The notes under the pieces: model-generated | Seen by the model: the letters and a program-made list of their open reading frames with translations, nothing else | The model's database searches: none | What the model was told of the DNA's origin: nothing | Assembly: GCF_000020325.1 (NCBI RefSeq) | Contig: NC_010730.1 | Location: 422,001-486,000 of the forward strand | Reading direction: 5' to 3' | DNA from: Sulfurihydrogenibium sp. YO3AOP1 | Lineage (GTDB): Bacteria > Aquificota > Aquificia > Aquificales > Hydrogenothermaceae | Length of the DNA stretch: 64,000 nt | Shown: positions 1 through 64,000 of the stretch, piece by piece | How the letters are laid out: the number at the start of each line of letters is the position of its first letter | Position numbering within the stretch: position 1 is the first letter of the stretch | Translations under genes and position numbers: made by a program

Positions 1-224
1 GCTTCTTTGTTATGAATATACTTACTTCCTATTGGCCTTCCGTCTTTTAGTTTTACATAGTTAGGATATCTGTATCCTGTTCCAACGGAGGATACAACCC
101 CCAAACATCCATGCTTAGAAACATTGCCTGCCAAATTTTCCCACGATATACCAACGCCCATTCCGCCTTGAATTATTGGATATTCAAATTCATATTTTCC
201 TATTCTTAAACTTGGTAAGCCCAT
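1..224 (-). CDS. Nitronate monooxygenase / 2-nitropropane dioxygenase-like protein (N-terminal part only)
   Basis: Only the first 74 residues lie in the window; the gene runs off the left edge. It begins MGLPSLRIGKYEFEYPIIQG and continues GGMGVGISWENLAGNVSKHG, the N-terminal strand and GGMG phosphate-binding loop of the FMN-dependent nitronate monooxygenase / FabK-like TIM-barrel family. These proteins oxidise alkyl nitronates or, in relatives, reduce enoyl-ACP; the substrate cannot be told from this fragment. The start at 224 has an AGAGAGG ribosome site upstream. The small gene at 239-619 lies 14 bp upstream on the same strand, so the two are probably co-transcribed. The family call is fairly firm; the reaction is inference. 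Confidence 0.75.
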   Translation of the reverse strand, partial: MGLPSLRIGKYEFEYPIIQGGMGVGISWENLAGNVSKHGCLGVVSSVGTGYRYPNYVKLKDGRPIGSKYIHNKE

Positions 225-238
225 TTTAAAACCTCTCT

Positions 239-619
239 TTAATCGATTTCTGGTAAAGCCTTTTTAGCCTTTAACATATTTAATATATTTCTGTATAAAT
301 CTGGTTCACCTGCTTCAAAAGCCAATGTATCTATTATATACTGATTCTTGCTTTTATATCCTTTTGCTATAAAATCTGCTATGAAAGAGCCTTCTCTTCT
401 CTTATGTTCATAAGCTACCGTCCCAATGACTCCAATATCAGATTTGTTTATTTTGTAAACAATATCCATGCCAAGAACATTTTTTACTGCAAAATTAGAA
501 AGTATATGCTCTTCTACCGCTTTTTTTATCTGCATTTCTTCATCATTTTCATCAATAGCTTTCTCTTTATTTTCTTCTGGATTTTCTTCAAAATTCCCAA
601 ACTTAACTATTTTTGCCAT
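239..619 (-). CDS. Hypothetical protein, 126 aa
   Basis: I do not recognise this gene. The protein is soluble, with an acidic, lysine-rich N-terminal stretch (residues about 9-35) and then a mixed alpha/beta region containing DIVYKINKSDIGVIGTVAYE. No signal peptide, membrane segment, cysteine cluster or catalytic motif is visible. The ATG at 619 has a GAGGGG ribosome site. It ends 14 bp before the nitronate monooxygenase-like gene, so the pair probably forms an operon. Coding status is supported by length, ribosome site and tight spacing, not by homology. Confidence 0.6.
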   Translation of the reverse strand: MAKIVKFGNFEENPEENKEKAIDENDEEMQIKKAVEEHILSNFAVKNVLGMDIVYKINKSDIGVIGTVAYEHKRREGSFIADFIAKGYKSKNQYIIDTLAFEAGEPDLYRNILNMLKAKKALPEID

Positions 620-699
620 TCTCTACCCCTCTTTAAAAATATCATTTAGATCAAATTCTAAACACTGTTTTTTTTAGCTAATGCTGGCATGTTAATCAC

Positions 700-2007
700 C
701 TATATTTCATTTTTAAAAGATTCTCTTATAAATAAAGTAGTAAGAAAACATATAAATGCAACCACAGAGAGATAAACAGCCGGAGAGTATAAAATACCCG
801 TTTTTTGAATTAGAAGCGTAGCAACCATAGGAACTGTTCCGCCAAATATTCCAAGAGATATGTTATATCCAACAGAAAATGCAGTATTTCTTACATCCGG
901 TGGAAAGTTTTCTACCAAAAATGTAGGAAGTATAGACATAAACAGTGATGATATTACAGCAAACGCAACATGAGACATTACAATGATACTAATATCACCT
1001 GATAGAATTGCTTTAAATAAAAATACAGAAGCCGCTGAATATAAAAACGTAGATGCTAATAAAAATGGCTTTCTACCATACTTGTCTGACAAATGAGCTG
1101 TAATAGGTATTAAAATTATCAAAACAAACATCGCAAAGCTGTTTATAAACAAAGCCTTTGACATCTCAATTTTCAGTATTTTACTATAAAACGTTGGCAT
1201 ATATACAAATAATAAGAAAAACGCTACACCTTGTAAGCTACTATAGATAATAGAGATTAAAAACTCTTTTGGATGGTGTATGAATGTTTTCAGTAGTGGA
1301 TTTTTTGTTTTGTTTTCTTCCTCTATTGCTAAAAATTCCGGTGTTTCTGATGTGTTTTTTCTAATGTATATTCCTACTATAGCTAATACTATCCCAAATA
1401 AAAATCCAACTCTCCAACCCCAATCAAGTAAAGTTTCTTTATCGAAAATAGAAGTTAAAAACGCTCCCATCAAAGAGCCAAACATAATTCCAATTACAGC
1501 ACCAAGTAAATTTATACTTCCAAAAAAGCCTCTTCTGTCTTTTGGTGCATGCTCTACCACAAACGTAACGGAAGTTGTATACTCTCCACCTGTTGACAGC
1601 CCTTGAAGTATCCTAAAAAAAGTAAGTAATATTGGAGCTAAAATCCCAATCTGCTGATAGGTTGGAAGTAGTCCTATCAAAAATGTTGGTATAGCCATCA
1701 AAAAGATAGAAAGTATCAAAGCCTTTTTTCTTCCGTACTTATCGCCTATATATCCAAACAAGACAGAGCCAAGAGGTCTAAAGAAAAAACCTACAGCAAA
1801 CGCCCCAAATGATGCAAGAAGTGATACTGTTTCGTTTTCTGATGGGAAGAATAACTGAGATAAAATTACAGCAAGATAGCCATATAAAGTAAAATCATAC
1901 CATTCTAAAATATTCCCAATCATTCCGGAAAAAGCTACATTCTTATTAGATGCCAATTTTCTTATCACCTCTAAGCTTTTTTTTATATAATTTAAAAATT
2001 TTAGCAT
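700..2007 (-). CDS. MFS transporter, metabolite:H+ symporter type
   Basis: A 435-residue inner-membrane protein with about twelve hydrophobic segments. GNILEWYDFTLYGYLA near residue 35 is the signature of the metabolite:H+ symporter branch of the major facilitator superfamily (relatives of ProP, ShiA and KgtP). The MFS loop 2-3 motif appears as GYIGDKYGRKKAL and is repeated in the second half as HLSDKYGRKPFLLA. It should import a polar organic solute with protons; the substrate cannot be predicted. The assigned ATG at 2007 has no clear ribosome site. It stands alone: a dispersed repeat holding an IS110 element lies upstream. Confidence 0.85.
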   Translation of the reverse strand: MLKFLNYIKKSLEVIRKLASNKNVAFSGMIGNILEWYDFTLYGYLAVILSQLFFPSENETVSLLASFGAFAVGFFFRPLGSVLFGYIGDKYGRKKALILSIFLMAIPTFLIGLLPTYQQIGILAPILLTFFRILQGLSTGGEYTTSVTFVVEHAPKDRRGFFGSINLLGAVIGIMFGSLMGAFLTSIFDKETLLDWGWRVGFLFGIVLAIVGIYIRKNTSETPEFLAIEEENKTKNPLLKTFIHHPKEFLISIIYSSLQGVAFFLLFVYMPTFYSKILKIEMSKALFINSFAMFVLIILIPITAHLSDKYGRKPFLLASTFLYSAASVFLFKAILSGDISIIVMSHVAFAVISSLFMSILPTFLVENFPPDVRNTAFSVGYNISLGIFGGTVPMVATLLIQKTGILYSPAVYLSVVAFICFLTTLFIRESFKNEI

Positions 2008-2200
2008 ATGTTAGGTAGGAGGTTAATGTATCTAAAAAGGGTGTTCCAAATTCTAACTAAGTCTAAAAATTAATCAACCATATTAACGTCATTATGTAGC
2101 CGTGCGAAGAATCTCCGTTCTTTTACCTCTCACTTACTCACTTTCTTTAAAATGAGGAGATCCTTCGGACTAAAGTCCTCAGGATGTTCTATGTTAAATG

Positions 2201-3181
2201 TCAAGTACAAAAATTTTCATCAAATGGTCTTCTGCTTTTTAATACACCATATGCCTGCCTTAATAACTTATGTGCTACAGCTACTAATGCTAACTTTTTA
2301 GCCTTACCTTTACTTACTAATCTTTCGTATAATTCTCTGCAGTATTTGTTAAACCTTATTGCTGATAATGCTGCCATGTATAATATTTTCCTTGCATATG
2401 GATTTCCCATCTTTTTTATTGAACCACTTTTCTTTACACTCGTTCCACTTTCATGTATACCCGGACTGATTCCTATAAAACTTGATGCATCTTTTACACT
2501 CTTAAATCTTTCAAAATTTCCATATACTGATATTATCATTCCTATAGTCCTATCACTTATACCGGGTATACTTTTTAAAAGTTTGTATTCCTCTTGATAA
2601 TTCTTCTTAGACAATTCTTTTATCTCTTTCTCAAGTTCTTTTATGTTTTTTTCTATTTTTCTAATTAGCTCATCGTAATATTCTAAATTCTCTTTCAATT
2701 TTTTCATTGGTACATAGGTTAATGATTCTCTTCTTAGCATTGTAAGCTGCTGTTGTAGGTCTTCTAATATCTTTAGTTTTACTTCAATTTCTTTTTCTAC
2801 ATCTGATTTTGGTTTATAAAGCTCTCCATCGAAAAACGTTCTTCCATATTCTGCAATAAAGAATGAATCAGCTTTATCTGTTTTGACTCTTGTCATTTTA
2901 GCTTCCATAAATTTCTTTATTGAAAATGGATTTATTACTGCTACATTATAGTCATTTTCATACAGATAATTAGCAAGCTTTAAATGGTAAACTCCTGTAT
3001 GCTCCATTATGATAAGCATATCTGACTTTTTAAACTTCTTAAGGTAAGGCTTTACTTTCATTTCAAACTCAACTGGGTCAGATTTAACTTCAAAATTTTC
3101 TTTCTTGTTATCATACAAAACTGTAGCAGTGAATGAGTTTTTAGATACATCAATTCCTATGACTATTTTGTAGCCATTCAT
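2201..3181 (-). CDS. IS110-family recombinase (transposase), 326 aa
   Basis: Catalyses RNA-guided insertion of the element. The N-terminal RuvC-like domain shows the DEDD residues: D11 in GIDVSKNSF, E60 in IIMEHTGVYH, D102 and D105 in VKTDKADSFF. A coiled coil spans about 130-195. The C-terminal Tnp domain has PGISDRT, then GISPGIHESGTSVKKSG with the probable catalytic Ser245, and KMGNPYARKIL. Length is normal for the family. An upstream ATG at 3199 is in frame, but its first codons are the AAAGGAGGT ribosome site of the ATG at 3181, so 3181 is the real start. The gene is intact, so the element may be active. Confidence 0.93.
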   Translation of the reverse strand: MNGYKIVIGIDVSKNSFTATVLYDNKKENFEVKSDPVEFEMKVKPYLKKFKKSDMLIIMEHTGVYHLKLANYLYENDYNVAVINPFSIKKFMEAKMTRVKTDKADSFFIAEYGRTFFDGELYKPKSDVEKEIEVKLKILEDLQQQLTMLRRESLTYVPMKKLKENLEYYDELIRKIEKNIKELEKEIKELSKKNYQEEYKLLKSIPGISDRTIGMIISVYGNFERFKSVKDASSFIGISPGIHESGTSVKKSGSIKKMGNPYARKILYMAALSAIRFNKYCRELYERLVSKGKAKKLALVAVAHKLLRQAYGVLKSRRPFDENFCT

Positions 3182-3220
3182 AAGAATACCTCCTTTCATA
3201 AAATACTTGACATGAAAGAA

Positions 3221-3366
3221 ACTTCCTGATAACCTATCATCGTAGTTAAATACAGGCTTAAAAGCCTAATGTTCTGATTCAGGTTTTAGGAAGTAGAGGA
3301 AGGACAGTTTAAAACATCCTGAGCGGTCTTAAAAGACCAATGACAGTCACTTGATCTGTCCTTCCT
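3221..3366 (-). ncRNA. Putative IS110 bridge RNA (target-binding and donor-binding loops)
   Basis: Read on the minus strand, two large stem-loops follow each other. The first closes with an 11-bp stem (3356-3366 with 3297-3307) and is capped by a GGTCTT/AAGACC hairpin at 3325-3338. The second closes with ACTTCCT/AGGAAGT (3288-3294 with 3221-3227) plus AACCT/AGGTT and is capped by AGGCTT/AAGCCT at 3254-3267. The internal-loop arms of the first carry TGACTGTCAT and CTCAGGATG, which match the two halves of the reconstructed target. Those of the second carry AGAACATT and CTACGATG, which match the element's own two ends, the latter with one G-T pair. This is the layout described for IS621-type bridge RNAs. 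The true RNA ends are not known. Confidence 0.85.
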
Positions 3367-3498
3367 TTTTTCTCTCATGTCTATAATTATTATAAAATCT
3401 TATTCTCTTATAGTTTAAAAAATTTTTGGTATATTTAATATACAATGACAGTCAAAGGTGAAGTTATATTTACAACTTAAAAAAATTTTAGAACACTC

Positions 3499-3586
3499 TC
3501 TTTTAAAAAGTTGAAAATTCTTATTCAAAGCATTTATTGTATAATAAAGATGCAAGATTTCCTAATACTCAGAAAGGAGCTATTTC
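3499..3586 (+). promoter_or_regulatory. Likely promoter of the polyprenyl synthase gene
   Basis: A perfect TATAAT lies at 3540-3545. The nearest TTGAAA (3511-3516) is 23 bp upstream, too far for an ideal -35, so only the -10 is supported. The AAAGGAGC ribosome site precedes the TTG start at 3587. Nothing else is visible in this gap. Confidence 0.35.
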
Positions 3587-4540
3587 TTGTTTAATTTTGA
3601 TAAAGCATATTTTGAAAAAGTAATGTATCAGCATTTAGATAGTAATGTTAATTTCATACTTCAAGTAGGCAAATACATTATAGACAGCGGTGGCAAGAGA
3701 GTTAGACCTTATCTTGTTTTGAAATTTTCTAAAATAATGAAAAATAAAAATGAAGAAAAAGACTATATCTTGGCAGCTGCTTTAGAATATCTTCATACAG
3801 CATCCCTTCTTCATGATGATGTTGTAGATGGCTCACAATTAAGACGCGGAAAGCCTACAGCTAATAGAATTTTTGGAAATGACACAACTGTTTTAACCGG
3901 TGATTATTTGTATGCCAATGCACTTTATCTCTTTTCTATCCATGGCAATATAGATATGATTAAAAACGTAAGCCAAACAGTCAAAAAAATGGCTGAAGGA
4001 CAGCTTTTAGAACTAAAAAAAATTGCTGACTTTGATATAACATTACAAGAGTATTACTCCATCTTAGAAGGAAAAACTGCAGCACTGTTTGGAAGTTGCT
4101 GTTATGTTGGTACAGCACTTGGAACAGATAATGAGACTTTAAAACAAAAAGCTTTTGAGTATGGTTTAAATATCGGTATGGCATTTCAAATTGTAGATGA
4201 TTTATTAGATTACACAGGAAAAGAGGAAAAAACCGGAAAGTCTATAATGAATGATTTAAGAGAGGGAAAAATAACATACCCTTTGATTGCTGTAAGAGAA
4301 AAACTATCTGCAAAAGAGAAAGAATTTATAAAATCAGTTTTGTTAAACAAAAATCCGGATACTGAAGATTTATTAAAAGTTAAAAATATTGTAGAAAGCT
4401 ACGGTGGAATAGAAGAGACTAAACAAAAGGCAAAAGACTTTGTAGATAAAGCAATAGAAAGTTTAAGAGTTTTTGGAAACAGTGAAGATGTTGAGGAATT
4501 GGAAAGTTTAGCTAAATTTATAATTGAAAGAGAAGTGTGA
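3587..4540 (+). CDS. Long-chain polyprenyl diphosphate synthase
   Basis: A 317-residue trans-prenyltransferase that should extend an allylic diphosphate with isopentenyl diphosphate to make the quinone side chain. GGKRVRPYLVLKF is followed by the first aspartate-rich motif HDDVVDGSQLRRGKPTAN (around residue 83) and the second, QIVDDLLDYTG (around residue 206), which bind Mg-diphosphate. The start is TTG at 3587 behind AAAGGAGC. Length and motifs fit the octaprenyl/heptaprenyl group (IspB/HepT-like), and menaquinone-type respiration in this organism makes that role likely. Chain length cannot be set from sequence alone. Confidence 0.9.
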   Translation: MFNFDKAYFEKVMYQHLDSNVNFILQVGKYIIDSGGKRVRPYLVLKFSKIMKNKNEEKDYILAAALEYLHTASLLHDDVVDGSQLRRGKPTANRIFGNDTTVLTGDYLYANALYLFSIHGNIDMIKNVSQTVKKMAEGQLLELKKIADFDITLQEYYSILEGKTAALFGSCCYVGTALGTDNETLKQKAFEYGLNIGMAFQIVDDLLDYTGKEEKTGKSIMNDLREGKITYPLIAVREKLSAKEKEFIKSVLLNKNPDTEDLLKVKNIVESYGGIEETKQKAKDFVDKAIESLRVFGNSEDVEELESLAKFIIEREV

Positions 4541-4552
4541 TATAAGTGAGAA

Positions 4553-4672
4553 TAGAATAGGTGTTGGATTAAGAATTGGCAAATGTTAATTAAGGAGATC
4601 CCTCGGGCTTACATTCTTAGGATGACAAGGAAAGGTAAGCTTACGAAAATTTTTACAACTCTCTCATAAATA
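4553..4672. repeat. Dispersed repeat, copy 2, single-module and diverged
   Basis: The block contains GGAGATCCCTCGGGC, then CTTAGGATGACAAGG and GGTAAGCTTACGAAAATTTT. Read in inverse, it matches the first part of the copy at 20706-20901 (which has AATTTTCGTAAGCTTACC). The second hairpin module is absent. It fills the gap between the polyprenyl synthase gene and panD. Confidence 0.65.
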
Positions 4673-4747
4673 TATGACATTAAATCTTGCATGATTTAAA
4701 AAATTTTGCTAACTTCTTCTGTCAAAAAGTAAAGATAGGAGGCATTG

Positions 4748-5152
4748 ATGTATAGAACATTACTAAAATCTAAGGTTCATAGAATAAAAATAACCGGTGC
4801 AGACTTGCATTATGAAGGAAGTCTTACATTAGATGAAGAAATAATGGAAGCTGCAAATTTAATTCCGTTTGAAAAGATAGAAGTTTATAACGTAAACAAT
4901 GGTCAAAGATTTTCAACATATGTAATCCCTGGAGTTAGATATTCAGGAGAATGCATCTTAAACGGAGCGGCAGCAAGATTAGGTCATTATGGGGATATTA
5001 TAATAATTGCATCGTATGCAGCAGTAAACGAGAAAGATTTAGAAAGCTTCAAAGTAAATCTTGTTTACATAGATGAAAACACAAATACAATCAAAGAAAA
5101 GAAAGAAGTATTGGCATTAAACTCTAAAGTTTTAGCTAAAACTAACGAATAG
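4748..5152 (+). CDS. panD: Aspartate 1-decarboxylase
   Basis: Makes beta-alanine from aspartate for pantothenate and coenzyme A. The 134-residue proenzyme carries the self-cleavage site [11 protein letters not shown] with Gly24-Ser25, where Ser25 becomes the catalytic pyruvoyl group. Other family motifs present are [13 protein letters not shown] and [16 protein letters not shown]. An in-frame TTG at 4745 is possible, but the AGGAGG at 4737-4742 is well spaced only for the ATG at 4748, and PanD proteins normally begin this way. It opens the long forward gene block; the next gene starts 18 bp downstream. Confidence 0.96.
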
Positions 5153-5170
5153 TAAAGTAGGTGATTAACA

Positions 5171-6514
5171 ATGAGATATAAATTCATAATACTATTGGTT
5201 TTGATAGGGTTTTTAATACAATCTTGCTCCGTTCAAGTTAAAGAGAAGAAAAGCTCTACTTTCAAAGATACATATAAACTAAAGACTGTCGTAAAAAACG
5301 AAAATAAAGAAAAAATTGAGTCAAAAACATCAGAGAGTAATAACACAAAAAATGAAGTCTTAATAGCCATTACAGAAGAAGATGAAAATTTTATCAAAAA
5401 AGAAGCATCTGCATTAAACATGCAAATTCCGGATGATAAAGATATAGATTATTTTATAGATTACTTTACAACGACAAAAAAATACTTTACAGAAAATGCT
5501 CTCAAAAGAGCAAACTACTTTATGCCAATGGTAAGAAAAATTTTTAGACAGGAAGGACTACCGGAAGAATTGGCATATCTTGCGGTTGTTGAAAGCGGCT
5601 TTAATCCTTTTGCTACATCTTCTGCAAATGCAGCCGGAATTTGGCAGTTTATTCCATCTACCGGTAGAAGGTTTGGATTAAGAATAGATGATTACATCGA
5701 TGAAAGAAGAGATCCATACAAATCTACAATAGCAGCTGCAAAATATTTAAAGACTTTATACAACATGTTTGGTAGTTGGGAGCTTGCAATTGCAGCATAC
5801 AACTGCGGAGAAAAATGTGTTGCAAAAAGATTAGAATCCTCGTCAGCCACATCTTTTTCTGAGATAAAAAATATCCTTCCATCACAAACAAAAGAGTATG
5901 TTCCAAGATTTTTTGCCATTCTTTTGATTGCTAACAATCCTGAAAAATATGGATTAGATGTTAAAACAAATATTTATGATGTTATTAATTTTACTGCCGA
6001 CAGAGAGATAAACTTAAATGACTTGGCGCAAGAGAAAAAAGTTGAATTTGATATTTTAAAATTCTACAATGCCCATTTAAAGAAAGATATAGCATTTGAA
6101 GGAATAAACATAAACCTTCCAAAGCTTGATTACGCTGCAACCTTTGACAGAAGATTCATAACAACACAGCCAATTGCTAAAAATAAAACCAGTGAAAATA
6201 GATATGTAGCAAAAACATCAAACCCTAAGCCTTCAACTGAACCTGCTCAAACAATTGTCTCCCAAACTCAGCCTCCTAAGAGTGAAAATAGTAGCGAATC
6301 TTTAATATCACTAATCAAAACATCTGAAAAACCGGAGATTGTTAAAACATCCTATAAGCCATCTTCAAATAAAGAAAATGTTTATATCGTTCAAAAAGGA
6401 GATACATTATTTAGCATTGCAAGAAAGTTTGGTGTATCTGTTGACGTTTTGAGAAATTTAAATAACTTAGAAGATAACAATATTAAAGTTGGACAGGAGC
6501 TATTGATTCCTTGA
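5171..6514 (+). CDS. mltD: Membrane-bound lytic transglycosylase, MltD-like lipoprotein
   Basis: A 447-residue cell-wall enzyme that cleaves peptidoglycan glycan strands. The signal peptide ends in a lipobox (LIQSC, Cys around 19), so it is lipid-anchored, probably facing the periplasm. A charged linker leads to the SLT (GH23) domain at about 120-240, with the catalytic Glu in VVESGFNPFATS, then AAGIWQFIPSTGRRFGL and AIAAYNCGE. After a Ser/Pro/Thr-rich linker the protein ends in one LysM repeat (YIVQKGDTLFSIARKFGVSV, about 403-447) that binds peptidoglycan. Its stop overlaps the TTG start of ispG by 4 bp. Confidence 0.9.
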   Translation: MRYKFIILLVLIGFLIQSCSVQVKEKKSSTFKDTYKLKTVVKNENKEKIESKTSESNNTKNEVLIAITEEDENFIKKEASALNMQIPDDKDIDYFIDYFTTTKKYFTENALKRANYFMPMVRKIFRQEGLPEELAYLAVVESGFNPFATSSANAAGIWQFIPSTGRRFGLRIDDYIDERRDPYKSTIAAAKYLKTLYNMFGSWELAIAAYNCGEKCVAKRLESSSATSFSEIKNILPSQTKEYVPRFFAILLIANNPEKYGLDVKTNIYDVINFTADREINLNDLAQEKKVEFDILKFYNAHLKKDIAFEGININLPKLDYAATFDRRFITTQPIAKNKTSENRYVAKTSNPKPSTEPAQTIVSQTQPPKSENSSESLISLIKTSEKPEIVKTSYKPSSNKENVYIVQKGDTLFSIARKFGVSVDVLRNLNNLEDNNIKVGQELLIP

Positions 6515-7572
6515 TAAACAGAAGAAAGACAAGACCAGTTTATGTAGGTAATGTTAAAATAGGCGATGGAGCACCGATAGTTGTCCAATCTATGACAGAC
6601 ACAAAAACGCATGACATAGAAGCAACTTTAAATCAGATAAATAGGCTTGCAAAAGCAGGTTGTGAAATTATAAGGGTAGCCGTTCCAAGAGAAGAGGATG
6701 CGTTAGCACTGCAAGAAATTGTAAAAAATTCTCCAATTCCGGTAATAGGTGATATACATTTTTCTCCAAGAATTGCCTTTTTATCTCTTGAAAGCGGTAT
6801 ACACGGAATCCGACTTAATCCGGGAAACATTAACGATAAAGGAAAAATTAAAGAAATCCTTCAAGAGTGTAAGAAAAAAAATATTGCAGTTAGACTTGGT
6901 GTTAACTCTGGTTCCTTGGAAGAAAGACTTCTTGAAAAGTATGGTTATCCGTCTGCTGAAGCCTTGGCAGAAAGTGCTTTGTACTGGTCAGAATTTTTTG
7001 AGTCTGTAGGTTTTACAAACTTTAAAGTTTCTATAAAAGGTTCTGACGTACTTCAAAATATAAAAGCAAATAAAATCTTTGCAGAAAAAACTGACATACC
7101 GCTTCATATAGGTATCACAGAAGCAGGGCCAGCAGGTAGAGGGTCTATAAAGTCAGCTGTCGGTATTGGCATTTTACTGTATGAGGGCATCGGAGATACA
7201 GTAAGGGTCTCTTTAACAGCAGACCCGGAGGAAGAGATAAAGGTAGTATATCAAATTCTTCAAGCACTGGATTTGAGAAGAAAAGGTGTTGAGATTGTAT
7301 CCTGTCCAACATGTGGAAGGATTGAGGTAAACTTGCCGGAAGTTGTCAAAAAAGTTGAAGAAAAATTAGAAGCGGTAGATAAACCTTTAAAGGTTGCAAT
7401 AATGGGATGCGTTGTCAATGCAATTGGAGAAGCGAAAGAAGCAGATATTGGGTTAGCATGTGGAAATAAATCAGCTATTTTATTTAAAAAAGGAGTTCCA
7501 ATCAAAAGAGTCTCTGAAGAAGAGATGGTAGAGGAGTTATTAAACGAAATTCAAAGAATGGATAATGAATAA
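6511..7572 (+). CDS. ispG: 4-hydroxy-3-methylbut-2-enyl diphosphate synthase
   Basis: Penultimate enzyme of the MEP isoprenoid pathway, using a [4Fe-4S] cluster to convert MEcPP to HMBPP. The 353-residue protein has the N-terminal TIM barrel (PIVVQSMTDTKTHD, IRLNPGNI) and the C-terminal cluster ligands SCPTCGR and MGCVVN, the usual three cysteines. It starts at TTG 6511 within the previous stop (TTGA overlap). Its last codons overlap the next gene by 8 bp, so translation is likely coupled. It is the bacterial short form, without the insert found in plants. Confidence 0.96.
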   Translation: MINRRKTRPVYVGNVKIGDGAPIVVQSMTDTKTHDIEATLNQINRLAKAGCEIIRVAVPREEDALALQEIVKNSPIPVIGDIHFSPRIAFLSLESGIHGIRLNPGNINDKGKIKEILQECKKKNIAVRLGVNSGSLEERLLEKYGYPSAEALAESALYWSEFFESVGFTNFKVSIKGSDVLQNIKANKIFAEKTDIPLHIGITEAGPAGRGSIKSAVGIGILLYEGIGDTVRVSLTADPEEEIKVVYQILQALDLRRKGVEIVSCPTCGRIEVNLPEVVKKVEEKLEAVDKPLKVAIMGCVVNAIGEAKEADIGLACGNKSAILFKKGVPIKRVSEEEMVEELLNEIQRMDNE

Positions 7573-7993
7573 GGAAATATTTTTATCTTATTTAGCCGGA
7601 ATGTTTGATAACTGTGGCAAACTTTCTTTAAAAAAAGATGGAAGAACAAAGAAAAGCATATATCCTGAGGTCATTTTAAGGTCTAAAAAGGAAGATTTTT
7701 TAATCCGGGTAAAAGAAGCATACGGCGGAACTCTTAGAAAAAACAAAAATTCTTATGTTTTAATCTTAACACACAAAAAAGCCAAAAATTTATTAAACGA
7801 CTTAAAAGATTTCTCTATTTTAAAAAAAAGAGAGATTGAGATAATACAGCAGATTTTTTCAAAACAATTTTCCGGTAAATTAGAAGAAAAAAGAAGAAGA
7901 AAATTGATTGAAGAGTTTTTATTTTTAGTTCAGCCTTCTGAAAGAAAATCTAAAAACAAAAAATGGTCTGTAAAATCTCTGTTGGAGGATTAA
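7565..7993 (+). CDS. Degenerate LAGLIDADG-like protein, 142 aa
   Basis: FLSYLAGMFDNCGKLSL at residues 6-22 resembles the LAGLIDADG helix of homing endonucleases (typical form YLAGLFDGDGSI), but the final acidic residue that binds the metal is replaced by Cys, so nuclease activity is doubtful. The rest (ILRSKKEDFLIRVKEAYGG, then a very basic C-terminus) fits the alpha-beta fold and DNA or RNA binding. It overlaps ispG by 8 bp and sits inside a core operon, not in an intron or intein. It may be a domesticated single-domain protein with a regulatory role. The similarity is by eye and the function is unknown. Confidence 0.6.
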   Translation: MNKEIFLSYLAGMFDNCGKLSLKKDGRTKKSIYPEVILRSKKEDFLIRVKEAYGGTLRKNKNSYVLILTHKKAKNLLNDLKDFSILKKREIEIIQQIFSKQFSGKLEEKRRRKLIEEFLFLVQPSERKSKNKKWSVKSLLED

Positions 7994-7996
7994 GGT

Positions 7997-8341
7997 TTGG
8001 AAGAGAAAGAATTCAACTTAAGAGGCGTTGCTGTAGATGTTACTTCTTATGAGCTTGAAGGTGTAGATGAATTTGGAAAGGCGCCTATAGTGCTAAAAAA
8101 AGTTATAAAATATAAAAGCAGCTTCAGCTTAGTAATGAAAGGAATAACCGAAGAGTTAGAATGGTATTTTTCTAAAGGACTTACAAATATATACTTTTTA
8201 GACAACGGAAAAGCTCTAAGAATAGAACATGAAGATGGAACATATTGGGTAGACCTGCCTGCAGACCCGGAGCTAATAAACTTTCTTAAAGATTTTATAG
8301 AGGAGGCTTTAAAAGTTGGAAAGCATCATAGAAAAGGCTGA
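7997..8341 (+). CDS. Conserved-looking hypothetical protein, 114 aa
   Basis: I do not recognise the family. The protein is small, soluble and acidic, with alternating beta-type stretches ([40 protein letters not shown]) and a C-terminal helix. There is no signal, membrane segment or metal motif. The start is TTG at 7997 with GGAGG eight bases upstream. It overlaps argB by 26 bp, and the argB ribosome site AGGAGG lies inside it, which points to coupled expression within the ispG-argB-murD block. Confidence 0.7.
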
Positions 8342-9215
8342 GATACTTTTAGAGGCACTGCCATTTATAAGAAATTTTAGAGGTAAAACCTTTGTTATAA
8401 AATACGGCGGAAACGCTATGGACAAAGCAGATTTAAGAGATGCTTTCGCACAAGATATCATAATGCTTAAATACATTGGAATAAATCCTGTAATCGTTCA
8501 CGGTGGAGGACCACAGATAGGTCAGTACTTGAAAAAAATGGGCTTAGAGTCTAAATTTGTTGGCGGTTTGAGAGTAACAGACAAAGAGACAATGGATATT
8601 GTTGAGATGGTTCTTGGTGGTCTTGTAAATAAAAGCATCGTTCAGTTGATAAATAGTTATTCAGGCGGGCATGTGAAGGCGGTAGGAATTACAGGAAAAG
8701 ACGGATGTTTAATAAAAGCAAAAAAGTTAGATGCAGAAGAATATTTTAGGTCTATTGGAGATTACAGACCAACGGAGCTTTTAGACTTAGGTCATGTTGG
8801 AGAGGTTGAAGAAGTAAATCCGGAGCTTTTAATCCATTTAGATGAAGACAACTACATACCTGTTATTGCACCAATAGGATTTGATGCAGAAGGAAACGCT
8901 TACAACATAAACGCAGATTTTGTTGCAGCAGCTATTGCAGGAGCTTTAAAAGCAGAAAAAGTATTATTTTTAACAGACATAGAAGGCTTAAAAGATGAAA
9001 ACGGCAATACTTTGTCATCTGCAACTGTTAGCCAGATAAACCAAATGATAAAAGATGGTGTTATAAAAGGTGGAATGATTCCAAAAGTAAAAGCTTGTAT
9101 CCAAGCTTTAGAGAAAGGCGTTAATAAAGCACATATATTAGATGGCAGGCTTCCTCACTGCATTCTTTTAGAAATTTTTACTAAAAAAGGTGTTGGTACA
9201 GAAATAACTCTGTAG
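8316..9215 (+). CDS. argB: Acetylglutamate kinase
   Basis: Phosphorylates N-acetylglutamate, the second step of arginine synthesis. The 299-residue protein shows the amino-acid kinase fold: [11 protein letters not shown] and [15 protein letters not shown] at the N-terminus, [17 protein letters not shown] for the N-acetylglutamate site, [14 protein letters not shown], and [17 protein letters not shown] near the C-terminus. The N-terminal helix before the kinase core (residues 1-25) is of the type found in arginine-inhibited hexameric enzymes. It starts at TTG 8316 behind AGGAGG. It is followed 10 bp later by murD. Confidence 0.96.
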
Positions 9216-9225
9216 GAGCTAAATT

Positions 9226-10623
9226 TTGGTATTGATCTACGGAAAAGGCAAAACAGGAGAATCAATAAAAAAATATCTTGAGAAAAAAAACATTAAATCT
9301 TTGATAATTGATGACAACGACCCACTGCCGGAGAATGAAAATATAGATACAATCATCGTATCTCCCGGCGTACCGTTTTTTAACAGAATTTTTAAGTATG
9401 CAAAAAAAAGGAAAATTCCAATAATCTCAGAAATTGAATTTGCATACAGACAGTGTAATGATAACTGTGAAATAATAGCTATCACCGGAACAGATGGAAA
9501 AACAACAACAACATCTTTGATTTATGAAGTTTTAAAAGAAATATCAGATGAAAATGTTTATGTTGGCGGAAACTATGGCATTCCATTTGTTGAGATTTTG
9601 GATAAAATAGAAGAAGCTTCGTTTTCTTACCAAAAGCCTTTAGACCAAGAAGACAATTCTTTGGGCAAAGCAAATAGCGATAAAACTATGAATAAAAATA
9701 ATATTTCAACCTCTCACGTCTCACCTCTTATCGTAGTTTTAGAACTCTCATCGTTTCAGATTTACTCAACAAATACATTAAAGCCAAAGGTATCTATCAT
9801 ACTAAACATATCAACAGACCATCTTGATTGGCATAAAAAAGAAAAACATTATATTTTGTCTAAGCTAAAACTTTTAAAAAATACAGAATTTTCAGTATTA
9901 AATTATAATGATAAATGCTTAAAAAATATAAAAGGCAAAAATGTCTATTACTTTTCTTTAAAAGAGCTTCCGGAGGATGTTAAAGGAATTTATTTAAAAG
10001 AATATAGAAAAGAAGATGGTTTAAATGTTTATAATCTTGTGCTTAAAGATGATAAAACAGAAGAAATTCAAGTAAAAACTCAGCTTATAGGATTTCATAA
10101 TCTTCAAAACATAATGGCAACGATCCTGACGGCTTATCTGTTGAATGTAAATATAAATAAAGTGATTGAAAAAATAAAAGAATTTAAACCTCTTAATCAT
10201 AGAATAGAATTTGTAAAAGAAGTAGAAGGTGTTAAGTTTTATAATGATTCAAAATCAACGACAGTTCAAGCTGTAGAAAAGGCGATAGAAAGCTTTGATG
10301 AAAAAATTGTTTTGATTCTTGGCGGAATAAACAAAGGTGGAGATTTTTCTAAGCTCGGTAGTTTATTAAAAACCAAAGTTTTATCAGCGTTTATAATAGG
10401 AAGAGATAAAGAGCAAATATTTCGGATGATTAAAGATTATACAAACAGCATAAAAAAGGAAAGCTTAGAGGAAGCAGTAAAAGATGCTTTTGAAGTTGCA
10501 AAAAGCAACAAAGCTGTTGTTTTATTTTCTCCCGGATGTGCAAGCTTTGATATGTTTAAAAATTACGCCGATAGAGGAAATAAATTTAAAGAAATAGTGG
10601 AAAGCTTAAATGGTAAGAAGTAA
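9226..10623 (+). CDS. murD: UDP-N-acetylmuramoylalanine--D-glutamate ligase
   Basis: Adds D-glutamate to UDP-MurNAc-L-Ala in the cytoplasm. The 465-residue protein has the ATP loop AITGTDGKTTTTSL (about 85-98), LELSSFQIYST, NISTDHLDWH with the Mg ligand, the NDSKSTT strand and FSPGCASFDMF near the C-terminus. Between IPFVEIL and VVLELSSF lies about 45 residues of low-complexity, Asn/Ser-rich sequence, where other MurD proteins have a much shorter loop. That stretch contains the repeat-like DNA CCTCTCACGTCTCACC. Start TTG 9226 has TAGGAGC upstream. It overlaps ftsW by 14 bp. Confidence 0.94.
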   Translation: MVLIYGKGKTGESIKKYLEKKNIKSLIIDDNDPLPENENIDTIIVSPGVPFFNRIFKYAKKRKIPIISEIEFAYRQCNDNCEIIAITGTDGKTTTTSLIYEVLKEISDENVYVGGNYGIPFVEILDKIEEASFSYQKPLDQEDNSLGKANSDKTMNKNNISTSHVSPLIVVLELSSFQIYSTNTLKPKVSIILNISTDHLDWHKKEKHYILSKLKLLKNTEFSVLNYNDKCLKNIKGKNVYYFSLKELPEDVKGIYLKEYRKEDGLNVYNLVLKDDKTEEIQVKTQLIGFHNLQNIMATILTAYLLNVNINKVIEKIKEFKPLNHRIEFVKEVEGVKFYNDSKSTTVQAVEKAIESFDEKIVLILGGINKGGDFSKLGSLLKTKVLSAFIIGRDKEQIFRMIKDYTNSIKKESLEEAVKDAFEVAKSNKAVVLFSPGCASFDMFKNYADRGNKFKEIVESLNGKK

Positions 10624-11707
10624 GTATTTTGATAACTATATATTTTTAGCTTTTTCTCTTCTTGTAATAGTTGGATTTGTATTTATATACAGTGCAACGT
10701 TTACCTACACTCCGGCAGACCCGTTTTATTATGTAAAAAGACATTTTATAGCTTTATTTGTTGCCATTTTTGCGGGATTATTTGGTTATTTAATGCCGAT
10801 GGATTTTTGGAAAAAGTGGGCTTACGCCTTTTTTGGCTTTGGAATAGTTTTACTGATTTTGGTATATTTTTTACCGGGAGATTCTACCGGAACCCATAGA
10901 TGGATAAACTTAGGATTTTTTAAATTCCAGCCTTCAGAGTATATGAAATTCGCAACCGTTTTATTTATTGCTAAATACCTATCCAGAAAAGAAGATATTT
11001 TAAAAACATTAGAACCTTTTATTGTTATCTTTGGCGTTGTTTTTTTAACAGCTGTTTTAATTGCATTTGAGCCACATAAAGGAGCTGCGTTATTCTTGCT
11101 TATTCTCACAACCTTAATTCTATTCTCTTCAAGAGCAAACGTCAAACCTTTACTCATCTTTATACCTTTCATAATAGCCTTTGGAACTTTAATAATTTTA
11201 ACAAGTAATTACGCAAAAAGTAGGTTGATAGGTATGCTAAACCCAGACCCATCTACAAAGGAAGGTTATCAAGCCTTTCAATCTTTGGTTGCTTTTGTAA
11301 AAGGAGGTCCATTTGGTGAAGGTATAGGTAGTGGAACCCAAAAATTAAAATACCTGCCAGAAATCCATACAGACTATATTTTTGCTCTAATTGGCGAAGA
11401 AGCCGGCATCTTTGGCACTTTTTTTGTATTAGCTTTATATATCATTATTCTAATAAGAGGAATACAAATCTCTTTAAGCAAAGATGATATTTTTGTCCAA
11501 ACACTTGGACTTGGTATAACGTATATTATCACTTTAAACGCGTTGTTTCATATATTTGTAACCTTAAACCTTTTCCCATCAACAGGTTTTACGCTACCAT
11601 TTATAAGCTATGGTGGTTCTTCATTGATCATGAACTTCTTGTATATAGGAATTCTACTAAGAATTTCAAAAGAGCCTAACAAAATAAACTTCATTCAAAG
11701 GACTTAG
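10610..11707 (+). CDS. ftsW: FtsW/RodA-family peptidoglycan glycosyltransferase
   Basis: A polytopic SEDS protein (365 residues, about ten membrane segments) that polymerises lipid II. Family motifs visible are THRWINLGFFKFQPSEYMK (loop and helix with conserved RWI and QPSE), the extracellular region with FGEGIGSGTQKLKYLPEIHT and DYIFALIGEEAG, and FPSTGFTLPFISYGGSS near the end. Its place between murD and murG argues for the septal FtsW rather than the elongation RodA. It overlaps murD by 14 bp and murG begins 1 bp after its stop. Confidence 0.93.
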   Translation: MVRSKYFDNYIFLAFSLLVIVGFVFIYSATFTYTPADPFYYVKRHFIALFVAIFAGLFGYLMPMDFWKKWAYAFFGFGIVLLILVYFLPGDSTGTHRWINLGFFKFQPSEYMKFATVLFIAKYLSRKEDILKTLEPFIVIFGVVFLTAVLIAFEPHKGAALFLLILTTLILFSSRANVKPLLIFIPFIIAFGTLIILTSNYAKSRLIGMLNPDPSTKEGYQAFQSLVAFVKGGPFGEGIGSGTQKLKYLPEIHTDYIFALIGEEAGIFGTFFVLALYIIILIRGIQISLSKDDIFVQTLGLGITYIITLNALFHIFVTLNLFPSTGFTLPFISYGGSSLIMNFLYIGILLRISKEPNKINFIQRT

Positions 11708-11708
11708 G

Positions 11709-12752
11709 ATGAAAAAAGTTTTTATCTCCGGCGGTGGAACAGGTGGTCATTTTTACCCGGCTTTATCCGTTGCAGAAAATCTGAAAGAAAAAGGATTTAG
11801 CATTACATACATCGGAACTACAAATGGAATAGAAAACAAAAAAGATTTTCCGGCTGATGAAAAAATTTTATATCCAATGAGAGCAGTAAGAGGGAAATCT
11901 ATCGTTGGTAAAATTCAAGGAGTTTTTAGCCTGCTATCAACAACCTTCAAAGTCTACAAACAGATAAAAAAAGAAAAGCCGGATTTTTCAATCTGCTTTG
12001 GTGGTTATACATCAATACCCCTTGGGCTTGCATCTTTTTTAGCAAGAGTGCCATTGTACATACATGAGCAAAATTCAATTCCTTCTTATTCAAATAAAAT
12101 TCTATCTTACTTTGCTAAAAAAGTTTTTATAACCTTTGAACTTACAGCTAAGTATTTTGACAGAAAGAAAACAGTTTTAACAGGTATGCCTCTAAGAAAA
12201 AACATCATAGAAAGAGCTAAAAATTATGTATATAAGCCAAACCAAACGAAAACAGTTTTGGTCGTAGGCGGCAGTCAAGGAGCAAAAAAACTTTCTGAAA
12301 GCATAATATCCTTAGCTTCAGAAATGAAAGATATTAAATTCATCCTTATAAAAGGAAAATGGCAGGTAGAAGTACCAAATTTAGAAAATCTTACAGTTTA
12401 TGAGTACGTTGATAACATGGAAGACCTTTACACATCTGCAGATGTTGTAATTTCTCGTAGTGGTTCAAGTAGTGTTAACGAGATTCTATGCTTTGGCAAA
12501 TACGCTATCTTTGTTCCATTTCCTTATGCAGCATCAAACCATCAGTATTACAACGTAAAATGGCTAAAAGATTTGGGCTTGTGTGAATTGATTGAAGAAA
12601 AAGATTTAAGTAAAGAAGTTTTAAAAAAAGCATTAGAAGATGCTTTTAACAAAGATTTAGAAAGTTTAAGCAAAAAAATCAAAGAATATGCGATATTTGA
12701 CAGTGATGAAAAAATCGTAGAAAATATATTAAATGATTTTAAAAACGATTGA
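11709..12752 (+). CDS. murG: UDP-GlcNAc:undecaprenyl-PP-MurNAc-pentapeptide GlcNAc transferase
   Basis: Makes lipid II at the inner membrane face. The 347-residue GT-B enzyme has the N-terminal glycine loop FISGGGTGGHFYPALSVAE, CFGGYTSIPLGLA and HEQNSIPSYSNK, and the C-terminal UDP-GlcNAc site GGSQGAKKLSE, SRSGSSSVNEIL and FVPFPYAASNHQYYN. It overlaps murB by 20 bp. In most division clusters murC lies between murG and murB; here there is no room for it. Confidence 0.96.
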   Translation: MKKVFISGGGTGGHFYPALSVAENLKEKGFSITYIGTTNGIENKKDFPADEKILYPMRAVRGKSIVGKIQGVFSLLSTTFKVYKQIKKEKPDFSICFGGYTSIPLGLASFLARVPLYIHEQNSIPSYSNKILSYFAKKVFITFELTAKYFDRKKTVLTGMPLRKNIIERAKNYVYKPNQTKTVLVVGGSQGAKKLSESIISLASEMKDIKFILIKGKWQVEVPNLENLTVYEYVDNMEDLYTSADVVISRSGSSSVNEILCFGKYAIFVPFPYAASNHQYYNVKWLKDLGLCELIEEKDLSKEVLKKALEDAFNKDLESLSKKIKEYAIFDSDEKIVENILNDFKND

Positions 12753-13599
12753 ATATCAAGAAAATATAGACCTTAGGAATTTTTGCACTATAAAAGTTGG
12801 CGGAAAAGGAAAGATTGTATATTTTCCAAAAGATCACAAAGAAATCTCTATTTTAATTAAAGAGTATGATAACATCTATCCACTTGGAATTGGAAGCAAT
12901 CTAATTTTTTCCGATGGGATTGTGAATAAAGTTTTTGTCCATTCTAAGAATCTAAAAAAATATGAAATAGAAAATCAAAACGATATTTTTTACATCACGG
13001 CGGAAGCCGGCGTAAGCTTTAAAACCATAGTTTCAGTAGTAAAAAAATACAACCTTGAAGGATTTGAAAACCTATCCGGCATTCCTGCAACCGTTGGTGG
13101 GGCAACTGCAATGAACGCAGGAGCTTATGGAAGCGATATCTTTGATTTAATAGAAGAGGTTTGGTGGATAGACAGAGAAGGACGGCTAAATCATTCAAAA
13201 AAAGAAGAGATTAAATACTCTTACAGATACTCCCAATTTCAAAACGGAGGTTTTGTTTATAAAGTGAAGCTAAAGCTTAGAAAAAGTGATAAAAACATAT
13301 CAGAGATTATAAAAAATCATCTGCTTGATAGAAACAGTAAGCAACCGCTAGATTTACCAACAGCCGGGTCAACTTACAAAAATCCACCGGGAACATATGC
13401 CGGCAAACTGATTGAAGCAGTTGGCTTAAAAGGTTATAGAATAAACGATATAGGATTTTCTGAAAAACATGCAAACTTTCTTGTAAACTATGGAAATGCT
13501 GAGTTTAAAGACCTAATAAAACTCTTGGAACTTGCCGAAAAAAAAGTATTAGACGAATTTAAGATAAATCTTGAAAGAGAGGTTAAAATCATTGACTAA
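12733..13599 (+). CDS. murB: UDP-N-acetylenolpyruvoylglucosamine reductase
   Basis: FAD enzyme that reduces UDP-GlcNAc-enolpyruvate to UDP-MurNAc. The 288-residue protein has the FAD-binding motifs IYPLGIGSNLIFSDG and GFENLSGIPATVGGATAMNAGAYG, and the substrate region TAGSTYKNPPGTYAGKLIEA with the catalytic Ser, followed by FSEKHANFLVNYG. Length and motif spacing suit the shorter type IIa enzymes. ATG 12733 lies inside the end of murG, and ddl begins inside its last codons. Confidence 0.95.
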   Translation: MILKTIEYQENIDLRNFCTIKVGGKGKIVYFPKDHKEISILIKEYDNIYPLGIGSNLIFSDGIVNKVFVHSKNLKKYEIENQNDIFYITAEAGVSFKTIVSVVKKYNLEGFENLSGIPATVGGATAMNAGAYGSDIFDLIEEVWWIDREGRLNHSKKEEIKYSYRYSQFQNGGFVYKVKLKLRKSDKNISEIIKNHLLDRNSKQPLDLPTAGSTYKNPPGTYAGKLIEAVGLKGYRINDIGFSEKHANFLVNYGNAEFKDLIKLLELAEKKVLDEFKINLEREVKIID

Positions 13600-14491
13600 A
13601 ATCGCACTTTTATACGGTGGATATTCAAGAGAAAGAGAGATTTCTATCAAAAGTGGAAAAGCGGTAGAAAAAGCTTTAAACCAACTTGGATATGATTATA
13701 AGGTATTTGACATAATAGAAAGAGATAAATTTATAAAAGAGATTTTAGAATATAAGCCAGATTTAGCATTTATAGTTTTACACGGAAAAGGTGGAGAAGA
13801 TGGCACAATTCAAGCTATCTTAGAGTTTCTTGGCATTCCTTACACAGGGTCAGATATGAAAACAAGCGTCATAGCAATGGATAAAGTACTAACAAAGATG
13901 TATTTGAAAAACTTTGACATTCCAACGCCAGATTGGATATTTTTCACAGAAGAAAAAGAGGCTTTAAATTATAGACCAGATTTCCCAGCAGTCGTAAAAG
14001 CTCCAACAGAAGGGTCTTCTATTGGTGTTTATATAGTAAATAATCAACAAGAGTATGAAAATGCTGTAAAAGAAGTATTTAATCTTGATGATAAAGTATT
14101 GATAGAAAAGTTTATCAAAGGAAGAGAGCTAACAGTTAGCATTCTTGATGATGAAGTTTTTGATATTGTTGAAGTTGTTGTATCAGAAGGCTTCTATGAT
14201 TTTAATAACAAATACATTACAGGAAAAACTCAGTATATATGCCCGGCTCAATTAGATGAAGATGTGTATAAAAACGTTCAAGGTTTAGGACATAAAGTTT
14301 ATAAACTTTTGAATTGCAAAGGACCTGCAAGAGTTGATATCATTTTAGAAAACGATAAGAATCCATATGTGTTGGAAGTAAATACAATCCCCGGAATGAC
14401 AGAGTTTAGTCTTCTTCCCAAGGCTGCATCGGCAAGAGGAATAACGTTTAACCAACTTGTAGAAAAAATAATAAAAAATAGTTTAAAATGA
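13592..14491 (+). CDS. ddl: D-alanine--D-alanine ligase
   Basis: ATP-grasp ligase that makes the D-Ala-D-Ala dipeptide of the peptidoglycan stem. Motifs are ALLYGGYSREREISIKSG at the N-terminus, FIVLHGKGGEDGTIQAILE, IPYTGSD, VVKAPTEGSSIGVY (ATP site), KGRELTVSIL, GPARVDI and EVNTIPGMTEFSLLPKAA at the metal and substrate site. A TTG at 13571 is in frame, but the GAGAGG at 13577-13582 points to the TTG at 13592, which also gives the family's normal N-terminus; the protein is then 299 residues. Its stop overlaps the next start (ATGA). Confidence 0.95.
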   Translation: MTKIALLYGGYSREREISIKSGKAVEKALNQLGYDYKVFDIIERDKFIKEILEYKPDLAFIVLHGKGGEDGTIQAILEFLGIPYTGSDMKTSVIAMDKVLTKMYLKNFDIPTPDWIFFTEEKEALNYRPDFPAVVKAPTEGSSIGVYIVNNQQEYENAVKEVFNLDDKVLIEKFIKGRELTVSILDDEVFDIVEVVVSEGFYDFNNKYITGKTQYICPAQLDEDVYKNVQGLGHKVYKLLNCKGPARVDIILENDKNPYVLEVNTIPGMTEFSLLPKAASARGITFNQLVEKIIKNSLK

Positions 14492-15168
14492 TGAAAAAAC
14501 TTGGACTTTTCTCAGTATGGCTTATTTTGTGTGCTTTACTTGGCTACTATGCCCCAACACTACCAATTGTAAAAGATATAGTAGCAATCAAGAAAGTAAA
14601 CGTTGTTGGAACTGATAAATTATCAGAAAATGATTTAAAAAACATTTTCAAAACAGAAAATTGGATATTTATATCAGAAGATAGATTAAGAGAAAAATTA
14701 AAAAAATATCAATTTATTAAAGATATAAAAATCTTAAAGCCAAATCTTGGTGAAATTACGATGGTAGTAGAAGAGAAGAAGTCATTTGCAAATATTATTC
14801 AAAGTAGTAAAGTTTTTACCGTTGATGAAGAGGGAAATCTATATGAAACAGATATCTCAAATTTGCTAAACCTTGTGAATATATACTATAACGATAGTGA
14901 ATTTCAAAAAAGTGATGTATTAAAAATCAAGAAGATCATGGAAAATTTTAAAGATTATCAGCTTTCTAAATTTATAATTCAAAAATCACAAATAGCAGCC
15001 GAAACGAGTGATGGAAAAATATTGGTGTTTTCAAAAGATGATCTTGATGATAGCCTAAATAAAGCTAAAATATTTTTAGCAAATAAAAATCTAAACGATT
15101 ATACTTATCTAAATTTTAGTTTTGACGAAATGATAATAGTAAAAAAATTAAACAAGGAAACAAAATGA
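14488..15168 (+). CDS. ftsQ: FtsQ/DivIB-like division protein with POTRA domain
   Basis: A 226-residue bitopic protein: short cytoplasmic tail, one membrane segment (about residues 5-25), then a POTRA-type domain (IKKVNVVGTDKLSENDLKNI... to about residue 100) and a beta domain. This is the layout of FtsQ, which links early and late divisome proteins. Sequence conservation is weak, as is usual for FtsQ; position between ddl and ftsA is the strongest argument. It overlaps ddl by 4 bp and ftsA by 4 bp (ATGA in both cases). Confidence 0.85.
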   Translation: MMKKLGLFSVWLILCALLGYYAPTLPIVKDIVAIKKVNVVGTDKLSENDLKNIFKTENWIFISEDRLREKLKKYQFIKDIKILKPNLGEITMVVEEKKSFANIIQSSKVFTVDEEGNLYETDISNLLNLVNIYYNDSEFQKSDVLKIKKIMENFKDYQLSKFIIQKSQIAAETSDGKILVFSKDDLDDSLNKAKIFLANKNLNDYTYLNFSFDEMIIVKKLNKETK

Positions 15169-16412
15169 GTAAAAGTAAAACTTTTGTAGCGCTTGATGTA
15201 GGAAGTTATAAAACTGTTGCAGTAATTGGTGATTTAGATGAAACTGGAAAATTACATATAATAGGTTTTGGAGAGACACTGTCTAAAGGTATTGAAAAAG
15301 GAGCGGTAGTAAACCCTTCAGAAGCTATTAAATCAATAAAAGAAGCGGTTGCAACAGCTGAATCAAACTCTGGATTTAGAATAAGCTCAGTAGTCTTAAA
15401 TATTGGAGGAATTCACATTGAATCAAAAAATGAAAAAGATTTTATAAGCTTTTCTTCATCCAACAAAGAAATAGACCAAAATGACATAAACGCGCTTATA
15501 GAAAAAATATCTGAAAAATTTAAAAATGATAATATTCAGATTTTGCATATTATCCCAAAAATGTATGTCTTGGATGATGATGAGATAGTGTATGAACCTG
15601 TTGGTCTAATTGGCAGTAAAATATCCGGAGAATACAATGTTATAACAGGCAAGGTTAATTCTATTAGCAACATTAAAAAGGTAGTTGAGCAAAGTGGTCT
15701 TGGAGTTATGGATATTGTTGTCAATCCAATAGCATCTGCAACTTCGGTACTTTATGAAGAAGAAAAAGACCTCGGCGTTGCAATAATTGATATTGGCGGT
15801 GGCTTAAGCGATATAGCAGTATATAAAAATGGTCATCTTGAAGCAGTAAAATCTATCCCTCTTGGTGGAAATCTCATAACAAAGGATATATCTTTTAGAT
15901 TTAAAATATCCAAGGATATTGCTGAGGCTATAAAAAAACAATTTGGGGTTGCATCAGCAGAATTTATAGAATTTAATGAAGTTGTTGAAGCTAAAAGTAG
16001 AGAAGATGAAGAAACAATCAAATTAGAAAAGTATGAAATTGCAGAAACAATAGAATGGAGATTAACTGAAATGTTTGAAATTTTAAGAAAAGAGCTTGAA
16101 AAAACTGGACTTTATGATAGATTAAATGCAGGCATTGTTTTAACTGGAGGAGTGGCAAACACTCCTTACATCCAACATCTTGCAGAAAAAATTTTTGAAA
16201 AAGATGTAAGAATTGGAAAGCCAAAAGAATTTAAGGCATTTAACGAAAAATTCTACAGCCCAGAGTACGCAACAGTGATAGGATGTTTACAGTTTACGGC
16301 TTCTGCCTTAAAAGATAAACATGTAGGGTCTAATAACAGTAGTGAAATGTTTAATTTCAATATATCTGATACTTTTACAAAGTTTTTTGATAAAATAAAG
16401 AATCTTTTCTAA
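15165..16412 (+). CDS. ftsA: Cell division protein FtsA
   Basis: Actin-like protein that tethers FtsZ to the membrane. The 415-residue protein has the phosphate-1 loop VALDVGSYKTVAVIG, the phosphate-2 strand VAIIDIGGGLSDIAVY, the adenosine motif GIVLTGGVANTPYI and a C-terminal amphipathic segment (FTKFFDKIKNLF) that is the membrane anchor. The inserted 1C domain (about residues 85-165) is present. It starts at ATG 15165 overlapping ftsQ by 4 bp and precedes ftsZ by 20 bp. Confidence 0.95.
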   Translation: MSKSKTFVALDVGSYKTVAVIGDLDETGKLHIIGFGETLSKGIEKGAVVNPSEAIKSIKEAVATAESNSGFRISSVVLNIGGIHIESKNEKDFISFSSSNKEIDQNDINALIEKISEKFKNDNIQILHIIPKMYVLDDDEIVYEPVGLIGSKISGEYNVITGKVNSISNIKKVVEQSGLGVMDIVVNPIASATSVLYEEEKDLGVAIIDIGGGLSDIAVYKNGHLEAVKSIPLGGNLITKDISFRFKISKDIAEAIKKQFGVASAEFIEFNEVVEAKSREDEETIKLEKYEIAETIEWRLTEMFEILRKELEKTGLYDRLNAGIVLTGGVANTPYIQHLAEKIFEKDVRIGKPKEFKAFNEKFYSPEYATVIGCLQFTASALKDKHVGSNNSSEMFNFNISDTFTKFFDKIKNLF

Positions 16413-16432
16413 TTGTTTGGAGGAAACTTAAG

Positions 16433-17578
16433 ATGGAGATAAATTATGATGCAAAAAATCCAACTAAAATTAAAGTTTTTGGCGTAGGTGGTGGGGGAAG
16501 CAACGCAGTAGCAAGAATGTATCAAGAAGGACTTCAAGATGTTGAATTATATATAGTTAACACAGATTTACAACATTTAAACTACCTTCCTGTTCCAAAT
16601 AAAATTCACATTGGAGAGAGCATTAGCAAAGGATTAGGTGCTGGTTCAAAGCCAGAAATTGGCAGAGAAGCCGCATTGGAGAATTTAGATAAAATCAAAG
16701 AAGCTATGGAAGGAGCTGATATGGTATTTATAGCAGCAGGACTTGGTGGTGGGACAGGTACAGGTGCAAGTCCGGTTATAGCTCAGGCAGCTAAGGAAAT
16801 GGGTATTTTAACTGTAGCTGTAGTTACAAAACCTTTTAGCTTTGAAGGTAAAATCAGACAAAAGATTGCAGAGGAAGGACTGGGGCAATTAAAAGAAAGA
16901 GTTGATACTTATCTTGTTATCCATAATGATAGATTATTACAAGTAGCCGGTAAAAATGTATCGTTTGCTAATGCTTTTAAGCTTGTTGACAATATACTTT
17001 ATAGGTCTGTAAAAGGAATTACTGATTTAATTTTAGTTCCGGGATTGATTAACCCAGACTTCGCTGACGTTAAAACAATAATGGAAAATGCAGGCAAAGC
17101 TTTAATTGGTGTTGGCTCTGGAAGAGCTGAAAATAAAATAGAAGAAGCTGTAATGACTGCAACAAGCTCCCCGTTATTAGAAGGAACATCCATCCAAGGA
17201 GCAAAAAGATTGCTTATAAATGTAGAAGTTAGTCCAGATTTATCATTTATGGAAGTTAACGAAGCTGTTTCACAAATTAGAGAGCTTGCCCATGAAGAAG
17301 CACACATTATATTTGGTGCATCAATCATAAATGATGTAGAAGATGAAATTAAAATTACTGTAATAGCGACAGATTTTGAAGATGAAAGAAAATCGGAATC
17401 TAAGCCTTCTTTAAAAACAAGACCATCCGGAATAATAGAGAAAAAAGAGCCGCCTATAAAGAGAGAAATAGCTTCATATGCTGAAGAGATAAAACCCAAA
17501 GAAGAATTTACATCCGAATCTTTATCTTATGATGAGTTAGAAATTCCACCTTGGGTAAGAAAGGGTAAAAGGGATTGA
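16433..17578 (+). CDS. ftsZ: Cell division protein FtsZ
   Basis: Tubulin-like GTPase that forms the Z ring. The 381-residue protein has FGVGGGGSNAVARM at the N-terminus, the tubulin signature GGGTGTGAS at residues 105-113, and the synergy-loop region with NPDFADVKTIMENAG. After a charged linker the conserved C-terminal peptide appears as DELEIPPWVRKGKRD, the FtsA-binding tail. The ribosome site is TGGAGG. Its stop overlaps the TTG start of pgsA. The absence of an obvious terminator suggests read-through into the phospholipid genes. Confidence 0.97.
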   Translation: MEINYDAKNPTKIKVFGVGGGGSNAVARMYQEGLQDVELYIVNTDLQHLNYLPVPNKIHIGESISKGLGAGSKPEIGREAALENLDKIKEAMEGADMVFIAAGLGGGTGTGASPVIAQAAKEMGILTVAVVTKPFSFEGKIRQKIAEEGLGQLKERVDTYLVIHNDRLLQVAGKNVSFANAFKLVDNILYRSVKGITDLILVPGLINPDFADVKTIMENAGKALIGVGSGRAENKIEEAVMTATSSPLLEGTSIQGAKRLLINVEVSPDLSFMEVNEAVSQIRELAHEEAHIIFGASIINDVEDEIKITVIATDFEDERKSESKPSLKTRPSGIIEKKEPPIKREIASYAEEIKPKEEFTSESLSYDELEIPPWVRKGKRD

Positions 17579-18090
17579 ATATAGGGTTTGCTAATTTAGT
17601 CACATTATCAAGATTGGTTATAATTCCATTTTTGATTTACTCTATATTAAAAGATAATTATTTTTTGTCTGGCTTTTTAGTAATTGTCGCTATTCTAACT
17701 GATTATTTAGATGGAATTATTGCAAGAGCTTCAAACGATGTAACAAAGCATGGTGAGCTTTTAGACCCAGCAGTTGATAAAATCTTCACAGTATCAGTTT
17801 TAGTAGCCTTAGTAGAAAAGCATATTGTAAATTCTTTTGAAGTTTTTTTAATTATAGCGAGAGAAATGCTTGTAACATGGGTTAGAAGTGTTTTGGTAAA
17901 CAAAGGAATTGTAGTTCCTGCTTATTTTTTAGGAAAGTTAAAAACATCCATCCAGCTTTTAGCAATATTTTTACTTTCTATAAATTTTGTAGAATTAGGA
18001 AAAATTACCCTATGGATATCCATATTCCTTGCCTATGTTTCTGGGTTTGAGTATTTCATGATATTTTATAAGGAAAAAGCATGGAAATAA
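17575..18090 (+). CDS. pgsA: CDP-diacylglycerol--glycerol-3-phosphate phosphatidyltransferase
   Basis: Integral membrane enzyme (171 residues, about four to five membrane segments) that makes phosphatidylglycerol phosphate. The CDP-alcohol phosphatidyltransferase motif, DG-x2-AR-x8-G-x3-D-x3-D, is read as DYLDGIIARASNDVTKHGEL followed by LDPAVDK. The start is TTG 17575 overlapping the ftsZ stop. It overlaps plsY by 10 bp, so two phospholipid genes are tied to the division cluster. Confidence 0.93.
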   Translation: MNIGFANLVTLSRLVIIPFLIYSILKDNYFLSGFLVIVAILTDYLDGIIARASNDVTKHGELLDPAVDKIFTVSVLVALVEKHIVNSFEVFLIIAREMLVTWVRSVLVNKGIVVPAYFLGKLKTSIQLLAIFLLSINFVELGKITLWISIFLAYVSGFEYFMIFYKEKAWK

Positions 18091-18668
18091 ATTTTATCGT
18101 ATACTTAATCATCACGTACTTACTTGGCTCAATCCCTTTTGGCTTAATTATAAGTAAGCTTTTTGGAAAAGATATTAGAAAAGAAGGTAGCGGAAATATT
18201 GGTGCTACAAACGTTACAAGAGTTTTGGGCAAAAAGGCAGGAATTTTAGTATTAATTTTAGATATGTTAAAAGGTTTTTTACCTATCTATATCGCAAAGT
18301 ATATATTTGATACAAAACTTATTTCATTACTTGCTATAGCGTCTGTTATCGGACATTGTTTTTCAATTTTTTTAAAGTTTAAAGGTGGAAAAGGTGTCGC
18401 AACAGCTATCGGTGTATTACTTGCTTTATCCTCTAAAACTGCTTTAATTGTTATTATGTTTTGGCTTGGCGTATTTCTTGTCTCTGGTTATGTATCTCTT
18501 GCATCTATGCTATCAGCAAGTATTTCTTGGGTTATTATTAAATTTATAGAAAATAATATCTATTATACCTACGCAGCGTTTATCATTGGATTGATTGTTA
18601 TCCTTAAACATAAGGACAATTTAGATAGATTGTTAAAAGGTACTGAATATAGATTTTTACATAAATAG
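18081..18668 (+). CDS. plsY: Acyl-phosphate glycerol-3-phosphate acyltransferase
   Basis: Transfers an acyl group from acyl-phosphate to glycerol-3-phosphate, the first step of phospholipid synthesis. The 195-residue protein has about five membrane segments and the three family motifs: GSIPFGLIISKLFGKDIRKE then GSGNIGATNVTRVLGKKAG, the HCFSIFLKFKGGKGVATAIG loop, and a last segment with IVILKHKDNLDRLLKGTE. It is the last gene of the forward block; a 443-bp gap follows. Confidence 0.95.
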   Translation: MEINFIVYLIITYLLGSIPFGLIISKLFGKDIRKEGSGNIGATNVTRVLGKKAGILVLILDMLKGFLPIYIAKYIFDTKLISLLAIASVIGHCFSIFLKFKGGKGVATAIGVLLALSSKTALIVIMFWLGVFLVSGYVSLASMLSASISWVIIKFIENNIYYTYAAFIIGLIVILKHKDNLDRLLKGTEYRFLHK

Positions 18669-18754
18669 AGGATAATTTAGTTTATTTAACTTTAACAGTT
18701 GAATAGGCAGACCGAGCAACAATAAGCTATACGTGAAAGGCAATCTGTATATTG

Positions 18755-18970
18755 AGGGTGTTCTAAATTTTTTTAAATTGTAGAATGTATAAGTAGATAT
18801 GACTTTACCTTTGACTGTCATCCTGAGGACTTTAGTCCGAAGGATCTCCTCTTTTGAAAAGTGAGTAGAGGCAATTCATGAATTGCCTATACAGTGAATA
18901 AATGAGAGATATGAAGGCGGAGATTCTTCGCCGGCTGCAGAATGACGATGATGATTTTTGTAAGCAGTCT
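18755..18970. repeat. Dispersed palindromic repeat, copy 3, uninterrupted
   Basis: The copy starts GAGGGTGTTCTAAA and ends GTAAGCAGTCTT. It has a forward hairpin module (TGTCATCCTGAGGAC to GAAGGATCTCC, about 18817-18848), a perfect palindrome GGCAATTCATGAATTGCC near 18869, and an inverted module (GGAGATTCTTCGCCGGC to GAATGACGA, about 18919-18947). It occupies half of the 443-bp gap 18669-19111; the rest holds only a TATAAT at 19074-19079, a possible -10 for the aldolase gene. It gives the empty-site sequence for the IS110 insertion in copy 1. Confidence 0.8.
18812..18827 (+). other. Unoccupied perfect target site for the window's IS110 element
   Basis: TGACTGTCATCCTGAG at 18812-18827 is identical to the target rebuilt from the two flanks of the IS110 element. 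It matches both target guides of the putative bridge RNA, the left guide over TGACTGTCAT and the right over CATCCTGAG, sharing the CAT core. Other repeat copies differ within this stretch (for example CCGTGTCATCCTGAGG at 20733 and CCTGTCATCCTAAGG near 28538). Confidence 0.7.
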
Positions 18971-19111
18971 TAAAAGTAAGAAAACTACTCTAAGCTAAGC
19001 GTTTTAAAAGTTTCCATGACTCACCTATTAATCTATCAAAAATCAAGCTTATTAAAGCCACAAAAAATTCTGATATAATTAGATAAAATAAACCCAGAAA
19101 GGATTTTAACC

Positions 19112-19687
19112 TTGAATGATATAATCCAGCAAATAATCTTCACCGGAAGAGTTTTACACGAGTTAAAGCTCGTATCATCCCATGGTGGAAATCTTAGCAT
19201 AAAAGATGGAGAATATCTTTACATCACAAAAACAGGAAGAATGGCAGGCTTTTTGACAGAAGAAGATATTATAAAGCTTCCAATCCACAAAGAAACAGAA
19301 CAAGATAAAGAAGCATCGATAGAGCTTATCGTCCACAGACAGATCTATAAAGACAATCCAAGCATAAATGCAGTAGTCCATGCTCATCCAATCACAGCCA
19401 CAGCCTTGGGCTACTTTCTAAGAGAATTTATACCAATGGATATAGAAGGAGAATTATTCATAAAAAAAGTACCAATCTTAGAAGTAGAAAAACCATCAGC
19501 GTCCCTAGAGCTTGCTATTGGCGTAAGTAAATTATTTCAAGAAGGTTATAAAATCTGCATAGTCAAAAATCACGGCTCATTTTCGGCGGGAAAAACCATC
19601 AATGAAGCGTTAAAATATACATCAACCTTAGAAAATTCAGCGGAGATATTCTACAAATGGATGACTCTAAAAAAGATGCAGTCATAA
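19112..19687 (+). CDS. Class II aldolase/adducin-family protein
   Basis: A 191-residue zinc aldolase-like protein. Metal-site and family motifs are SSHGGNLSIKDGEYLYITKTG (residues 22-42), AVVHAHPITATALG with the paired zinc histidines, and IVKNHGSFSAGKTINEAL with the third. Relatives include fuculose-phosphate aldolase, ribulose-5-phosphate epimerase and MtnB; the substrate cannot be told here. It starts at TTG 19112 with AGAAAGGA upstream and a TATAAT at 19074. It overlaps the next gene by 31 bp. Confidence 0.85.
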   Translation: MNDIIQQIIFTGRVLHELKLVSSHGGNLSIKDGEYLYITKTGRMAGFLTEEDIIKLPIHKETEQDKEASIELIVHRQIYKDNPSINAVVHAHPITATALGYFLREFIPMDIEGELFIKKVPILEVEKPSASLELAIGVSKLFQEGYKICIVKNHGSFSAGKTINEALKYTSTLENSAEIFYKWMTLKKMQS

Positions 19688-20262
19688 ATCACTATCTAAA
19701 TAAGTTTAATATCCTTCCTACTCAGCTAAACCCAAAAGAAAGAGAATTTTTAGAATCTTTAACCGAAAAATATGAACTTCAAGATATCATCGAAGCAATC
19801 AACTTGCTTGAAAAAAGACCAAAAAGTTTAAAAACTCTTGAAAAAGAATTGATCAAACATCTAAAAGATTTATCACTTGTCAAGCATAAAGAAATTGAAA
19901 ATAATCTTCAAACTAAGTCACCGGAAAATAAAGAAACTCCAAAGCCTAAAGCCAAAGTTTTAAATTCTAAATCTTCCTTGCCTGAAAAATGGAGTTTATT
20001 ATTTAATAAATACAACATTCCTGAAAGTATTGTAAATTTCTCAAAGCTTGAAATGCTAAACGACTATCTTAAAAATATCTACTTGTCTGACCTTGTAGCT
20101 GATTATTTGCTGAAAAATTTACCACCAGAAAAATTAAACAAATACATAAAAAAAGCAGAAAAACATTTTTCAAACATAAACTTAACAGAACCAGAAAAGG
20201 AAGAAGCATATAAAATTTACATTAAGTATTTGATAAAAAAAGATTTAAAAATCTTATTTTAA
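19657..20262 (+). CDS. Hypothetical helical protein, 201 aa
   Basis: I do not recognise this protein. It is soluble and lysine/glutamate/leucine-rich, predicted mostly helical, with two helical blocks joined by a proline/lysine linker near residues 84-105 (ENKETPKPKAKV). There is no cysteine or metal motif. The ATG at 19657 lies inside the aldolase gene (31-bp overlap), suggesting coupling. It ends 4 bp inside the end of the convergent rhodanese gene. Its composition recalls replication-primosome-type helical adaptors, but I cannot support that. Confidence 0.65.
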   Translation: MDDSKKDAVINHYLNKFNILPTQLNPKEREFLESLTEKYELQDIIEAINLLEKRPKSLKTLEKELIKHLKDLSLVKHKEIENNLQTKSPENKETPKPKAKVLNSKSSLPEKWSLLFNKYNIPESIVNFSKLEMLNDYLKNIYLSDLVADYLLKNLPPEKLNKYIKKAEKHFSNINLTEPEKEEAYKIYIKYLIKKDLKILF

Positions 20263-20621
20263 TATTTTGGCACCGTTGGGTCTATTTCGTCAGACCAAGC
20301 TAAAATACCACCTTCTACGTTTTTAACACGGGTAAATCCATTTTGTAATAGCCATAAAGTAGCCTGAAGGCTTCTGTTTCCACTTCTACAAAATACATAT
20401 ATATCCTTATCTTTTGGAAGGCTGTTTATAACTTTTGGAAGACTCATAAGTGGAACAAGCATCGCATCTTTCTCTTTAATTCTTGAAAAAGCGTATTCTT
20501 GCGGCTCTCTAACATCTAACAGTATAAAATCTTCGCCTTTATCTATCTTTTCTTTTAACTCTTTAACAGATATATGTATTTTTTTATACGTCTCTTTGTC
20601 TAAGTACATTCTTATCTCCAA
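20259..20621 (-). CDS. Rhodanese-like sulfurtransferase
   Basis: A single-domain, 120-residue cytoplasmic rhodanese. LLDVREPQEYAFSRIK is the CH2A-type motif and VFCRSGNRSLQAT is the active-site loop with the persulfide Cys; the protein ends GGILAWSDEIDPTVPKY. It could move sulfane sulfur in a sulfur-oxidising lithotroph, which is inference. The likely promoter side is the 349-bp gap 20622-20970, which is mostly a dispersed repeat. Convergent with the preceding hypothetical gene (4-bp overlap). Confidence 0.9.
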   Translation of the reverse strand: MEIRMYLDKETYKKIHISVKELKEKIDKGEDFILLDVREPQEYAFSRIKEKDAMLVPLMSLPKVINSLPKDKDIYVFCRSGNRSLQATLWLLQNGFTRVKNVEGGILAWSDEIDPTVPKY

Positions 20622-20705
20622 TTCTTTTTATCTTTTGAAATATTATAATATTTTAATATTCTAAACTCAAAATCTTGATGACAAAAGTCATTTCTATTAA
20701 TCATA

Positions 20706-20901
20706 AGGGTGTTCCAAAATTTTCGTAAGCTTACCTTTCCGTGTCATCCTGAGGCTGTAAGCCGAAGGATCTCCTCTTTAAAAGGTAAGAAAATGAGTAG
20801 GGGCAATTCATGAATTGCCTATACAATAAATGAGTGAGAGGTAAAAGGACGGAGATTCTTCGCCGACTACAGAATGACGATGTTGGTTTTTTCAAGCAGT
20901 C
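20706..20901. repeat. Dispersed palindromic repeat, copy 4, with 13-bp direct repeats
   Basis: The 196-bp element runs from AGGGTGTTCC to CAAGCAGTC and contains both hairpin modules and the GGCAATTCATGAATTGCC palindrome. It is bounded by the exact direct repeat TCTATTAATCATA at 20693-20705 and 20902-20914, which looks like a target duplication. It fills most of the gap between the rhodanese gene and the CcsA-like gene; a TATAAT at 20937-20942 may serve the latter. Confidence 0.85.
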
Positions 20902-20970
20902 TCTATTAATCATAGTTAAAATCGTAATTTTTCTGTTATAATTAAAAATAAAAACCTAAGAAGGTGCTGG

Positions 20971-21771
20971 ATGTTTAAGCTTTTTACGATTTTATTTATA
21001 GTCATATACTTTTTGTCTTCTATTAGTTTTTGGGTTTATTTATATACAAAAAACTCTAAATATCAAAAACTTGGCTATTCTTTCTTTGGAGCTGGGTTTA
21101 CACTTCAAATTTTAGTATTCTTATTAAGAACCTATGAAATTAGAGCCTTGCCTTTAAACACTTTGGAAGAACTTTTAAGCTTTTTAGCGATTATTATATC
21201 AGCTGTTTTTTACGGATTTTCCTTTGTATACAGAAAAAAATTAATAGAGTTTGGCTCTCTGATCGCTCCTTTGGTTATGTTTTTGACTGCTTTTTCTTTA
21301 CCTTTACACTCAGAAACTCAAAATATTTATAACAACATCTGGTTTTATCTTCATGTGGCATCTTTGATTTTATCTTACGGATTGATAGTTTTTTCTTCTA
21401 TTGCTGCAATTTTATATATTCTTACAGATAGAGATTTGAAAAATAAAAAACTAAACTCTTTTTTTGTTTCTAAATTTTCTTCTTCTTTAACATTGATTCA
21501 AAATCTTGAGTATAAATCTGTTATTTTAGCTTTTATATTTTTAAGCCTTGGATTAATAGCATCATCTATATGGACTGCTATTTACATAGGTAAACATTGG
21601 ACTTGGGATATAAAGCAGACGATGTTATTTTTACTTTGGATTTTTTATGGTTTTATTTTACATACAAGAATCATTAAACAGATTAAAGGTAGGAAAGCTT
21701 CTTATTTGACATTAATCGGCAGTTTGTTTGCTTTTATAGTATTTTGGCTGATAGGCCATCCAACTTTTTAA
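20971..21771 (+). CDS. CcsA-like cytochrome c assembly membrane protein
   Basis: A 266-residue protein with about eight membrane segments. The second half has IWFYLHVASLILSYGLIVFS with a conserved His and GKHWTWDIKQTMLFLLWIFYG, a variant of the tryptophan-rich WWD segment, with a further His in FILHTRI. This is the CcmC/CcsA/HemX superfamily, which carries heme for cytochrome c ligation (system II) or helps heme synthesis. Length suits CcsA or HemX; two cytochrome c genes lie just downstream on the other strand, which favours cytochrome c maturation. It overlaps the convergent cytochrome gene by 4 bp. Confidence 0.8.
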   Translation: MFKLFTILFIVIYFLSSISFWVYLYTKNSKYQKLGYSFFGAGFTLQILVFLLRTYEIRALPLNTLEELLSFLAIIISAVFYGFSFVYRKKLIEFGSLIAPLVMFLTAFSLPLHSETQNIYNNIWFYLHVASLILSYGLIVFSSIAAILYILTDRDLKNKKLNSFFVSKFSSSLTLIQNLEYKSVILAFIFLSLGLIASSIWTAIYIGKHWTWDIKQTMLFLLWIFYGFILHTRIIKQIKGRKASYLTLIGSLFAFIVFWLIGHPTF

Positions 21772-22136
21772 TAGTGGTCGCTTTCTAAGTCATAAGATTT
21801 AGTTTGATTGGGTTTTTCTTTCTCTGAGTAAATCAGTACATACTCTGCTAATTTTCTTGCTTCTTCATAAGGAATGTTAAATGGTGGCATATATGCAAAT
21901 CCTGGCCAGTTTGATGGATTTGGTTTTATGATAAGTTTTGCGACTTTATCAATAGCTTGCTTACTTTTTCCATACCTTTCTCTTATCTCTTTAAAAGAAG
22001 GTGCTGCAAGTCTTTCCGTTGGTGAATGACAAGAACCACATCCATACTTTTTAAATAAAAATTTTCCATCTTCCGCAAAAGAAACGTTTGATATTAGAAG
22101 TATCAATAAGATTGAAATATTTTTTGAAAATTTCAT
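21768..22136 (-). CDS. Monoheme cytochrome c, 122 aa
   Basis: A secreted class I-type cytochrome. A signal peptide (residues 1-21, ending SFAEDG) is followed by the heme site CGSCH and a probable axial Met in FAYMPPFN. After the heme domain the tail is short and acidic. It probably carries electrons in the periplasm. It lies 43 bp downstream of the second cytochrome gene on the same strand, with a hairpin between them. Confidence 0.9.
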   Translation of the reverse strand: MKFSKNISILLILLISNVSFAEDGKFLFKKYGCGSCHSPTERLAAPSFKEIRERYGKSKQAIDKVAKLIIKPNPSNWPGFAYMPPFNIPYEEARKLAEYVLIYSEKEKPNQTKSYDLESDHY

Positions 22137-22149
22137 GACAGAAGAAAAT

Positions 22150-22171
22150 CAGGGGGCTGTTAACCCCCATT
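22150..22171 (-). terminator. Hairpin between two cytochrome c genes
   Basis: GGGGGTTAACAGCCCCC on the minus strand forms a strong stem after the cytochrome gene ending at 22180. The following minus-strand sequence is only moderately T-rich (GATTTTC), so it may attenuate, not stop, transcription into the next cytochrome gene. On the plus strand it is followed by ATTTTTTAG. Confidence 0.6.
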
Positions 22172-22179
22172 TTTTAGAA

Positions 22180-22503
22180 TTACTTGTTTGAAAGAATGAA
22201 TTGTGCCAATGCTTTTAATTCATCATCTTTCATAGCTTTTGTAGTGTTGAGTTGTGGCTTCATCACAGCTTCTTTAGCTGGGTCAACGATAGCTTTTCCT
22301 TGTCCTTTTAAGAACTTGATAAGGTCAGCTTCTTTTCCAGCGTAAGCACCTGCAATTTTCTTTAAAGCTGGTCCAACTGTGTCAGCTGCTGCTTGGTGGC
22401 AAGCTGTACATCCTTTTTGTTGGAAAAGAGCTTTTCCGTCAGCTGCAAATGAGCCAGCAGCTAATACTGCTACTGAGAGTGCAGATAAAACTAACTTCTT
22501 CAT
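22180..22503 (-). CDS. Cytochrome c-552-like electron carrier
   Basis: A 107-residue periplasmic cytochrome c: cleavable signal peptide (to about SFAADG), heme site CTACH, and a C-terminal half with VMKPQLNTTKAMKDDELKALA that supplies the axial Met. Size and pattern fit the class I c-551/c-552 group of Hydrogenobacter and relatives, which feed terminal oxidases and NirS. It has a good ribosome site (AGGAGG). The codon use is smoother than that of its neighbours, typical of a highly expressed gene. Confidence 0.92.
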   Translation of the reverse strand: MKKLVLSALSVAVLAAGSFAADGKALFQQKGCTACHQAAADTVGPALKKIAGAYAGKEADLIKFLKGQGKAIVDPAKEAVMKPQLNTTKAMKDDELKALAQFILSNK

Positions 22504-22988
22504 GCTTCATACCTCCTATTAAAAATTTTCATTTAATAATCTAACCTATTCTAAATACTCTGTCAATTACAAATTTTTAATTTAACTTTAATTTTTAATT
22601 ATTCAAAAACCATGCCAAAATAAAATGTTAATCTATCAGCTTTTTAATAGACTTGGATTTCTAATTTTGCAATTTTTCAAAAAAGTTTGCAAAAGTTTTA
22701 AAGGATTGTATATTTATACTACTATGGGATGATACCTTGAGAGAGAAATCATGTGGTTTTTATATAATTTAAAAAAGGAGATCCTTCGGACTGAAGTCCT
22801 CAGGATGACAGAGAAAGGTTGAATGATAAGCATCAAAGAAAGGATAACCTTATTTGTCATTCTGAGCGAAGCGAAGAATCTCATTCTTTTATTGAATTTT
22901 TTACCCGACTATATTTATATAGGATGATTAAAGTCATAACAAAATAATAATGATTACTGATAAGATTAATTAAAACTTTTAAAGGGAG
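22504..22988. repeat. Intergenic region with dispersed repeat, copy 5
   Basis: This 485-bp gap holds both hairpin modules in divergent form: GGAGATCCTTCGGAC through CAGGATGACAG at 22778-22812, and GTCATTCTGAGCGAAGCG with AAGAATCTC at 22857-22883. Apart from the modules and AT-rich promoter-like DNA for the divergent cytochrome and peroxiredoxin genes, I see nothing coding. Only a short flanking match (GGATGAT) is seen, so no clear target duplication. Confidence 0.7.
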
Positions 22989-22997
22989 GTGTATCAC

Positions 22998-23603
22998 ATG
23001 GAAGAAAAAGTAATCTTAGTAGGTCAACAAGTACCAGATTTTGAGATGGAAACTTACGATCCATCAACAGGGAAGTTTGGAAAGTTCTCTTTAGCAGATG
23101 CTAAAAAAGAAGGGAAATGGGCAATTTTATTCTTCTATCCAGCAGACTTTACATTCGTATGCCCAACAGAATTAGCAGATTTAGCTGAAAAGTACGAAGA
23201 ATTAAAAAAGCTTGGTGCTGAAGTTGTTTCTGTTTCTACAGATACAAAATTCGTTCACCTTGCATGGCAAAGAGATGAAAAATTACTTGCAAACGTAAAA
23301 TATCCGATGGGTGCAGACCCAACAGGAAAAGTTTCAAGAATGTTTGGAGTATACGACTGCAACACTGGTTTAGCTTTAAGAGGAACTTTCATCATTAACC
23401 CAGAAGGAAAGCTTGTATCTTCTGAAGTTAACTTCTACAACGTAGGAAGAAATGCAGATGAGCTTGTAAGAAAGATGAAAGCCAACGCATACTTAATGTC
23501 TCATCCAGATGAAGCTTGCCCGGCTAAATGGGAACCAGGTAAGAAGACATTAAAACCATCTGAAGAGCTTGTAGGACACGTTTACGAAGCTTTACAAGAA
23601 TAA
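22998..23603 (+). CDS. 2-Cys peroxiredoxin, AhpC type
   Basis: Reduces hydrogen peroxide and organic peroxides. The 201-residue protein has the peroxidatic site FFYPADFTFVCPTE and the resolving Cys in HPDEACPAKWEPG, with HLAWQRDEK and LRGTFIINPEG typical of AhpC/Prx1. An in-frame GTG at 22989 overlaps the GGGAGGTG ribosome site, so the ATG at 22998 is the start. Its electron donor (AhpF or thioredoxin) is not nearby. A terminator follows directly. Protects a microaerophile against oxidative stress. Confidence 0.95.
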   Translation: MEEKVILVGQQVPDFEMETYDPSTGKFGKFSLADAKKEGKWAILFFYPADFTFVCPTELADLAEKYEELKKLGAEVVSVSTDTKFVHLAWQRDEKLLANVKYPMGADPTGKVSRMFGVYDCNTGLALRGTFIINPEGKLVSSEVNFYNVGRNADELVRKMKANAYLMSHPDEACPAKWEPGKKTLKPSEELVGHVYEALQE

Positions 23604-23611
23604 TAATATAT

Positions 23612-23636
23612 GGGGGCTGTTTTTCGCCCCCTTATA
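23612..23636 (+). terminator. Terminator of the peroxiredoxin gene
   Basis: GGGGGC (23612-23617) pairs with GCCCCC (23626-23631) around a T-rich loop, eight bases after the peroxiredoxin stop. The T tract downstream is short. Confidence 0.75.
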
Positions 23637-23645
23637 CAAACAACC

Positions 23646-23972
23646 ATGATATTTAAACTAATTAGATATACACCACAAAAAATAGAGATAGAAATTACAG
23701 AAAATCAAGTAATCCAAATGTTTCCTATAGAACTTACAGAGCATCCAAATTTTGGTATAATCCAAAGATTTTGGAAATCAGAAAATCAAACTTACAGTAT
23801 AGATAATTTTGATGCCTCACAAATTTTAGACCTATCAACAACAAAAATATATAAAAGATTAAAAGATGATGTTATGTTAGATATTTTAAACAAAGAAGAA
23901 AAGCTAAAAATTGTACTTATTTACAATAATACAGAGGATGTTTATGATCTGATTAAGTTATATCCTCAATAG
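23646..23972 (+). CDS. Hypothetical protein, 108 aa
   Basis: I do not recognise the family. The protein starts MIFKLIRYTPQKIEIEITEN and looks like a small soluble beta-rich domain with an acidic C-terminus; there are no cysteines. A longer reading from 23610 would begin inside the peroxiredoxin terminator hairpin, so I chose the ATG at 23646, although no good ribosome site precedes it. It overlaps the convergent MFS gene by 20 bp. Confidence 0.5.
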   Translation: MIFKLIRYTPQKIEIEITENQVIQMFPIELTEHPNFGIIQRFWKSENQTYSIDNFDASQILDLSTTKIYKRLKDDVMLDILNKEEKLKIVLIYNNTEDVYDLIKLYPQ

Positions 23973-25293
23973 ATTTTCCTTTTGCTTCAACGCCAAATTT
24001 AGACCATATAAAAAATCCTATAAAACCTATAAGCCACAGCAAACTTAAACCTAATACACTTAATTTATAATCTATAGTTGCAAGATAGGTTAGTATTGGT
24101 GGAGCCAGCATTCCTGAGATTCTTCCAATGACAGATAAAACACCGATAGCTGTAGCCCTCAAATAAGAAGGATAAACCTCCATCGCAGATACATAAGCAA
24201 CGCTTGCAAAAGAGTATGCAACCAATGAATAAACAAAAACTGTAGTATAAATATCCTGCGATGTTAAAAAGAAAAAAGATGTTAAGAGAGAAAATAAAGC
24301 TACAGTCGTTCCTGTTATTTTTCTACCAAGCTTGTCAGATAAAAAAGATACAACTATACCACCGATTAAACCACCAATGCTTGCAGTTAGTAAAAGATTT
24401 GGAATTTCTTTTGTAGGAAGATTATACTGATTTGTAATTACCAAAGGTAAGATAGTAATAAAGCCATAGTATGTTGTCAAAATTGTAAAACTCATAGCCG
24501 TTCCAAATAAAAACCTTCCTCTGTACTTTTTGAGAATAATCTTCACCGCATCTAATAAACTACCCTCAAATACAGGAATTTCGCACTGTTTGTTTATTGG
24601 CTTTGCATGATATTTCTTTTCTAATTCAGATACAATCTCTTCGGCTCTTTCTATTAGTCCTTTCGATATTAGCCATCTTGGAGATTCTGGAATGAAAAAT
24701 CTTATAAATACTATCAATAGTGCTAAACTACCGCCAAATAAAAACGCATACCGCCAAGCTTTTTCTTCAGGAAATGAAGACAGTAGATACATCCCAACCA
24801 AAGAAGCAAAAATACTTCCAAGATTCCATGATGCAGTTATAAAACCATCAACTCTTCCCCTAAATCTTGATGGAATAAACTCATCTATCGCTGAATGGAT
24901 AGCAGAAAACTCGCCACCAAGTCCAAATCCTGTGATAAATCTTAAAAGCAATGCAATTTCAAAAGAGTTAGCAAAGCCTGTTAAAAATGTTCCAAGAGAG
25001 TATAAAAGTAGTGTTATGAAAAATATTTTCTTTCTTCCGAACTTATCAGCTAAATAACCAAAAATAAACGCTCCAACCAAAGCACCAATTAAAAAACTGC
25101 TAACAAGCCAAGATGATTGAAAAACAGATAGATTTAAAGATTTAGCCATAGACTTTAAAACTACGCTTACGATTACAACTTCAAAAGCATCTAATATCCA
25201 GGTTATGCCAAGAGCCATAACAAACTTAGTATGAAACCAAGTCCATGGAAGGTTATCAAGCCTACAAGTTAAATCTGTTTTTATATATCTCAT
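23953..25293 (-). CDS. MFS transporter, sugar/aromatic-acid porter-like
   Basis: A 446-residue inner-membrane carrier with about twelve membrane segments. Loop motifs are GYLADKFGRKKIFF and the second-half copy FLSDKLGRKITGT, with PESPRWLISKG after segment 6, which is the sugar-porter and aromatic acid:H+ symporter type. An N-terminal WILDAFEVVIV carries the membrane-embedded Asp typical of that group. Substrate unknown. It overlaps the small cysteine protein upstream by 4 bp, so the two are probably expressed together. Confidence 0.85.
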   Translation of the reverse strand: MRYIKTDLTCRLDNLPWTWFHTKFVMALGITWILDAFEVVIVSVVLKSMAKSLNLSVFQSSWLVSSFLIGALVGAFIFGYLADKFGRKKIFFITLLLYSLGTFLTGFANSFEIALLLRFITGFGLGGEFSAIHSAIDEFIPSRFRGRVDGFITASWNLGSIFASLVGMYLLSSFPEEKAWRYAFLFGGSLALLIVFIRFFIPESPRWLISKGLIERAEEIVSELEKKYHAKPINKQCEIPVFEGSLLDAVKIILKKYRGRFLFGTAMSFTILTTYYGFITILPLVITNQYNLPTKEIPNLLLTASIGGLIGGIVVSFLSDKLGRKITGTTVALFSLLTSFFFLTSQDIYTTVFVYSLVAYSFASVAYVSAMEVYPSYLRATAIGVLSVIGRISGMLAPPILTYLATIDYKLSVLGLSLLWLIGFIGFFIWSKFGVEAKGKSIEDIT

Positions 25294-25478
25294 TTGTTAT
25301 CTTTCTTTTTCAGAGCTTGTTTGATAAGATTTCTTCCTGAATTTTCTTGCATACATGACTTATACGCACACATTCTACATAAAATGTCATTTGGATTATA
25401 TCCTTTTGAATATCCATTTTTTATAACTTCTTCCGGTAAACTTTCTATTTCTCTTTCTAAATCTTCTTTTTTTATCAT
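25290..25478 (-). CDS. Small cysteine-containing protein, 62 aa
   Basis: The sequence has ILCRMCAYKSCMQENSG: a C-x2-C-x4-C cluster that could bind zinc or an iron-sulfur centre. The N-terminus is acidic and helical. I do not know the family. It overlaps the MFS transporter start by 4 bp, so translation is coupled and it may be an accessory to that gene. No signal peptide is seen, so it should be cytoplasmic. Confidence 0.6.
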   Translation of the reverse strand: MIKKEDLEREIESLPEEVIKNGYSKGYNPNDILCRMCAYKSCMQENSGRNLIKQALKKKDNK

Positions 25479-25770
25479 TTAGATTTCCTATGTTTTTAAT
25501 ATTTTATTCTATTTTAGAATAAGGAAAATTACTTGAATTATGAGATTCTTCACAATAAGATTTTATGTCATTTACTTAAAGCAGGGTTTGAAACAAACTC
25601 AGAAGATACAGCCAACAAACGAAGTATATGTTTAACAATAGCTTACAATAATAAATCATGCACGTCTAGTGAGAAATTCAATAAAATTAGGAGATTCCGC
25701 CGGCTGCAGAATGACGATAAAAAAAGTATTAAATTTAATAAAATGTCTCAATGAAGTTAAAAGCAGATTT
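25479..25770. repeat. Intergenic region with a partial repeat module, copy 6
   Basis: Most of this gap has no coding signal. GGAGATTCCGCCGGC and GCAGAATGACGA at 25691-25717 form one hairpin module of the dispersed family, preceded by GTGAGAAATTC like the copies at 28.4 and 61.1 kb. The other half of the element is missing, so it is a remnant. Confidence 0.6.
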
Positions 25771-25772
25771 AT

Positions 25773-25796
25773 TGGGGGCTGATTTTAAAGCCCCCA
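25773..25796 (-). terminator. Terminator of nrdA
   Basis: TGGGGGCT and AGCCCCCA form an 8-bp stem with an 8-base AT loop just after the nrdA stop. On the minus strand it is followed by ATAAATCTG, a weak T tract. Confidence 0.75.
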
Positions 25797-25805
25797 GCGT
25801 AATTA

Positions 25806-28358
25806 TTATTCACAGCTTGGACATATCTTTGCAAGCAACGGGTCAGTAGGACATGCATCTACGTTTCCTGCTTTAACCTTATCAACTATCTCATCACCAT
25901 ATTTTTCTCTTGCCATTCTTTCCAATTCTTCTAAATCTTTATTAACTTGGTCTTTAGCTCTTGCAAGTCCAAAACCTCTTCTTTCTCCTCTCTTGTTTAC
26001 GTTCATTGTGTATTTTTCACCTTTGATAGTTTTGTCTATAAAGCAGTAGTAGGTTGATTTAAGTCCTTTTTCCCAAGCATACATGTAGATGTTTTCCATA
26101 TCATCTCTTAAATCTTCTTCTATGTATAAAGATTTAGAAACAGCTTGGTCTATATACTGTTGGAATGCTGCTGCTATATCTATTTGTCTGTATGGGCTTA
26201 CTTCATATGCTGTTTTGAATAGTCTTTTATCCACTACTCCTTCCAGCTCATCTATATACTGAATACTTCCTTGGTTTGCTTTTATTTTTTCCAGCATCTC
26301 TTCATTCCAGATACCTTTTTCTTCCAACATTTTCATAAGTGGCTTGTTTACTACGATAAATTTGCCTGATAGTGTATCTCTTGAGAAAATATTAGAGAAG
26401 TAGTTGTCTATACTTGAAGAAGTTCCTGCTATGATTGAGATTGATGCTGTTGGTGCTATTGCAAGTAAGACTGCGTTTCTTCTTGGAGGATAGTTATAAG
26501 GGTGAGTAGGTGAGTAGGTGAGTAGGTGAGTAGGTGTTTTTTCGTTAGGATTTAGTTCTTCACTTTTCACTTTCTCACTTTCTCGCTTACTCACTTCATA
26601 ATAGTGCGGGAATGCTCCTCTTTCTTTTGCCAACTCTTCAGATTTTCTATACACTGTTTCTCTCATAAATTTGGCTATCTCTTTTGCAAGTTCTATAGCT
26701 TCATCGCTGTCGTATGGAATTCCAAGATAGATCAATGCTTCATGGAATCCCATCAATCCTATGCCAATAGGTCTTAAGTCCATTGTGTTTTTTCTTGACT
26801 CTTCTGATGGATAAAAGTTTTTATCTAAAATGTTATCAAGTGCAACAACCATTGTTTCAAGTGTATCTTTTAGTTTATCCCAATCGATGGAGTGAGTAGG
26901 TGAATAAGTGAGTAAGTGAGACGTGTTTTTTTCGTTAGGACTTAGCTCTTCACGTTTCACGTCTGACGTCTCACGTTCAACCTTCTTCAAATGTCTTGCT
27001 AAGTTAACAGATGCAAGGGTGCAAACTGCTGTTGACTGAGGTGAGTTTGGTATTGATATTTCTGTGCATAGGTTAGATGAGTTAATTACACTGTATTTAG
27101 GACATGGGTTGTGTCTATTGTGTGCATCTTTGAATGTAAGCCATGGATGTCCTGTCTTTGCAAGTTTGAATAGATATTTTTTATAGAAATCTCTACTGTC
27201 TATCTTTTTCCAAAGCTCTAACTCTCCTCTTTCTGCTTTTTCTATACATTCTTGGTATTTTTTAGCAAACTCTTCTCCGTAGCTTGTTACTAATTCTCTA
27301 CATTCTGCAGGGTCAAATAGATAGATAGGCTCTCCTTCTTTGATTCTTCTCATTATTTCATCCGGCATCCATAGGGCTGTGTTTAAAGAAGGGGTTCTAA
27401 AGTAGGGGTTTCCTGTAGTTTCTCTTAAATCTAAAAATGCTTCTACGTCTAAATGCCAAGGTTGTAAGTACATAACTTGACTACTTCTTCTTCTGCCACC
27501 TTGCTGGATTGCGTTTACGATAGTATCAAAGATTTTTATAAATGGAATTATTCCGCTTGATTTTGCATTTAAAGAATGGATTTTTGACCCTGTAGCTCTA
27601 ATTCTTGTAATATCTGTTCCAACTCCGCCTGCATATTTTGCTAAGAATGCAGTTTCTTTTGCTTTATCCATGATAGACTCGAGAGAATCATCAACTACGT
27701 TTACATAACAGCTTGAATACTGATTTGTAAGAGTTCCTGAGTTAAATAAAGTTGGTGTTGAATGTAAGTATTCAAGATTTGATAGTTTATCGTAGATTTT
27801 TAATATTTCTTCTTCTGTATTTCCTATTCCCATTGCTACTCTCATAAAGAACCACTGCGGCTTTTCTATAGTTTCAAAGTTTCTGTCTTTTGTAAGATAT
27901 CTATCTTTTAACGTTGACAGTCCAAAGTAATCAAGATTGTTATCTCTTGAGTAATCTATTTTAGATTCAAGTAGGTCTATGTCAAAATTTAAAAGCTCCG
28001 GTTTTAGCAATTTTTCGTTTACTGCATAGTTTATGTAATCTTTAAATGAAGAAAATCTCCTTTCTATTCTTCTGTTGATGATTTTCAAAAGCTGTCTTGT
28101 CGCTATCGTGTCATAGATTGAACCTGTCGGAATAAGATGTTCGATAGCTTTTAATACTAAATAGTCTAATTCTTCTGTTGTAACTACTTCTGGAATTTTT
28201 AAGTCAAGTTCTTTTGTAATTTTGAAGACTATTTCGTAATCATCCGGCAGGTCAAGCCCTTCAAGAAGTGCAAATATAGCATCTACAAGCTTTTTCATTT
28301 GAAATTTTTCTTGGGTTCCGTCTCTTTTTACAACAATTCTGTTTTTGTGTCCATTCAT
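25806..28358 (-). CDS. nrdA: Class I ribonucleotide reductase large subunit (R1), with two in-frame insertions
   Basis: Reduces ribonucleoside diphosphates with the radical supplied by NrdB. The 850-residue protein has an N-terminal ATP cone (VVKRDGTQEKFQMKKLVDAI, residues 7-95), the catalytic barrel with SSCYVNVVDDS, NSSNLCTEI and IAPTASISIIAGTS, and the C-terminal redox tail CPSCE. Two related peptides interrupt it, at about residues 459-489 and 587-617. Both read V-K-x-E-E-L-x-P-N-E-K followed by HLLTYSPTH, at places where other R1 proteins have short loops. They look like a mobile palindromic-type element that preserves the frame. The gene is separated from nrdB by a dispersed repeat. Confidence 0.93.
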   Translation of the reverse strand: MNGHKNRIVVKRDGTQEKFQMKKLVDAIFALLEGLDLPDDYEIVFKITKELDLKIPEVVTTEELDYLVLKAIEHLIPTGSIYDTIATRQLLKIINRRIERRFSSFKDYINYAVNEKLLKPELLNFDIDLLESKIDYSRDNNLDYFGLSTLKDRYLTKDRNFETIEKPQWFFMRVAMGIGNTEEEILKIYDKLSNLEYLHSTPTLFNSGTLTNQYSSCYVNVVDDSLESIMDKAKETAFLAKYAGGVGTDITRIRATGSKIHSLNAKSSGIIPFIKIFDTIVNAIQQGGRRRSSQVMYLQPWHLDVEAFLDLRETTGNPYFRTPSLNTALWMPDEIMRRIKEGEPIYLFDPAECRELVTSYGEEFAKKYQECIEKAERGELELWKKIDSRDFYKKYLFKLAKTGHPWLTFKDAHNRHNPCPKYSVINSSNLCTEISIPNSPQSTAVCTLASVNLARHLKKVERETSDVKREELSPNEKNTSHLLTYSPTHSIDWDKLKDTLETMVVALDNILDKNFYPSEESRKNTMDLRPIGIGLMGFHEALIYLGIPYDSDEAIELAKEIAKFMRETVYRKSEELAKERGAFPHYYEVSKRESEKVKSEELNPNEKTPTHLLTYSPTHPYNYPPRRNAVLLAIAPTASISIIAGTSSSIDNYFSNIFSRDTLSGKFIVVNKPLMKMLEEKGIWNEEMLEKIKANQGSIQYIDELEGVVDKRLFKTAYEVSPYRQIDIAAAFQQYIDQAVSKSLYIEEDLRDDMENIYMYAWEKGLKSTYYCFIDKTIKGEKYTMNVNKRGERRGFGLARAKDQVNKDLEELERMAREKYGDEIVDKVKAGNVDACPTDPLLAKICPSCE
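26505..26597 (-). repeat. In-frame inserted element 2 within nrdA, with octanucleotide tandem repeat
   Basis: The plus strand shows GGTGAGTA repeated four and a half times (26511-26546), then GTTTTTTCGTTAGGA and TCACTTTTCAC. The encoded peptide is V-K-S-E-E-L-N-P-N-E-K-T-P followed by THLLTYSPTH. The conserved core is shared with the insertion at 26890-26982. A unit is 8 bp, so only changes of three units keep the frame. Confidence 0.75.
26890..26982 (-). repeat. In-frame inserted element 1 within nrdA
   Basis: Same orientation and same core as the element at 26505-26597 (GTTAGGACTTAGCTCTTCAC on the plus strand against GTTAGGATTTAGTTCTTCAC). Its octanucleotide array is degenerate (GTGAGTAG, GTGAATAA, GTGAGTAA). 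It falls between NLARHLKK and DWDKLKDTLE of R1. Confidence 0.75.
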
Positions 28359-28421
28359 TTGCCTACCTCCTTTATTTAAATGTGAGCGAAACGTGGAATT
28401 AAGTAAGTTATTCTTTATTAA

Positions 28422-28614
28422 AAAGTTACAGCAAGTCGGGTGAGAAATTAAATAAAAGTAGGAGATTCTTCGCTTCGCTCAGAATGACAAATAAGGCTAT
28501 CCTTCCTTTAATGCTTATTATCCAACTTTTTCCTGTCATCCTAAGGACGTAAGTCCGAAGGATCTCCTTTTTAAATTCTACAAAAATCACTAATTTCTCA
28601 CCCCAAGGTGTAAC
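28422..28614. repeat. Dispersed palindromic repeat, copy 7, between nrdB and nrdA, with 14-bp direct repeats
   Basis: The 193-bp element has inverted tips (GTTACA...GGGTGAGAAATTA and TAATTTCTCACCC...TGTAAC) around the two hairpin modules (GGAGATTCTTCGCTTCGC and TCATCCTAAGGACG). It is bounded by TTATTCTTTATTAA at 28408-28421 and 28615-28628. It must be transcribed if nrdB and nrdA share a promoter, as the lack of another promoter suggests. Confidence 0.85.
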
Positions 28615-28647
28615 TTATTCTTTATTAATAAAGCCATACGTCTCACG

Positions 28648-29628
28648 TTAAAAATTCGTATACTCAGTTGATGAAACTTCAAAGAAGTTTGTTAATTTTT
28701 TAACGTCTTCTTTCTGTAAGAATTTAAGTGGGTTTTGGTCTATTCCAAACTGTGGGTCAAATCCAAGTTCTATTAATCTTCTATCTGCTATATACTTCAT
28801 ATATCTTTCAAGCTCTCCATAAGAAACACCGAAGATGGTTGTCCCGCCGAATTTAGTTTTTAGATAGTTTAATTCAAGCTCTACAGCATCAATGATAGAT
28901 TGTCTTATGTTTTCAACAAATTGGTAATCATCAACTATCTCAGGGTTTTCTTCAACCATTGTTAAGATGGCTTCTATGCCGTTTTGTAAGTGGAGGCTTT
29001 CATCTATCAAAATAAGCTCTACACCGCTTACTACGTTTTTCATTTTTCCCGTGTCTTTCATAGCAAAGAAGTGTGCAAATGCTGAATAGAAAAATAATCC
29101 TTCTTGAATGATGTTATTTAAAAGTATAGAAGTTAGTATCTGCTTTTTGCCTTCTATCGTGTCTGGGTCTGCTTTTCCGTAAGTTATTCTGTCAACTGCT
29201 CGAACGATTAACTCTTGCTTTTCTTTTAGCAGTTTATCTTCAAGTGTGATGTTGTATATTCTTTTTCTGTCCATATCAAAGGAGTTGAGAATGATTTCGA
29301 AAAAGTCTGAATGAATGTTTTCCATAAACATTTGGGTAGAAAAGCTCATCTTTGCGTATGGGTCTGTTAAAACCGGAAAAAATCCATTTCCAACAACGTT
29401 TTGGACTAATAATTCAGATGATGCAAAGTATCCAACAGCACTGTCAAATAAATCTTTTTCTGTTGGTGAGAGAGATTTATAATCAAGCACGTCTTGTTGA
29501 ATGTTTAACTCCTCCGGAAACCATACGGCTTTTTTCTGCTTAGTGTATAGCTCTTTGAAAATTGGGTATCTTGGATTTTCTGACAATCTGATATTGTCTC
29601 TAACTGATGTTTTTCCTATAAGTGCCAT
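28648..29628 (-). CDS. nrdB: Class I ribonucleotide reductase small subunit (R2) lacking the radical tyrosine
   Basis: A 326-residue ferritin-like protein. Metal ligands align fully with the class Ia enzyme: D62, E103, H106, E176, E210 and H213, with identical spacing (E103/H106; E176 to E210 = 34 residues). At the place of the radical tyrosine (seven residues after E103, MENIHSDFF) there is Phe110. That is the pattern of class Ic R2 (Chlamydia), which uses a Mn/Fe centre instead of a tyrosyl radical. The start is ATG 29628 with GGAGG; an in-frame GTG at 29643 overlaps that site. Two NrdR-type boxes lie directly upstream. Confidence 0.93.
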   Translation of the reverse strand: MALIGKTSVRDNIRLSENPRYPIFKELYTKQKKAVWFPEELNIQQDVLDYKSLSPTEKDLFDSAVGYFASSELLVQNVVGNGFFPVLTDPYAKMSFSTQMFMENIHSDFFEIILNSFDMDRKRIYNITLEDKLLKEKQELIVRAVDRITYGKADPDTIEGKKQILTSILLNNIIQEGLFFYSAFAHFFAMKDTGKMKNVVSGVELILIDESLHLQNGIEAILTMVEENPEIVDDYQFVENIRQSIIDAVELELNYLKTKFGGTTIFGVSYGELERYMKYIADRRLIELGFDPQFGIDQNPLKFLQKEDVKKLTNFFEVSSTEYTNF

Positions 29629-29639
29629 TTTTATTACCT

Positions 29640-29686
29640 CCACTATATATAGTATGTAAAACTAAATAATACACTAAATATAGTGT
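29640..29686 (-). promoter_or_regulatory. Paired NrdR-type boxes upstream of nrdB
   Basis: ACACTAAATATAGTGT (29671-29686) and CCACTATATATAGTAT (29640-29655) both match the NrdR-box pattern ACACWATATATWGTGT. Their centres are exactly 31 bp apart, three helical turns, as known for NrdR repressor sites. The near box abuts the GGAGG ribosome site. The nrdR gene is not in the window. Confidence 0.85.
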
Positions 29687-29945
29687 AATGTCAAAAAATT
29701 TAAAGATGTTTTAAGTCAATGACTTTAGAGGAAGTGAATTATTTAAGGTAATGAGTTTAAAAAAATTTTTAAATTTAGGATTGGTTAAATGATTGTAGGA
29801 ATAGGTTTTTAAAAATAAAGTTGCTTATTTTGGCGTGAGAGTGAATTTTGAATGTTTATACATAATTTGCTCTGAATTTATTAGTTTTTTCACCTCTTTA
29901 ATCTAAATTAGTAAGGAAATTGAATCTACTTAATTACTAATTTTT

Positions 29946-29959
29946 TTGACCAAAATCAA
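29946..29959 (+). promoter_or_regulatory. Fnr-type operator in front of a candidate small RNA
   Basis: TTGACCAAAATCAA has the TTGAC-N4-ATCAA form also seen before the nirD/L gene (45023). A TATATTCT at 29981-29988 sits where a -10 would be if the operator were centred at -41.5, giving a start near 29994. Confidence 0.65.
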
Positions 29960-29993
29960 AGACTTTTTATAAATCTTTAATATATTCTGAATA

Positions 29994-30069
29994 TTGAAAT
30001 CTCCATATTCGCACCTCCACAGTTGTGTTTTCTCCCGGGCGCTTCATAAAAAGGAAGCGCCTCTTTTTT
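29994..30069 (+). ncRNA. Candidate Fnr-controlled small RNA, about 76 nt
   Basis: The stretch has a promoter (operator 29946-29959, -10 near 29982), no open reading frame, and a strong intrinsic terminator at its end. The 5' part is C/U-rich and mostly unpaired, with ATCTCCAT, GCACCTCCAC and TCTCCCGG; CACCTCC is a perfect anti-Shine-Dalgarno sequence. This is the build of base-pairing small RNAs such as the Fnr-induced FnrS/AniS type. Existence and targets are inference. The rest of the gap 29687-30321 contains only this unit and the nap promoter. Confidence 0.6.
30038..30069 (+). terminator. Intrinsic terminator not attached to any gene
   Basis: GGCGCTTC pairs with GAAGCGCC (8 bp, loop ATAAAAAG) and is followed by TCTTTTTT. 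The nearest upstream gene (nrdB) points the other way, so a separate short transcript must end here. Confidence 0.85.
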
Positions 30070-30182
30070 CTTAAAAAAGTGAAAAGCATAATAAAGCTAT
30101 TTATGAATTTTTTATTATCTGCAAACTTATTTTGTATTTGATAATTTTAGAAATAAGTTTAAAATTGTCTTAAAATTTACTC

Positions 30183-30196
30183 TTGATTTAAATCAA
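30183..30196 (+). promoter_or_regulatory. Fnr-type operator of the nap operon
   Basis: TTGATTTAAATCAA is a perfect palindromic Fnr/Dnr-type site. A TAAATT near 30219 fits a -10 for a site centred at -41.5, giving a leader of about 90 nt before napA. Confidence 0.8.
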
Positions 30197-30253
30197 TGAC
30201 TTTAATCACATATAAAGTTAAATTAAGATTTAAAAATCTGAAATTTTAAAGTA

Positions 30254-30308
30254 CCGCCTGTATGTGAGGCGGAATACAAATATCCATACCCCATTATCTT
30301 AAATGGGA
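30254..30308 (+). promoter_or_regulatory. Two hairpins in the nap leader
   Basis: CCGCCT/AGGCGG with a 7-base loop is followed by CCCAT/ATGGG directly before the AAGGAG ribosome site. The second could mask or expose the site. Not matched to a known riboswitch class by eye; a role in molybdenum-cofactor or translational control is a guess. Confidence 0.4.
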
Positions 30309-30321
30309 GAAGGAGAGTAAG

Positions 30322-33126
30322 ATGGAAGAAAAAGAAAATGTTGCTCTTGAAATTTCCAGGAGGGATTTTTTGAAAACTGTTGCGGCTGTATCTGCAGCAA
30401 CTGCGATAGGGATGGAAATACCTGAAGAAGTTTTAGCTGCAACCGAATCGCAAGCAGGATGGAGATGGGATAAGGCTGTATGTAGATTCTGTGGAACTGG
30501 ATGTGGAATCATGATAGCTACCAAAGATGATAGAATTGTAGCAGTTAAAGGAGATCCAAAGGCACCAGTTAACAGAGGGTTGAACTGTATAAAAGGTTAC
30601 TTTACAGCAAAAATTATGTACGGTGAAGATAGATTAACAACCCCCCTTCTAAGGATGAATGAAAAAGGAGAGTTTGACAAAAAAGGAAAATTTAAGCCTG
30701 TTAGCTGGCAGAGAGCCTACGAAGAAATGACAAAACAATTCAAGAAGTACTATAGTCAGCTTGGACCAACAGGTATTGGATTTTTCTCTTCTGGTCAACA
30801 TACTATTATGGAAGGTTATGCAGCTCTTAAATTAATGAAAGCAGGATTTAGAAGTAATAACATTGACCCTAACGCTCGTCACTGCATGGCAAGTGCCGTA
30901 GCTGGTTTTATGCAAACTTTCGGAATAGATGAACCGCCTGGTTGCTATGATGATATAGAATTAACAGACACAATCGTTGCATTTGGTTCAAATATGGCAG
31001 AAATGCATCCTATACTATGGTCAAGGGTTTCTGATAGAAAGTTATCAAACCCAGATAGAGTTAAAGTAGTTGTTTTATCGACCTTTAGACATAGAACAAT
31101 GGATATTGCCGACATTGATATTGTTTTTAGACCAAATACAGACCTTGCAATTTTCAACTATATAGCAAGGGAAATAGTATACAACCATCCTGAAGCAATA
31201 GATAAAAATTTTGTAGATAAATACTGTGTTTTTACAACCGGATATGCTGATATAGGCTATGGTATGAGAGAAGATGTTGACAATCCTAAATATTCAAGCT
31301 TAGAAAAAGAGACAATGATTAAACAGAAGAAAAAAGTAATCTCAGAAACAGAAGCACCTGCTTTAGCATATCTTGGAGTAAAACCAAAAGACGTTCTTGA
31401 AATGAAACATTCTGGACAAGCTGATGCTCATTGGGTAATTACGTTCGAAGAATTCAAAAAAGCACTTGAGCCTTACACCTTAGATTATGTTGCAAGAATA
31501 GCCAAGGGCGATCCAGATGAACCACTTGAACAATTCAAAGAAAAATTAAAAACTATGGCAGAGCTTTATATAGAGAAAGGAAGAAAGGTTGTAACATTTT
31601 GGACAATGGGATTTAATCAACATACGCGTGGTACTTGGGTTAACGAACAAGCTTACATGGTTCATTTATTACTTGGTAAAATGGCAAAGCCGGGTGAAGG
31701 TGCATTTAGCTTAACAGGACAGCCTTCTGCCTGTGGAACAGCAAGAGAAGTTGGTACATTTTCACATAGATTACCTGCAGATATGGTTGTAAACAATCCG
31801 GAACACAGAAAAATTGCTGAAAAAATATGGAAAGTTCCTGAAGGTACAATAAATCCAGTACCAGGGTCTCATATCGTCCAAATAATGAGAGATCTTGAGG
31901 ATGGAAAAATAAGATGGGCATGGGTTCAAGTTTGTAATCCATGGCAAGATACAGCAAACGCAAATCATTGGATTAAAGCTGCAAGAGAAATGGATAACTT
32001 TATTGTAGTTTCTGAAGCATACCCAGGAATATCTGCAAAAGTTGCAGATCTAATTTTACCATCAGCAATGATTTATGAAAAATGGGGTGGCTATGGTAAT
32101 GCTGAAAGAAGAACTCAGCTCTGGAGACAGCAAGTTACTCCGGTTGGAGAAGCAATGTCTGATTCATGGCAAGTCATTGAATTTTCAAAATTCTTTAAAT
32201 TAAAAGAAGTATGGAAAGAATGGAAGCTACCAAATGGAACTGTTTTACCCGATGTTTTAAACCAGGCTAAAGCGATGGGCTATGATCCAGAAATGACATT
32301 ATACGATGTATTATTTGCAAATGCTGAAGCAAAAAGCTATAAATGGCCAGATCCAATTGGAAAAGGATTTTTAAACACAGAGGCTGAAGGAGACAAGAGA
32401 AATGTTATCGGTGTTGATGGCAAGCCTTGGAAAGGTTATGGATTCTTTATTCAAAAATATCTATTTGAAGAGTACAGAAAGTTTGGACTTGGACATGGTC
32501 ACGACCTTGCAGACTTTGATACATATCATAGAGTTAGAGGATTAAAATGGCCTGTTGTTGATGGAAAAGAAACTTTATGGAGATTTAACGCTAAGTATGA
32601 TCCATATGCAAGAAAAGCTGGGGCTGGTGAGTTTGCATTCTATGGACCTGCTTTCAAAAAGATTCCAAAAGGAAATCTTCATGGACCTTCACAAGAAATG
32701 GTTGACCTTAAAAATAAAGCGAAAATATTCTTTAGACCTTATATGGACCCACCTGAAGTCCCTGATGAAAAATATCCAATCTGGTTATGTACAGGAAGAG
32801 TTTTAGAGCATTGGCATAGTGGTACAATGACAATGAGGGTTCCGGAACTTTACAGGGCTGTTCCAGAGGCTCTATGTTATATGCATCCAAAAGATGCGGA
32901 AAAAATAGGTGTTAAGGATGGAGAGCTTGTTTGGGTGGAAAGCAGAAGAGGTAAGGTAAAAGCTCGTGTTGCAACAAGAGGAAGAAATAGACCACCAAGA
33001 GGCTTGGTATTTGTTCCTTGGTTTGATGAGAGAGTTTACATAAATAAAGTTACTCTTGACCAAACCTGTCCTATATCAAAACAAAATGATTTCAAAAAAT
33101 GTGCAGTAAAAATTTATAAAGCTTAA
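30322..33126 (+). CDS. napA: Periplasmic nitrate reductase catalytic subunit
   Basis: Reduces nitrate to nitrite with bis-MGD molybdenum. The 934-residue precursor has a Tat signal (SRRDFLK, residues 12-18), the [4Fe-4S] ligands C54, C57, C61 and C89 ([11 protein letters not shown] and GLNCIKGY) and the Mo-ligand Cys188 in [18 protein letters not shown] with [11 protein letters not shown]. The length matches the long epsilonproteobacterial NapA. It leads a napAGHBFLD cluster, the exact order known from Campylobacter and Wolinella relatives, with no napC. A Fnr-type site lies 126 bp upstream. Confidence 0.97.
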
Positions 33127-33144
33127 ATTAGAAGGTATTAAGCT

Positions 33145-33939
33145 ATGGATGAAAAAACAAAAATAAGCAGAAGAAAGCTTATAGTGAATACCCTTCAAGG
33201 AATAGGGATTTCCTTCCTTGGGGGTTCTTTATGGGCTGGTTTTGTATATGAGGCAAAAAGTGATCCTCTTATTCTAAGACCACCAGGAGCTTTACCAGAA
33301 GAAGATTTCATCAAAAAATGCATAAAGTGTGGATTATGCGTTGAAGGTTGCCCTTATGACGTTTTATATCTTGCTAAACCAGGCGACAATAAACCCTTAG
33401 GTACTCCTTACTTTATACCGCGAACCAATCCATGTAGGATGTGTGAAGATATACCTTGTGTGCCACCTTGTCCAACAGGTGCCCTTAATATTAAATCGGT
33501 TTCTTCTATTAAAAACGGGAAGGAAGCTCTTGACATTAATAAAGCGAGAATGGGTCTTGCTGTTGTTGATCATGAAAATTGTATTGCTTTCTGGGGTATA
33601 CAATGTGATGCTTGTTATAGAGCATGCCCTCTTATAGATAAAGCAATAACCCTTGAATATGAACGGAATGAAAGAACAGGAAGACATGCTTATTTAAGAC
33701 CTGTCGTTCATGCAGACTTTTGCACAGGCTGTGGATTATGCGAACATGCATGTGTAACAGAAAAAGCAGCTATATTTGTTCTTCCAAGAAATATAGCCCT
33801 TGGAAAAGCAGGAAAACACTATGTAAAAGGATGGATGGAAGAGGATGAAAAAAGATTGGAGGGATCTAAGGGTATTGAAACCCAAAAGACAGAAAGAACA
33901 CATAAAAAAGCTGAAGATTATTTAAATGAGGGCTTTTAA
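33145..33939 (+). CDS. napG: Ferredoxin-type quinol dehydrogenase subunit NapG
   Basis: Passes electrons from menaquinol, with NapH, towards NapB/NapA. The 264-residue protein starts with a twin-arginine-like signal (SRRKLIVN and a hydrophobic stretch) and has four 4Fe-4S cysteine clusters: CIKCGLCVEGCP, CRMCEDIPCVPPCP, CDACYRACP and CTGCGLCEHACV. It lies 18 bp after napA and is directly followed by napH. NapGH replaces NapC in this type of system. Confidence 0.95.
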   Translation: MDEKTKISRRKLIVNTLQGIGISFLGGSLWAGFVYEAKSDPLILRPPGALPEEDFIKKCIKCGLCVEGCPYDVLYLAKPGDNKPLGTPYFIPRTNPCRMCEDIPCVPPCPTGALNIKSVSSIKNGKEALDINKARMGLAVVDHENCIAFWGIQCDACYRACPLIDKAITLEYERNERTGRHAYLRPVVHADFCTGCGLCEHACVTEKAAIFVLPRNIALGKAGKHYVKGWMEEDEKRLEGSKGIETQKTERTHKKAEDYLNEGF

Positions 33940-34818
33940 ATGGAAAACGTAGTTGAAAAACCAATTGAAGAAGAAAAAGGCTCCCTATTTCACAGATACA
34001 AATTCCTCTTCCTAAGAAGATTAACCCAGATTACTATCCTTGCACTTTATATAGGCGGGAATGTTTATGGCTGGAAAATATTGCAAGGAAATTTAAGCTC
34101 TTCAAAAATACTTGGAACGATTCCTATGGCAGATCCGTTTGCTGTATTGCAAATTTTGGCAACAGGAGCATTAGTTGCAACAGATACTCTTATTGGTGCA
34201 TTAATTGTAATGTTATTTTACGCGACTATTGGAGGAAGAGCATTTTGTTCGTGGGTCTGTCCTGTAAATATGGTAACCGATTTAGCAAATTGGATTAGGA
34301 AAAAATTTAAGCTGGATAGAGACGAGTTCCATCCTTTGTACATCAACAGAAGTGTTAGATATTGGATTCTTGGATTAAGTATTATTATTTCAGCTATTGT
34401 TGGTACTGCAGCTTTTGAAATGGTCAGCCCTATTTCTATTCTTCACAGAGGATTAATTTTTGGAATGGGTTTTGGATGGACGATTGTTGCTTCAATATTT
34501 TTCTTTGATCTATTTGTTATAAAAAACGGATGGTGTGGACATCTTTGTCCCTTAGGTGCTTTCTATTCAATAATTGGTCAAAAAAGTATTATAAGGGTCC
34601 ACCATAACCATGAAAAATGCACTTTATGTATGGAATGTAAATCAGTATGTCCTGAAAAACAAGTTCTTTCTATGGTTGGGAAGGATGGTTATACCAGCTT
34701 TGTTAATAGTGGAGCATGCATCAACTGTGGACGATGCATAGAAGTTTGTCCCGCAGATGCATTAAATTTTAAGCTAAAAATCAAAAATCCAGAAAAGGAG
34801 GTCAAAACCAATGCTTAA
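33940..34818 (+). CDS. napH: Membrane quinol dehydrogenase subunit NapH
   Basis: A 292-residue inner-membrane protein with about four membrane segments. It has the cytoplasmic cysteine motifs FCSWVCPVNMVTD and GHLCPLGAFYS (CxxxCP type) and two C-terminal 4Fe-4S sites, CTLCMECKSVCP and CINCGRCIEVCP. It oxidises menaquinol and hands electrons to NapG. Its ATG follows the napG stop with no gap and it overlaps napB by 8 bp. Confidence 0.95.
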   Translation: MENVVEKPIEEEKGSLFHRYKFLFLRRLTQITILALYIGGNVYGWKILQGNLSSSKILGTIPMADPFAVLQILATGALVATDTLIGALIVMLFYATIGGRAFCSWVCPVNMVTDLANWIRKKFKLDRDEFHPLYINRSVRYWILGLSIIISAIVGTAAFEMVSPISILHRGLIFGMGFGWTIVASIFFFDLFVIKNGWCGHLCPLGAFYSIIGQKSIIRVHHNHEKCTLCMECKSVCPEKQVLSMVGKDGYTSFVNSGACINCGRCIEVCPADALNFKLKIKNPEKEVKTNA

Positions 34819-35461
34819 AAAATTTAAAATTCTAACATTAATGGCGGTTGTTAGTACTTCATTGATTTCAACAACTTTCTTAATTAATAAAGTTATAGCA
34901 AAAGAACCTCCAAATCAGGCAAAATCGGAAATAACTCCAGAAGAGATTGGAATTAGACAAGCTCCTGTTGAAGAAGAAGATACTGCACCTCCAGCAATAA
35001 TAGATCCTGAATATGCTCCAAAACCACCCCCCGGAACATCTAAAAAGTACAAAAGAGCATATGAAAACGCTCCTCCACAAATTCCACACAGTACTGAAGG
35101 ACTACTTCCAATTACAAAGGAAAACAACGCTTGTCTTGGATGCCATATGCCTGAAGTAGCTAAAGCAGTTAAAGCAACTCCAATTCCTCCAACTCATTTT
35201 ATAAATTTTAGAACAGGACAAAAATTAAACCATTTATACCAAGGAAGATACAACTGTACACAATGCCATGCTCCACAGTTAGATGTTCAGCCGGTAGTTA
35301 AAAATACATTTAAGCCCGATTATCGTGATCCCAAGGCTAAAGAAAGATCAAAACTTATTCAAAACATTATGGAAGGCGTCGACCTTGGTGGAACAGCCAT
35401 TGATAATGAAAAATTTAGTGGTCCTCCAAGTGATAACGTCCCTTCAGGAGAGCACCATTAA
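34811..35461 (+). CDS. napB: Diheme cytochrome c subunit of nitrate reductase
   Basis: Electron donor to NapA in the periplasm. The 216-residue protein has a signal peptide (to about residue 28), a proline-rich segment, and two heme sites, CLGCH and CTQCH, each with the downstream His found in NapB (PPTHF, HLYQGRYN). Its ribosome site AAAGGAGG lies in the end of napH. Its stop overlaps the napF start by 1 bp. Confidence 0.94.
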   Translation: MLKKFKILTLMAVVSTSLISTTFLINKVIAKEPPNQAKSEITPEEIGIRQAPVEEEDTAPPAIIDPEYAPKPPPGTSKKYKRAYENAPPQIPHSTEGLLPITKENNACLGCHMPEVAKAVKATPIPPTHFINFRTGQKLNHLYQGRYNCTQCHAPQLDVQPVVKNTFKPDYRDPKAKERSKLIQNIMEGVDLGGTAIDNEKFSGPPSDNVPSGEHH

Positions 35462-36000
35462 TGGATAATAAAATTAGCAGAAGGGGGCTGTTTTCGGCTA
35501 TCCCTTCCCTCTTGAAAGAAAGCTTAGATTCAAGAGATTCACATTTGGATATTAAAGAAAAAGAAGAGGCCAAGGATTTTAATTTAATAAGACCTCCATA
35601 TATATCAGAAGAATCGGATTTTAGTCTTTGTAAAGATTGTGAAGGTTATTGTATCTCTAAATGTGAAGAAAAGATTCTTCAAAGATATGAAGATGGTTCA
35701 GTTTATGTAGTTTTTAATAGTTCAGGGTGCACATTTTGTGGAGAATGTTATAAAGCTTGTAATAAAGGTGTTTTAATTGATAAAGATAATAGAAAGATTT
35801 CTGCAAAAGTTCAGATAATTACCGAAAGATGCTTGGCTTGGAATAAAACTATGTGTTTTTCATGTAAAGACCCTTGCTTAGATGATGCAATAAAATTTGA
35901 AGGTTTATTTAAACCAAAAATTATCACTGATAAATGTTCTGGCTGCGGTTTTTGTATAATCACATGTCCAGTTAACGCTATAGTTGCAAGGAGTTTATAA
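35461..36000 (+). CDS. napF: Ferredoxin-type protein NapF
   Basis: A 179-residue cytoplasmic iron-sulfur protein with an N-terminal SRRGLF motif but no cleavable hydrophobic core. The cysteine clusters are CKDCEGYCISKCEE, CTFCGECYKACN, CLAWNKTMCFSCKDPC and CSGCGFCIITCP. NapF is thought to act in maturing the NapA iron-sulfur centre before Tat export. Its place between napB and napL is that of epsilonproteobacterial clusters. Confidence 0.88.
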   Translation: MDNKISRRGLFSAIPSLLKESLDSRDSHLDIKEKEEAKDFNLIRPPYISEESDFSLCKDCEGYCISKCEEKILQRYEDGSVYVVFNSSGCTFCGECYKACNKGVLIDKDNRKISAKVQIITERCLAWNKTMCFSCKDPCLDDAIKFEGLFKPKIITDKCSGCGFCIITCPVNAIVARSL

Positions 36001-36001
36001 G

Positions 36002-36952
36002 ATGAACAAGTACATATTTTTAGCAATTTTGTTTATTTTTTCTAACAGCTTTAGTATAACCATAGAAAAGCAAATCAAAGTTAGTGGAGGGGTTTTAGAT
36101 ATAGTTAATTACCAAAATAATCTTATAGTTTCGACAGAAAAAGGAACGGTTGAAATTTTAGATAAGAAATCGGGAAAGCTAATTAGAAAATTAACTTTAC
36201 CAAAATTTGAAGATTTTATGGGTGGCTATCAACCTCCAAAAGTATTTTCTGTGGACATTTCTCCAAGCGGTAAAACTATTGCAATGATTACAGAAGCTAC
36301 TGGAGGTAATAGAGAGTTTTATGTTGAGCAAGATAATAAACTAATCAAAATAATTCCTGCAAATGCAAACTTACAACTAACAAAGCTAAGATTTTTTAGC
36401 GACGATTTAGTTATTCTAACTACAAAAGGAGATGAGCTTATACTTCTTGACTTAAAATCTCGTAAATATGTATACAGGACCCAAATTGGAAATTATTCTT
36501 TTGGAGATATGGCTCTTTGTGATAATAAAAATAGGTTAGTGATAGGAGACGAAGGCGGAACTGCTTATTTAGTTGATGTAAAATCAGGAAGATTAATTAG
36601 AAAATTTGATAAAGTTAACGTAGACCAAATTTATAGAGTAGATTGCAAATCAGGTAAAATTCTAACCGGAGGTAGAGATAGAAGAGTTGGGTATTATGAT
36701 ATCAATACAGGAAGTTATAAAAAATTAGAAGCTGAATTTATAGTATTTTCTGTTGCACTCTCACCAAGTGCTAAAAAGTGTGCATTTCAATATAACGAAT
36801 CAAATGATATAGGCATTTATGATTTTATTATTGATAAATTAACAACGGTAAAAGGTCATCATTCTACAGTTGGAGTTATGACCTTTTTATCTGAAGATGA
36901 ACTTGTAAGCGGTTCAGATGATGGAAAAATAATTATTTGGAGGATAAAGTAA
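36002..36952 (+). CDS. napL: NapL-like periplasmic beta-propeller protein
   Basis: A 316-residue protein with a signal peptide (FLAILFIFSNSFS) followed by WD40-like repeats, seen as SVDISPSGKTIAMI, KILTGGRDRRVGYYD and LVSGSDDGKIIIWRIK. In epsilonproteobacterial nap clusters napL sits at this position; its function is unclear and it is not essential there. A TTG at 35984 is in frame, but AAGGAG lies between it and the ATG at 36002, which I take as the start. It overlaps napD by one base. Confidence 0.8.
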   Translation: MNKYIFLAILFIFSNSFSITIEKQIKVSGGVLDIVNYQNNLIVSTEKGTVEILDKKSGKLIRKLTLPKFEDFMGGYQPPKVFSVDISPSGKTIAMITEATGGNREFYVEQDNKLIKIIPANANLQLTKLRFFSDDLVILTTKGDELILLDLKSRKYVYRTQIGNYSFGDMALCDNKNRLVIGDEGGTAYLVDVKSGRLIRKFDKVNVDQIYRVDCKSGKILTGGRDRRVGYYDINTGSYKKLEAEFIVFSVALSPSAKKCAFQYNESNDIGIYDFIIDKLTTVKGHHSTVGVMTFLSEDELVSGSDDGKIIIWRIK

Positions 36953-37311
36953 TGGACGAAGTAAAAAACATCTCATCAATAGTTGTTCAAACAAGACCAG
37001 AATTTTTAAATGATGTATTAAAAGAATTAGAAAATAGTAATGTATGTGATATTCATTTTTATGATGAAAAAGGTAGGATTGTAGTAACAATAGAAGGCAG
37101 GGATGCAGATGAAGAAATTGCTAAAATTAGGATAATTCAAAGTATACCTCATGTAATATCAGCAGAAATGCACTTTACCTATACTGCCGAAGAGCTTGAA
37201 AAAGCAATGAAAGAAATTGAGGAAAATCAAAATAAGATTTTAGAATTTTTAAATGATGATTCAATACCAGCAGAAAAAATAACATATTCAGGACATTTAA
37301 AAAAGCTTTAA
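36952..37311 (+). CDS. napD: NapD, chaperone for the NapA Tat signal
   Basis: A 119-residue cytoplasmic ferredoxin-fold chaperone that binds the NapA twin-arginine peptide. Typical NapD features: ISSIVVQTRPEFLNDVLKEL at the N-terminus, the G-R-IVVTIEG strand, and SIPHVISAEMHFTY. It has a longer charged C-terminal helix than the E. coli protein. The ATG at 36952 overlaps the napL stop and has TTGGAGG upstream; an earlier TTG at 36937 would start inside that site. Last gene of the nap cluster. Confidence 0.88.
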   Translation: MDEVKNISSIVVQTRPEFLNDVLKELENSNVCDIHFYDEKGRIVVTIEGRDADEEIAKIRIIQSIPHVISAEMHFTYTAEELEKAMKEIEENQNKILEFLNDDSIPAEKITYSGHLKKL

Positions 37312-37477
37312 AGATGTCTTTCTCATCTAATGACTAATAGAAGTGTATAAGTCAAAAGAAGTATAGGAAAATATGTTAAGGATGAAAATTGTACGGTTAG
37401 GTTTTTTCCAAACCTTTCATTCCCAATTCAAAGAAATCCTGATTATATAACTTCTATCTTAGTTATAAAGAAAATAA

Positions 37478-37491
37478 TTGATCTTAATCAA
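37478..37491 (+). promoter_or_regulatory. Fnr-type operator before nosL1
   Basis: TTGATCTTAATCAA. It lies 65 bp before the nosL1 start, with TACCAT near 37515 as a possible -10. The rest of the 37312-37555 gap has only a weak hairpin (GGTTT/AAACC near 37400) that may end the nap transcript. Confidence 0.75.
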
Positions 37492-37555
37492 TGAATTTAT
37501 TTATATAAAATCATTACCATTATCTTGTTAAACTTACGAAAGGAGGTAAACGTTA

Positions 37556-38023
37556 ATGAAAATTTTTAAATCTTTGATAATCTTACTATTTGTAGTAATA
37601 GGAGCATTTGGAGAAGAAAGAATATTACTCAATTATGGTGTTGACAAATGCCAATTTTGTGGTATGATTGTTAAAAGTGAAAAATTTGGCTCAATAGGAA
37701 TAACTAATGAGAATAAAAAGATTACTTTTTGTAGCATAGAATGTGCAGTAGCTTATTATATACTTAACAAAGATAAGATTAAAGAAATCAAAGTTCCTAA
37801 TTTCTTAAACCCTTCAGAGTTTATAAATGCTTCTGATGCATATTTCCTAAAAAGCGATAAAATAAAAACTATGATGGGAATGAATTTGTCAGCTTATAAG
37901 TCTATTGAAGAAGCAACTAAGATGAAAAATGAAAAAGGAGGAGAGATATATAACTGGAAAGAGGTTCAGGAATTAATAAACAAAGAGTTCTTACCTAGAT
38001 TTGAGTCAAAACATCATCATTAA
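37556..38023 (+). CDS. nosL: NosL-family copper chaperone, copy 1
   Basis: A 155-residue secreted protein (signal peptide to about GAFGEE). The copper motif is CQFCGMIV; a second pair comes in FCSIECAVAYY, and MMGMNLSAY is near the end, a Met-rich stretch typical of NosL. It ends with SKHHH, another possible copper site. NosL delivers Cu(I) to N2O reductase. A second, lipid-anchored NosL lies downstream. Ribosome site AAAGGAGG. Confidence 0.88.
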   Translation: MKIFKSLIILLFVVIGAFGEERILLNYGVDKCQFCGMIVKSEKFGSIGITNENKKITFCSIECAVAYYILNKDKIKEIKVPNFLNPSEFINASDAYFLKSDKIKTMMGMNLSAYKSIEEATKMKNEKGGEIYNWKEVQELINKEFLPRFESKHHH

Positions 38024-38046
38024 ATTTATTTAAGGAGGATAATCCT

Positions 38047-38556
38047 ATGAAGAGAAAACTTTTTGTTTCTGCATTAATAGGTTTGGTAATTATTTCTTGT
38101 CAAAAAAAAGAGGAAGGGCAAGTAGAACAAAAGGAGCAAAAAGCCCCAACAAGTCAAATTTCAACAACCGCTGAAACAGGGAAAAATGAAAAATCAGGAC
38201 AAGTCAATCAAACTTCAGATATAGGAATTGGTCCAATTAAAAAAGTAGAGATAAGTGATAAAATAGATCAAGAAATGGCTAAAAAGGGAGAAGAAATTTT
38301 TAAAATGAAGTGTAGCATGTGTCATAAATTAGATGAAAAATACGTTGGACCTCCTTTAAAAGGTGTAACTTTAGCAATGAAGCCTGAGTGGATTATGAAT
38401 ATGATATTGAATCCTGTCGAGATGACACAAAAAGATCCAGTTGCTAAAGCATTATATGAAACTTATTTAACACAAATGACCCCACAAAATTTATCAGAGG
38501 AAGAGGCTCGTGCCGTACTTGAATATTTAAGATCTGTTGATAACCAATCAAAATAG
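38047..38556 (+). CDS. Lipid-anchored monoheme cytochrome c in the nos cluster
   Basis: A 169-residue lipoprotein: lipobox VIISC (Cys around 19), a long Lys/Glu/Gln/Ser/Thr-rich linker to about residue 80, then a class I cytochrome domain with CSMCH and an axial Met candidate in LTQMTPQNLS. It probably brings electrons to NosZ, like the NosC cytochromes of clade II nos clusters, though the sequence link to those is only by context. It lies 23 bp after nosL1. Confidence 0.82.
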   Translation: MKRKLFVSALIGLVIISCQKKEEGQVEQKEQKAPTSQISTTAETGKNEKSGQVNQTSDIGIGPIKKVEISDKIDQEMAKKGEEIFKMKCSMCHKLDEKYVGPPLKGVTLAMKPEWIMNMILNPVEMTQKDPVAKALYETYLTQMTPQNLSEEEARAVLEYLRSVDNQSK

Positions 38557-38567
38557 AATTTTTGTTT

Positions 38568-38596
38568 ACCCACACTGAACCTTGTGTGGGTTCTTA
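38568..38596 (+). terminator. Hairpin after the nos cytochrome gene
   Basis: ACCCACAC pairs with GTGTGGGT around an 8-base loop, 12 bases after the stop. The T tract is poor (TCTTATAC). Confidence 0.6.
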
Positions 38597-38637
38597 TACT
38601 TAGAATCTCTAATCTCTTTATAAACTTTATAAACAAT

Positions 38638-38815
38638 GATACGTCGGGTGAGAAATTGACAAAAGGCTCTAAATTAAATAAAAGATCTTTCGGACTTCAT
38701 CCTTAATATGACAGAGAGACTTTAATGTTCAAGCATCAAAAAAATTGACCCGCCTTTCATGTCATTCTGCAGACAGCGAGGAATTTTATCTTTCTTGAAT
38801 TTTTATACGAAGTAT
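38638..38815. repeat. Decayed copy of the dispersed repeat, copy 8
   Basis: CGGGTGAGAAATTGA is followed by ATCTTTCGGACTTCATCC, ATATGACAGAG, then GTCATTCTGCAGACAGCG. The modules are recognisable but their stems are broken by mutations. It takes up part of the 478-bp gap before nosZ (38557-39034); the remainder is AT-rich with the nosZ operator. Confidence 0.55.
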
Positions 38816-38958
38816 TAACTGTACAAATCATATATTGTTAAAATTAACAAAAAAATAAACTATTCTCTTCTTTTTAATAAAAGAATTCTATGTTTAATTT
38901 TAATTTAATTTTGTTTAATATTACTATAAAAAAATCGTGAAATTATATTTAGATTTCT

Positions 38959-38972
38959 TTGATTTAAATCAA
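38959..38972 (+). promoter_or_regulatory. Fnr-type operator before nosZ
   Basis: TTGATTTAAATCAA, identical to the nap site. TAAATA at 38994 is placed as a -10 for a site centred at -41.5; nosZ starts at 39035. Confidence 0.8.
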
Positions 38973-39034
38973 TGAGCATATAGAAAAATTCCTTAAATAT
39001 ATATACTAACTACTTTAAAATGGAGGTTTATGCT

Positions 39035-41007
39035 ATGAGAAAATTATTATTTGGTGCAGGGATAATTTCCCTGTCTTCATTGTTAATTTTTGGATGCCCC
39101 TCGAAGGAGCAAGTAAAATCAACAGGTGGTGCTGGTGGTTTTGAAGATGCTGCGAAAAAAGTTTATGTTCCTCCTGGACAGTATGATGAATTTTACGCTT
39201 TCCTATCAGGAGGATTTAATGGACAATTAAGCGTGTATGGATTACCTTCTGGTCGGTTGCTTAAGATAATACCTGTTTTTTCACAATTTCCTGAAAACGG
39301 TTATGGATATACTCCAGAGACAAAACCCATGCTTATGACCTCATACGGTTTTGTACCCTGGGACGATAGCGCCACCACCCTGAGCTATCTCAAACTAACG
39401 GTGCACCAGACGGAAGATGGATTTTCATAAATGCAAACAACACTCCAAGAATAGCAAAAATTTCTTTAACTACTTTTGAAACAACAGAAATTATCGAGAT
39501 TCCAAATGCAGCTGGAAACCATGCTTCATCTTTTATTACAGAAAATTCTGAGTATCTTACTGCATCTACAAGATTTAGCGTACCAATTCCACAGAAGGAT
39601 GTGGAAATCAAATCTTATGCTCAAAATTTTAAAGGAACGATAAGTTTTATTAAACTTGATCCCAAGGACGGAAAAATGTCATTAGCATTTCAACTCCTTG
39701 TCCCTGGATATAATTACGATTTAGCTCACTGTGGTAAAGGACCATCTCACGATTGGTGTTTCTTTACATCATACAATACAGAACAAGCCCACACCCTATT
39801 AGAAATTAATGCATCAAAGAATGATAAGGATTATATCGCAGCTGTCAATTGGAAAAAATTAGAACAATGTGTTGCAGAAGGTAAAGGAAAAGATGTTCCT
39901 ACAGAATACTATCATAACATTTTAGATGAAACTAAACATATGGCTACATCCGAAGTTATTAAATCAGTAAAAATGTTAACACCTCAAGATTGCCCTGGGT
40001 CAATATACTATCTCCCAACACCAAAATCTCCTCATGGTGTTGACGTAGATCCTACAGGAGAATATATAATTGGGGGAGGAAAGCTTGCAACAGTAATTCC
40101 TATCCATTCCTTCTCTAAGATGTTAAAAGCGATAGAAGGTAAACAGTTTGAAAAAGAAGTCGATGGTATTCCCGTTATTAAATACGAAGCAGTAAATCAT
40201 TGTGAAGTTCCCAAACCATGTCTTGGACCATTACACACTGAGTTTGATGGAAAAGGAAATGCTTACACTTCATGCTTTGTATCTTCGGAGGTTGTTAAAT
40301 ATGATTACAAAACTTGCAAGGTCCTTGATAGAATTCCGGTTTATTATTCAATAGGACATTTAATGATCCCTGGTGGAGATTCTGCTAAACCTTGGGGTAA
40401 ATATTTGTTAGCAATGAATAAAATAACAAAAGATAGATATTTACCAACTGGACCAGAATTAGCACAATCTGCTCAGCTAATAGATATTAGTGGTGATAAA
40501 ATGAAGATGTTATTGGATTTCCCAACTGTAGGAGAGCCACATTATGCTCAAGGAATTGCTGCAAGTGTAATTAAAGACAGAGTAGCAAAAATTTACGACT
40601 TAAAATCAAATGCACACCCTGATGCTATTAAATCAGAAGCTGACGCAAAAGTTGTAAGAAAGGGCAATGAAGTTCATATTTATTTAACAATGATAAGATC
40701 TCACTTTACACCTGACAATATTGAGGGAGTTAAAGTTGGAGACAAAGTTTACTTCCACATTACAAACCTTGAACAAGACTGGGATATACCTCATGGTTTT
40801 GCAGTTTTGGGCATGAATAACTCAGAAGTTTTAGTAATGCCAGGACAAACAAAAACACTCGTGTGGGAACCTAAAAAAGAAGGTGTTTATCCATTCTATT
40901 GTACTGATTTTTGCTCTGCATTACACCAAGAAATGCAGGGATATGTAAGAGTCTCTCCTGCTGGTTCAAATCCTCAAATAAAATACGGAACAAATAAGGA
41001 TCTTTAA
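39035..41007 (+). pseudogene. nosZ: Nitrous-oxide reductase, clade II, with a frameshift
   Basis: Reduces N2O to N2 in the periplasm. The first frame (39035-39430) carries a Sec-type, lipobox-like signal (LLIFGC) and the first propeller blades up to SYGFVPWDDS. Then the frame changes: the expected HHPELSQTNG and all that follows is read in the -1 frame to 41007. The cause is an extra GC at 39371-39372, exactly before the histidine pair that binds the CuZ cluster. The rest is intact: HGVDVDPTGEYIIGGGKL, and the CuA domain with FYCTDFCSALHQEMQGY. The ATG at 39035 with GGAGG is the start. It may be a true mutation or a sequence error. Confidence 0.88.
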
Positions 41008-41030
41008 TATTCAACTAGTTAAATTAAACA

Positions 41031-41059
41031 AAGGGGGGAGGGTTCCCCCTTATTTTTTT
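41031..41059 (+). terminator. Terminator after nosZ
   Basis: AAGGGGG and CCCCCTT form a 7-bp stem with a short G-rich loop, followed by ATTTTTTT. It separates nosZ from the accessory genes, which probably depend on read-through or a further promoter. Confidence 0.85.
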
Positions 41060-41101
41060 CAATTCAATTTAAGTTAGTGTTTGCTAACAAAGGAGGTTAT
41101 C

Positions 41102-41668
41102 ATGATAAAAAGAGTACTTTTAATTTTAGCGGGTATTTTACTAATCGGGGTTTATTTTTTTCCTATATGGGAGATACTTTTTTATGCTCCACAATATCCC
41201 GAAGGTTTAGGGATGTTAATTCATGTAAATAAAATTACTGGATTGGGTGAGCACGATATTGAAATTATAAATGATTTAAACCATTATATCGGGATGAAAA
41301 CAATAGAAGAAAACTCGATCCCTGAACTTAAGATAATGCCATTTATTTTGGCTTTTTTAATAATTTATGCTTTTATTGCAGCAATAATAAATAAAAAATT
41401 AGTAACCTTAACATTCTCGGCAATAATAACTCTTTTAGGCATAGCTGGTTTGGTTGATTTCTATTTGTGGGAATACGATTATGGCCATAATCTCGCTCCA
41501 AATGCTCCAATAAAAGTTGATCCATTCCAACCTGCATTTATTGGGCATAAACCATTTTTAAATTTTGATATTTATTCATTTCCTCATATAGGAGGTGCGT
41601 TATTAGGTTTGGCAATTGTACTTGCTTGGCTATCAACATATCTTTATTTTAAAGAGGGTAAAAAATGA
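41102..41668 (+). CDS. Membrane protein of clade II nos clusters, NosB-like
   Basis: A 188-residue protein with about four to five membrane segments. Between segments 1 and 2 is a periplasmic loop with PQYPEGLGMLIHVNKITG and DLNHYIGMKTIEE; a second loop has DYGHNLAPNAPIKVDPFQP. Several conserved His, Met and Tyr suggest heme or copper contact. Genes of this type follow nosZ in clade II clusters, where NosB is a membrane protein needed for N2O respiration. The equation with NosB is by position and size. The ATG at 41102 has AAAGGAGG; an upstream TTG is less likely. Confidence 0.65.
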   Translation: MIKRVLLILAGILLIGVYFFPIWEILFYAPQYPEGLGMLIHVNKITGLGEHDIEIINDLNHYIGMKTIEENSIPELKIMPFILAFLIIYAFIAAIINKKLVTLTFSAIITLLGIAGLVDFYLWEYDYGHNLAPNAPIKVDPFQPAFIGHKPFLNFDIYSFPHIGGALLGLAIVLAWLSTYLYFKEGKK

Positions 41669-42138
41669 AAAAAGGACTATATCTTTTCTTGATTTTTTTA
41701 ATTTTAATAGGATGTAGCCCTAAGGGTCCTGAGCCAATTAATCCGGGTAAGGATATTTGCGAATATTGTAAAATGGTAATAACTGATATAAAATTTGCGA
41801 GTGAAATCATAACAAAAACAGGAAAAGTTTATAAATACGATTCAATAGAATGTGCGGCTGCAGATTATTTGGCGAAAAAAGATCAAGTTAAAGCTATTTA
41901 TGTACCAAATTATGATAATCCTAAGGAGTTTATTTTGGCAGAAAAAGCATTTTATTTGGTAAGTGATAATTTAAGGAGTCCAATGGGCTTAAATGTTTCT
42001 GCATACCCAGATAGAGAAAGCGCTGAAACGAAACTGAAAACAAAAGGAGGAAAGATTTATGATTGGGAAGGTATTACTGTATTGGTTCAGATGGAGTTCA
42101 TTCCACGTTTTAGTAATATGCATATCTATGAAAAATAA
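41665..42138 (+). CDS. nosL: NosL-family copper chaperone lipoprotein, copy 2
   Basis: A 157-residue lipoprotein: lipobox LILIGC (Cys 17), then the copper site CEYCKMVI, SIECAAADYL and SPMGLNVSAYPDRESA. In copy 1 the motif is CxxCGM; here it is CxxCKM. It overlaps the preceding membrane protein gene by 4 bp (ATGA) and is followed 12 bp later by nosD. Two NosL versions, one soluble and one anchored, may form a copper relay. Confidence 0.9.
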   Translation: MKKGLYLFLIFLILIGCSPKGPEPINPGKDICEYCKMVITDIKFASEIITKTGKVYKYDSIECAAADYLAKKDQVKAIYVPNYDNPKEFILAEKAFYLVSDNLRSPMGLNVSAYPDRESAETKLKTKGGKIYDWEGITVLVQMEFIPRFSNMHIYEK

Positions 42139-42150
42139 AAAGGTTCAAAG

Positions 42151-43390
42151 ATGCTTATAGTACTAACTTTGTTCTTCATGCTTACTTTATTCACTTTTAA
42201 TTCATATGCAAAAGAAATTATAGTGTGTAAAAAAGGTTGTGATTCTAATACAATACAATATGCTATAGATGTATCTATGCCTGGAGATAAGATTATAGTA
42301 AAAAAAGATGTTTATAAAGAACATTTAATTATAGATAGACCTGTAACCCTTATTGGGGAAAATTTTCCTGTAATTGATGGAGAATTTAAGGGTCAAGTAA
42401 TTATAGTTAATAATACTTTTGGATTTAAGATATCCGGATTTAAAATTCAAAATTCAGGGATGAGTTATGTTGATGACTTAGCTGGACTTAGAGTAGAAAA
42501 TAGCGGAAATTGTGAAATTTCTAACAATATATTAATAAATAATTTTTTTGCTTTGTATCTTGCAAATGTTTACAACTGTAAATTAATTGGTAATAAAATT
42601 TTAGGAAATGCTAAAACCGAAGGGTCCTCAGGAAACGGAATACATATTTGGAATTCCAAAAACATATATATATAATAATTACGTAAGAGGGCATAGGGAT
42701 GGAATCTATTTTGAATTTGTATTAAACAGTAAGATTGAAAATAATTTATCAGAGAAAAACCTTAGATATGGTCTTCATTTTATGTATTCTGACTCTGATG
42801 AATATTTAAATAACATATTTCAAAAAAATGGTGCTGGAATTGCTGTCATGTATTCAAAAAATATAAAAATGTATAAAAATAAATATATTTATAACAGTGG
42901 ACCAGCAAATTATGGATTATTATTAAAAGAAATCGTAAATAGTGAATTGAAAGATAATCTTTTTTACAAGAATACTTTTGGGATATATATGGAAGATTCT
43001 AATAGAACTTTATTTGAAAATAATACTTTTAGAGAAAATGGAATTGGTATTAAGTTATTGGCCAATTGTGAAAATAATATTTTTAGAAAAAACAATTTCA
43101 TTAATAATATTTTTGATGTTACAACAAATAGCAGACAAAACTATGGAAATTTATTTACAGAAAATTATTGGAGTAATTATAGAGGTTTCGATTTAAATAA
43201 AGATGGATATGGGGATATACCATACAAACCTGTAACGTTATCTTCATATTTATTTGAAAAGTATCCACTTCTTTTTATTTTGTTAAAAAGTTTCTTTATA
43301 TATTTAATTGATCTAGCAGAAAGTCAAATTCCTACATTAACTCCAATAGATATGAAGGATCAAAAACCATCTTTAAAGGTGTGGAGATGA
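42151..43390 (+). pseudogene. nosD: NosD, periplasmic copper-site maturation protein, frameshifted
   Basis: NosD is a parallel beta-helix (CASH domain) protein needed to build the CuZ site. The first frame runs from ATG 42151 (signal peptide to about SYAKEI) to a stop at 42675, ending GNGIHIWNSKNIYI. The continuation YNNYVRGHRDGIYFEFV and the remaining beta-helix turns are in the +1 frame up to 43390. The break is in an AT dinucleotide tract (42664-42674). Adding one AT unit restores N-I-Y-I-Y-N-N-Y-V-R-G-H-R-D-G, which aligns with normal NosD. Combined length would be about 413 residues, typical. The downstream frame overlaps nosF by ATGA. Confidence 0.88.
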
Positions 43391-44091
43391 TTATAATAAA
43401 AAATTTGGAAAAAAAATTTGGAAAAATCTATGCTCTGAAAGACATAAATATGGAGATTGAAAAAGGCAAGATTACATCATTAATAGGTCCTAACGCTAGC
43501 GGAAAGACTACTTTAATTAAAAGTATCCTTGGTTTAGTTATCCCAACGAATGGAAAAATATTAGTTAATGATATAGATATTTTTAAAGATTATCGTTATA
43601 GAAAAAATATTGGCTACACTTCTCAACTTGCTAATTTTCCTGACAATCTTACTGTAAACGAATTTTTTAACATGATGCAGGATATAAGAGGAAAAAATGC
43701 AGAAAAAAAGTTAAAAGATTTAATTGAAATATTTGAGTTAGAATCGCAACTAAATAAGAAAATTAAAAGTTTATCTGGAGGGACTAAACAAAAAGTTAAT
43801 ATTATTCTTGCCTTAATGTTTGATCCTGAAATTCTAATCTTTGATGAACCTACCGTCGGTCTTGACCCAATAACTTCTATAAAATTTAAAAAATTAATTC
43901 TCGAAGAAAAAAATAAAGGCAAAACAATAATTTATGTATCCCATATTATAAATGAAATAGAAGATTTGGCTGATAATTTAGGCTTTATGATAGAAGGCAA
44001 GATCGCATTTTTTGGATCTATCCAAGAATTAAAAGAAAAAACAAATACACAAAATTTGGAGGATGCTATCGTATGTTCATTAAACTCCTAA
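43387..44091 (+). CDS. nosF: ABC transporter ATP-binding protein NosF
   Basis: ATPase subunit of the NosFY transporter, which supports NosD in copper-sulfide cluster assembly of N2O reductase. The protein (about 234 residues) has Walker A GPNASGKTTLIKSILG, the signature LSGGTKQKVNIILAL, Walker B ILIFDEPTVGLDP and the switch His in YVSHIINEIE. The ATG at 43387 overlaps the nosD stop; a GTG at 43381 is an alternative. It overlaps nosY by 19 bp. Confidence 0.93.
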   Translation: MIIIKNLEKKFGKIYALKDINMEIEKGKITSLIGPNASGKTTLIKSILGLVIPTNGKILVNDIDIFKDYRYRKNIGYTSQLANFPDNLTVNEFFNMMQDIRGKNAEKKLKDLIEIFELESQLNKKIKSLSGGTKQKVNIILALMFDPEILIFDEPTVGLDPITSIKFKKLILEEKNKGKTIIYVSHIINEIEDLADNLGFMIEGKIAFFGSIQELKEKTNTQNLEDAIVCSLNS

Positions 44092-44840
44092 AATACAATA
44101 TTTATAATATAACCAAAAGTAATTGGATTGTATTTTATAGCATACTTAATGGATTAATCACCTTAATGTTAATGAAGTCATCAGATGATCTTGATAAAGT
44201 TGTTGTAAGTTTAACAAATATTTCATTAATCACTGTTCCCTTAGTAAGCTTAATTTTTTCCTTAATCTACTTTTATTCAAATAGACAATATATCGAAGTT
44301 TTACTTACACAACCAATTCATAGAAAATCCATATTCCTATCAGATTATTTCTCAGTATCATTATCAATGTCTTTAGCATATGCCATAGGTAATGTAATTC
44401 CTTTCGCTTTTTATGGATATATTTACGACAAGTTCATTATTTTTATACTAGCTGAAATTTTGATTACGTTTGTATTCTCATCAATAGGATTTTTTATAGG
44501 AGTAAATATAGATGATAGAGTTGTGGGAATGGGTGTATCTTTAGTTTTGTGGTTCTTTTTATTGGTAATATTTGACTCTATAATTTTTTATATCATAATA
44601 TTCTTTTCTGATTATCCTATCGAAAAAGCTATTGCATCTATTACTTTTCTAAACCCTATTGATACTATAAGAATTTATATCTTCTACAACTTAGGTTTGT
44701 CAGAACTTTTAGGTATCTCTGGGATCATTCTTTCTGAATTTCTTCAAAAATATCCTTTTGTTCCAATCATAATTTTATTTATTTGGATTTTTATATTTGT
44801 TATGTTGACTACAATAAGATTTTGCAAAAAAGATTTTTAA
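44073..44840 (+). CDS. nosY: ABC transporter permease NosY
   Basis: A 255-residue inner-membrane protein with about six hydrophobic segments, the size and layout of NosY, the membrane partner of NosF. Loop HRKSIFLSDYFSVS and NVIPFAFYGYI are typical of this ABC-2-type family. It starts inside nosF. It ends the nos cluster; no clear terminator follows. Confidence 0.88.
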   Translation: MFIKLLKYNIYNITKSNWIVFYSILNGLITLMLMKSSDDLDKVVVSLTNISLITVPLVSLIFSLIYFYSNRQYIEVLLTQPIHRKSIFLSDYFSVSLSMSLAYAIGNVIPFAFYGYIYDKFIIFILAEILITFVFSSIGFFIGVNIDDRVVGMGVSLVLWFFLLVIFDSIIFYIIIFFSDYPIEKAIASITFLNPIDTIRIYIFYNLGLSELLGISGIILSEFLQKYPFVPIIILFIWIFIFVMLTTIRFCKKDF

Positions 44841-45022
44841 TATCTAGAAGACTTACAATTAACGTGAAACATAAGACGTGAATAGTGAGTCAATAAAGAT
44901 GATGGAAAATCTTCTTAAATCATAATTTTCATAGCGTTCGCTGTTATTACAGATAATCTTTCTTAAAGTTTTCCGAATTCATAATCACTCTTATTAAATT
45001 TTATATTTTTTAGCATATTTGT

Positions 45023-45036
45023 TTGACCTAAATCAA
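45023..45036 (+). promoter_or_regulatory. Fnr-type operator before the siroheme decarboxylase gene
   Basis: TTGACCTAAATCAA. An ATG at 45036 overlaps this site and is therefore not used; TAGTTA near 45055 is a possible -10. The gap 44841-45092 holds nothing else that I can recognise. Confidence 0.75.
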
Positions 45037-45092
45037 TGTTTTTATATTCTAAATTAGTTAGCATATACAAAAAACTTGATGATGGTGTGAAA

Positions 45093-46109
45093 ATGGTTGA
45101 AAATTTATTTTTAAAAATGATACAAGAATCATTTCCATTGGTTCAAAGACCCTTTAAAAAGTTAGGAGAAGAGCTTGGAATATCCGAAGAAGAAGCTTTA
45201 TCCCTGTATGCAAAATTAAAAGATGAAAAGATTATTCGTAACACTTCAGCTATTTTGGAAACAAAAAAAGTAGGTTATAAATCTACTTTGGTTGCGTTTA
45301 GCGTTGATAGTATCGAAAAAGCAGCAGAATATATAAATACCCATCCTGGTGTAAGCCACAATTATGAAAGAGACCACGAAATTTTTAATTTATGGTTTAC
45401 ACTCGCTGTTCCATCAGAATCATCTTTGGGTTTGGAAAAAACTATCGAGATATTAGCCAATAGAACTGGTGCAAAAGATTACATTATCCTTCCAACAATC
45501 AAGATGTTTAAAATTGGTGTCGTTCTTGACACTACATCAACAGAACCTTTAAAAAAGGATATTTCAGAAAAACATGAAAATAAAAATTTAGAATTAACAG
45601 AATTTCATAAAAAAATCCTTTATTACATTCAAAGAGACATTCCAATAAAATATGAACCTTTTGAAGGTATTATAAAAGAATTAAATTGTGATTATGATTC
45701 ATTTTTTAACGAAGTGAACAATTTAATACAAGCAGGATATATAAGAAGATTTGCAACATTGCTTAACCATAGAAAAGCTGGATTTACTGCTAACGCAATG
45801 GTGGTATGGAATGTTCCAGAAGAATTTCAAGAGTTAGCTGGAGAAACGATAGCAAAATATACTTCTGTTTCTCACTGTTATATAAGACCAAAATTCCCAC
45901 CAAAATGGAATTATAATCTTTTTTCTATGATTCATGGAAAATCAAAAGAGGATTTAGAAAGTATTATTGATAATATCGGTAAAGAAATACAAATAAAAGA
46001 TTATTTACCTCTTTATTCCTTAAGAGAATTTAAAAAACAAAGAATTGATTATTTTAGTCCTAAATTCTACGAATGGGAAAAATTAAACAGTTTGCATTCT
46101 TTGATCTAA
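45093..46109 (+). CDS. nirDL: Fused siroheme decarboxylase, NirD/NirL type
   Basis: Acts in heme d1 synthesis, removing acetate carboxyls from siroheme to give didecarboxysiroheme. The 338-residue protein is two AsnC/Lrp-like units in tandem. Unit one has a winged helix (EELGISEEEALSLYAKL) and GVSHNYERDHEIFNLWFTL; unit two has SVSHCYIRPKFPPKWNYN and LFSMIHGKS. The His/Tyr/Arg positions in these loops are those of the decarboxylase site. In many denitrifiers this work is done by separate NirD, L, G and H. Start chosen at ATG 45093 because the earlier ATG lies in the Fnr-type site. Confidence 0.9.
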   Translation: MVENLFLKMIQESFPLVQRPFKKLGEELGISEEEALSLYAKLKDEKIIRNTSAILETKKVGYKSTLVAFSVDSIEKAAEYINTHPGVSHNYERDHEIFNLWFTLAVPSESSLGLEKTIEILANRTGAKDYIILPTIKMFKIGVVLDTTSTEPLKKDISEKHENKNLELTEFHKKILYYIQRDIPIKYEPFEGIIKELNCDYDSFFNEVNNLIQAGYIRRFATLLNHRKAGFTANAMVVWNVPEEFQELAGETIAKYTSVSHCYIRPKFPPKWNYNLFSMIHGKSKEDLESIIDNIGKEIQIKDYLPLYSLREFKKQRIDYFSPKFYEWEKLNSLHSLI

Positions 46110-46114
46110 ATCAA
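46101..46114 (+). promoter_or_regulatory. Fnr-type operator before nrdD
   Basis: TTGATCTAAATCAA. It overlaps the last codons of the nirD/L-type gene and lies 8 bp upstream of the first NrdR-type box, so nrdD should be induced without oxygen and repressed when dATP is high. Confidence 0.8.
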
Positions 46115-46121
46115 TGACCTA

Positions 46122-46168
46122 ACACTATATATAGTGTTATTATTATTTTAGTACACTATATATAGGAG
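46122..46168 (+). promoter_or_regulatory. Paired NrdR-type boxes before nrdD
   Basis: ACACTATATATAGTGT (46122-46137) is a perfect box and ACACTATATATAGGAG (46153-46168) is the second. They are 31 bp apart, as at nrdB. The second box runs into the GGAGGA ribosome site. Confidence 0.88.
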
Positions 46169-46175
46169 GATTCAA

Positions 46176-48287
46176 ATGTTTATCATCAAAAGAGATGGAC
46201 TGGCTCAAGAATTTATGCCATATAAAATAAAGGATGCTATTGAGAAGGCTTTCAAAAGTGTTAACCAAACATTTGATGAAATAATTTACAACAATGTATT
46301 AACAACTTTAAAACAAAAAGATGTATGGACGGTGGAAGAAATCCAAGATTTAATAGAGAAGGAGCTTTTTAGAGCAGGATATTTCGAAGTTATGCGTTCT
46401 TTCATGCTTTATAGACATACAAGGAAATTACAAAGGGAACATATTTTAGGTTTAAACGATGATACCACTTATATTGATTGTACACAAGCTGTTGAAGAGT
46501 ACATTTACAACAAAGATTGGAGAGTTAATGCAAATTCTAACATGGGATACTCTCATGCTGGTCTTGTAAATAACTTGGCCGGAAAGGTTATTGCGAACTA
46601 TTGGCTTGATAAAGTATATAGCAAAGAAGCTGGTTATGCCCATAGAAATGGTGATATTCATATACATGACCTTGATAATCTTTCTGGATATTGTGCTGGT
46701 TGGAGTTTAAGGCAACTCTTAAACGAGGGCTTTAATGGAGTTAGAGGAAGAGTAGAAAGCAAGCCACCCAAGCACTTTAGGGAAGCTTTAGGTCAAATGG
46801 CAAACTTTCTTGGAACCTTACAATCAGAATGGGCAGGGGCCCAATCGTTTAGCTCATTCGACACATATCTTGCTCCATATGTTTTTAAAGATAAATTATC
46901 ATATAACGATATCAAGAAGGCAATTAGAAGTTTTGTGTACAATTTAAATGTGCCATCAAGATGGGGACAATCACCTTTTACAAATATAACTTTAGATTGG
47001 ACTGTTCCAGAAGATTTGGCGGAGCAATGGCCTACAGTAAATGATAGGCACTTATTTGAAGACATAAATGATGAAGAGCTCATAGAAAAAGCAAAAGAAA
47101 GAGGAGTTGAAAAATTAACAGATTTAAAATATAAACATTTCCAAAAAGAAATGGATCTAATCAATAAAGCCTTTTTTGAAGTTATGACGGAAGGTGATAA
47201 ATCAGGACAGCCTTTTACATTTCCAATACCGACAGTTAACATTACTGAAGATTTTAATTGGTATGGAGAAAATACTGATATACTTTTTGAAAATACAGCA
47301 AAATTTGGTACTGCATACTTCCAAAACTTTATAGGAAGTCAGTATATTATTGACGAAAATGGAGAAAAAATAAAAAATCCTGATGCTTTTCAACCAAACA
47401 TGGTTAGAAGTATGTGCTGCAGATTACAGCTTGATCTAAGGGAGTTGCTAAAGAGAGGGAATGGACTATTTGGAAGTGCGGAAATGACAGGTTCAATAGG
47501 AGTTGTAACTTTAAACATGGCAAGATTAGGATACAGGTTTAAAGGGAATAAAGAAGGGTTTTATAGAGAGTTAGACAGACTTTTAGATATAGCAAAAGAT
47601 ACTTTAGAAAGGAAAAGAAAATTCGTTCAAGATATGTATGATAGAGGGCTCTATCCTTATACAAAAAGATATCTTCATTCTTTTAAAAATCATTTTTCAA
47701 CAATAGGCGTAAATGGAATGAATGAAATGATAAGAAACTTTACTAACGATGCTTACGATATTACAACGCAAGAAGGAATAGAATTTGCAAAAGAAGTTTT
47801 GGATTACATTAGAGAAAAAATTGTTAAATTCCAAGAAGAAACGGGAAATCTCTACAATCTTGAAGCAACTCCTGCAGAAGGTGCAACATACAGGTTTGCT
47901 AAAGAAGATAAAAAAAGATATCCCGATATAATTACAGCGGGGGAAGGAGAAAATATTTATTACACAAACAGTTCTCAAGTTCCCGCATATTATTCCGACG
48001 ATCCATTTGAAGTATTAACATTGCAAGATGATTTACAATGTAAATATACTGGAGGAACAGTACTGCACATATATTTAAAAGAAGCTATAGCTAATAAAGA
48101 AATATGCAGGAATTTAGTTAGAAAAATTATAACAAACTTTAAACTACCATACATTACTATAACACCGTTAATAACAGTATGCCCTAAACACGGAAGATTG
48201 GATAAAAATTATGAATACTGCCCTAAATGTGATGAAGAATTAATTGAAAAATTTATAAAGGAGGTGCAAGAACATGAAAACATTTAA
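46176..48287 (+). CDS. nrdD: Anaerobic (class III) ribonucleotide reductase, catalytic part without the glycyl-radical tail
   Basis: Reduces ribonucleoside triphosphates in the absence of oxygen. The 703-residue protein has an N-terminal ATP cone (IIKRDGLAQEFMPYKIKDAI), YAHRNGDIHIHDLDNLSGYC, and SQVPAYYSDDPFEVLTLQDD near the active site. It ends with the zinc region CPKHG and CPKCDEEL and then stops. The glycyl-radical motif (RVxGY) that normally follows is absent; it is encoded by the next gene, which has its own ribosome site and overlaps by 14 bp. The gene is under paired NrdR boxes and a Fnr-type site. Confidence 0.92.
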   Translation: MFIIKRDGLAQEFMPYKIKDAIEKAFKSVNQTFDEIIYNNVLTTLKQKDVWTVEEIQDLIEKELFRAGYFEVMRSFMLYRHTRKLQREHILGLNDDTTYIDCTQAVEEYIYNKDWRVNANSNMGYSHAGLVNNLAGKVIANYWLDKVYSKEAGYAHRNGDIHIHDLDNLSGYCAGWSLRQLLNEGFNGVRGRVESKPPKHFREALGQMANFLGTLQSEWAGAQSFSSFDTYLAPYVFKDKLSYNDIKKAIRSFVYNLNVPSRWGQSPFTNITLDWTVPEDLAEQWPTVNDRHLFEDINDEELIEKAKERGVEKLTDLKYKHFQKEMDLINKAFFEVMTEGDKSGQPFTFPIPTVNITEDFNWYGENTDILFENTAKFGTAYFQNFIGSQYIIDENGEKIKNPDAFQPNMVRSMCCRLQLDLRELLKRGNGLFGSAEMTGSIGVVTLNMARLGYRFKGNKEGFYRELDRLLDIAKDTLERKRKFVQDMYDRGLYPYTKRYLHSFKNHFSTIGVNGMNEMIRNFTNDAYDITTQEGIEFAKEVLDYIREKIVKFQEETGNLYNLEATPAEGATYRFAKEDKKRYPDIITAGEGENIYYTNSSQVPAYYSDDPFEVLTLQDDLQCKYTGGTVLHIYLKEAIANKEICRNLVRKIITNFKLPYITITPLITVCPKHGRLDKNYEYCPKCDEELIEKFIKEVQEHENI

Positions 48288-48459
48288 AGAATTATCAAAA
48301 GAAGAAATATTAAAACTTTTGGAAAATGAAAGGACTAAAACATTACAGTACACGAGGGTTGTTGGTTATTATAGACCTATTGAAAGTTTTAACAAAGGTA
48401 AAAAAGGAGAGTTTAAAGAAAGGGTATATTTTGAAATAGAAAATAATATCAAACTTTAG
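48274..48459 (+). CDS. Separate glycyl-radical subunit of the class III ribonucleotide reductase, 61 aa
   Basis: The protein carries YTRVVGYYRPIESFNKGKKG (Gly31 the radical site), which is the C-terminal glycyl-radical loop of NrdD. The start ATG 48274 has a textbook site (AAAGGAGGTG) placed inside the end of nrdD. The first 25 residues (FKELSKEEILKLLENER) form a helix that could dock on NrdD. The arrangement resembles the spare-part protein GrcA/YfiD of pyruvate formate-lyase, but here it would be the only radical domain. Activated by NrdG, encoded 77 bp downstream. Confidence 0.82.
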   Translation: MKTFKELSKEEILKLLENERTKTLQYTRVVGYYRPIESFNKGKKGEFKERVYFEIENNIKL

Positions 48460-48536
48460 GTCAAATGCCATATTTAAAATTAAAAATGGAACACTCACAT
48501 ATACAGTTTTTGAATAAATGATTGGTATAAGGAATA

Positions 48537-49220
48537 ATGAGTAAAATTTATGACCTAACACCATTTACAATATTGGATTATCCTAACAAAATTGCTGCAA
48601 TAATATGGTTCTCAAAATGTAATATGAGATGCCCCTATTGCTACAATCCAGAAATTGTATTTGAATCAGAAGGAAAAGATTTATCAGAGAATAAGGTTAT
48701 TTCATTTTTAAGAAAAAGAGTTGGGCTTTTAGAAGGGGTTGTTTTGTGTGGTGGAGAGCCTACTCTTTATAAAGATTTAATCGGTTTTGCCAAGAAGATA
48801 AAGGATTTAGGCTTCTTAATAAAACTTGATACCAATGGGTCAAACCCTTACGTTGTAAACGTATTAATCAAAAATCATTTAATTGATTACGTGGCTCTTG
48901 ATTTTAAAGCTCCATTTGGAAAATATTTTTCTATAACAAAGTTTAACAACATAGACAAAATAAAAGATAGCTTAGAAATTCTTGTAAATTCAGACATTGA
49001 TTATGAAATTAGAACAACTGTTCATCCAGATTTAATCGATGAAAATGATATAAATGAAATCATTTCCTATTTAGAAATGATAAATTTTAAAAAAACTTAT
49101 TTTATACAGAAATTTATCTTTTCTAAAACTATAGGGGATTTAAAAAATCCTGTAAGAGATATAGATAAATCAAAAATAAAAAAGACAAATAAATTTAAAA
49201 TAGGATTTAGAAATTTTTAG
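48537..49220 (+). CDS. nrdG: Radical SAM activase of anaerobic ribonucleotide reductase
   Basis: Generates the glycyl radical on the reductase. The 227-residue protein has the radical SAM cluster CNMRCPYC preceded by IAAIIWFSK, then GVVLCGGEPTLYKDL, the SAM-binding GGEP motif, and IKLDTNGSNP. This is the NrdG2/anaerobic RNR activating type. Convergent with cobA: the two coding ends overlap by 4 bp. It probably shares the nrdD promoter. Confidence 0.92.
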   Translation: MSKIYDLTPFTILDYPNKIAAIIWFSKCNMRCPYCYNPEIVFESEGKDLSENKVISFLRKRVGLLEGVVLCGGEPTLYKDLIGFAKKIKDLGFLIKLDTNGSNPYVVNVLIKNHLIDYVALDFKAPFGKYFSITKFNNIDKIKDSLEILVNSDIDYEIRTTVHPDLIDENDINEIISYLEMINFKKTYFIQKFIFSKTIGDLKNPVRDIDKSKIKKTNKFKIGFRNF

Positions 49221-49966
49221 CATTTTAATAGTTTTGCATCAAACCAATTAATTTTATCTCTTAATTTTACAACATCTCCTATTACTATCAATGCAGGGGT
49301 TGGAACATCTTTTGCTAATTTTGATATATTGTCAATTTCTCCAACAATGACAAGCTGATTTTCTGTTGTACCTGCATGTATAACAGCAACTGGTGTTTTT
49401 GGGTTTTTACCAATTTGAATCAACTTATCCATTATCTTTTCTATGTTGTGAAGTCCCATAAGGAATACTATTGTTTCATTTGCTTTCATACTTTCCCAAT
49501 CTATTGATGAATTTTCCTTATCCGGTGCTTCATGTCCTGTAACAACCCTAAAAGATGATGCTATACCTCTATGGGTAACTGGTATTCCGGTATAAGCAGG
49601 AACTGATATAGCAGAGGTTACTCCCGGAATAACTTCAAACTCAATACCTCTCTCAGCTAAAAATAAACATTCTTCACCACCTCTTCCAAAAACAAAAGGA
49701 TCTCCGCCTTTAAGTCTTACGACTACATCGTACTGTAATGCATAATCGTAAAGGAACTGATTTATTTCTTGCTGTGGAATAGTATGTTTTCCATCTTCTT
49801 TGCCTACATAAATCAAAATAGCTTCTTTTTTTCTATAATTTAAAATTTCTTCATTAATTAACCTGTCATACAGGATTACATCTGCATTTTGTATGATTTT
49901 AAAGGCTTTAACTGTCAATAATTCTGGGTCTCCTGGACCAGCTCCGGTAATATACACTTTTCCCAT
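49217..49966 (-). CDS. cobA: Uroporphyrinogen-III C-methyltransferase
   Basis: Methylates uroporphyrinogen III at C2 and C7 to precorrin-2, the branch point to siroheme and heme d1. The 249-residue protein has VYITGAGPGDPELLTVKA (N-terminal SAM motif), VVRLKGGDPFVFGRGGEE, VIPGVTSAISVPAYTGIPVTHRG and a C-terminal TPALIVIGDVV. In this operon it takes the place of nirE. Together with the precorrin-2 dehydrogenase at 57512 it supplies siroheme. It is the last gene of the nir operon. Confidence 0.95.
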   Translation of the reverse strand: MGKVYITGAGPGDPELLTVKAFKIIQNADVILYDRLINEEILNYRKKEAILIYVGKEDGKHTIPQQEINQFLYDYALQYDVVVRLKGGDPFVFGRGGEECLFLAERGIEFEVIPGVTSAISVPAYTGIPVTHRGIASSFRVVTGHEAPDKENSSIDWESMKANETIVFLMGLHNIEKIMDKLIQIGKNPKTPVAVIHAGTTENQLVIVGEIDNISKLAKDVPTPALIVIGDVVKLRDKINWFDAKLLKC

Positions 49967-49979
49967 AGCTAAATCTCCT

Positions 49980-51041
49980 TTATTTAGAAAATAAAAAGAT
50001 TCCTGATGGTTTTATAACATCTACACTACAGTCCTCGTCCCAAGAATCCCTTTTAATTCTAATGACTTTATTACTATCATTTACAGAAATGTATAAAAAT
50101 TTCCCATCTAAACCCCATCTAACATGTAAAACTTTACCGTCAAATTTAAGGATTTTTTCAGTATCAAAAGTTTCAAAATTTAAAATTTGAACATACGGAA
50201 ACTCATTACCGCTGAAGGTTATAGCTAAATACTTTTCATCAGGACTTATAGATGTAAATACAGGTAATCCATAAATACTTACTGTTTTAATTGGTTTAAA
50301 GTTTTTATCAAATACAAATAACTTTTTATCACCTACTGCTGGTATTACGATTTTATCCTTACCAATTGTCCACATTCCAAAATGTGGAACTTTTAAAACA
50401 GGTTCTTTATATTCAGTGAATAATTGAATTTTTTTATATTCCAAAGTATCAAGATTTAAAACACCTATATGAGGGGAATTAAAAAATCCAACTATATAAA
50501 GATTTTCTTCCATCATTGCATCAAAAGGAACCTGTCCTACATCTTTAAATATTTTTTCAACTTTGAAAACATTTCCCTGTTTTTTAAGAATCCAAATCTC
50601 GTCTTTATCCATTAAAGAAAATGCAAGATAATCTTTATAATTCTTTATACCAACGTTCCTTGAATCAGTTATGATGGTCTGAATGATATTTAAGTCTTTA
50701 TCAAGTATTACAACGGATTTATTTGAATAGTTGGCTACCGCAATATAATCTTTAGTCACAACAAATCCTATAGAACTTTCTCCCACTTTTATTTCCTTTA
50801 TCACTTTATCTTCAATTGGATCAAACTTTATAAGGTATCCATCTCTTGTTATTAAATATCCTTCATTTTCATAGAATTTTATTACTGCGTGGTTTAAATT
50901 GTGCAAATTCTCTATCCGTTTTAGAAATTTACAATCTTGTAAAACTGCTACGGAAGATGTTTCTCTTTCTATTACATAAATCTTTTCTTCTGCAAAGGAT
51001 ACAGTTATTAATAGCATTATCATTAATAAAATCTTTCTCAT
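49980..51041 (-). CDS. nirF: NirF, heme d1 biosynthesis protein
   Basis: A 353-residue periplasmic eight-bladed propeller-like protein related to the d1 domain of NirS but without a cytochrome domain. It has a signal peptide (to about VSFAEE), SSIGFVVTKDYIAVANYSNK, NAVIKFYENE-like strands with H-A-V at about residue 52, and VPHFGMWTIGKDKIVIP. NirF acts late in heme d1 synthesis. It overlaps nirJ by 4 bp and precedes cobA by 13 bp. Confidence 0.88.
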   Translation of the reverse strand: MRKILLMIMLLITVSFAEEKIYVIERETSSVAVLQDCKFLKRIENLHNLNHAVIKFYENEGYLITRDGYLIKFDPIEDKVIKEIKVGESSIGFVVTKDYIAVANYSNKSVVILDKDLNIIQTIITDSRNVGIKNYKDYLAFSLMDKDEIWILKKQGNVFKVEKIFKDVGQVPFDAMMEENLYIVGFFNSPHIGVLNLDTLEYKKIQLFTEYKEPVLKVPHFGMWTIGKDKIVIPAVGDKKLFVFDKNFKPIKTVSIYGLPVFTSISPDEKYLAITFSGNEFPYVQILNFETFDTEKILKFDGKVLHVRWGLDGKFLYISVNDSNKVIRIKRDSWDEDCSVDVIKPSGIFLFSK

Positions 51042-52165
51042 AGCTTACCTCTTATTTCATCTTTTAATAAATAACATGAAGGATCTTCCATTTTGATATC
51101 CCTATAGACTGCATAAGCTCTTGAACGAGATCCGCCATTGCAAATATTTATAAAATAACAATCTTTACATCTACCATCTATATTTCTTGGATGATGCCTT
51201 AAGAAATTTAAAATCGGATTTTTCTCGTCTCTCCAAATCTCCTCAAATTTTTTTTCTTTTATATTCCCAAGGATATAAGGAAAAAATGGATCTGGCTTTA
51301 CATTTCCAAAACTGTCAATGTTAGCAAGCTTAATTCCTGCCGAATTACCACCCCATTTTTCAAGTCTTGTATATAAATCTTCTGTATGATCAGGGTATTC
51401 TTTAATAAATCTTTTTAAAAGTAAAATTGCATCCTGCTCCATGTTCCCTGTTACAACCTCTATATTCCTCTTTGTTCTATAATAAAACAATGCTTTTTCA
51501 ATAATAAAGTTGACAGCAGACCTTCTTTGTCTCTTAGATATGTCCATTTTTAAGTTTTCTAACCCCCTTCCAGAGTATACAAGATGAGATATGTAAATCT
51601 TGGGAATTTTATTCCTTTCTACAAGATTAAACATAAATTTTAGACTTTTCAATGTTGATTTTGTTAATGTAAATCTTACGCCTACTTTGTCAGTGTATTT
51701 TAAAAGCTTTAAAATATTTCCAAAACTTCTTTCAAAAGCTCCATGTATTCCTCTAAAACTATCATGGATGTTTGATTCTCCATCAATGCTTACGCCAATA
51801 TAATTAAAATTTTCTACTATATTTTTAACGTTAGATTCATTAATATACATACCATTTGTAGATAAGTAAGTTATTATCCCTTGCTTTTTACATTCTTGGG
51901 CAATTTCAAAAATATCTTTTCTTAGTAAAGGCTCTCCGCCTGAGAAAATAATAAACTTTATTCCTGCATTGATTAATGATGGCAATGTATTTACAATTTC
52001 ATCTGTTGTTAATGCATCTTTACTGTCTACAGAAGCTTTAGAATAACAATGTAAACAAGATAGATTACATCTATTTGTTAAGTTCCAAATCAGTATTGAG
52101 TAATCAAGACCCTTAGGATTATTTCCTTCTAATGTTGATTTTATTAAATTAGAAACTCTGAGCAT
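51038..52165 (-). CDS. nirJ: NirJ, radical SAM enzyme of heme d1 synthesis
   Basis: Removes propionate side chains from didecarboxysiroheme. The 375-residue protein has NRCNLSCLHCYSKAS (CxxxCxxC), FSGGEPLLRKD, VSIDG and a SPASM-like C-terminus with CKDCYFINICNGGSRSRAYA, holding the auxiliary cluster. It starts at ATG 52165 with GGAG, inside the end of the V4R gene (17-bp overlap). Confidence 0.93.
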   Translation of the reverse strand: MLRVSNLIKSTLEGNNPKGLDYSILIWNLTNRCNLSCLHCYSKASVDSKDALTTDEIVNTLPSLINAGIKFIIFSGGEPLLRKDIFEIAQECKKQGIITYLSTNGMYINESNVKNIVENFNYIGVSIDGESNIHDSFRGIHGAFERSFGNILKLLKYTDKVGVRFTLTKSTLKSLKFMFNLVERNKIPKIYISHLVYSGRGLENLKMDISKRQRRSAVNFIIEKALFYYRTKRNIEVVTGNMEQDAILLLKRFIKEYPDHTEDLYTRLEKWGGNSAGIKLANIDSFGNVKPDPFFPYILGNIKEKKFEEIWRDEKNPILNFLRHHPRNIDGRCKDCYFINICNGGSRSRAYAVYRDIKMEDPSCYLLKDEIRGKL

Positions 52166-52637
52166 TGTTAATCTCCAAAGTTACTTCACATATACCTTCG
52201 CCATTTGCACCACATTTTGATTCATGAGCTTTTATCTTCTTATTCAAATAAGCCTCAACTAATCCTTGGGCAAAACCAACCTCAAAGTGACAGATTCTTT
52301 TACCAATATTAGACATTCCTGCGCAGGTTATACATTCATCTAATTGAAGAATAATTCTGTTTTTTGAAAGCTCCACAGGAATCAAAATTCCGATTTTTTC
52401 ATCTTTAACAAAATTAATGATATTTGACAAATATTTTTCTATGTTTTGATCAAAAATCAGTTTACTTACTTCTCTACCTAAATCTTTGCCTGCATTTTGA
52501 AAAACAAGATTCGCACCTCTTTCACCAAGTAAATCATTAGCGTAATTAGCAGAAAAATGTCTAAAAGCTCTAAATATAATTATAGGAATCTCGCTACCCA
52601 ATTTTGGTCTATGAACTTGGGAGATTTCATCTATCAT
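52149..52637 (-). CDS. V4R-domain protein in the heme d1 operon, 162 aa
   Basis: A soluble protein with a cysteine-containing C-terminal region: LDECITCAGMSNIGKRICHFEVGFAQGLVEAYL, then SKCGANGEGICEVTLEI. This matches the V4R (4-vinyl reductase-like) small-molecule-binding fold. It overlaps the nirN/C gene by 11 bp and nirJ by 17 bp, so it is translated with them. Cys pairs could hold a metal or heme. Its role in nitrite reduction or heme d1 making is not known to me; NO sensing or tetrapyrrole handling are guesses. Confidence 0.72.
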   Translation of the reverse strand: MIDEISQVHRPKLGSEIPIIIFRAFRHFSANYANDLLGERGANLVFQNAGKDLGREVSKLIFDQNIEKYLSNIINFVKDEKIGILIPVELSKNRIILQLDECITCAGMSNIGKRICHFEVGFAQGLVEAYLNKKIKAHESKCGANGEGICEVTLEINNAQSF

Positions 52638-54297
52638 TTTTATCCTCTCTAAAGGATTTTATATAATTAACTATACTCTCTATTTCGTACTCATTAAAAT
52701 TAAAAGCAGGCATAGAATTTCTTTTATATCCAAGAAGTTTATAACTATTTTTTGGGTCAAGTATCTGAGCTATGATTTGAGATTCTGTTCTATTATTTGC
52801 AATGTACTTAAACGATGGACCAAATGCTTCCTGTGTTTGATGATGACATCCCCAGCATTTTTCTTTAAATATCTCTTCTCCAAATAAAGATGGATAAAAA
52901 CTTCTTTCTTTGTTAACAAAGTTGTATTTTCCCACTGGATAGCTTGCAGGATATCTTTTTATTTCTTGAAGCTTCTTAGTATCATACAAAATTAAATATC
53001 CATCATTATCGTAAATGCTTAAGTATGCGATATTTCCATTACCATTAAATTCTGTATGGGTAAATTTTTTTCCTTTTACTATAGTCATAAATTTTTCTGA
53101 AAAATCGTTCTTATTGATTAAAACCACAGCATCAGAGCCGTTATCAACCCATAGATAATCTGTTGATGGATGAGTTTTAACAAAAAATCCCGGAGAACCT
53201 ATCTCTACATTTTTTATAAATTTCCAATCATACATCTGCCAAATAGAAATATACGGTTTTCCAATATGTGGAGTGGCAAAATAAAATTTACCGTTTTTAT
53301 ACCAAAATGCAGCAGAGAATAAATGTGGCATACTGTCCATCTTATCTTCAAAAACTAATTTAAATTTTTCTAATTCATAAACAACAAGCTTTTTATCCTT
53401 CCGAGAAGTACCAATTAGAAATTTATCAAAAGGATCTATAAAGAAATCTTCTATTGGTTCTTCTGCTTTTATGTAATTAATACTTAAATCTTTCGTGTTC
53501 AATATTCCTATGATAGGTTTATCTCTAAAAGTAAATATGGCTTTATCTGATTTATATAATTCATAGATAGCTGAAATCTTTCCATCTAATTGAATTTCTT
53601 TAATTGGTTCTAATGTTTTAGCGTTAAGTATTTCTAATGTTTGTGGAAGAAGACAGGATACGATGAGATAGTTCCCATTTTTTGACAAAGATATGTTTCT
53701 AAGATTGATACATGCTCTTATTTTTCCTACGTAATAACCTTCTTTTTTATTGTTAATCTTATAATAGCCTATCCACCCATCTCTTGAAGGAATATAAAAA
53801 TTTTTACCATCTAAAGTATATTTTATCCCTCCATGAACGTTTGAAAAATCAAAAGCATCCAATATATCCTCATTTTCCATAATCCATATTTTATTATGCC
53901 CTCTTTCTACAACAAAAGTTATATTTTTAATGTTTTTTATATTCAGTACTTTTTTTTGAATATTGTTATTTAATGTTAAGGAAGATCTTATCTCTTTAAT
54001 ACTCCAGTTTATAGGTATGTCCTCTCTTAGAAACCTTATGATGCTTTTTATTTCTTCATCTTTAAGATTTCCAAAAGAAGGCATCTGTGTGGATGAAAGC
54101 CCATTTTTTATTATTTTTGTAAGCTCTTCATCTGTATATTTAGATAATGTCATTGGGAGAAGCGGTGGTGCCGTAATCCCAATTTTTTGAGGATGATGGC
54201 AAGATGCACAATATTTATTATAAGTTTCCTCCCCCACGACAGGGGAGAGGAAAAAAAATAGAAGGTTTAAAAGTACAGCAGCAGCAGGATACAGCAT
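52627..54297 (-). CDS. nirN: NirN-like cytochrome d1-type protein with an extra C-terminal cytochrome c domain
   Basis: NirN is a d1-dehydrogenase that finishes and delivers heme d1. The 556-residue protein has a signal peptide, an N-terminal heme c site CASCH (residues 30-34), a d1-type propeller (residues about 120-460) and a second heme c site CWGCH (481-485) with an axial Met candidate in NSMPAFNF. Ordinary NirN has one N-terminal heme and about 490 residues. The added C-terminal domain resembles NirC, which has no separate gene here, so it looks like a NirN-NirC fusion. It abuts nirS with a 1-bp overlap. Confidence 0.85.
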   Translation of the reverse strand: MLYPAAAVLLNLLFFFLSPVVGEETYNKYCASCHHPQKIGITAPPLLPMTLSKYTDEELTKIIKNGLSSTQMPSFGNLKDEEIKSIIRFLREDIPINWSIKEIRSSLTLNNNIQKKVLNIKNIKNITFVVERGHNKIWIMENEDILDAFDFSNVHGGIKYTLDGKNFYIPSRDGWIGYYKINNKKEGYYVGKIRACINLRNISLSKNGNYLIVSCLLPQTLEILNAKTLEPIKEIQLDGKISAIYELYKSDKAIFTFRDKPIIGILNTKDLSINYIKAEEPIEDFFIDPFDKFLIGTSRKDKKLVVYELEKFKLVFEDKMDSMPHLFSAAFWYKNGKFYFATPHIGKPYISIWQMYDWKFIKNVEIGSPGFFVKTHPSTDYLWVDNGSDAVVLINKNDFSEKFMTIVKGKKFTHTEFNGNGNIAYLSIYDNDGYLILYDTKKLQEIKRYPASYPVGKYNFVNKERSFYPSLFGEEIFKEKCWGCHHQTQEAFGPSFKYIANNRTESQIIAQILDPKNSYKLLGYKRNSMPAFNFNEYEIESIVNYIKSFREDKNDR

Positions 54298-55958
54298 TAG
54301 TATATATCCTTTTGAGTATTAATTACATTAAAGTGTCCTGTCGGGGTTCTTACCCAATCACCTTCAATTGCTTGTTTTAGCTTCAATGTTTTATCATCAT
54401 AAATGAGAATGGCAGAAGGTATAACCTTATTACCCCAAATCGCAACCCATACCTCATCTCCTTTATCATTAAACTCTAAATGAACAGGTCCTCTTGGTTT
54501 TATTTCTTTACCATTTACAACCTTAGGCTGTAGATACTTTTCTGGAACCTTTAATTCATTAATAACTTCAAGTTTTTCTTTATCAATTACATAAACTTTA
54601 CTTTGTGCCTCTTTATCAGGGTTTAATGGTCTGTCTGCATACATATATTTAGAATTTGGATGTGTTTTAACGAATAGGTTTCCACCACCTTCCCCAGGTA
54701 ATGTTATTTTTTTAACCACTTTCCAAGCATATTCTGGATGACCTTTTGGATCAGTTCCAATACAAGCTATAGTATTTTCTCCTAAATGACCAGTACACCA
54801 GATAGGTCCATACTTAGGATGGTCTATGTTTGCACCTCTGCCCGGGTGTGGTTTAACTCCTGTTTCAACAATTGCAGCGACTTTACCCTCTTCTGTATCA
54901 ACCGCCACAACTTTATTTCTCATATTTGCCGCAACTAAGAAATATCTTTTTGATAAATCCCATCCTCCATCATGAAGAAATCTCTCTGCATTGAGCTGTT
55001 TAATTTTTGGATTTAAAGGATCAGAATAATCATACAACCATACTTGTCCAGCTTCTTTTATATTGATAACCCATTCTGGAGCATGGTGCGAAGCAACAAT
55101 AGATGCTACCCTTGCTTCTCTTATAAACTCATTAGGCTTATCGTATGCATAATTGGATGTTGAAACTATTTTTAACGGTTCTAATGTTTGGCCGTCAAGA
55201 GTTACTATTGCAGGAGGCCAATAGCATCCAACTACAGCGTATTTATCAAGATAATCTCCTTTTTTCCCTTTGTACTTACTTGTATCAACACTACGAGCAT
55301 CATTACAAGTTTTAACCTCTGCTACTTTATCCGGTTTTTCCATCCATAGGTCGATAAGAGTAACACGTCCATCCCTTCCGATAGAATACATATATCTTCC
55401 GGATGCGGACATTCTCAGAATATGAACAGCAAAACCAGTATTTACAATATTAACCAACTCCTTAGTGTCACCATCTATAATGGCAACTTTACCAACATCT
55501 CTCAATACAACACCCATATAGTTTTTCCAGTTTCTATTTGTCATTGGTTTTGTAGGTCTTTTATCAACTGGCACATAAACTTTCCATGTTTCCTTTATCT
55601 TTTCTAAGGATGTTTCTGGAGGTGGTGGCGGATCATTTTGAATAAACTTTGCCATCAATAATGTTTCTTCTGGTGTTAGTTCTCCAGAAGCTCCCCAGTC
55701 TGGCATACCACCTGCCGTTCCATAATGGATAATCGCTTTAAGCGCCTCCGTTCCCATTTTCCTTGTTTTCTCTGGTTCTAAGTTAGGTCCTGTTGCACCT
55801 TTTCTCAGCATACCATGACAGCCAGCACACCTATCAAAATAAATCTGCGAAGCTTTTTGCATCTCTTCTGGAGAAAGTTTCCAGTCTGGCTCTTGTGCAT
55901 AAGATATGGCCGTTAATGCTAATGATGTTGAAATTGTTGTTAAAAGTAGCTTTTTCAT
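54297..55958 (-). CDS. nirS: Cytochrome cd1 nitrite reductase
   Basis: Reduces nitrite to NO in the periplasm. The 553-residue precursor has a signal peptide (to about ISYAQE), heme c site CAGCH (about 44-48), GGMPDWG with the c-domain Met region, and the d1 propeller with AVHILRMSASGRYMYSIGRDG, a d1-ligand and active-site His region (ASHHAPEWVINIKE) and GLPGEGGG-like GEGGGNLFVKTHPNS. It starts at ATG 55958 with GGAGGG; the in-frame GTG three bases earlier is less likely. It follows the porin gene by 21 bp. Confidence 0.96.
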   Translation of the reverse strand: MKKLLLTTISTSLALTAISYAQEPDWKLSPEEMQKASQIYFDRCAGCHGMLRKGATGPNLEPEKTRKMGTEALKAIIHYGTAGGMPDWGASGELTPEETLLMAKFIQNDPPPPPETSLEKIKETWKVYVPVDKRPTKPMTNRNWKNYMGVVLRDVGKVAIIDGDTKELVNIVNTGFAVHILRMSASGRYMYSIGRDGRVTLIDLWMEKPDKVAEVKTCNDARSVDTSKYKGKKGDYLDKYAVVGCYWPPAIVTLDGQTLEPLKIVSTSNYAYDKPNEFIREARVASIVASHHAPEWVINIKEAGQVWLYDYSDPLNPKIKQLNAERFLHDGGWDLSKRYFLVAANMRNKVVAVDTEEGKVAAIVETGVKPHPGRGANIDHPKYGPIWCTGHLGENTIACIGTDPKGHPEYAWKVVKKITLPGEGGGNLFVKTHPNSKYMYADRPLNPDKEAQSKVYVIDKEKLEVINELKVPEKYLQPKVVNGKEIKPRGPVHLEFNDKGDEVWVAIWGNKVIPSAILIYDDKTLKLKQAIEGDWVRTPTGHFNVINTQKDIY

Positions 55959-55979
55959 CACTATACCCTCCTATGGAGA

Positions 55980-57335
55980 TTAATATTTATATGTAAGTTG
56001 TATCCAGTATTTTGTTAAATCGTTTTTACCAATAGATGCTGGCATACTATTTTTACCGTTATACCATGCACCTTTTGCAAGGAAGTTTAGTCTTTTTGTC
56101 AAATTTACAGTGTAGAGAACATCTATTTCATTACCAAAATTTTTACTTGTTAATTGAGCTAGTGGGGTTGTTCCATTGTATCCTTGATTTTTATCTGCAT
56201 CAAATTTGTGATATGTTAAAGATAATGTTCCATAATCTTTATGTGTATATCCTATGGTAGCGTATGCGTCTTTTAATCCATATGCCATATTGGTTGCTAC
56301 ATATCCTAAAAATTTATCTGCCCAGCCTTCGTACGCATGAAGTGTTGCAAATGGGGTTGTAAATCCAGCATTTTCTCCTTTGTCAGCTCCTTGGAATCTT
56401 TCATAACCAAGTGTGCCAAAAAATCCATATCCTGAAAGCTTTCCTTCCACTCTATAGAAATCTGCATCTATTTTAGGTTTTGTGGCTAATCCATCTTTTG
56501 CGTATGGGTCTTTTTGAATTGCATACTCTCCAAGATATGAGAATTTAACATCTTTTGAAAGCTGGATATCTCCTGTTGCATTTATACCGTATGTATTTCC
56601 TCCGTTGAATGTTTTACCGTCTTGATATTTAGCAGATAGTAAGTATGCATAACCAGTTAGTTTTAACTGTGGAATAAATTTATATGAAATGTTAAAGATT
56701 ATTGGCATTTTATCTAATTTCCAGTCCATTGTGTCAAAAGAGACTTGATTATCAGAAACACCTTTCCTTTCATATATACCAGCAAGTAAGATGTTTAGAT
56801 TGTTTATGGTGTTGTCTTGAATACCTATAATTCCAAAGGTTTGTGGCATTTGTCTCCAGTCTACAGAACCTATAAATCTTTGATCATCAAGATTCAATCT
56901 TGTTCTTCCAAATATAAATGATGTTTTGTTAAATTTATACTTGATGTATGCTTCAGTTATTCTTGTAATATCTGGGTCTGCAACGGTAGCATAATTTTCA
57001 CTTATATTAGCACTCGTTCCTTTTTGTGGGTAATAATCATCTATTAAAGCACCTACATAAGTTGCTTCTAAATATGCAGATAGATTTGGAACTTGGAAGA
57101 TTTTGTCAATTTGAGCACCTATAGCTACTCTTGTTGTTAGTGCATTGGCATTCTTTTTGTTGTTATGTTCGTCTACATACTCATATCTTGGTCTAAATAA
57201 TAAAGTTGGCTTTACTTCTCCGATAAATGTCGGCGATTGGATTTCAAGAGCATTTGCCTTTTGGTCTGTTAAAAATGGCACTGAGACTGCTAAAATTGCA
57301 GTTGATAAGACTGTTTTTTTGAGTTTTGATTTCAT
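55980..57335 (-). CDS. Outer-membrane beta-barrel porin
   Basis: A 451-residue protein with a signal peptide (ending about KANALE) and many alternating amphipathic strands. It ends in the aromatic pattern YWIQLTYKY, a typical outer-membrane insertion signal. FRPRYEYVDEHNNKKNANAL and FIFGRTRLNLDDQRFIGSVDW are like the strands of alginate-export/OprD-type porins. As the first gene of the nir operon, next to a Fnr-type site, it may admit nitrate or nitrite; that is inference. RBS GGAGGA is present. Confidence 0.82.
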   Translation of the reverse strand: MKSKLKKTVLSTAILAVSVPFLTDQKANALEIQSPTFIGEVKPTLLFRPRYEYVDEHNNKKNANALTTRVAIGAQIDKIFQVPNLSAYLEATYVGALIDDYYPQKGTSANISENYATVADPDITRITEAYIKYKFNKTSFIFGRTRLNLDDQRFIGSVDWRQMPQTFGIIGIQDNTINNLNILLAGIYERKGVSDNQVSFDTMDWKLDKMPIIFNISYKFIPQLKLTGYAYLLSAKYQDGKTFNGGNTYGINATGDIQLSKDVKFSYLGEYAIQKDPYAKDGLATKPKIDADFYRVEGKLSGYGFFGTLGYERFQGADKGENAGFTTPFATLHAYEGWADKFLGYVATNMAYGLKDAYATIGYTHKDYGTLSLTYHKFDADKNQGYNGTTPLAQLTSKNFGNEIDVLYTVNLTKRLNFLAKGAWYNGKNSMPASIGKNDLTKYWIQLTYKY

Positions 57336-57393
57336 GACTACTCCTCCATAAAGAATTTGTTAATAATTGTTTACCTTTGTTTTTAGGAAGTCA

Positions 57394-57407
57394 TTGATTT
57401 AAATCAA
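57394..57407. promoter_or_regulatory. Fnr-type operator between the nir operon and the regulator genes
   Basis: TTGATTTAAATCAA. It lies 58 bp from the porin start on one side and 104 bp from the precorrin-2 dehydrogenase start on the other. TATGGT at 57425-57430 fits a -10 for the rightward operon, so the site may serve both and autoregulate the Fnr-type gene. Confidence 0.75.
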
Positions 57408-57511
57408 AAAATCAAAATATTAACTATGGTCTGATCAATTTCTCACCAGATGTATTCTTATGATAAAATATTTAAAATTTAAAAGTCTTAAAATTAATTT
57501 AAAGGATAGTC

Positions 57512-58099
57512 ATGGAATACTTGCCAATAGTCCTAAATATAAAAGACAGAAAGTTTCTTGTGGTAGGAGGAGGTAATATTGCTTTTGAAAAAATAAATAG
57601 ACTTACCAAGTTTACACATAACATAACAATAGTCTCACCAGATATAAAAAATGAACTTTATGACTTAATTCAAAAATACAATCTTGAATACATAAAATCA
57701 GAATATGCTTATGGGATGCTTGATAATTTTGATATTGTTATTGTAGCTGCTGATAACTTAGAATTACAAAAATCCATTTATCATGAAGCTAAATCTAAAG
57801 GCAAATTTTGTAATTCTGTTGATATGGCTGAATATTCTGATTTCATTTTTTCATCTATCATAAAAAAAGGGAATTTTCTATTATCATTCTCAACATCCGG
57901 AACATCCCCTGCTTTAGCAAAATATTTAAGAAAATTTTTTGAGGAAATAATTCCAGATGAAATTGAGAAATTTCTTGAAGAGATGGAAACATTAAGAAAT
58001 CAACTTCCAAAAGGTAAAGAAAGGCAAGAATTGATGGATAAACTTGCAAAAGAGTTTGTAGAGAAATATTTTAAAAACAACAAGGAGGGTAAAAAATGA
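57512..58099 (+). CDS. Precorrin-2 dehydrogenase / sirohydrochlorin ferrochelatase
   Basis: Oxidises precorrin-2 and may insert iron to make siroheme (the CysG-B/Met8 function). The 195-residue protein has the NAD loop FLVVGGGNIAFEKINRL, IVIVAADN, FCNSVDMAEYSDFIFSSIIKKG and FSTSGTSPALAKYLR. It lacks the methyltransferase half, which CobA provides. It overlaps the regulator gene by 4 bp (ATGA), tying siroheme supply for heme d1 to the denitrification regulator. Confidence 0.92.
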   Translation: MEYLPIVLNIKDRKFLVVGGGNIAFEKINRLTKFTHNITIVSPDIKNELYDLIQKYNLEYIKSEYAYGMLDNFDIVIVAADNLELQKSIYHEAKSKGKFCNSVDMAEYSDFIFSSIIKKGNFLLSFSTSGTSPALAKYLRKFFEEIIPDEIEKFLEEMETLRNQLPKGKERQELMDKLAKEFVEKYFKNNKEGKK

Positions 58100-58767
58100 A
58101 TATTGAAGACTTAAAGAATGCATATCTATTTAGTCAGCTATCAGAAGAGACATTAAGAAAATTAGCAAGTATATCAAGAGTTAAAGAGTATGAACCAGGT
58201 CAAGTTCTATTTTTTGAAGGTGAAAAAGCTGAAAATTTATATATTTTATTAGAAGGAAAATTAAAAGTTTACAAGACAACGTTTAAAGGAATAGAAGTTT
58301 TTATAAATCAATTTGGTCCTGTTACTTTAATTGGTGAAATGGCTAATTTTGAAAAAGTTCCATATCCGGCAACAGCAGAGTTTATTACGGAAGGTAAAGT
58401 TTTAATTATAAACTTTAGAACCTTTGAAGAGGAATTCCTAAAAAATCCGGAAATTTTGGTTTCAATAATAAAATCTTTATCAAATAAAATTAGAATGTTA
58501 AATAAATTCATAGATTCAACAGTAGTTCTTAGTGCCGATGCAAGAGTAGCAAAACTGATTTTAGAAAGTCCGGAAATATTTGAAGTTTTAAAACATAATC
58601 AAATAGCTTCTTTTTTAAACATTACTCCAGAAACACTCTCAAGAGTTATTTCAAGATTAAAACAAAAAGGAATTATTTTTATCGACGGAAGAAAGATTAT
58701 CATAAAAGATAGAGATAAACTTAAAAAAATTTCTAAGGATGAGCCTTTACTGCTAAATAATACCTAA
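58096..58767 (+). CDS. Crp/Fnr-family regulator of denitrification, Dnr/Nnr-like
   Basis: A 223-residue regulator: an N-terminal cyclic-nucleotide-type sensor domain (residues 10-125), a dimer helix, and a helix-turn-helix at 168-191, NQIASFLNITPETLSRVISR. The recognition residues E179, S182 and R183 are those of Fnr, which reads TTGAT. No Fnr-type N-terminal cysteines are present, so it should not bind a 4Fe-4S cluster; it is more like DNR/NNR, which sense NO through heme. Matching operators occur at least eight times in the window. RBS AGGAGG. Confidence 0.9.
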   Translation: MNIEDLKNAYLFSQLSEETLRKLASISRVKEYEPGQVLFFEGEKAENLYILLEGKLKVYKTTFKGIEVFINQFGPVTLIGEMANFEKVPYPATAEFITEGKVLIINFRTFEEEFLKNPEILVSIIKSLSNKIRMLNKFIDSTVVLSADARVAKLILESPEIFEVLKHNQIASFLNITPETLSRVISRLKQKGIIFIDGRKIIIKDRDKLKKISKDEPLLLNNT

Positions 58768-59055
58768 TGCTTTTTTAACATTTTCACCTGCCCTTTCTAT
58801 ACTCCACCGGGGTTCCCATACAAGTTCTATATCAACACTCTTTACAAAATTTAATTTTTTAACTTCAGTTTCTGCCCAATTTAAAATCGTTCCAGACAAA
58901 GGACAAGATGGTGATGATAAAGTCATTACTATTTTTACATTGCCATCTTTAAGTTGTACATCATAAATCAAACCAAGGTCAACAATGTTAAATCCAAGCT
59001 CAGGATCAATAACTTTTTTCAAAGCTTCAATGATTTTAGCTTTTTGTTCTTCCAT
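58753..59055 (-). CDS. MIP18/DUF59 (SufT-like) protein
   Basis: A 100-residue protein of the iron-sulfur assembly-linked DUF59 family: KKVIDPELGFNIVDLGLIYD and the Cys loop MTLSSPSCPLSGTIL, ending VWEPRWSIERAG. These proteins help Fe-S cluster delivery; PaaD and SufT are members. The ATG at 59055 has AGGAGG; the longer start at 59076 reads through that site. It overlaps the polytopic membrane protein gene by no real coding and converges with the regulator gene (15-bp overlap). Confidence 0.88.
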   Translation of the reverse strand: MEEQKAKIIEALKKVIDPELGFNIVDLGLIYDVQLKDGNVKIVMTLSSPSCPLSGTILNWAETEVKKLNFVKSVDIELVWEPRWSIERAGENVKKALGII

Positions 59056-59056
59056 T

Positions 59057-60289
59057 CTAATCCTCCTTTGCCTCATAAGTTAAGACAAAATAAAATGAAT
59101 ATAAGAATAGCACTGAAGAAACACTCAAGGTTAACGTAGCTAAATAAAATGCGAAAATAGAATTAAATATAAAATCTAAATAAAATAAGATTATTCCGGT
59201 TATATAAAAAATTACTTGAATTTCTGGAATTTTTTTTGGTAACATTTCATTCAAAGTAGGCACTTTTTGTTTACCAACCAAATCTGAAAACTTATGAAAC
59301 CAAGTTAAAAAAGGAATAATCTTATATAAACTTCCGTAGATTAATGTTCCTAAAAATCCCATTATAAATAATAATCCTGCATTTTTTAAAGAAAAGAAAA
59401 AAGATAAAATAGAAAATGGAATGAAAAAATGGGAATAAAACATTACCATTGTTGGAAAATCACTTTTTCTTTTTGGCTTATTTTTGTATATTTCATACAC
59501 TTGAAATATGTAAATTATCATCCCAACCATTAAAAAGTAATAAAAGATTATAGATATTTCCTTATTTAGTAAATAAGAAAAACAAGTGCTTACTATACTA
59601 AAAAAAAGAATAGTTAAAGAAATTTTGGAATAAATATTTTTAAACTTATGAGACACAGAGAACATTGGTAAAAGAATCATACTTATTCCAATTACAGTAG
59701 TAAAAATAAAACCAAAAATAGTCAAAATAACATGAATTTGAATTAGAGATGTAATGTCCTGTAAAAATCCATAAATAAAATTAAAAGCTAATAAATTACC
59801 GACGACAACTCCCAGCGCTAAAAAAATAACAGCTAAAATCAATGCTATCACTGTAATATCCATCTTTTCAAGATTTCTTATGCTCAAAAAAAAGTTAAAT
59901 ATAAATAAAAAGAAAGATAAAGAAAGAAAGAAACCCCCTATTGGTAAGTATTCATAAGGGACAAGTTTTAACATAGACGAGATAAAAATTATAAAACCAA
60001 AAAAATATATGTAAAATTGAATATAACCTATCTTAAAAGAAAAAACGGGTATTTCTAAGGCAACTGGAATAAGTTGATAAAGTGCTCCCATCATTATCAT
60101 AATTACAAATCCCAAAAGGTAAAAATGTACAATTCCTGCAAAATTAATGTTCAAAAAATCTAAACTTATAAAGTCCTTATTTATTATAACTGGTAATAGA
60201 AGTTGCAATAACGTCCCACCAATAAAATAATGTAAAATTAAACTAAAAGGAGGGGCATATTTAGTCGCTAAACTTCCAACTATTCTCAT
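59057..60289 (-). CDS. Polytopic membrane protein, 410 aa, possibly heme-binding
   Basis: About twelve membrane segments. Conserved-looking positions are HFYLLGFVIMIMMGALYQLIP, QIHVILTIFGFIFTTVIG, MILLPMFSVSH and IYGSLYKIIPFLTWFH, with His residues in membrane-facing helices. The pattern recalls subunit I-like or NnrS-like heme membrane proteins that accompany NO metabolism, but it is not a complete heme-copper oxidase. It lies between the denitrification regulator and the nor region on the minus strand. The family call is tentative. Confidence 0.55.
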   Translation of the reverse strand: MRIVGSLATKYAPPFSLILHYFIGGTLLQLLLPVIINKDFISLDFLNINFAGIVHFYLLGFVIMIMMGALYQLIPVALEIPVFSFKIGYIQFYIYFFGFIIFISSMLKLVPYEYLPIGGFFLSLSFFLFIFNFFLSIRNLEKMDITVIALILAVIFLALGVVVGNLLAFNFIYGFLQDITSLIQIHVILTIFGFIFTTVIGISMILLPMFSVSHKFKNIYSKISLTILFFSIVSTCFSYLLNKEISIIFYYFLMVGMIIYIFQVYEIYKNKPKRKSDFPTMVMFYSHFFIPFSILSFFFSLKNAGLLFIMGFLGTLIYGSLYKIIPFLTWFHKFSDLVGKQKVPTLNEMLPKKIPEIQVIFYITGIILFYLDFIFNSIFAFYLATLTLSVSSVLFLYSFYFVLTYEAKED

Positions 60290-60301
60290 GACAACTTCTA
60301 A

Positions 60302-60580
60302 CTATTTCAATGTAAAAATAATCTTATACTTTCCGTCATAATCATGAATCTCGATATTGTATTTATCTTCCACTTTTTCCAAAAGTCCCATTGGTTTTTT
60401 ATGATTAATCATAACAACTTTAGTATTCTTTGAATTAAGTAATTTTAAAACTGCTAAAGCATTTACCATTGGTTCTGGAGGACCTAACATTGAGGTATCA
60501 AACTCATAAACTGTTTTCCCATCTTCCTCATAAGTATAAACTGGTACTGTTGCTCCTTCAACATTGATTTCTTTTTTCAT
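60302..60580 (-). CDS. DUF2249/TusA-like small protein, 92 aa
   Basis: A small alpha-beta protein: MLGPPEPMVNALAVLKLLNS resembles the cysteine-P-x-P motif region of TusA-like folds, but the Cys is replaced (LGPPEP). DUF2249-type proteins of this kind surround denitrification genes. The ATG at 60580 has AGGAGG; an earlier start at 60643 is not needed. It is divergent from a second DUF2249 gene at 60759, with shared operators in between. Confidence 0.65.
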   Translation of the reverse strand: MKKEINVEGATVPVYTYEEDGKTVYEFDTSMLGPPEPMVNALAVLKLLNSKNTKVVMINHKKPMGLLEKVEDKYNIEIHDYDGKYKIIFTLK

Positions 60581-60642
60581 CTCAAAACCTCCTATTAAAA
60601 ATTTTTGTTTCTTAAAAATAACAACATCAAAAGACCTTTTCA

Positions 60643-60740
60643 TTGATAAAAGTCAAAAATATTTTAAGACTTAAATATCTTAAATCTATGATTATCATCA
60701 TTTTATTTAAGATATAAAGGTCTTAAAATCTTAAATAATA
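60643..60740. promoter_or_regulatory. Divergent promoter region with a Fnr-like site and TCTTAAAT repeats
   Basis: TTGATAAAAGTCAA (60643-60656) is one mismatch from the operator form. Downstream, ATTTAAGAT and ATCTTAAAT form a 9-bp inverted repeat (about 60707-60738), and TCTTAAA occurs three more times nearby. These may be sites for a second regulator. Confidence 0.5.
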
Positions 60741-60758
60741 TTGATGGAGGTGATAAAC

Positions 60759-60986
60759 ATGGAAGAAAATATTTTAGACGTGAGAAATGTTGTCCCTTTT
60801 GAAAGACATAGGTTAATATTTGAAACTTTTAATAATCTTAAAGAAGGTGAAAACTTTATTCTTATTAATGATCATGATCCTAAACCACTTTATTATCAGT
60901 TTAAATATGAATTAGAAGGACAATTTAATTGGGAGTATATACAATCTGGTCCGGATGTTTGGAAAATTATCATCGGAAAAAAATAA
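60759..60986 (+). CDS. DUF2249 protein, 75 aa
   Basis: The protein reads ILDVRNVVPFERHRLIFETF and then FILINDHDPKPLYYQFKYEL and GPDVWKIIIGKK, which are the DUF2249 signature (H-D-P-x-P-L-x-Y-Q). Members are often linked to denitrification and NO or heme responses; the activity is unknown. The ATG at 60759 has GGAGGTGAT upstream. The gene lies just before the nor operon operator. Confidence 0.8.
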   Translation: MEENILDVRNVVPFERHRLIFETFNNLKEGENFILINDHDPKPLYYQFKYELEGQFNWEYIQSGPDVWKIIIGKK

Positions 60987-60995
60987 TCTTTTGCA

Positions 60996-61009
60996 TTGAT
61001 TTGAATCAA
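60996..61009 (+). promoter_or_regulatory. Fnr-type operator of the nor operon
   Basis: TTGATTTGAATCAA. TATCCT at 61032-61037 is correctly placed as a -10. The predicted transcript start (about 61044) lies upstream of the dispersed repeat, so the repeat is in the leader RNA. Confidence 0.78.
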
Positions 61010-61070
61010 TGAAAAAAATTTACGACTCATATATCCTAAATTTTAAATAAGGAATAAGGATTTATATTAT

Positions 61071-61257
61071 ACGTTGAGTGAGAAATTTAATAAAAGTAGG
61101 AGATTCTTCGCCGGCTTCAGAATGACAAACAAAGGCTCATTCCTTTTATACTTGATAATTAACCTTTGCTGTCATCCTGAGGATTTTAGTCCGAAGGATC
61201 TCCTGTTTAAATTTTATAAAAATCACTAATTTCTCACCCAAGGCATTTTTAATAAAA
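61071..61257. repeat. Dispersed palindromic repeat, copy 9, in the nor leader, with 19-bp direct repeats
   Basis: The element has inverted tips (GAGTGAGAAATTTA and TAATTTCTCACCC) around both hairpin modules (GGAGATTCTTCGCCGGC; TCATCCTGAGGATTTTAG). It is bounded by GAATAAGGATTTATATTAT at 61052-61070 and 61258-61276. The right copy is the ribosome-site region of the small gene at 61275. Confidence 0.85.
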
Positions 61258-61274
61258 GAATAAGGATTTATATT

Positions 61275-61397
61275 ATGGATTACAAAAAAGCTATGATCAT
61301 TTTGTTATTTGCTGGTTTACCAATAATTTTAACAGTAATATTGCTAATTGGACCATGCGTAATTTCATTAATACTTTTATTTTTCAAAAATTTTTAA
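61275..61397 (+). CDS. Small single-span membrane protein, 40 aa
   Basis: Begins MDYKKAMIILLFAGLPIILT and continues as a hydrophobic stretch to LILLFFKNF, one to two membrane passes. AATAAGGA precedes the ATG. It is the first gene behind the nor operator and lies 9 bp before the next gene. It may be an accessory subunit of the nitric oxide reductase complex. Coding status rests on length, position and ribosome site only. Confidence 0.55.
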   Translation: MDYKKAMIILLFAGLPIILTVILLIGPCVISLILLFFKNF

Positions 61398-61406
61398 TGG
61401 GGCTAA

Positions 61407-61817
61407 ATGATGGAAATTGTGTCAATTATTTGGAAAATTTCTTATATGATTCATATGATTTCTAATGCAGGTTTTTTTGGTTCAATAGCATTAGCTTTTT
61501 TTGATTGTAAAAACATATGTAATAGTTCTTCTGTAAAGGTAATGAAAAAATTAACCTCTTTGTTTTTAACTTTATCTGGATTAACGGGTATATCTCTCTT
61601 GTCAATAATGGCTATTGGAGGAATGGATAACCTTACTAATAATCCAATTGGTATAAGTATTCTTATCATGATAGGAGCTTTCTCAGTTGTTTTATTTGAC
61701 TTTATTTTGTTTTTACTTTACAAAGGGGGTGATGTAAAAGTAGAGAGGGTTTTGTTAGGTATTGCTGTATTTTTTTATTTATTAGTTTATGTTTTTCGTG
61801 TTTATTTAGTTCACTAA
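61407..61817 (+). CDS. Four-span membrane protein upstream of norB
   Basis: A 136-residue protein with four hydrophobic segments. The first has a His (ISYMIHMISNAGFFG) and the last ends VYVFRVYLVH, a pattern seen in small heme- or copper-binding membrane proteins (CopD-like). I cannot assign a family. It lies 22 bp before norB with no terminator, so it belongs to the nor operon. Confidence 0.65.
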   Translation: MMEIVSIIWKISYMIHMISNAGFFGSIALAFFDCKNICNSSSVKVMKKLTSLFLTLSGLTGISLLSIMAIGGMDNLTNNPIGISILIMIGAFSVVLFDFILFLLYKGGDVKVERVLLGIAVFFYLLVYVFRVYLVH

Positions 61818-61839
61818 TAATTTAAAAGGAGGTTTTGTC

Positions 61840-64000
61840 ATGGCTGAAGAAAGGTCATACAAAAAGTGGTTTGTAACGTTCTTGATTGGTTTAATCGTGG
61901 CCGTTTTACTATTTACAGGATTCACGGTTTATCAAATTAAAAATGTTCCACCAATTCCAAAAGAGGTAAGAGGCTCTTCTGGCGTAATCTATACATATGA
62001 TGATGTAGTACAAGGTAAAGCTTATTTCCAAAAATATGTGCTAATGGATCAAGGATCAATATTAGGTAATGGCGGATATATAGGTCCGGATTATACAGCA
62101 CTAATGCTTGATAAGAAAATTAGACATTTACAGGAAATATATGCTCAAAAAATGCTTTCAAAGGATTATAATTCATTAAATCCAGCTGAAAAATCTTATG
62201 TAGATGCATTTGTAAAAAAAGACATGAGAGAAGTCTCAATATTAAAACCAGATGTAACTCAAATAACTCCAGAGCATGAACAGGCTTATAATAAATCAAA
62301 AGAAGAGCTTGTTGAATTTTTAACTAAAGGAAATCCAAATTATTCTTTAATTGGTGGTATTATCAAACCAGAGGAAGCAGCTAAAATTGCAGCATTTGTT
62401 GACTGGACAGCTCTCGTTGCAGCATCTCCAAGACCAGGTTCAAATCTTACTTATACTAATAATTGGCCTCCAGAACCAAGGATTGGATTGACAGCTTCTT
62501 TTTCTTCCTTAATATGGTCGTTAGTCGCTGTAATGGCTATTTGGACTTTAACTATTATTGTTTTATGGGCATTTTATGATTATTTTATGAAATTCAATGG
62601 TGAAAAGCCAGAACCTTCCTTATCAATAACTTCTTTAACTCCTATGCAAGAGAAAGTTTTAAAATTTGTACCATTGGTACCATTGTTCTTTTTCTTACAA
62701 GTAGTAATGGGTGGCTACTTGGCACACTTATATGCTGACCCAGCCCATAGTTGGATAATTCCACAATCTTTACTACCTTTTAATGCAGCAAGGTCTTTCC
62801 ATTTAAATCTTGCAGTCCTATGGATAGCTATTGGTTGGTTAGCGGGTGGTTTATTTATAGCTCCATTAGTTACAAAAGGGAAAGATTTTAAATTTCCTAT
62901 AGCTGTAGATATATTATGGATTGCTTTAGTTATAGTTGGATTAGGTGGATTAGGTGGATTATGGCTCGGAGCATTAGGAAAATTACCTGACAGTCTATGG
63001 TTTTGGCTTGGTAATGAAGGAAGAGAATATATTGAGCTTGGAAGAATATGGGATATAGGTATAGTTGTTGGACTTGTTCTTTGGTTTACTATAGTATTCT
63101 TTACAATTAGAAAAGCTGAAAAAGTAACACCTCCCCTTCAAATGATAATATGGTCGTCTTTTGCTATTGCTGTTTTATACCTTGCAGGTATGATGCCTTT
63201 AACAAAGATCATGCCAAACTTTACAGTAGATGATTATTTTAGATGGTGGGTCGTACACTTATGGGTTGAAAATACATTTGAACTTTTTGCAGCCGGAACA
63301 ATGGCTTTCTTAACTGTTGCATTAGGTCTTGTAAGTGTAAGATTTGCAACAATTATGATGTTTTTTGAAGCATTTCTAATAGTTGCAACTGGAACAATAG
63401 GAACAGGTCATCATTACTTCTGGATGGGTGAAAATGAAATGTGGATTGCATGGGGTGGTGTATTATCTTCCTTAGAACCATTACCACTCGTAATCCTTAT
63501 GGTAGAAGCTTATAAAGAGTATGCTCATATTTCTCATAAAGAATTTCCGTTTAGAATGGCGTTTATTTGGTTAGCTGGTTCTGCATTTTTAAACTGGTTA
63601 GGAGCAGGATTTTATGGAATGATTGTAAACTTACCTATTGTTAACTATTATGAACATGGAACATATTTTGGAATGGCTCACGGACATGTTGCACTCTTGG
63701 GAGCTTTTGGATATGTAGCAATTGCTTTCTTATATTTTATTGTTAGGGCAAATGCCTTAGCTAAAGGATTACATTGGGATGAAAAACTTTCAAATTTTGC
63801 ATTCTGGCTTACAACTGCAGGAATATTCTTCTATGCAATACCAACAATGGTAATAGGAACCAAACAATTCCAATGGGCTTATGAAATAGGTTATTGGGCA
63901 GCAAGAACTAGGGAAGTTCTTGAGGGCTTAGGATTCTGGATGTGGATAAGAATAATTCCAGATGCAATGATTCTTGTTGGTAGTGCCCTTATACTAGTTG
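61840..64000 (+). CDS. norB: Nitric oxide reductase, quinol-dependent type (incomplete at the right edge)
   Basis: Reduces NO to N2O. About 720 residues are present and the gene runs off the window; full qNor is about 760. An N-terminal membrane span and a large periplasmic domain (YTYDDVVQGKAYFQKYVL, residues about 45-200) are the qNor fused-cytochrome-like part without a CxxCH heme site. The catalytic core has histidines in FFLQVVMGGYLAHLYADPAH, WWVVHLWVENTFELFAAG (HxxxE, with the FeB-site Glu), GTIGTGHHYFWMGE and MAHGHVALLGAFGY. Ribosome site AAAGGAGG. Last gene seen of a Fnr-type-site operon. Confidence 0.94.
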   Translation, partial: MAEERSYKKWFVTFLIGLIVAVLLFTGFTVYQIKNVPPIPKEVRGSSGVIYTYDDVVQGKAYFQKYVLMDQGSILGNGGYIGPDYTALMLDKKIRHLQEIYAQKMLSKDYNSLNPAEKSYVDAFVKKDMREVSILKPDVTQITPEHEQAYNKSKEELVEFLTKGNPNYSLIGGIIKPEEAAKIAAFVDWTALVAASPRPGSNLTYTNNWPPEPRIGLTASFSSLIWSLVAVMAIWTLTIIVLWAFYDYFMKFNGEKPEPSLSITSLTPMQEKVLKFVPLVPLFFFLQVVMGGYLAHLYADPAHSWIIPQSLLPFNAARSFHLNLAVLWIAIGWLAGGLFIAPLVTKGKDFKFPIAVDILWIALVIVGLGGLGGLWLGALGKLPDSLWFWLGNEGREYIELGRIWDIGIVVGLVLWFTIVFFTIRKAEKVTPPLQMIIWSSFAIAVLYLAGMMPLTKIMPNFTVDDYFRWWVVHLWVENTFELFAAGTMAFLTVALGLVSVRFATIMMFFEAFLIVATGTIGTGHHYFWMGENEMWIAWGGVLSSLEPLPLVILMVEAYKEYAHISHKEFPFRMAFIWLAGSAFLNWLGAGFYGMIVNLPIVNYYEHGTYFGMAHGHVALLGAFGYVAIAFLYFIVRANALAKGLHWDEKLSNFAFWLTTAGIFFYAIPTMVIGTKQFQWAYEIGYWAARTREVLEGLGFWMWIRIIPDAMILVGSALILV

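Follow-up and report, generated by a model that had tools for sequence, protein, structure and literature searches.

The stretch of DNA considered here, referred to as the window, comprises 64,000 nucleotides of Sulfurihydrogenibium sp. YO3AOP1 (positions 422001-486000 of a genome consisting of a single contig of 1,838,442 bases). On the minus strand of the window lies nrdB, encoding the sole class I ribonucleotide reductase R2 subunit of this genome, upstream of a complete gene encoding the partner subunit, nrdA. These genes, together with the codons of those R2 residues discussed below, are listed here by their positions in the window.

25806..28358, minus strand: nrdA, partner R1, 850 amino acids, with ATP cone, C217, C431, C446, Y770-Y771 and C-terminal CPSCE (Pfam, motif positions, alignment)
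28648..29628, minus strand: nrdB, class I R2, 326 amino acids, Phe/Glu type (PF00268, Ribonuc_red_sm, E 3.7e-62; closest solved structures S. erythraea R2 and C. trachomatis R2c)
29521..29523, minus strand: codon of W36, electron relay (E. coli W48, C. trachomatis W51; invariant)
29443..29445, minus strand: codon of D62, previously proposed as a ligand, not a ligand (unconserved)
29413..29415, minus strand: codon of E72, true first metal ligand (C. trachomatis E89; alignments)
29323..29325, minus strand: codon of M102, at a second-sphere position occupied by Glu in known class Ic (C. trachomatis E119; alignment)
29320..29322, minus strand: codon of ligand E103 (alignment)
29311..29313, minus strand: codon of ligand H106 (alignment)
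29299..29301, minus strand: codon of F110, radical-Tyr position (E. coli Y122, C. trachomatis F127; translation, alignments)
29101..29103, minus strand: codon of ligand E176 (alignment)
29014..29016, minus strand: codon of L205, site of the C. trachomatis Y222 activation relay (alignment)
29002..29004, minus strand: codon of D209, relay (E. coli D237, C. trachomatis D226; invariant)
28999..29001, minus strand: codon of ligand E210 (alignment)
28990..28992, minus strand: codon of ligand H213 (alignment)
28660..28662, minus strand: codon of Y323, C-terminal tail Tyr (E. coli Y356; invariant)

The R2 protein contains a single Trp, namely W36, and no Cys. It is accepted at cut-off by none of the NCBIfam models, with the best score being that of NF007186 (209.5 bits, as compared to a cut-off of 237). 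No match to PF07972 (NrdI) was found anywhere in the genome. The window also encodes class III NrdD and NrdG (46176-48287 and 48537-49220, respectively), NapA, NapH and NosZ, as well as a cd1 nitrite reductase (54315-55532, corresponding to genome positions 476315-477532). Besides the class I enzyme, the genome holds two nrdD genes of differing kinds, one being that found in the window and the other lying at genome positions 1352471-1354267.

Two in-frame insertions of some 25-30 amino acids each (KREELSPNEKNTSHLLTYSPTHS / KSEELNPNEKTPTHLLTYSPTHP) were noted in nrdA (minus strand, window positions 26502-26594 and 26892-26960). Both are copies of a repeat dispersed in the genome (43 matches at E values up to 0.1, mostly short) and both are absent from the NrdA of a sister genome (G101) and of other aligned relatives. 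Among the few other copies of the repeat that were inspected, most were intergenic.

Radical site and metal ligands

Translation of the region around the second metal ligand reads E103-N-I-H106-S-D-F-F110. As originally predicted, Phe110 thus lies seven residues past E103 in place of the radical Tyr, with a phmmer comparison against the PDB aligning F110 with F127 and E72 with E89 of the C. trachomatis R2. The Phe codon had been placed at 29298-29301, a span correct as to the site yet one base too long. Because F110 is invariant in all 39 sequences of the clade to which this R2 belongs, its presence cannot be ascribed to chance.

Of the six metal ligands proposed earlier, E103, H106, E176, E210 and H213 do match ligand positions of the Chlamydia R2 in the alignments. 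The remaining residue, D62, was ruled out as first ligand by alignment and by poor conservation, with position 62 being Glu in three genomes of the same family and having no fixed identity among other R2s. D62 precedes E72 by 10 residues (~15 Å of helix, or about three turns) in the same predicted helix (residues 55-86), and every alignment matches E72, rather than D62, to E89 of Chlamydia and to the Asp found in Tyr-type R2s. The ligand set predicted from these comparisons is E72/E103/H106/E176/E210/H213. Replacement of D62 by E72 strengthens the comparison with class Ic, since the first ligand is Glu in class Ic and Asp in classes Ia and Ib (PMC4118035, PMC8463856).

Coupling of the first ligand and the radical site

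The relation between the two sites was considered in an alignment of 240 R2s drawn from Aquificota genomes, GTDB species genomes, plasmids, a phage and viral contigs, with one row (L087) being set aside from the count and read separately. In the 239 readable rows, each R2 with an Asp ligand presented Tyr at the radical site (97/97), whereas no R2 with a Glu ligand did so (142/142 non-Tyr, comprising 109 Phe, 19 Val and 14 Ile). In a 69-row tree from which both columns were left out, the ligand/radical pair changed state four times and a single clade of all Glu/non-Tyr R2s was rejected (p-AU 0.0016), although this was a quick tree with several long branches. Given these four changes and the rejection of a single clade, the two sites seem, on the basis of the sequences aligned, to change jointly and to have undergone such joint change on more than one occasion. 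A sign test of coupled change could draw on 2-4 independent pairs, too few to reach significance.

Glu-ligand R2s whose radical-Tyr site is Val (19) or Ile (14) were encoded by 33 viral contigs and, in the two loci read, adjoin nrdA. They appear to correspond to the R2s termed 'Ic-like' in a 2026 preprint (PMC12918982).

Distribution

In Hydrogenothermaceae, the family to which Sulfurihydrogenibium belongs, 31 genomes were read as encoding E72/F110, with the R2s being 88-98% identical to the protein considered here (in one partial case, 92% over 209 residues). A sole genome of the family (G077, locus L048 on contig C246) lacks a Phe-type R2, its R2 being instead Asp/Tyr and similar to that of E. 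coli, which reflects either replacement or a contaminating contig (~6.6 kb). R2s read in three other families, namely f2 (14 read), f5 (16 read) and f3 (5 read), were Asp/Tyr; f2 is presumably Aquificaceae and f5 Desulfurobacteriaceae. A second Glu/Phe lineage in Aquificota was found in genus g14 of f2 (L063-L066), with R2s of a different lineage (~31% identity). A single origin of the Phe R2s of Hydrogenothermaceae and g14 was rejected (p-AU 1.6e-5).

Among the matches listed, a Sulfurihydrogenibium MAG encodes an R2 of 94% identity, while the closest R2s from outside the phylum were those of KSB1 (74%), Gracilimonas (71%) and Aliifodinibius (70%), followed by one MAG at 53% and then a fall to 33-37% identity.

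The row read separately, from bacterium MAG-33 (L087, positions 3906-4880), is an R2 of the same clade (53%) containing in-frame TGA codons. Two of these stand at sites that are Gly in relatives (one in LIGK, the other ahead of SELLV), fitting the use of TGA as Gly (code 25). The source is perhaps a Gracilibacteria or Absconditabacteria genome. In this R2, a Tyr is found one residue ahead of the F110 position. In genus g26 (G123-G126), no R2 was found, and the NrdD frames contain one or two stops (TGA/TAA) in all four genomes.

Predicted structure

An AlphaFold model generated from 32 sequences was of mean pLDDT 89.6, with residues 308-326 being of low confidence. When the model was compared with solved structures using Foldseek and VIA-align, the seven best matches were all class Ic R2s (Z 40.6-41.4). 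Those of C. trachomatis (1syy, 4d8f and 4m1i) scored 40.8-41.4 (4m1i, 41.4; 1syy, 40.8) and that of S. erythraea (6y2n) scored 40.6, as compared to 37.4 for E. coli and 36.1 for A. aeolicus.

The C. trachomatis protein shares with the R2 considered here the Phe radical site, the Glu first ligand, the other five ligands and the W/D/Y relay. At the same time, the two are only ~28-31% identical, lie on separate branches of the tree and differ in that M102 replaces E119, L205 replaces Y222 and HSDFF is found where the C. trachomatis R2 presents HTHTF. The S. erythraea R2, likewise Glu/Phe and the best PDB match both by sequence (E 8.2e-37) and by Foldseek, retains equivalents of C. trachomatis E119 and Y222, unlike the present protein. 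The class Ia R2 of A. aeolicus (7ail, 7aik), from the same phylum and of the same fold (Z ~36), differs in having a radical Tyr134 and an Asp97 ligand, with EPR revealing a tyrosyl radical (PMC8772380). The class Id R2 of Flavobacterium johnsoniae resembles the present R2 in its Glu first ligand and metal-based oxidant (the latter being predicted here), yet has kept the Tyr, along with a Lys close to the metals (PMC8463856), where F110 and Q76 are found here. Finally, the viral 'Ic-like' R2s (PMC12918982) also lack the radical Tyr and, in the viral contigs read, present Glu as first ligand, but have Val or Ile rather than Phe and retain the E119 and Y222 equivalents.

Class assignment

According to published marks, Phe/Glu denotes class Ic, Tyr/Asp denotes classes Ia and Ib and Tyr/Glu denotes class Id (PMC8463856). 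The alignment with class Ia, Ic and Id R2s that had been suggested as a check returned the class Ic signature, with the Ia and Id residues being absent. The class Ic likeness initially proposed is thus borne out by the Phe at position 110 and the Glu at position 72, such that a tyrosine-free R2 of class Ic type is well supported. Also present are the other five ligands and the equivalents of W51, D226 and the C-terminal Tyr.

The other classes were rejected. Class Ia is defined by an Asp first ligand and a radical Tyr, where E72 and F110 were found. Class Ib relies on a radical Tyr and an NrdI partner, as opposed to F110 and a genome with no PF07972 match. Class Id combines the Tyr/Glu pair with a Lys that follows the first ligand by four residues, where F110 and Q76 were found. 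Class Ie has lost carboxylate ligands, all of which are present here.

Two residues set this R2 apart from the Chlamydia-type clade (NrdBzc). The second-sphere residue that precedes the second ligand is Glu in the RNRdb class Ic group (C. trachomatis E119; PMC6370689) and in 103/103 other Glu-ligand R2s, as opposed to Met in 38 and Val in one of the 39 sequences of the present clade, M102 being the residue in the protein considered here. Y222, reported as conserved among R2c proteins, was shown to act with W51 in mediating the one-electron step by which the cofactor is activated (PMC4118035). This site, L205 here, is Leu in 39/39 sequences of the clade, whereas Trp, Tyr or Phe is found in 103/103 other Glu-ligand R2s. 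The R2 moreover falls outside the supported Chlamydia group in the tree, itself a quick one with long branches. This R2 fits the Phe/Glu definition of class Ic, with which it very probably shares its working principle, while lying outside the Chlamydia-type clade as described. The activation route of the clade probably differs from that of known class Ic R2s. A tyrosine-free R2 with a Glu ligand is already known; it is the two replaced accessory residues that are new. In the literature searched, which did not extend to the 2010 R2c survey (Hogbom), no paper was found to mention class Ic alongside Sulfurihydrogenibium or Persephonella.

Integrity of the R2/NrdA pair

The nrdB gene is not decayed, being carried by 31 genomes of the family, with the relay residues and NrdA intact. 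In eight genomes of the family, each at least 96% complete, matches to PF02867 were found only on the contig encoding the Phe R2, and no match to NrdD above cut-off was obtained. The Phe R2 and NrdA are therefore the only ribonucleotide reductase found in these eight genomes, which renders a decayed or non-reductase R2 very unlikely for the clade.

In one of these genomes (G099, locus L244), nrdA contains an intein-like insertion directly before the catalytic Cys (between NSSNL and C), and long nrdA frames (~1140-1640 amino acids) in other genomes of the family suggest further insertions of this sort.

Proposed mechanism

Given the Phe site, the Glu first ligand, the five other ligands, the relay comprising W36, D209 and Y323, and the complete NrdA, it is quite likely that the protein considered here is a working class I R2 in which the one-electron oxidant would be held by the dimetal site itself, as is the principle of class Ic, rather than by a tyrosine. 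The coupling seen across 239 R2s, the class Ic identity of the seven top-ranked structures, the presence of F110 in 39/39 sequences and the absence of an NrdI match favor an oxidant that is very probably metal-centered and of the Mn/Fe type. The replacement by M102 and L205 of residues kept elsewhere, the position of the clade apart from the Chlamydia group and the lack of acceptance by any NCBIfam model would speak against operation by the class Ic principle.

In the proposed scheme, O2 or peroxide would oxidize a Mn/Fe (or, less surely, an Fe/Fe or Mn/Mn) center to a high-valent state. This center would then draw an electron via W36 and Y323, and from there via NrdA Y771/Y770, to generate a thiyl radical on C431. 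With Leu occupying the Y222 site, entry of the activation electron through an aromatic residue of the Y222 type would be impossible in this clade, such that entry would occur by W36 alone or by another route.

Alternative explanations

A possible but clearly less likely arrangement is that the oxidant is metal-based yet other than Mn(IV)/Fe(III), for instance, the Mn(III)/Mn(IV) center of class Id or a high-valent di-iron center. The second sphere (M102 and L205) is indeed unlike that of known class Ic R2s, and Mn/Fe, Mn/Mn and BMM di-iron sites share a ligand set, meaning that the metals cannot be read from sequence (PMC4118035). Still, Phe/Glu is the signature of class Ic (PMC8463856), and class Id, the Mn/Mn case, retains the Tyr and Lys that are replaced here by F110 and Q76.

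That Phe represents an adaptation to NO released by the organism's own denitrification, as first suggested for this R2, now appears improbable. The idea was previously proposed for the R2c of Chlamydia (PMC4118035) and for a cyanophage R2 (PMC6370689), and napA, napH, nosZ and the cd1 nitrite reductase gene all lie in the same window. Nitrite reductases were surveyed across 136 Aquificota genomes using PF02239 (cd1) and TIGR02376 (NirK), with no genome exceeding the cut-off for NirK. The raw 2x2 table of nirS and R2 type leans weakly in favor of the idea (26/17 vs 20/32; Fisher p 0.04), although the genomes are not independent and some were assigned an R2 type by family rather than by reading the sequence. 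Among the 24 Hydrogenothermaceae genomes at least 95% complete and with an R2 match of the Phe type, however, cd1 was detected in 14 and not in 10, with all 10 of the latter having been read as Glu/Phe, while eight f2 genomes with cd1 were read as Asp/Tyr. The link is thus not supported, since almost all of the family carries the Phe R2 irrespective of nirS and nirS-positive Aquificaceae have a Tyr R2; R2 type tracks family rather than nirS.

It is more doubtful still that a tyrosyl radical forms on another residue near the ligand helices, such as Y181 or Y67, in place of Y122. Y67 lies five residues ahead of ligand E72 and is found in 39/39 sequences of the clade, and Y181 lies five residues past E176. 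Yet Tyr is also present at position 67 in 29 other R2s and is common at position 181 among R2s whose normal radical Tyr is in place, and in all sequences it is the Glu ligand that accompanies the absent radical Tyr.

Lastly, although R2lox is itself among the Mn/Fe proteins that lack the tyrosine (PMC4118035), an oxidase akin to R2lox, or an R2 in decay, can be dismissed as exceedingly unlikely in light of the C-terminal Y323 and the adjacent complete nrdA, where R2lox has neither a C-terminal Tyr nor an R1 partner, and of the finding of this nrdA/nrdB pair as the only ribonucleotide reductase in eight relatives. In addition, Asn171 occupies the site of the cross-link Tyr of R2lox, which precedes the third Glu ligand by five residues, and F180 is present where R2lox has Ala.

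Implications

To our knowledge, what is understood of Mn/Fe class Ic R2 chemistry rests almost entirely on one protein, that of Chlamydia. The present homolog, of thermophilic origin and with two accessory residues replaced in nature, offers a direct test of whether a metal-centered oxidant depends on the Y222 relay and the second-sphere Glu. As a tentative and rather unlikely extension, the clade comprising the R2s of Hydrogenothermaceae, Balneolota and KSB1 might constitute a separate subclass of metal-oxidant R2s, activated without a Y222-type relay, with a changed second sphere and perhaps a metal pair other than Mn/Fe, and providing certain thermophiles with their only ribonucleotide reductase. 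Within Aquificota, the distribution of nirS argues against NO as the explanation for the Phe. Those genomes in which the Phe R2 belongs to the only reductase found imply that a tyrosine-free design can support all DNA synthesis.

Follow-up and report, generated by a model that had tools for sequence, protein, structure and literature searches.

In Escherichia coli and Salmonella, the anaerobic small RNA FnrS is driven by an Fnr-type operator and represses mRNAs that are dispensable without oxygen (PMC8139620). In Neisseria, AniS is made under oxygen limitation, while NmsRA and NmsRB carry two UC-rich anti-Shine-Dalgarno segments that lie between and in hairpins (PMC5362039). Denitrifiers also have small RNAs tied to nitrate respiration, namely PaiI of Pseudomonas aeruginosa, which is 126 nt long and NarL-dependent, and DenR of Paracoccus denitrificans (PMC8139620). 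For the Aquificales, the main text of a survey of non-coding RNAs gives experimental novel small-RNA candidates only for Aquifex aeolicus (PMC4227106).

In its layout, the predicted small RNA of Sulfurihydrogenibium sp. YO3AOP1 is in keeping with the functional class that includes FnrS, RoxS, PaiI and DenR (reviewed in PMC8139620). Several features of Fnr/Dnr-activated members are present: an Fnr-type operator and a -10 element spaced for activation, a Rho-independent terminator and the lack of a conserved ORF. It resembles FnrS in being a small RNA under an Fnr-type operator, but differs in that its activator is probably a cysteine-free regulator encoded in the adjoining denitrification island, in that its motifs are anti-Shine-Dalgarno C/U segments, and in the absence of any Rfam match to FnrS. 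As in NmsRA and NmsRB, the predicted RNA has a terminator and UC-rich segments placed both between hairpins and within them. It most likely represses the translation of several mRNAs. Judged by Rfam, its sequence is unrelated to AniS or to NmsRA and NmsRB. Unlike PaiI and DenR, its gene sits within a denitrification island under an Fnr/Dnr-type operator, and it is shorter than PaiI. The preliminary description had called the RNA undescribed, and no Rfam 15 family, FnrS included, matches it at gathering score. One candidate family, the alphaproteobacterial small RNA mmgR/suhB (RF00519), fell below threshold (16.4 bits against the 41 needed); a GUUU-CUCCC segment directly before the terminator is common to both.

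The features of the locus, in coordinates of the window (the whole stretch of 64,000 nucleotides that was analysed), are as follows; G034 and G038 are the two congeneric genomes in which the same layout occurs.

29946-29959, forward strand: Fnr/Dnr-type operator TTGACCAAAATCAA of the predicted small-RNA promoter; its counterpart in G034 and G038 is TTGATAAAAATCAA.
29981-29988, forward strand: -10 element TATATTCT, containing TATTCT; G038 has TAAAAT at equal spacing.
29993-30069, forward strand: predicted small RNA of about 75-77 nt, placed by promoter spacing and terminator, with an uncertainty of a few nucleotides at the 5' end.
30000-30004, forward strand: first C/U motif, UCUCC, in the loop of a weak 5' hairpin.
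30012-30018, forward strand: anti-Shine-Dalgarno motif CACCUCC, retained in both lineages compared.
30026-30036, forward strand: UGUUUUCUCCC (DNA TGTTTTCTCCC), the longest identical block between both lineages.
30037-30069, forward strand: intrinsic terminator with a stem of 8-9 bp and a T tract, acting in the rightward direction only.
30183-30196, forward strand: perfect operator TTGATTTAAATCAA of the napA promoter, distinct from that of the small RNA; G034 and G038 retain it.
29636-29643, reverse strand: ribosome site GTGGAGGT of nrdB, a candidate pairing site, overlapping an NrdR-like box at 29640-29653.
58096-58767, forward strand: Crp/Fnr-family regulator of the island without cysteine, the likely activator, from the HTH_Crp_2 search.

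The operator, the -10 element, the three C/U motifs and the terminator of the preliminary description are all present, at or no more than one base from the positions reported for them. The operator matches TTGATnnnnATCAA at 9 of 10 positions, thus with one departure from the consensus, and TATTCT lies approximately 30-35 nt 3' of its centre, which is the spacing of a class II activated promoter. The 5' part of the predicted RNA is AU-rich, and its weak hairpin hinges on the assumed start site. The segment GCACCTCCAC (30011-30020) includes the claimed anti-Shine-Dalgarno motif: the 16S 3' tail of the same genome, GGATCACCTCCTTT, contains CACCTCC, and the RNA should consequently be able to pair with many ribosome sites. 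The emphasis within this C-rich region needs to be shifted, however, as the anti-Shine-Dalgarno motif is indeed kept, but the block best conserved between lineages is UGUUUUCUCCC rather than GCACCUCCAC; it occurs as a single copy in the 465 kb sampled from the YO3AOP1 genome. The terminator stem (arms 30037-30045 and 30054-30062) has eight Watson-Crick pairs and one G-T pair around a loop of 8, followed by CTTTTTT, which ends at 30069; as the T tract is one-sided, the terminator acts rightwards. The left neighbour, nrdB, is transcribed leftwards, and there is no rightward gene upstream for the terminator. The transcript had been described as free of reading frames, and neither an ORF with a ribosome site in YO3AOP1 nor one common to the homologues was found. 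The z-score of the RNA fold is approximately -2.5 in YO3AOP1 and between -4.5 and -5.3 in the homologues.

Conservation was studied in six congeneric genomes and in 136 genomes of the phylum. The loci of G034 and G038, found by a pattern of the operator plus ACCTCC, reproduce this layout in the corresponding position next to the napA promoter; neither napA nor the RNA was found in the remaining four congeneric genomes. In both, the order is TTGATAAAAATCAA, TAAAAT, CCACCACACCTCC, TGTTTTCTCCC and GGGAACC TCCTCC GGTTCCC, then a T tract, such that CACCTCC and the 11-mer TGTTTTCTCCC are kept; conservation of promoter, C-rich motif and terminator in relatives, which had been put forward as a check, is thus observed. 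The sequence of the terminator stem is almost fully replaced in G034 and G038 with its pairing retained, and both hairpins of the RNA survive such replacement. Between YO3AOP1 and G038, approximately 55% of fourfold-degenerate sites differ in nrdB and in napA. With synonymous sites so heavily substituted, selection is the best explanation for the persistence of the motifs, their spacing and the hairpins, and it probably acts on the conserved blocks of the RNA. G034 and G038 are closer to one another (fourfold sites differ by 32% in nrdB and, in the longest gene of the right flank, by about 15%) and their RNAs are identical from the start to the terminator stem, meaning that the comparison comprises two independent sequence lineages. 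As MAFFT misaligned the motifs of these two lineages, the comparison rests on motifs and not on a covariance model of the RNA. In all three genomes the gene to the left points away from the RNA, being nrdB in YO3AOP1 and a transposase fragment and glutamate dehydrogenase in the others, and the terminator must therefore end a rightward non-coding transcript.

Beyond these loci, a longer layout pattern applied to the 136 genomes of the phylum recovered the three true loci and three unrelated matches in two genomes, against 3-4 matches for the reversed-pattern control. A DNA similarity search with the whole stretch returned no full-length relative, the operator alone being matched. The best operator matches in another genus (g8) represent the promoter of a succinate dehydrogenase/fumarate reductase-type gene: here (L083-L091, near 1500), the same extended operator, TTGAYAAAAATCAAAGATTTTTT, stands between a divergent gene for a succinate dehydrogenase/fumarate reductase-type iron-sulfur subunit and a gene for an archaemetzincin-like protein. 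A looser pattern, ACCTCC-TTTTCTCCC, gave matches at about the control level, some of which are CRISPR repeats of G034. The block UGUUUUCUCCC equals the start of these repeats, GTTTTCTCCCGACTATGAGGGAATTGAA (L258-L260), over 10-11 nt; because no GTTTTCTCCCGACTATGAGGGAATTGAA-type repeat is present in the sampled part of the YO3AOP1 genome, the coincidence is probably due to chance.

The surroundings of the RNA differ between the two relatives. In G038 the RNA locus is immediately upstream of napA and the island is partly collinear, while in G034 the RNA and the napA operator are retained and napA and the entire island are absent. In the latter genome (L203, near 6900-8750), under 2 kb separates the left edge of the island from its right flank; this interval holds a transposase, and the sequence beyond the transposase is that of the island's right flank in the window (61.3-64 kb). 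Since the left edge and the right-flank sequence now flank one transposase, the denitrification island has most likely been deleted in G034 between the RNA with its adjoining napA operator and the right flank. The RNA of this strain may be a relic, its island regulator and operons being lost.

The island occupies 30-61 kb of the window and contains nap, with the identity of NapA confirmed, as well as nos genes, nrdD, nrdG, nir genes and a regulator as identified by reading of the sequences. Six perfect TTGATnnnnATCAA sites occur in these 31 kb, where 0.15 are expected. The first 30 kb of the window have no such site, and 400 kb from elsewhere in the genome have three (1.8 expected). The predicted small RNA is the first element of the island regulon, at the left edge of the island. 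An O2-sensing Fnr, as originally envisaged for its activation, is not supported by the proteins available: the HTH_Crp_2 profile detects two proteins in the genome, the island protein and one at L167, and the N-terminal cysteine cluster that would hold a [4Fe-4S] centre is missing from both. Their scores with the Fnr model are 53.6 and 58.7 bits, relative to a cut-off of 228. The recognition helix reads PETLSR in the island protein and VETAIR in the L167 protein; the former fits the E-x-x-S-R pattern of Fnr/Dnr proteins, whereas the latter does not. Within the genus, a close relative of the island regulator is found in G038 only (82%), and YO3AOP1 and G038 are the only genomes with both napA and this regulator. 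The activator is hence probably the island's own cysteine-free Crp/Fnr protein, of a Dnr/NnrR-like type. As this regulator lacks cysteine and has an FNR-like E-x-x-S-R motif, it may respond to nitrogen oxides and not to the loss of oxygen.

Two further observations concern the anaerobic ribonucleotide reductase encoded in the island. At 46101-46175, the Fnr-type operator of nrdD (46101) immediately precedes NrdR-like palindromes, TTGATCTAAATCAATGACCTAACACTATATATAGTGT, an arrangement that suggests joint control. The enzyme itself seems to be split into a 703-aa NrdD (46176-48287), which stops after a zinc-site-like CPKH...CPKC part, and an overlapping 61-aa ORF (48274-48459) with a glycyl-radical-like RVVGYYRP motif and its own ribosome site.

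From these sequence comparisons, a small-RNA gene of about 75 nt is very likely to be real and conserved. The reading preferred for its product, held with a probability of approximately 0.7, is that of a trans-acting regulatory RNA of the island. When nitrate or nitric oxide is respired, the island's cysteine-free Crp/Fnr-family protein would activate it along with nap, nos, nir and nrdD. The CACCUCC and UGUUUUCUCCC segments would then cover the ribosome sites of several mRNAs, probably with the aid of Hfq, for which there are two genes in the genome, and the covered mRNAs would be translated less, nrdB being one candidate. A small RNA that belongs to such an island and persists in three genomes would add the Aquificota to the groups with this type of control, and would offer a specific case in which post-transcriptional regulation of the change to nitrate respiration can be tested at high temperature.

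The two 8-nt complementarities that had been claimed for the RNA are both present: ACCTCCAC is complementary to GTGGAGGT of nrdB over 8 bp, and GCACCTCC to GGAGGTGC at 48260, which is 7 nt before the 61-aa glycyl-radical ORF (48274). Complementarity of at least 8 nt to the RNA is, however, found in the ribosome-site region of 20 of the 413 sampled genes, and such matches are by themselves weak evidence. The pairing at 48260 would repress an anaerobic enzyme, which is opposite to the logic proposed, and so shows that the anti-Shine-Dalgarno segment is unspecific. The ranking of interactions over ribosome sites, also suggested previously as a check, was based on sampled stretches covering about a quarter of the YO3AOP1 genome (1,838,442 bases) and half of G034, with gene starts from a simple purpose-made ORF caller. 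The outcome depends on the measure: by best contiguous helix nrdB is 3rd of 445 sampled genes in YO3AOP1, but by duplex energy with loops allowed it is 65th of 413, and given this disagreement neither ranking was used alone. No target is prominent or conserved in both lineages by the pairing ranks of the sampled genes.

That the RNA turns down nrdB in particular, as first proposed, is therefore best considered as a rival to the broader reading, in which the RNA gene would specifically repress aerobic nrdB (and nrdA) while the NrdDG of the island takes over. The pairing with the nrdB ribosome site is real and highly placed by helix, and in a combined rank over 156 ortholog pairs nrdB comes 3rd and nrdA 5th; the operator and NrdR-like box of nrdD also make a switch between aerobic and anaerobic enzymes plausible. 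Yet the nrdB pairing, which is at the 9th percentile in G034, shrinks to 6 bp and the 29th percentile in G038, where both the RNA and the island persist. Furthermore, the extra GUGG of the pairing is the 3' end of the palindrome CCACTATATATAGT (29640-29653), which is NrdR-like by the NrdR consensus. This box stands upstream of nrdB in genomes without the RNA as well, and thus fixes GUGG independently of it. Finally, nrdB adjoins the RNA only in the YO3AOP1 genome, and its rank by duplex energy counts against this reading. While nrdB is a possible target on this evidence, exclusive control of it is unlikely. The most ambitious form of the argument would make the RNA the built-in switch of the island, through which a nitrogen-oxide-responsive Crp/Fnr protein turns off aerobic functions, NrdAB included, as NrdDG and denitrification come on; this seems quite unlikely, but if true, respiration and DNA-precursor synthesis would change over together.

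The locus might instead be a promoter remnant with a stray terminator and no functional RNA. Operators matching at least 9 of 10 positions with a strong terminator 60-220 nt downstream occur once in 464 kb of the sampled sequence, where 0.36 pairs are expected by chance, so the operator-terminator pair alone is not significant. The layout is nevertheless above chance expectation, because the whole of it, with the same internal motifs, is conserved at the syntenic place in two further congeneric genomes, and a remnant is accordingly a very improbable explanation.

A 5' leader or attenuator of napA, in which transcripts from the upstream operator would pass a conditional terminator into nap, would suit the position of the element, which precedes napA by 250 nt on the same strand, and the presence of a structured nap leader. 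However, a promoter belonging to napA itself is indicated by the separate perfect operator TTGATTTAAATCAA, which lies 3' of the terminator and is shared by all three genomes; the terminator is strong and shows no evident alternative fold, and other genera have napA with its leader but without the RNA. Attenuation is consequently very improbable too. A Moco riboswitch or other known RNA family can be dismissed almost entirely, as the sub-threshold match to the Molybdenum family (RF01055; 22.6 against 36 bits) is spurious, aligning the terminator hairpin alone, with low posterior elsewhere and the aptamer core unaligned, and is not given by the homologous regions of G034 and G038.

The nap leader itself, at 30254-30291 between the napA promoter and start codon, contains a pseudoknot that is conserved in several genera of the family. 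Helix 1 is CCGCC/GGCGG, and the sequence of helix 2 covaries, being GUAUG/CAUAC in YO3AOP1, GGUUCGGU/ACCGAACC in G038, GCUAAA/UUUAGC in G013 and GCUGGGU/GCCCAGC elsewhere. In an alignment of 16 core sequences, from which the variable middle was removed by hand, six of the seven pairs of helix 2 are changed on both sides, with 19 double-changed cells as compared to 4.2 in shuffles. The pseudoknot has no Rfam match, and the reversed pattern has no match within the genus. The motif occurs in 6 copies in YO3AOP1, 9 in G034 and 14 in G037, for example at L132-L154, L264-L292 and L413-L432. In several cases the copy extends over the 3' end of a gene for a TnpB-type protein (NCBIfam TIGR01765 and TIGR01766, with scores above cut-off), often just before the start of other genes; further copies, with no TnpB gene in the inspected stretch, are in the leaders of napA and of an apparent ATP-citrate lyase gene. 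Guide RNAs of TnpB (omega RNAs) would be expected to be encoded at the 3' end of tnpB, and TnpB is reported to generate omega RNA by processing its own mRNA (PMC10278001). The napA leader may represent such a guide scaffold exapted as an mRNA leader.
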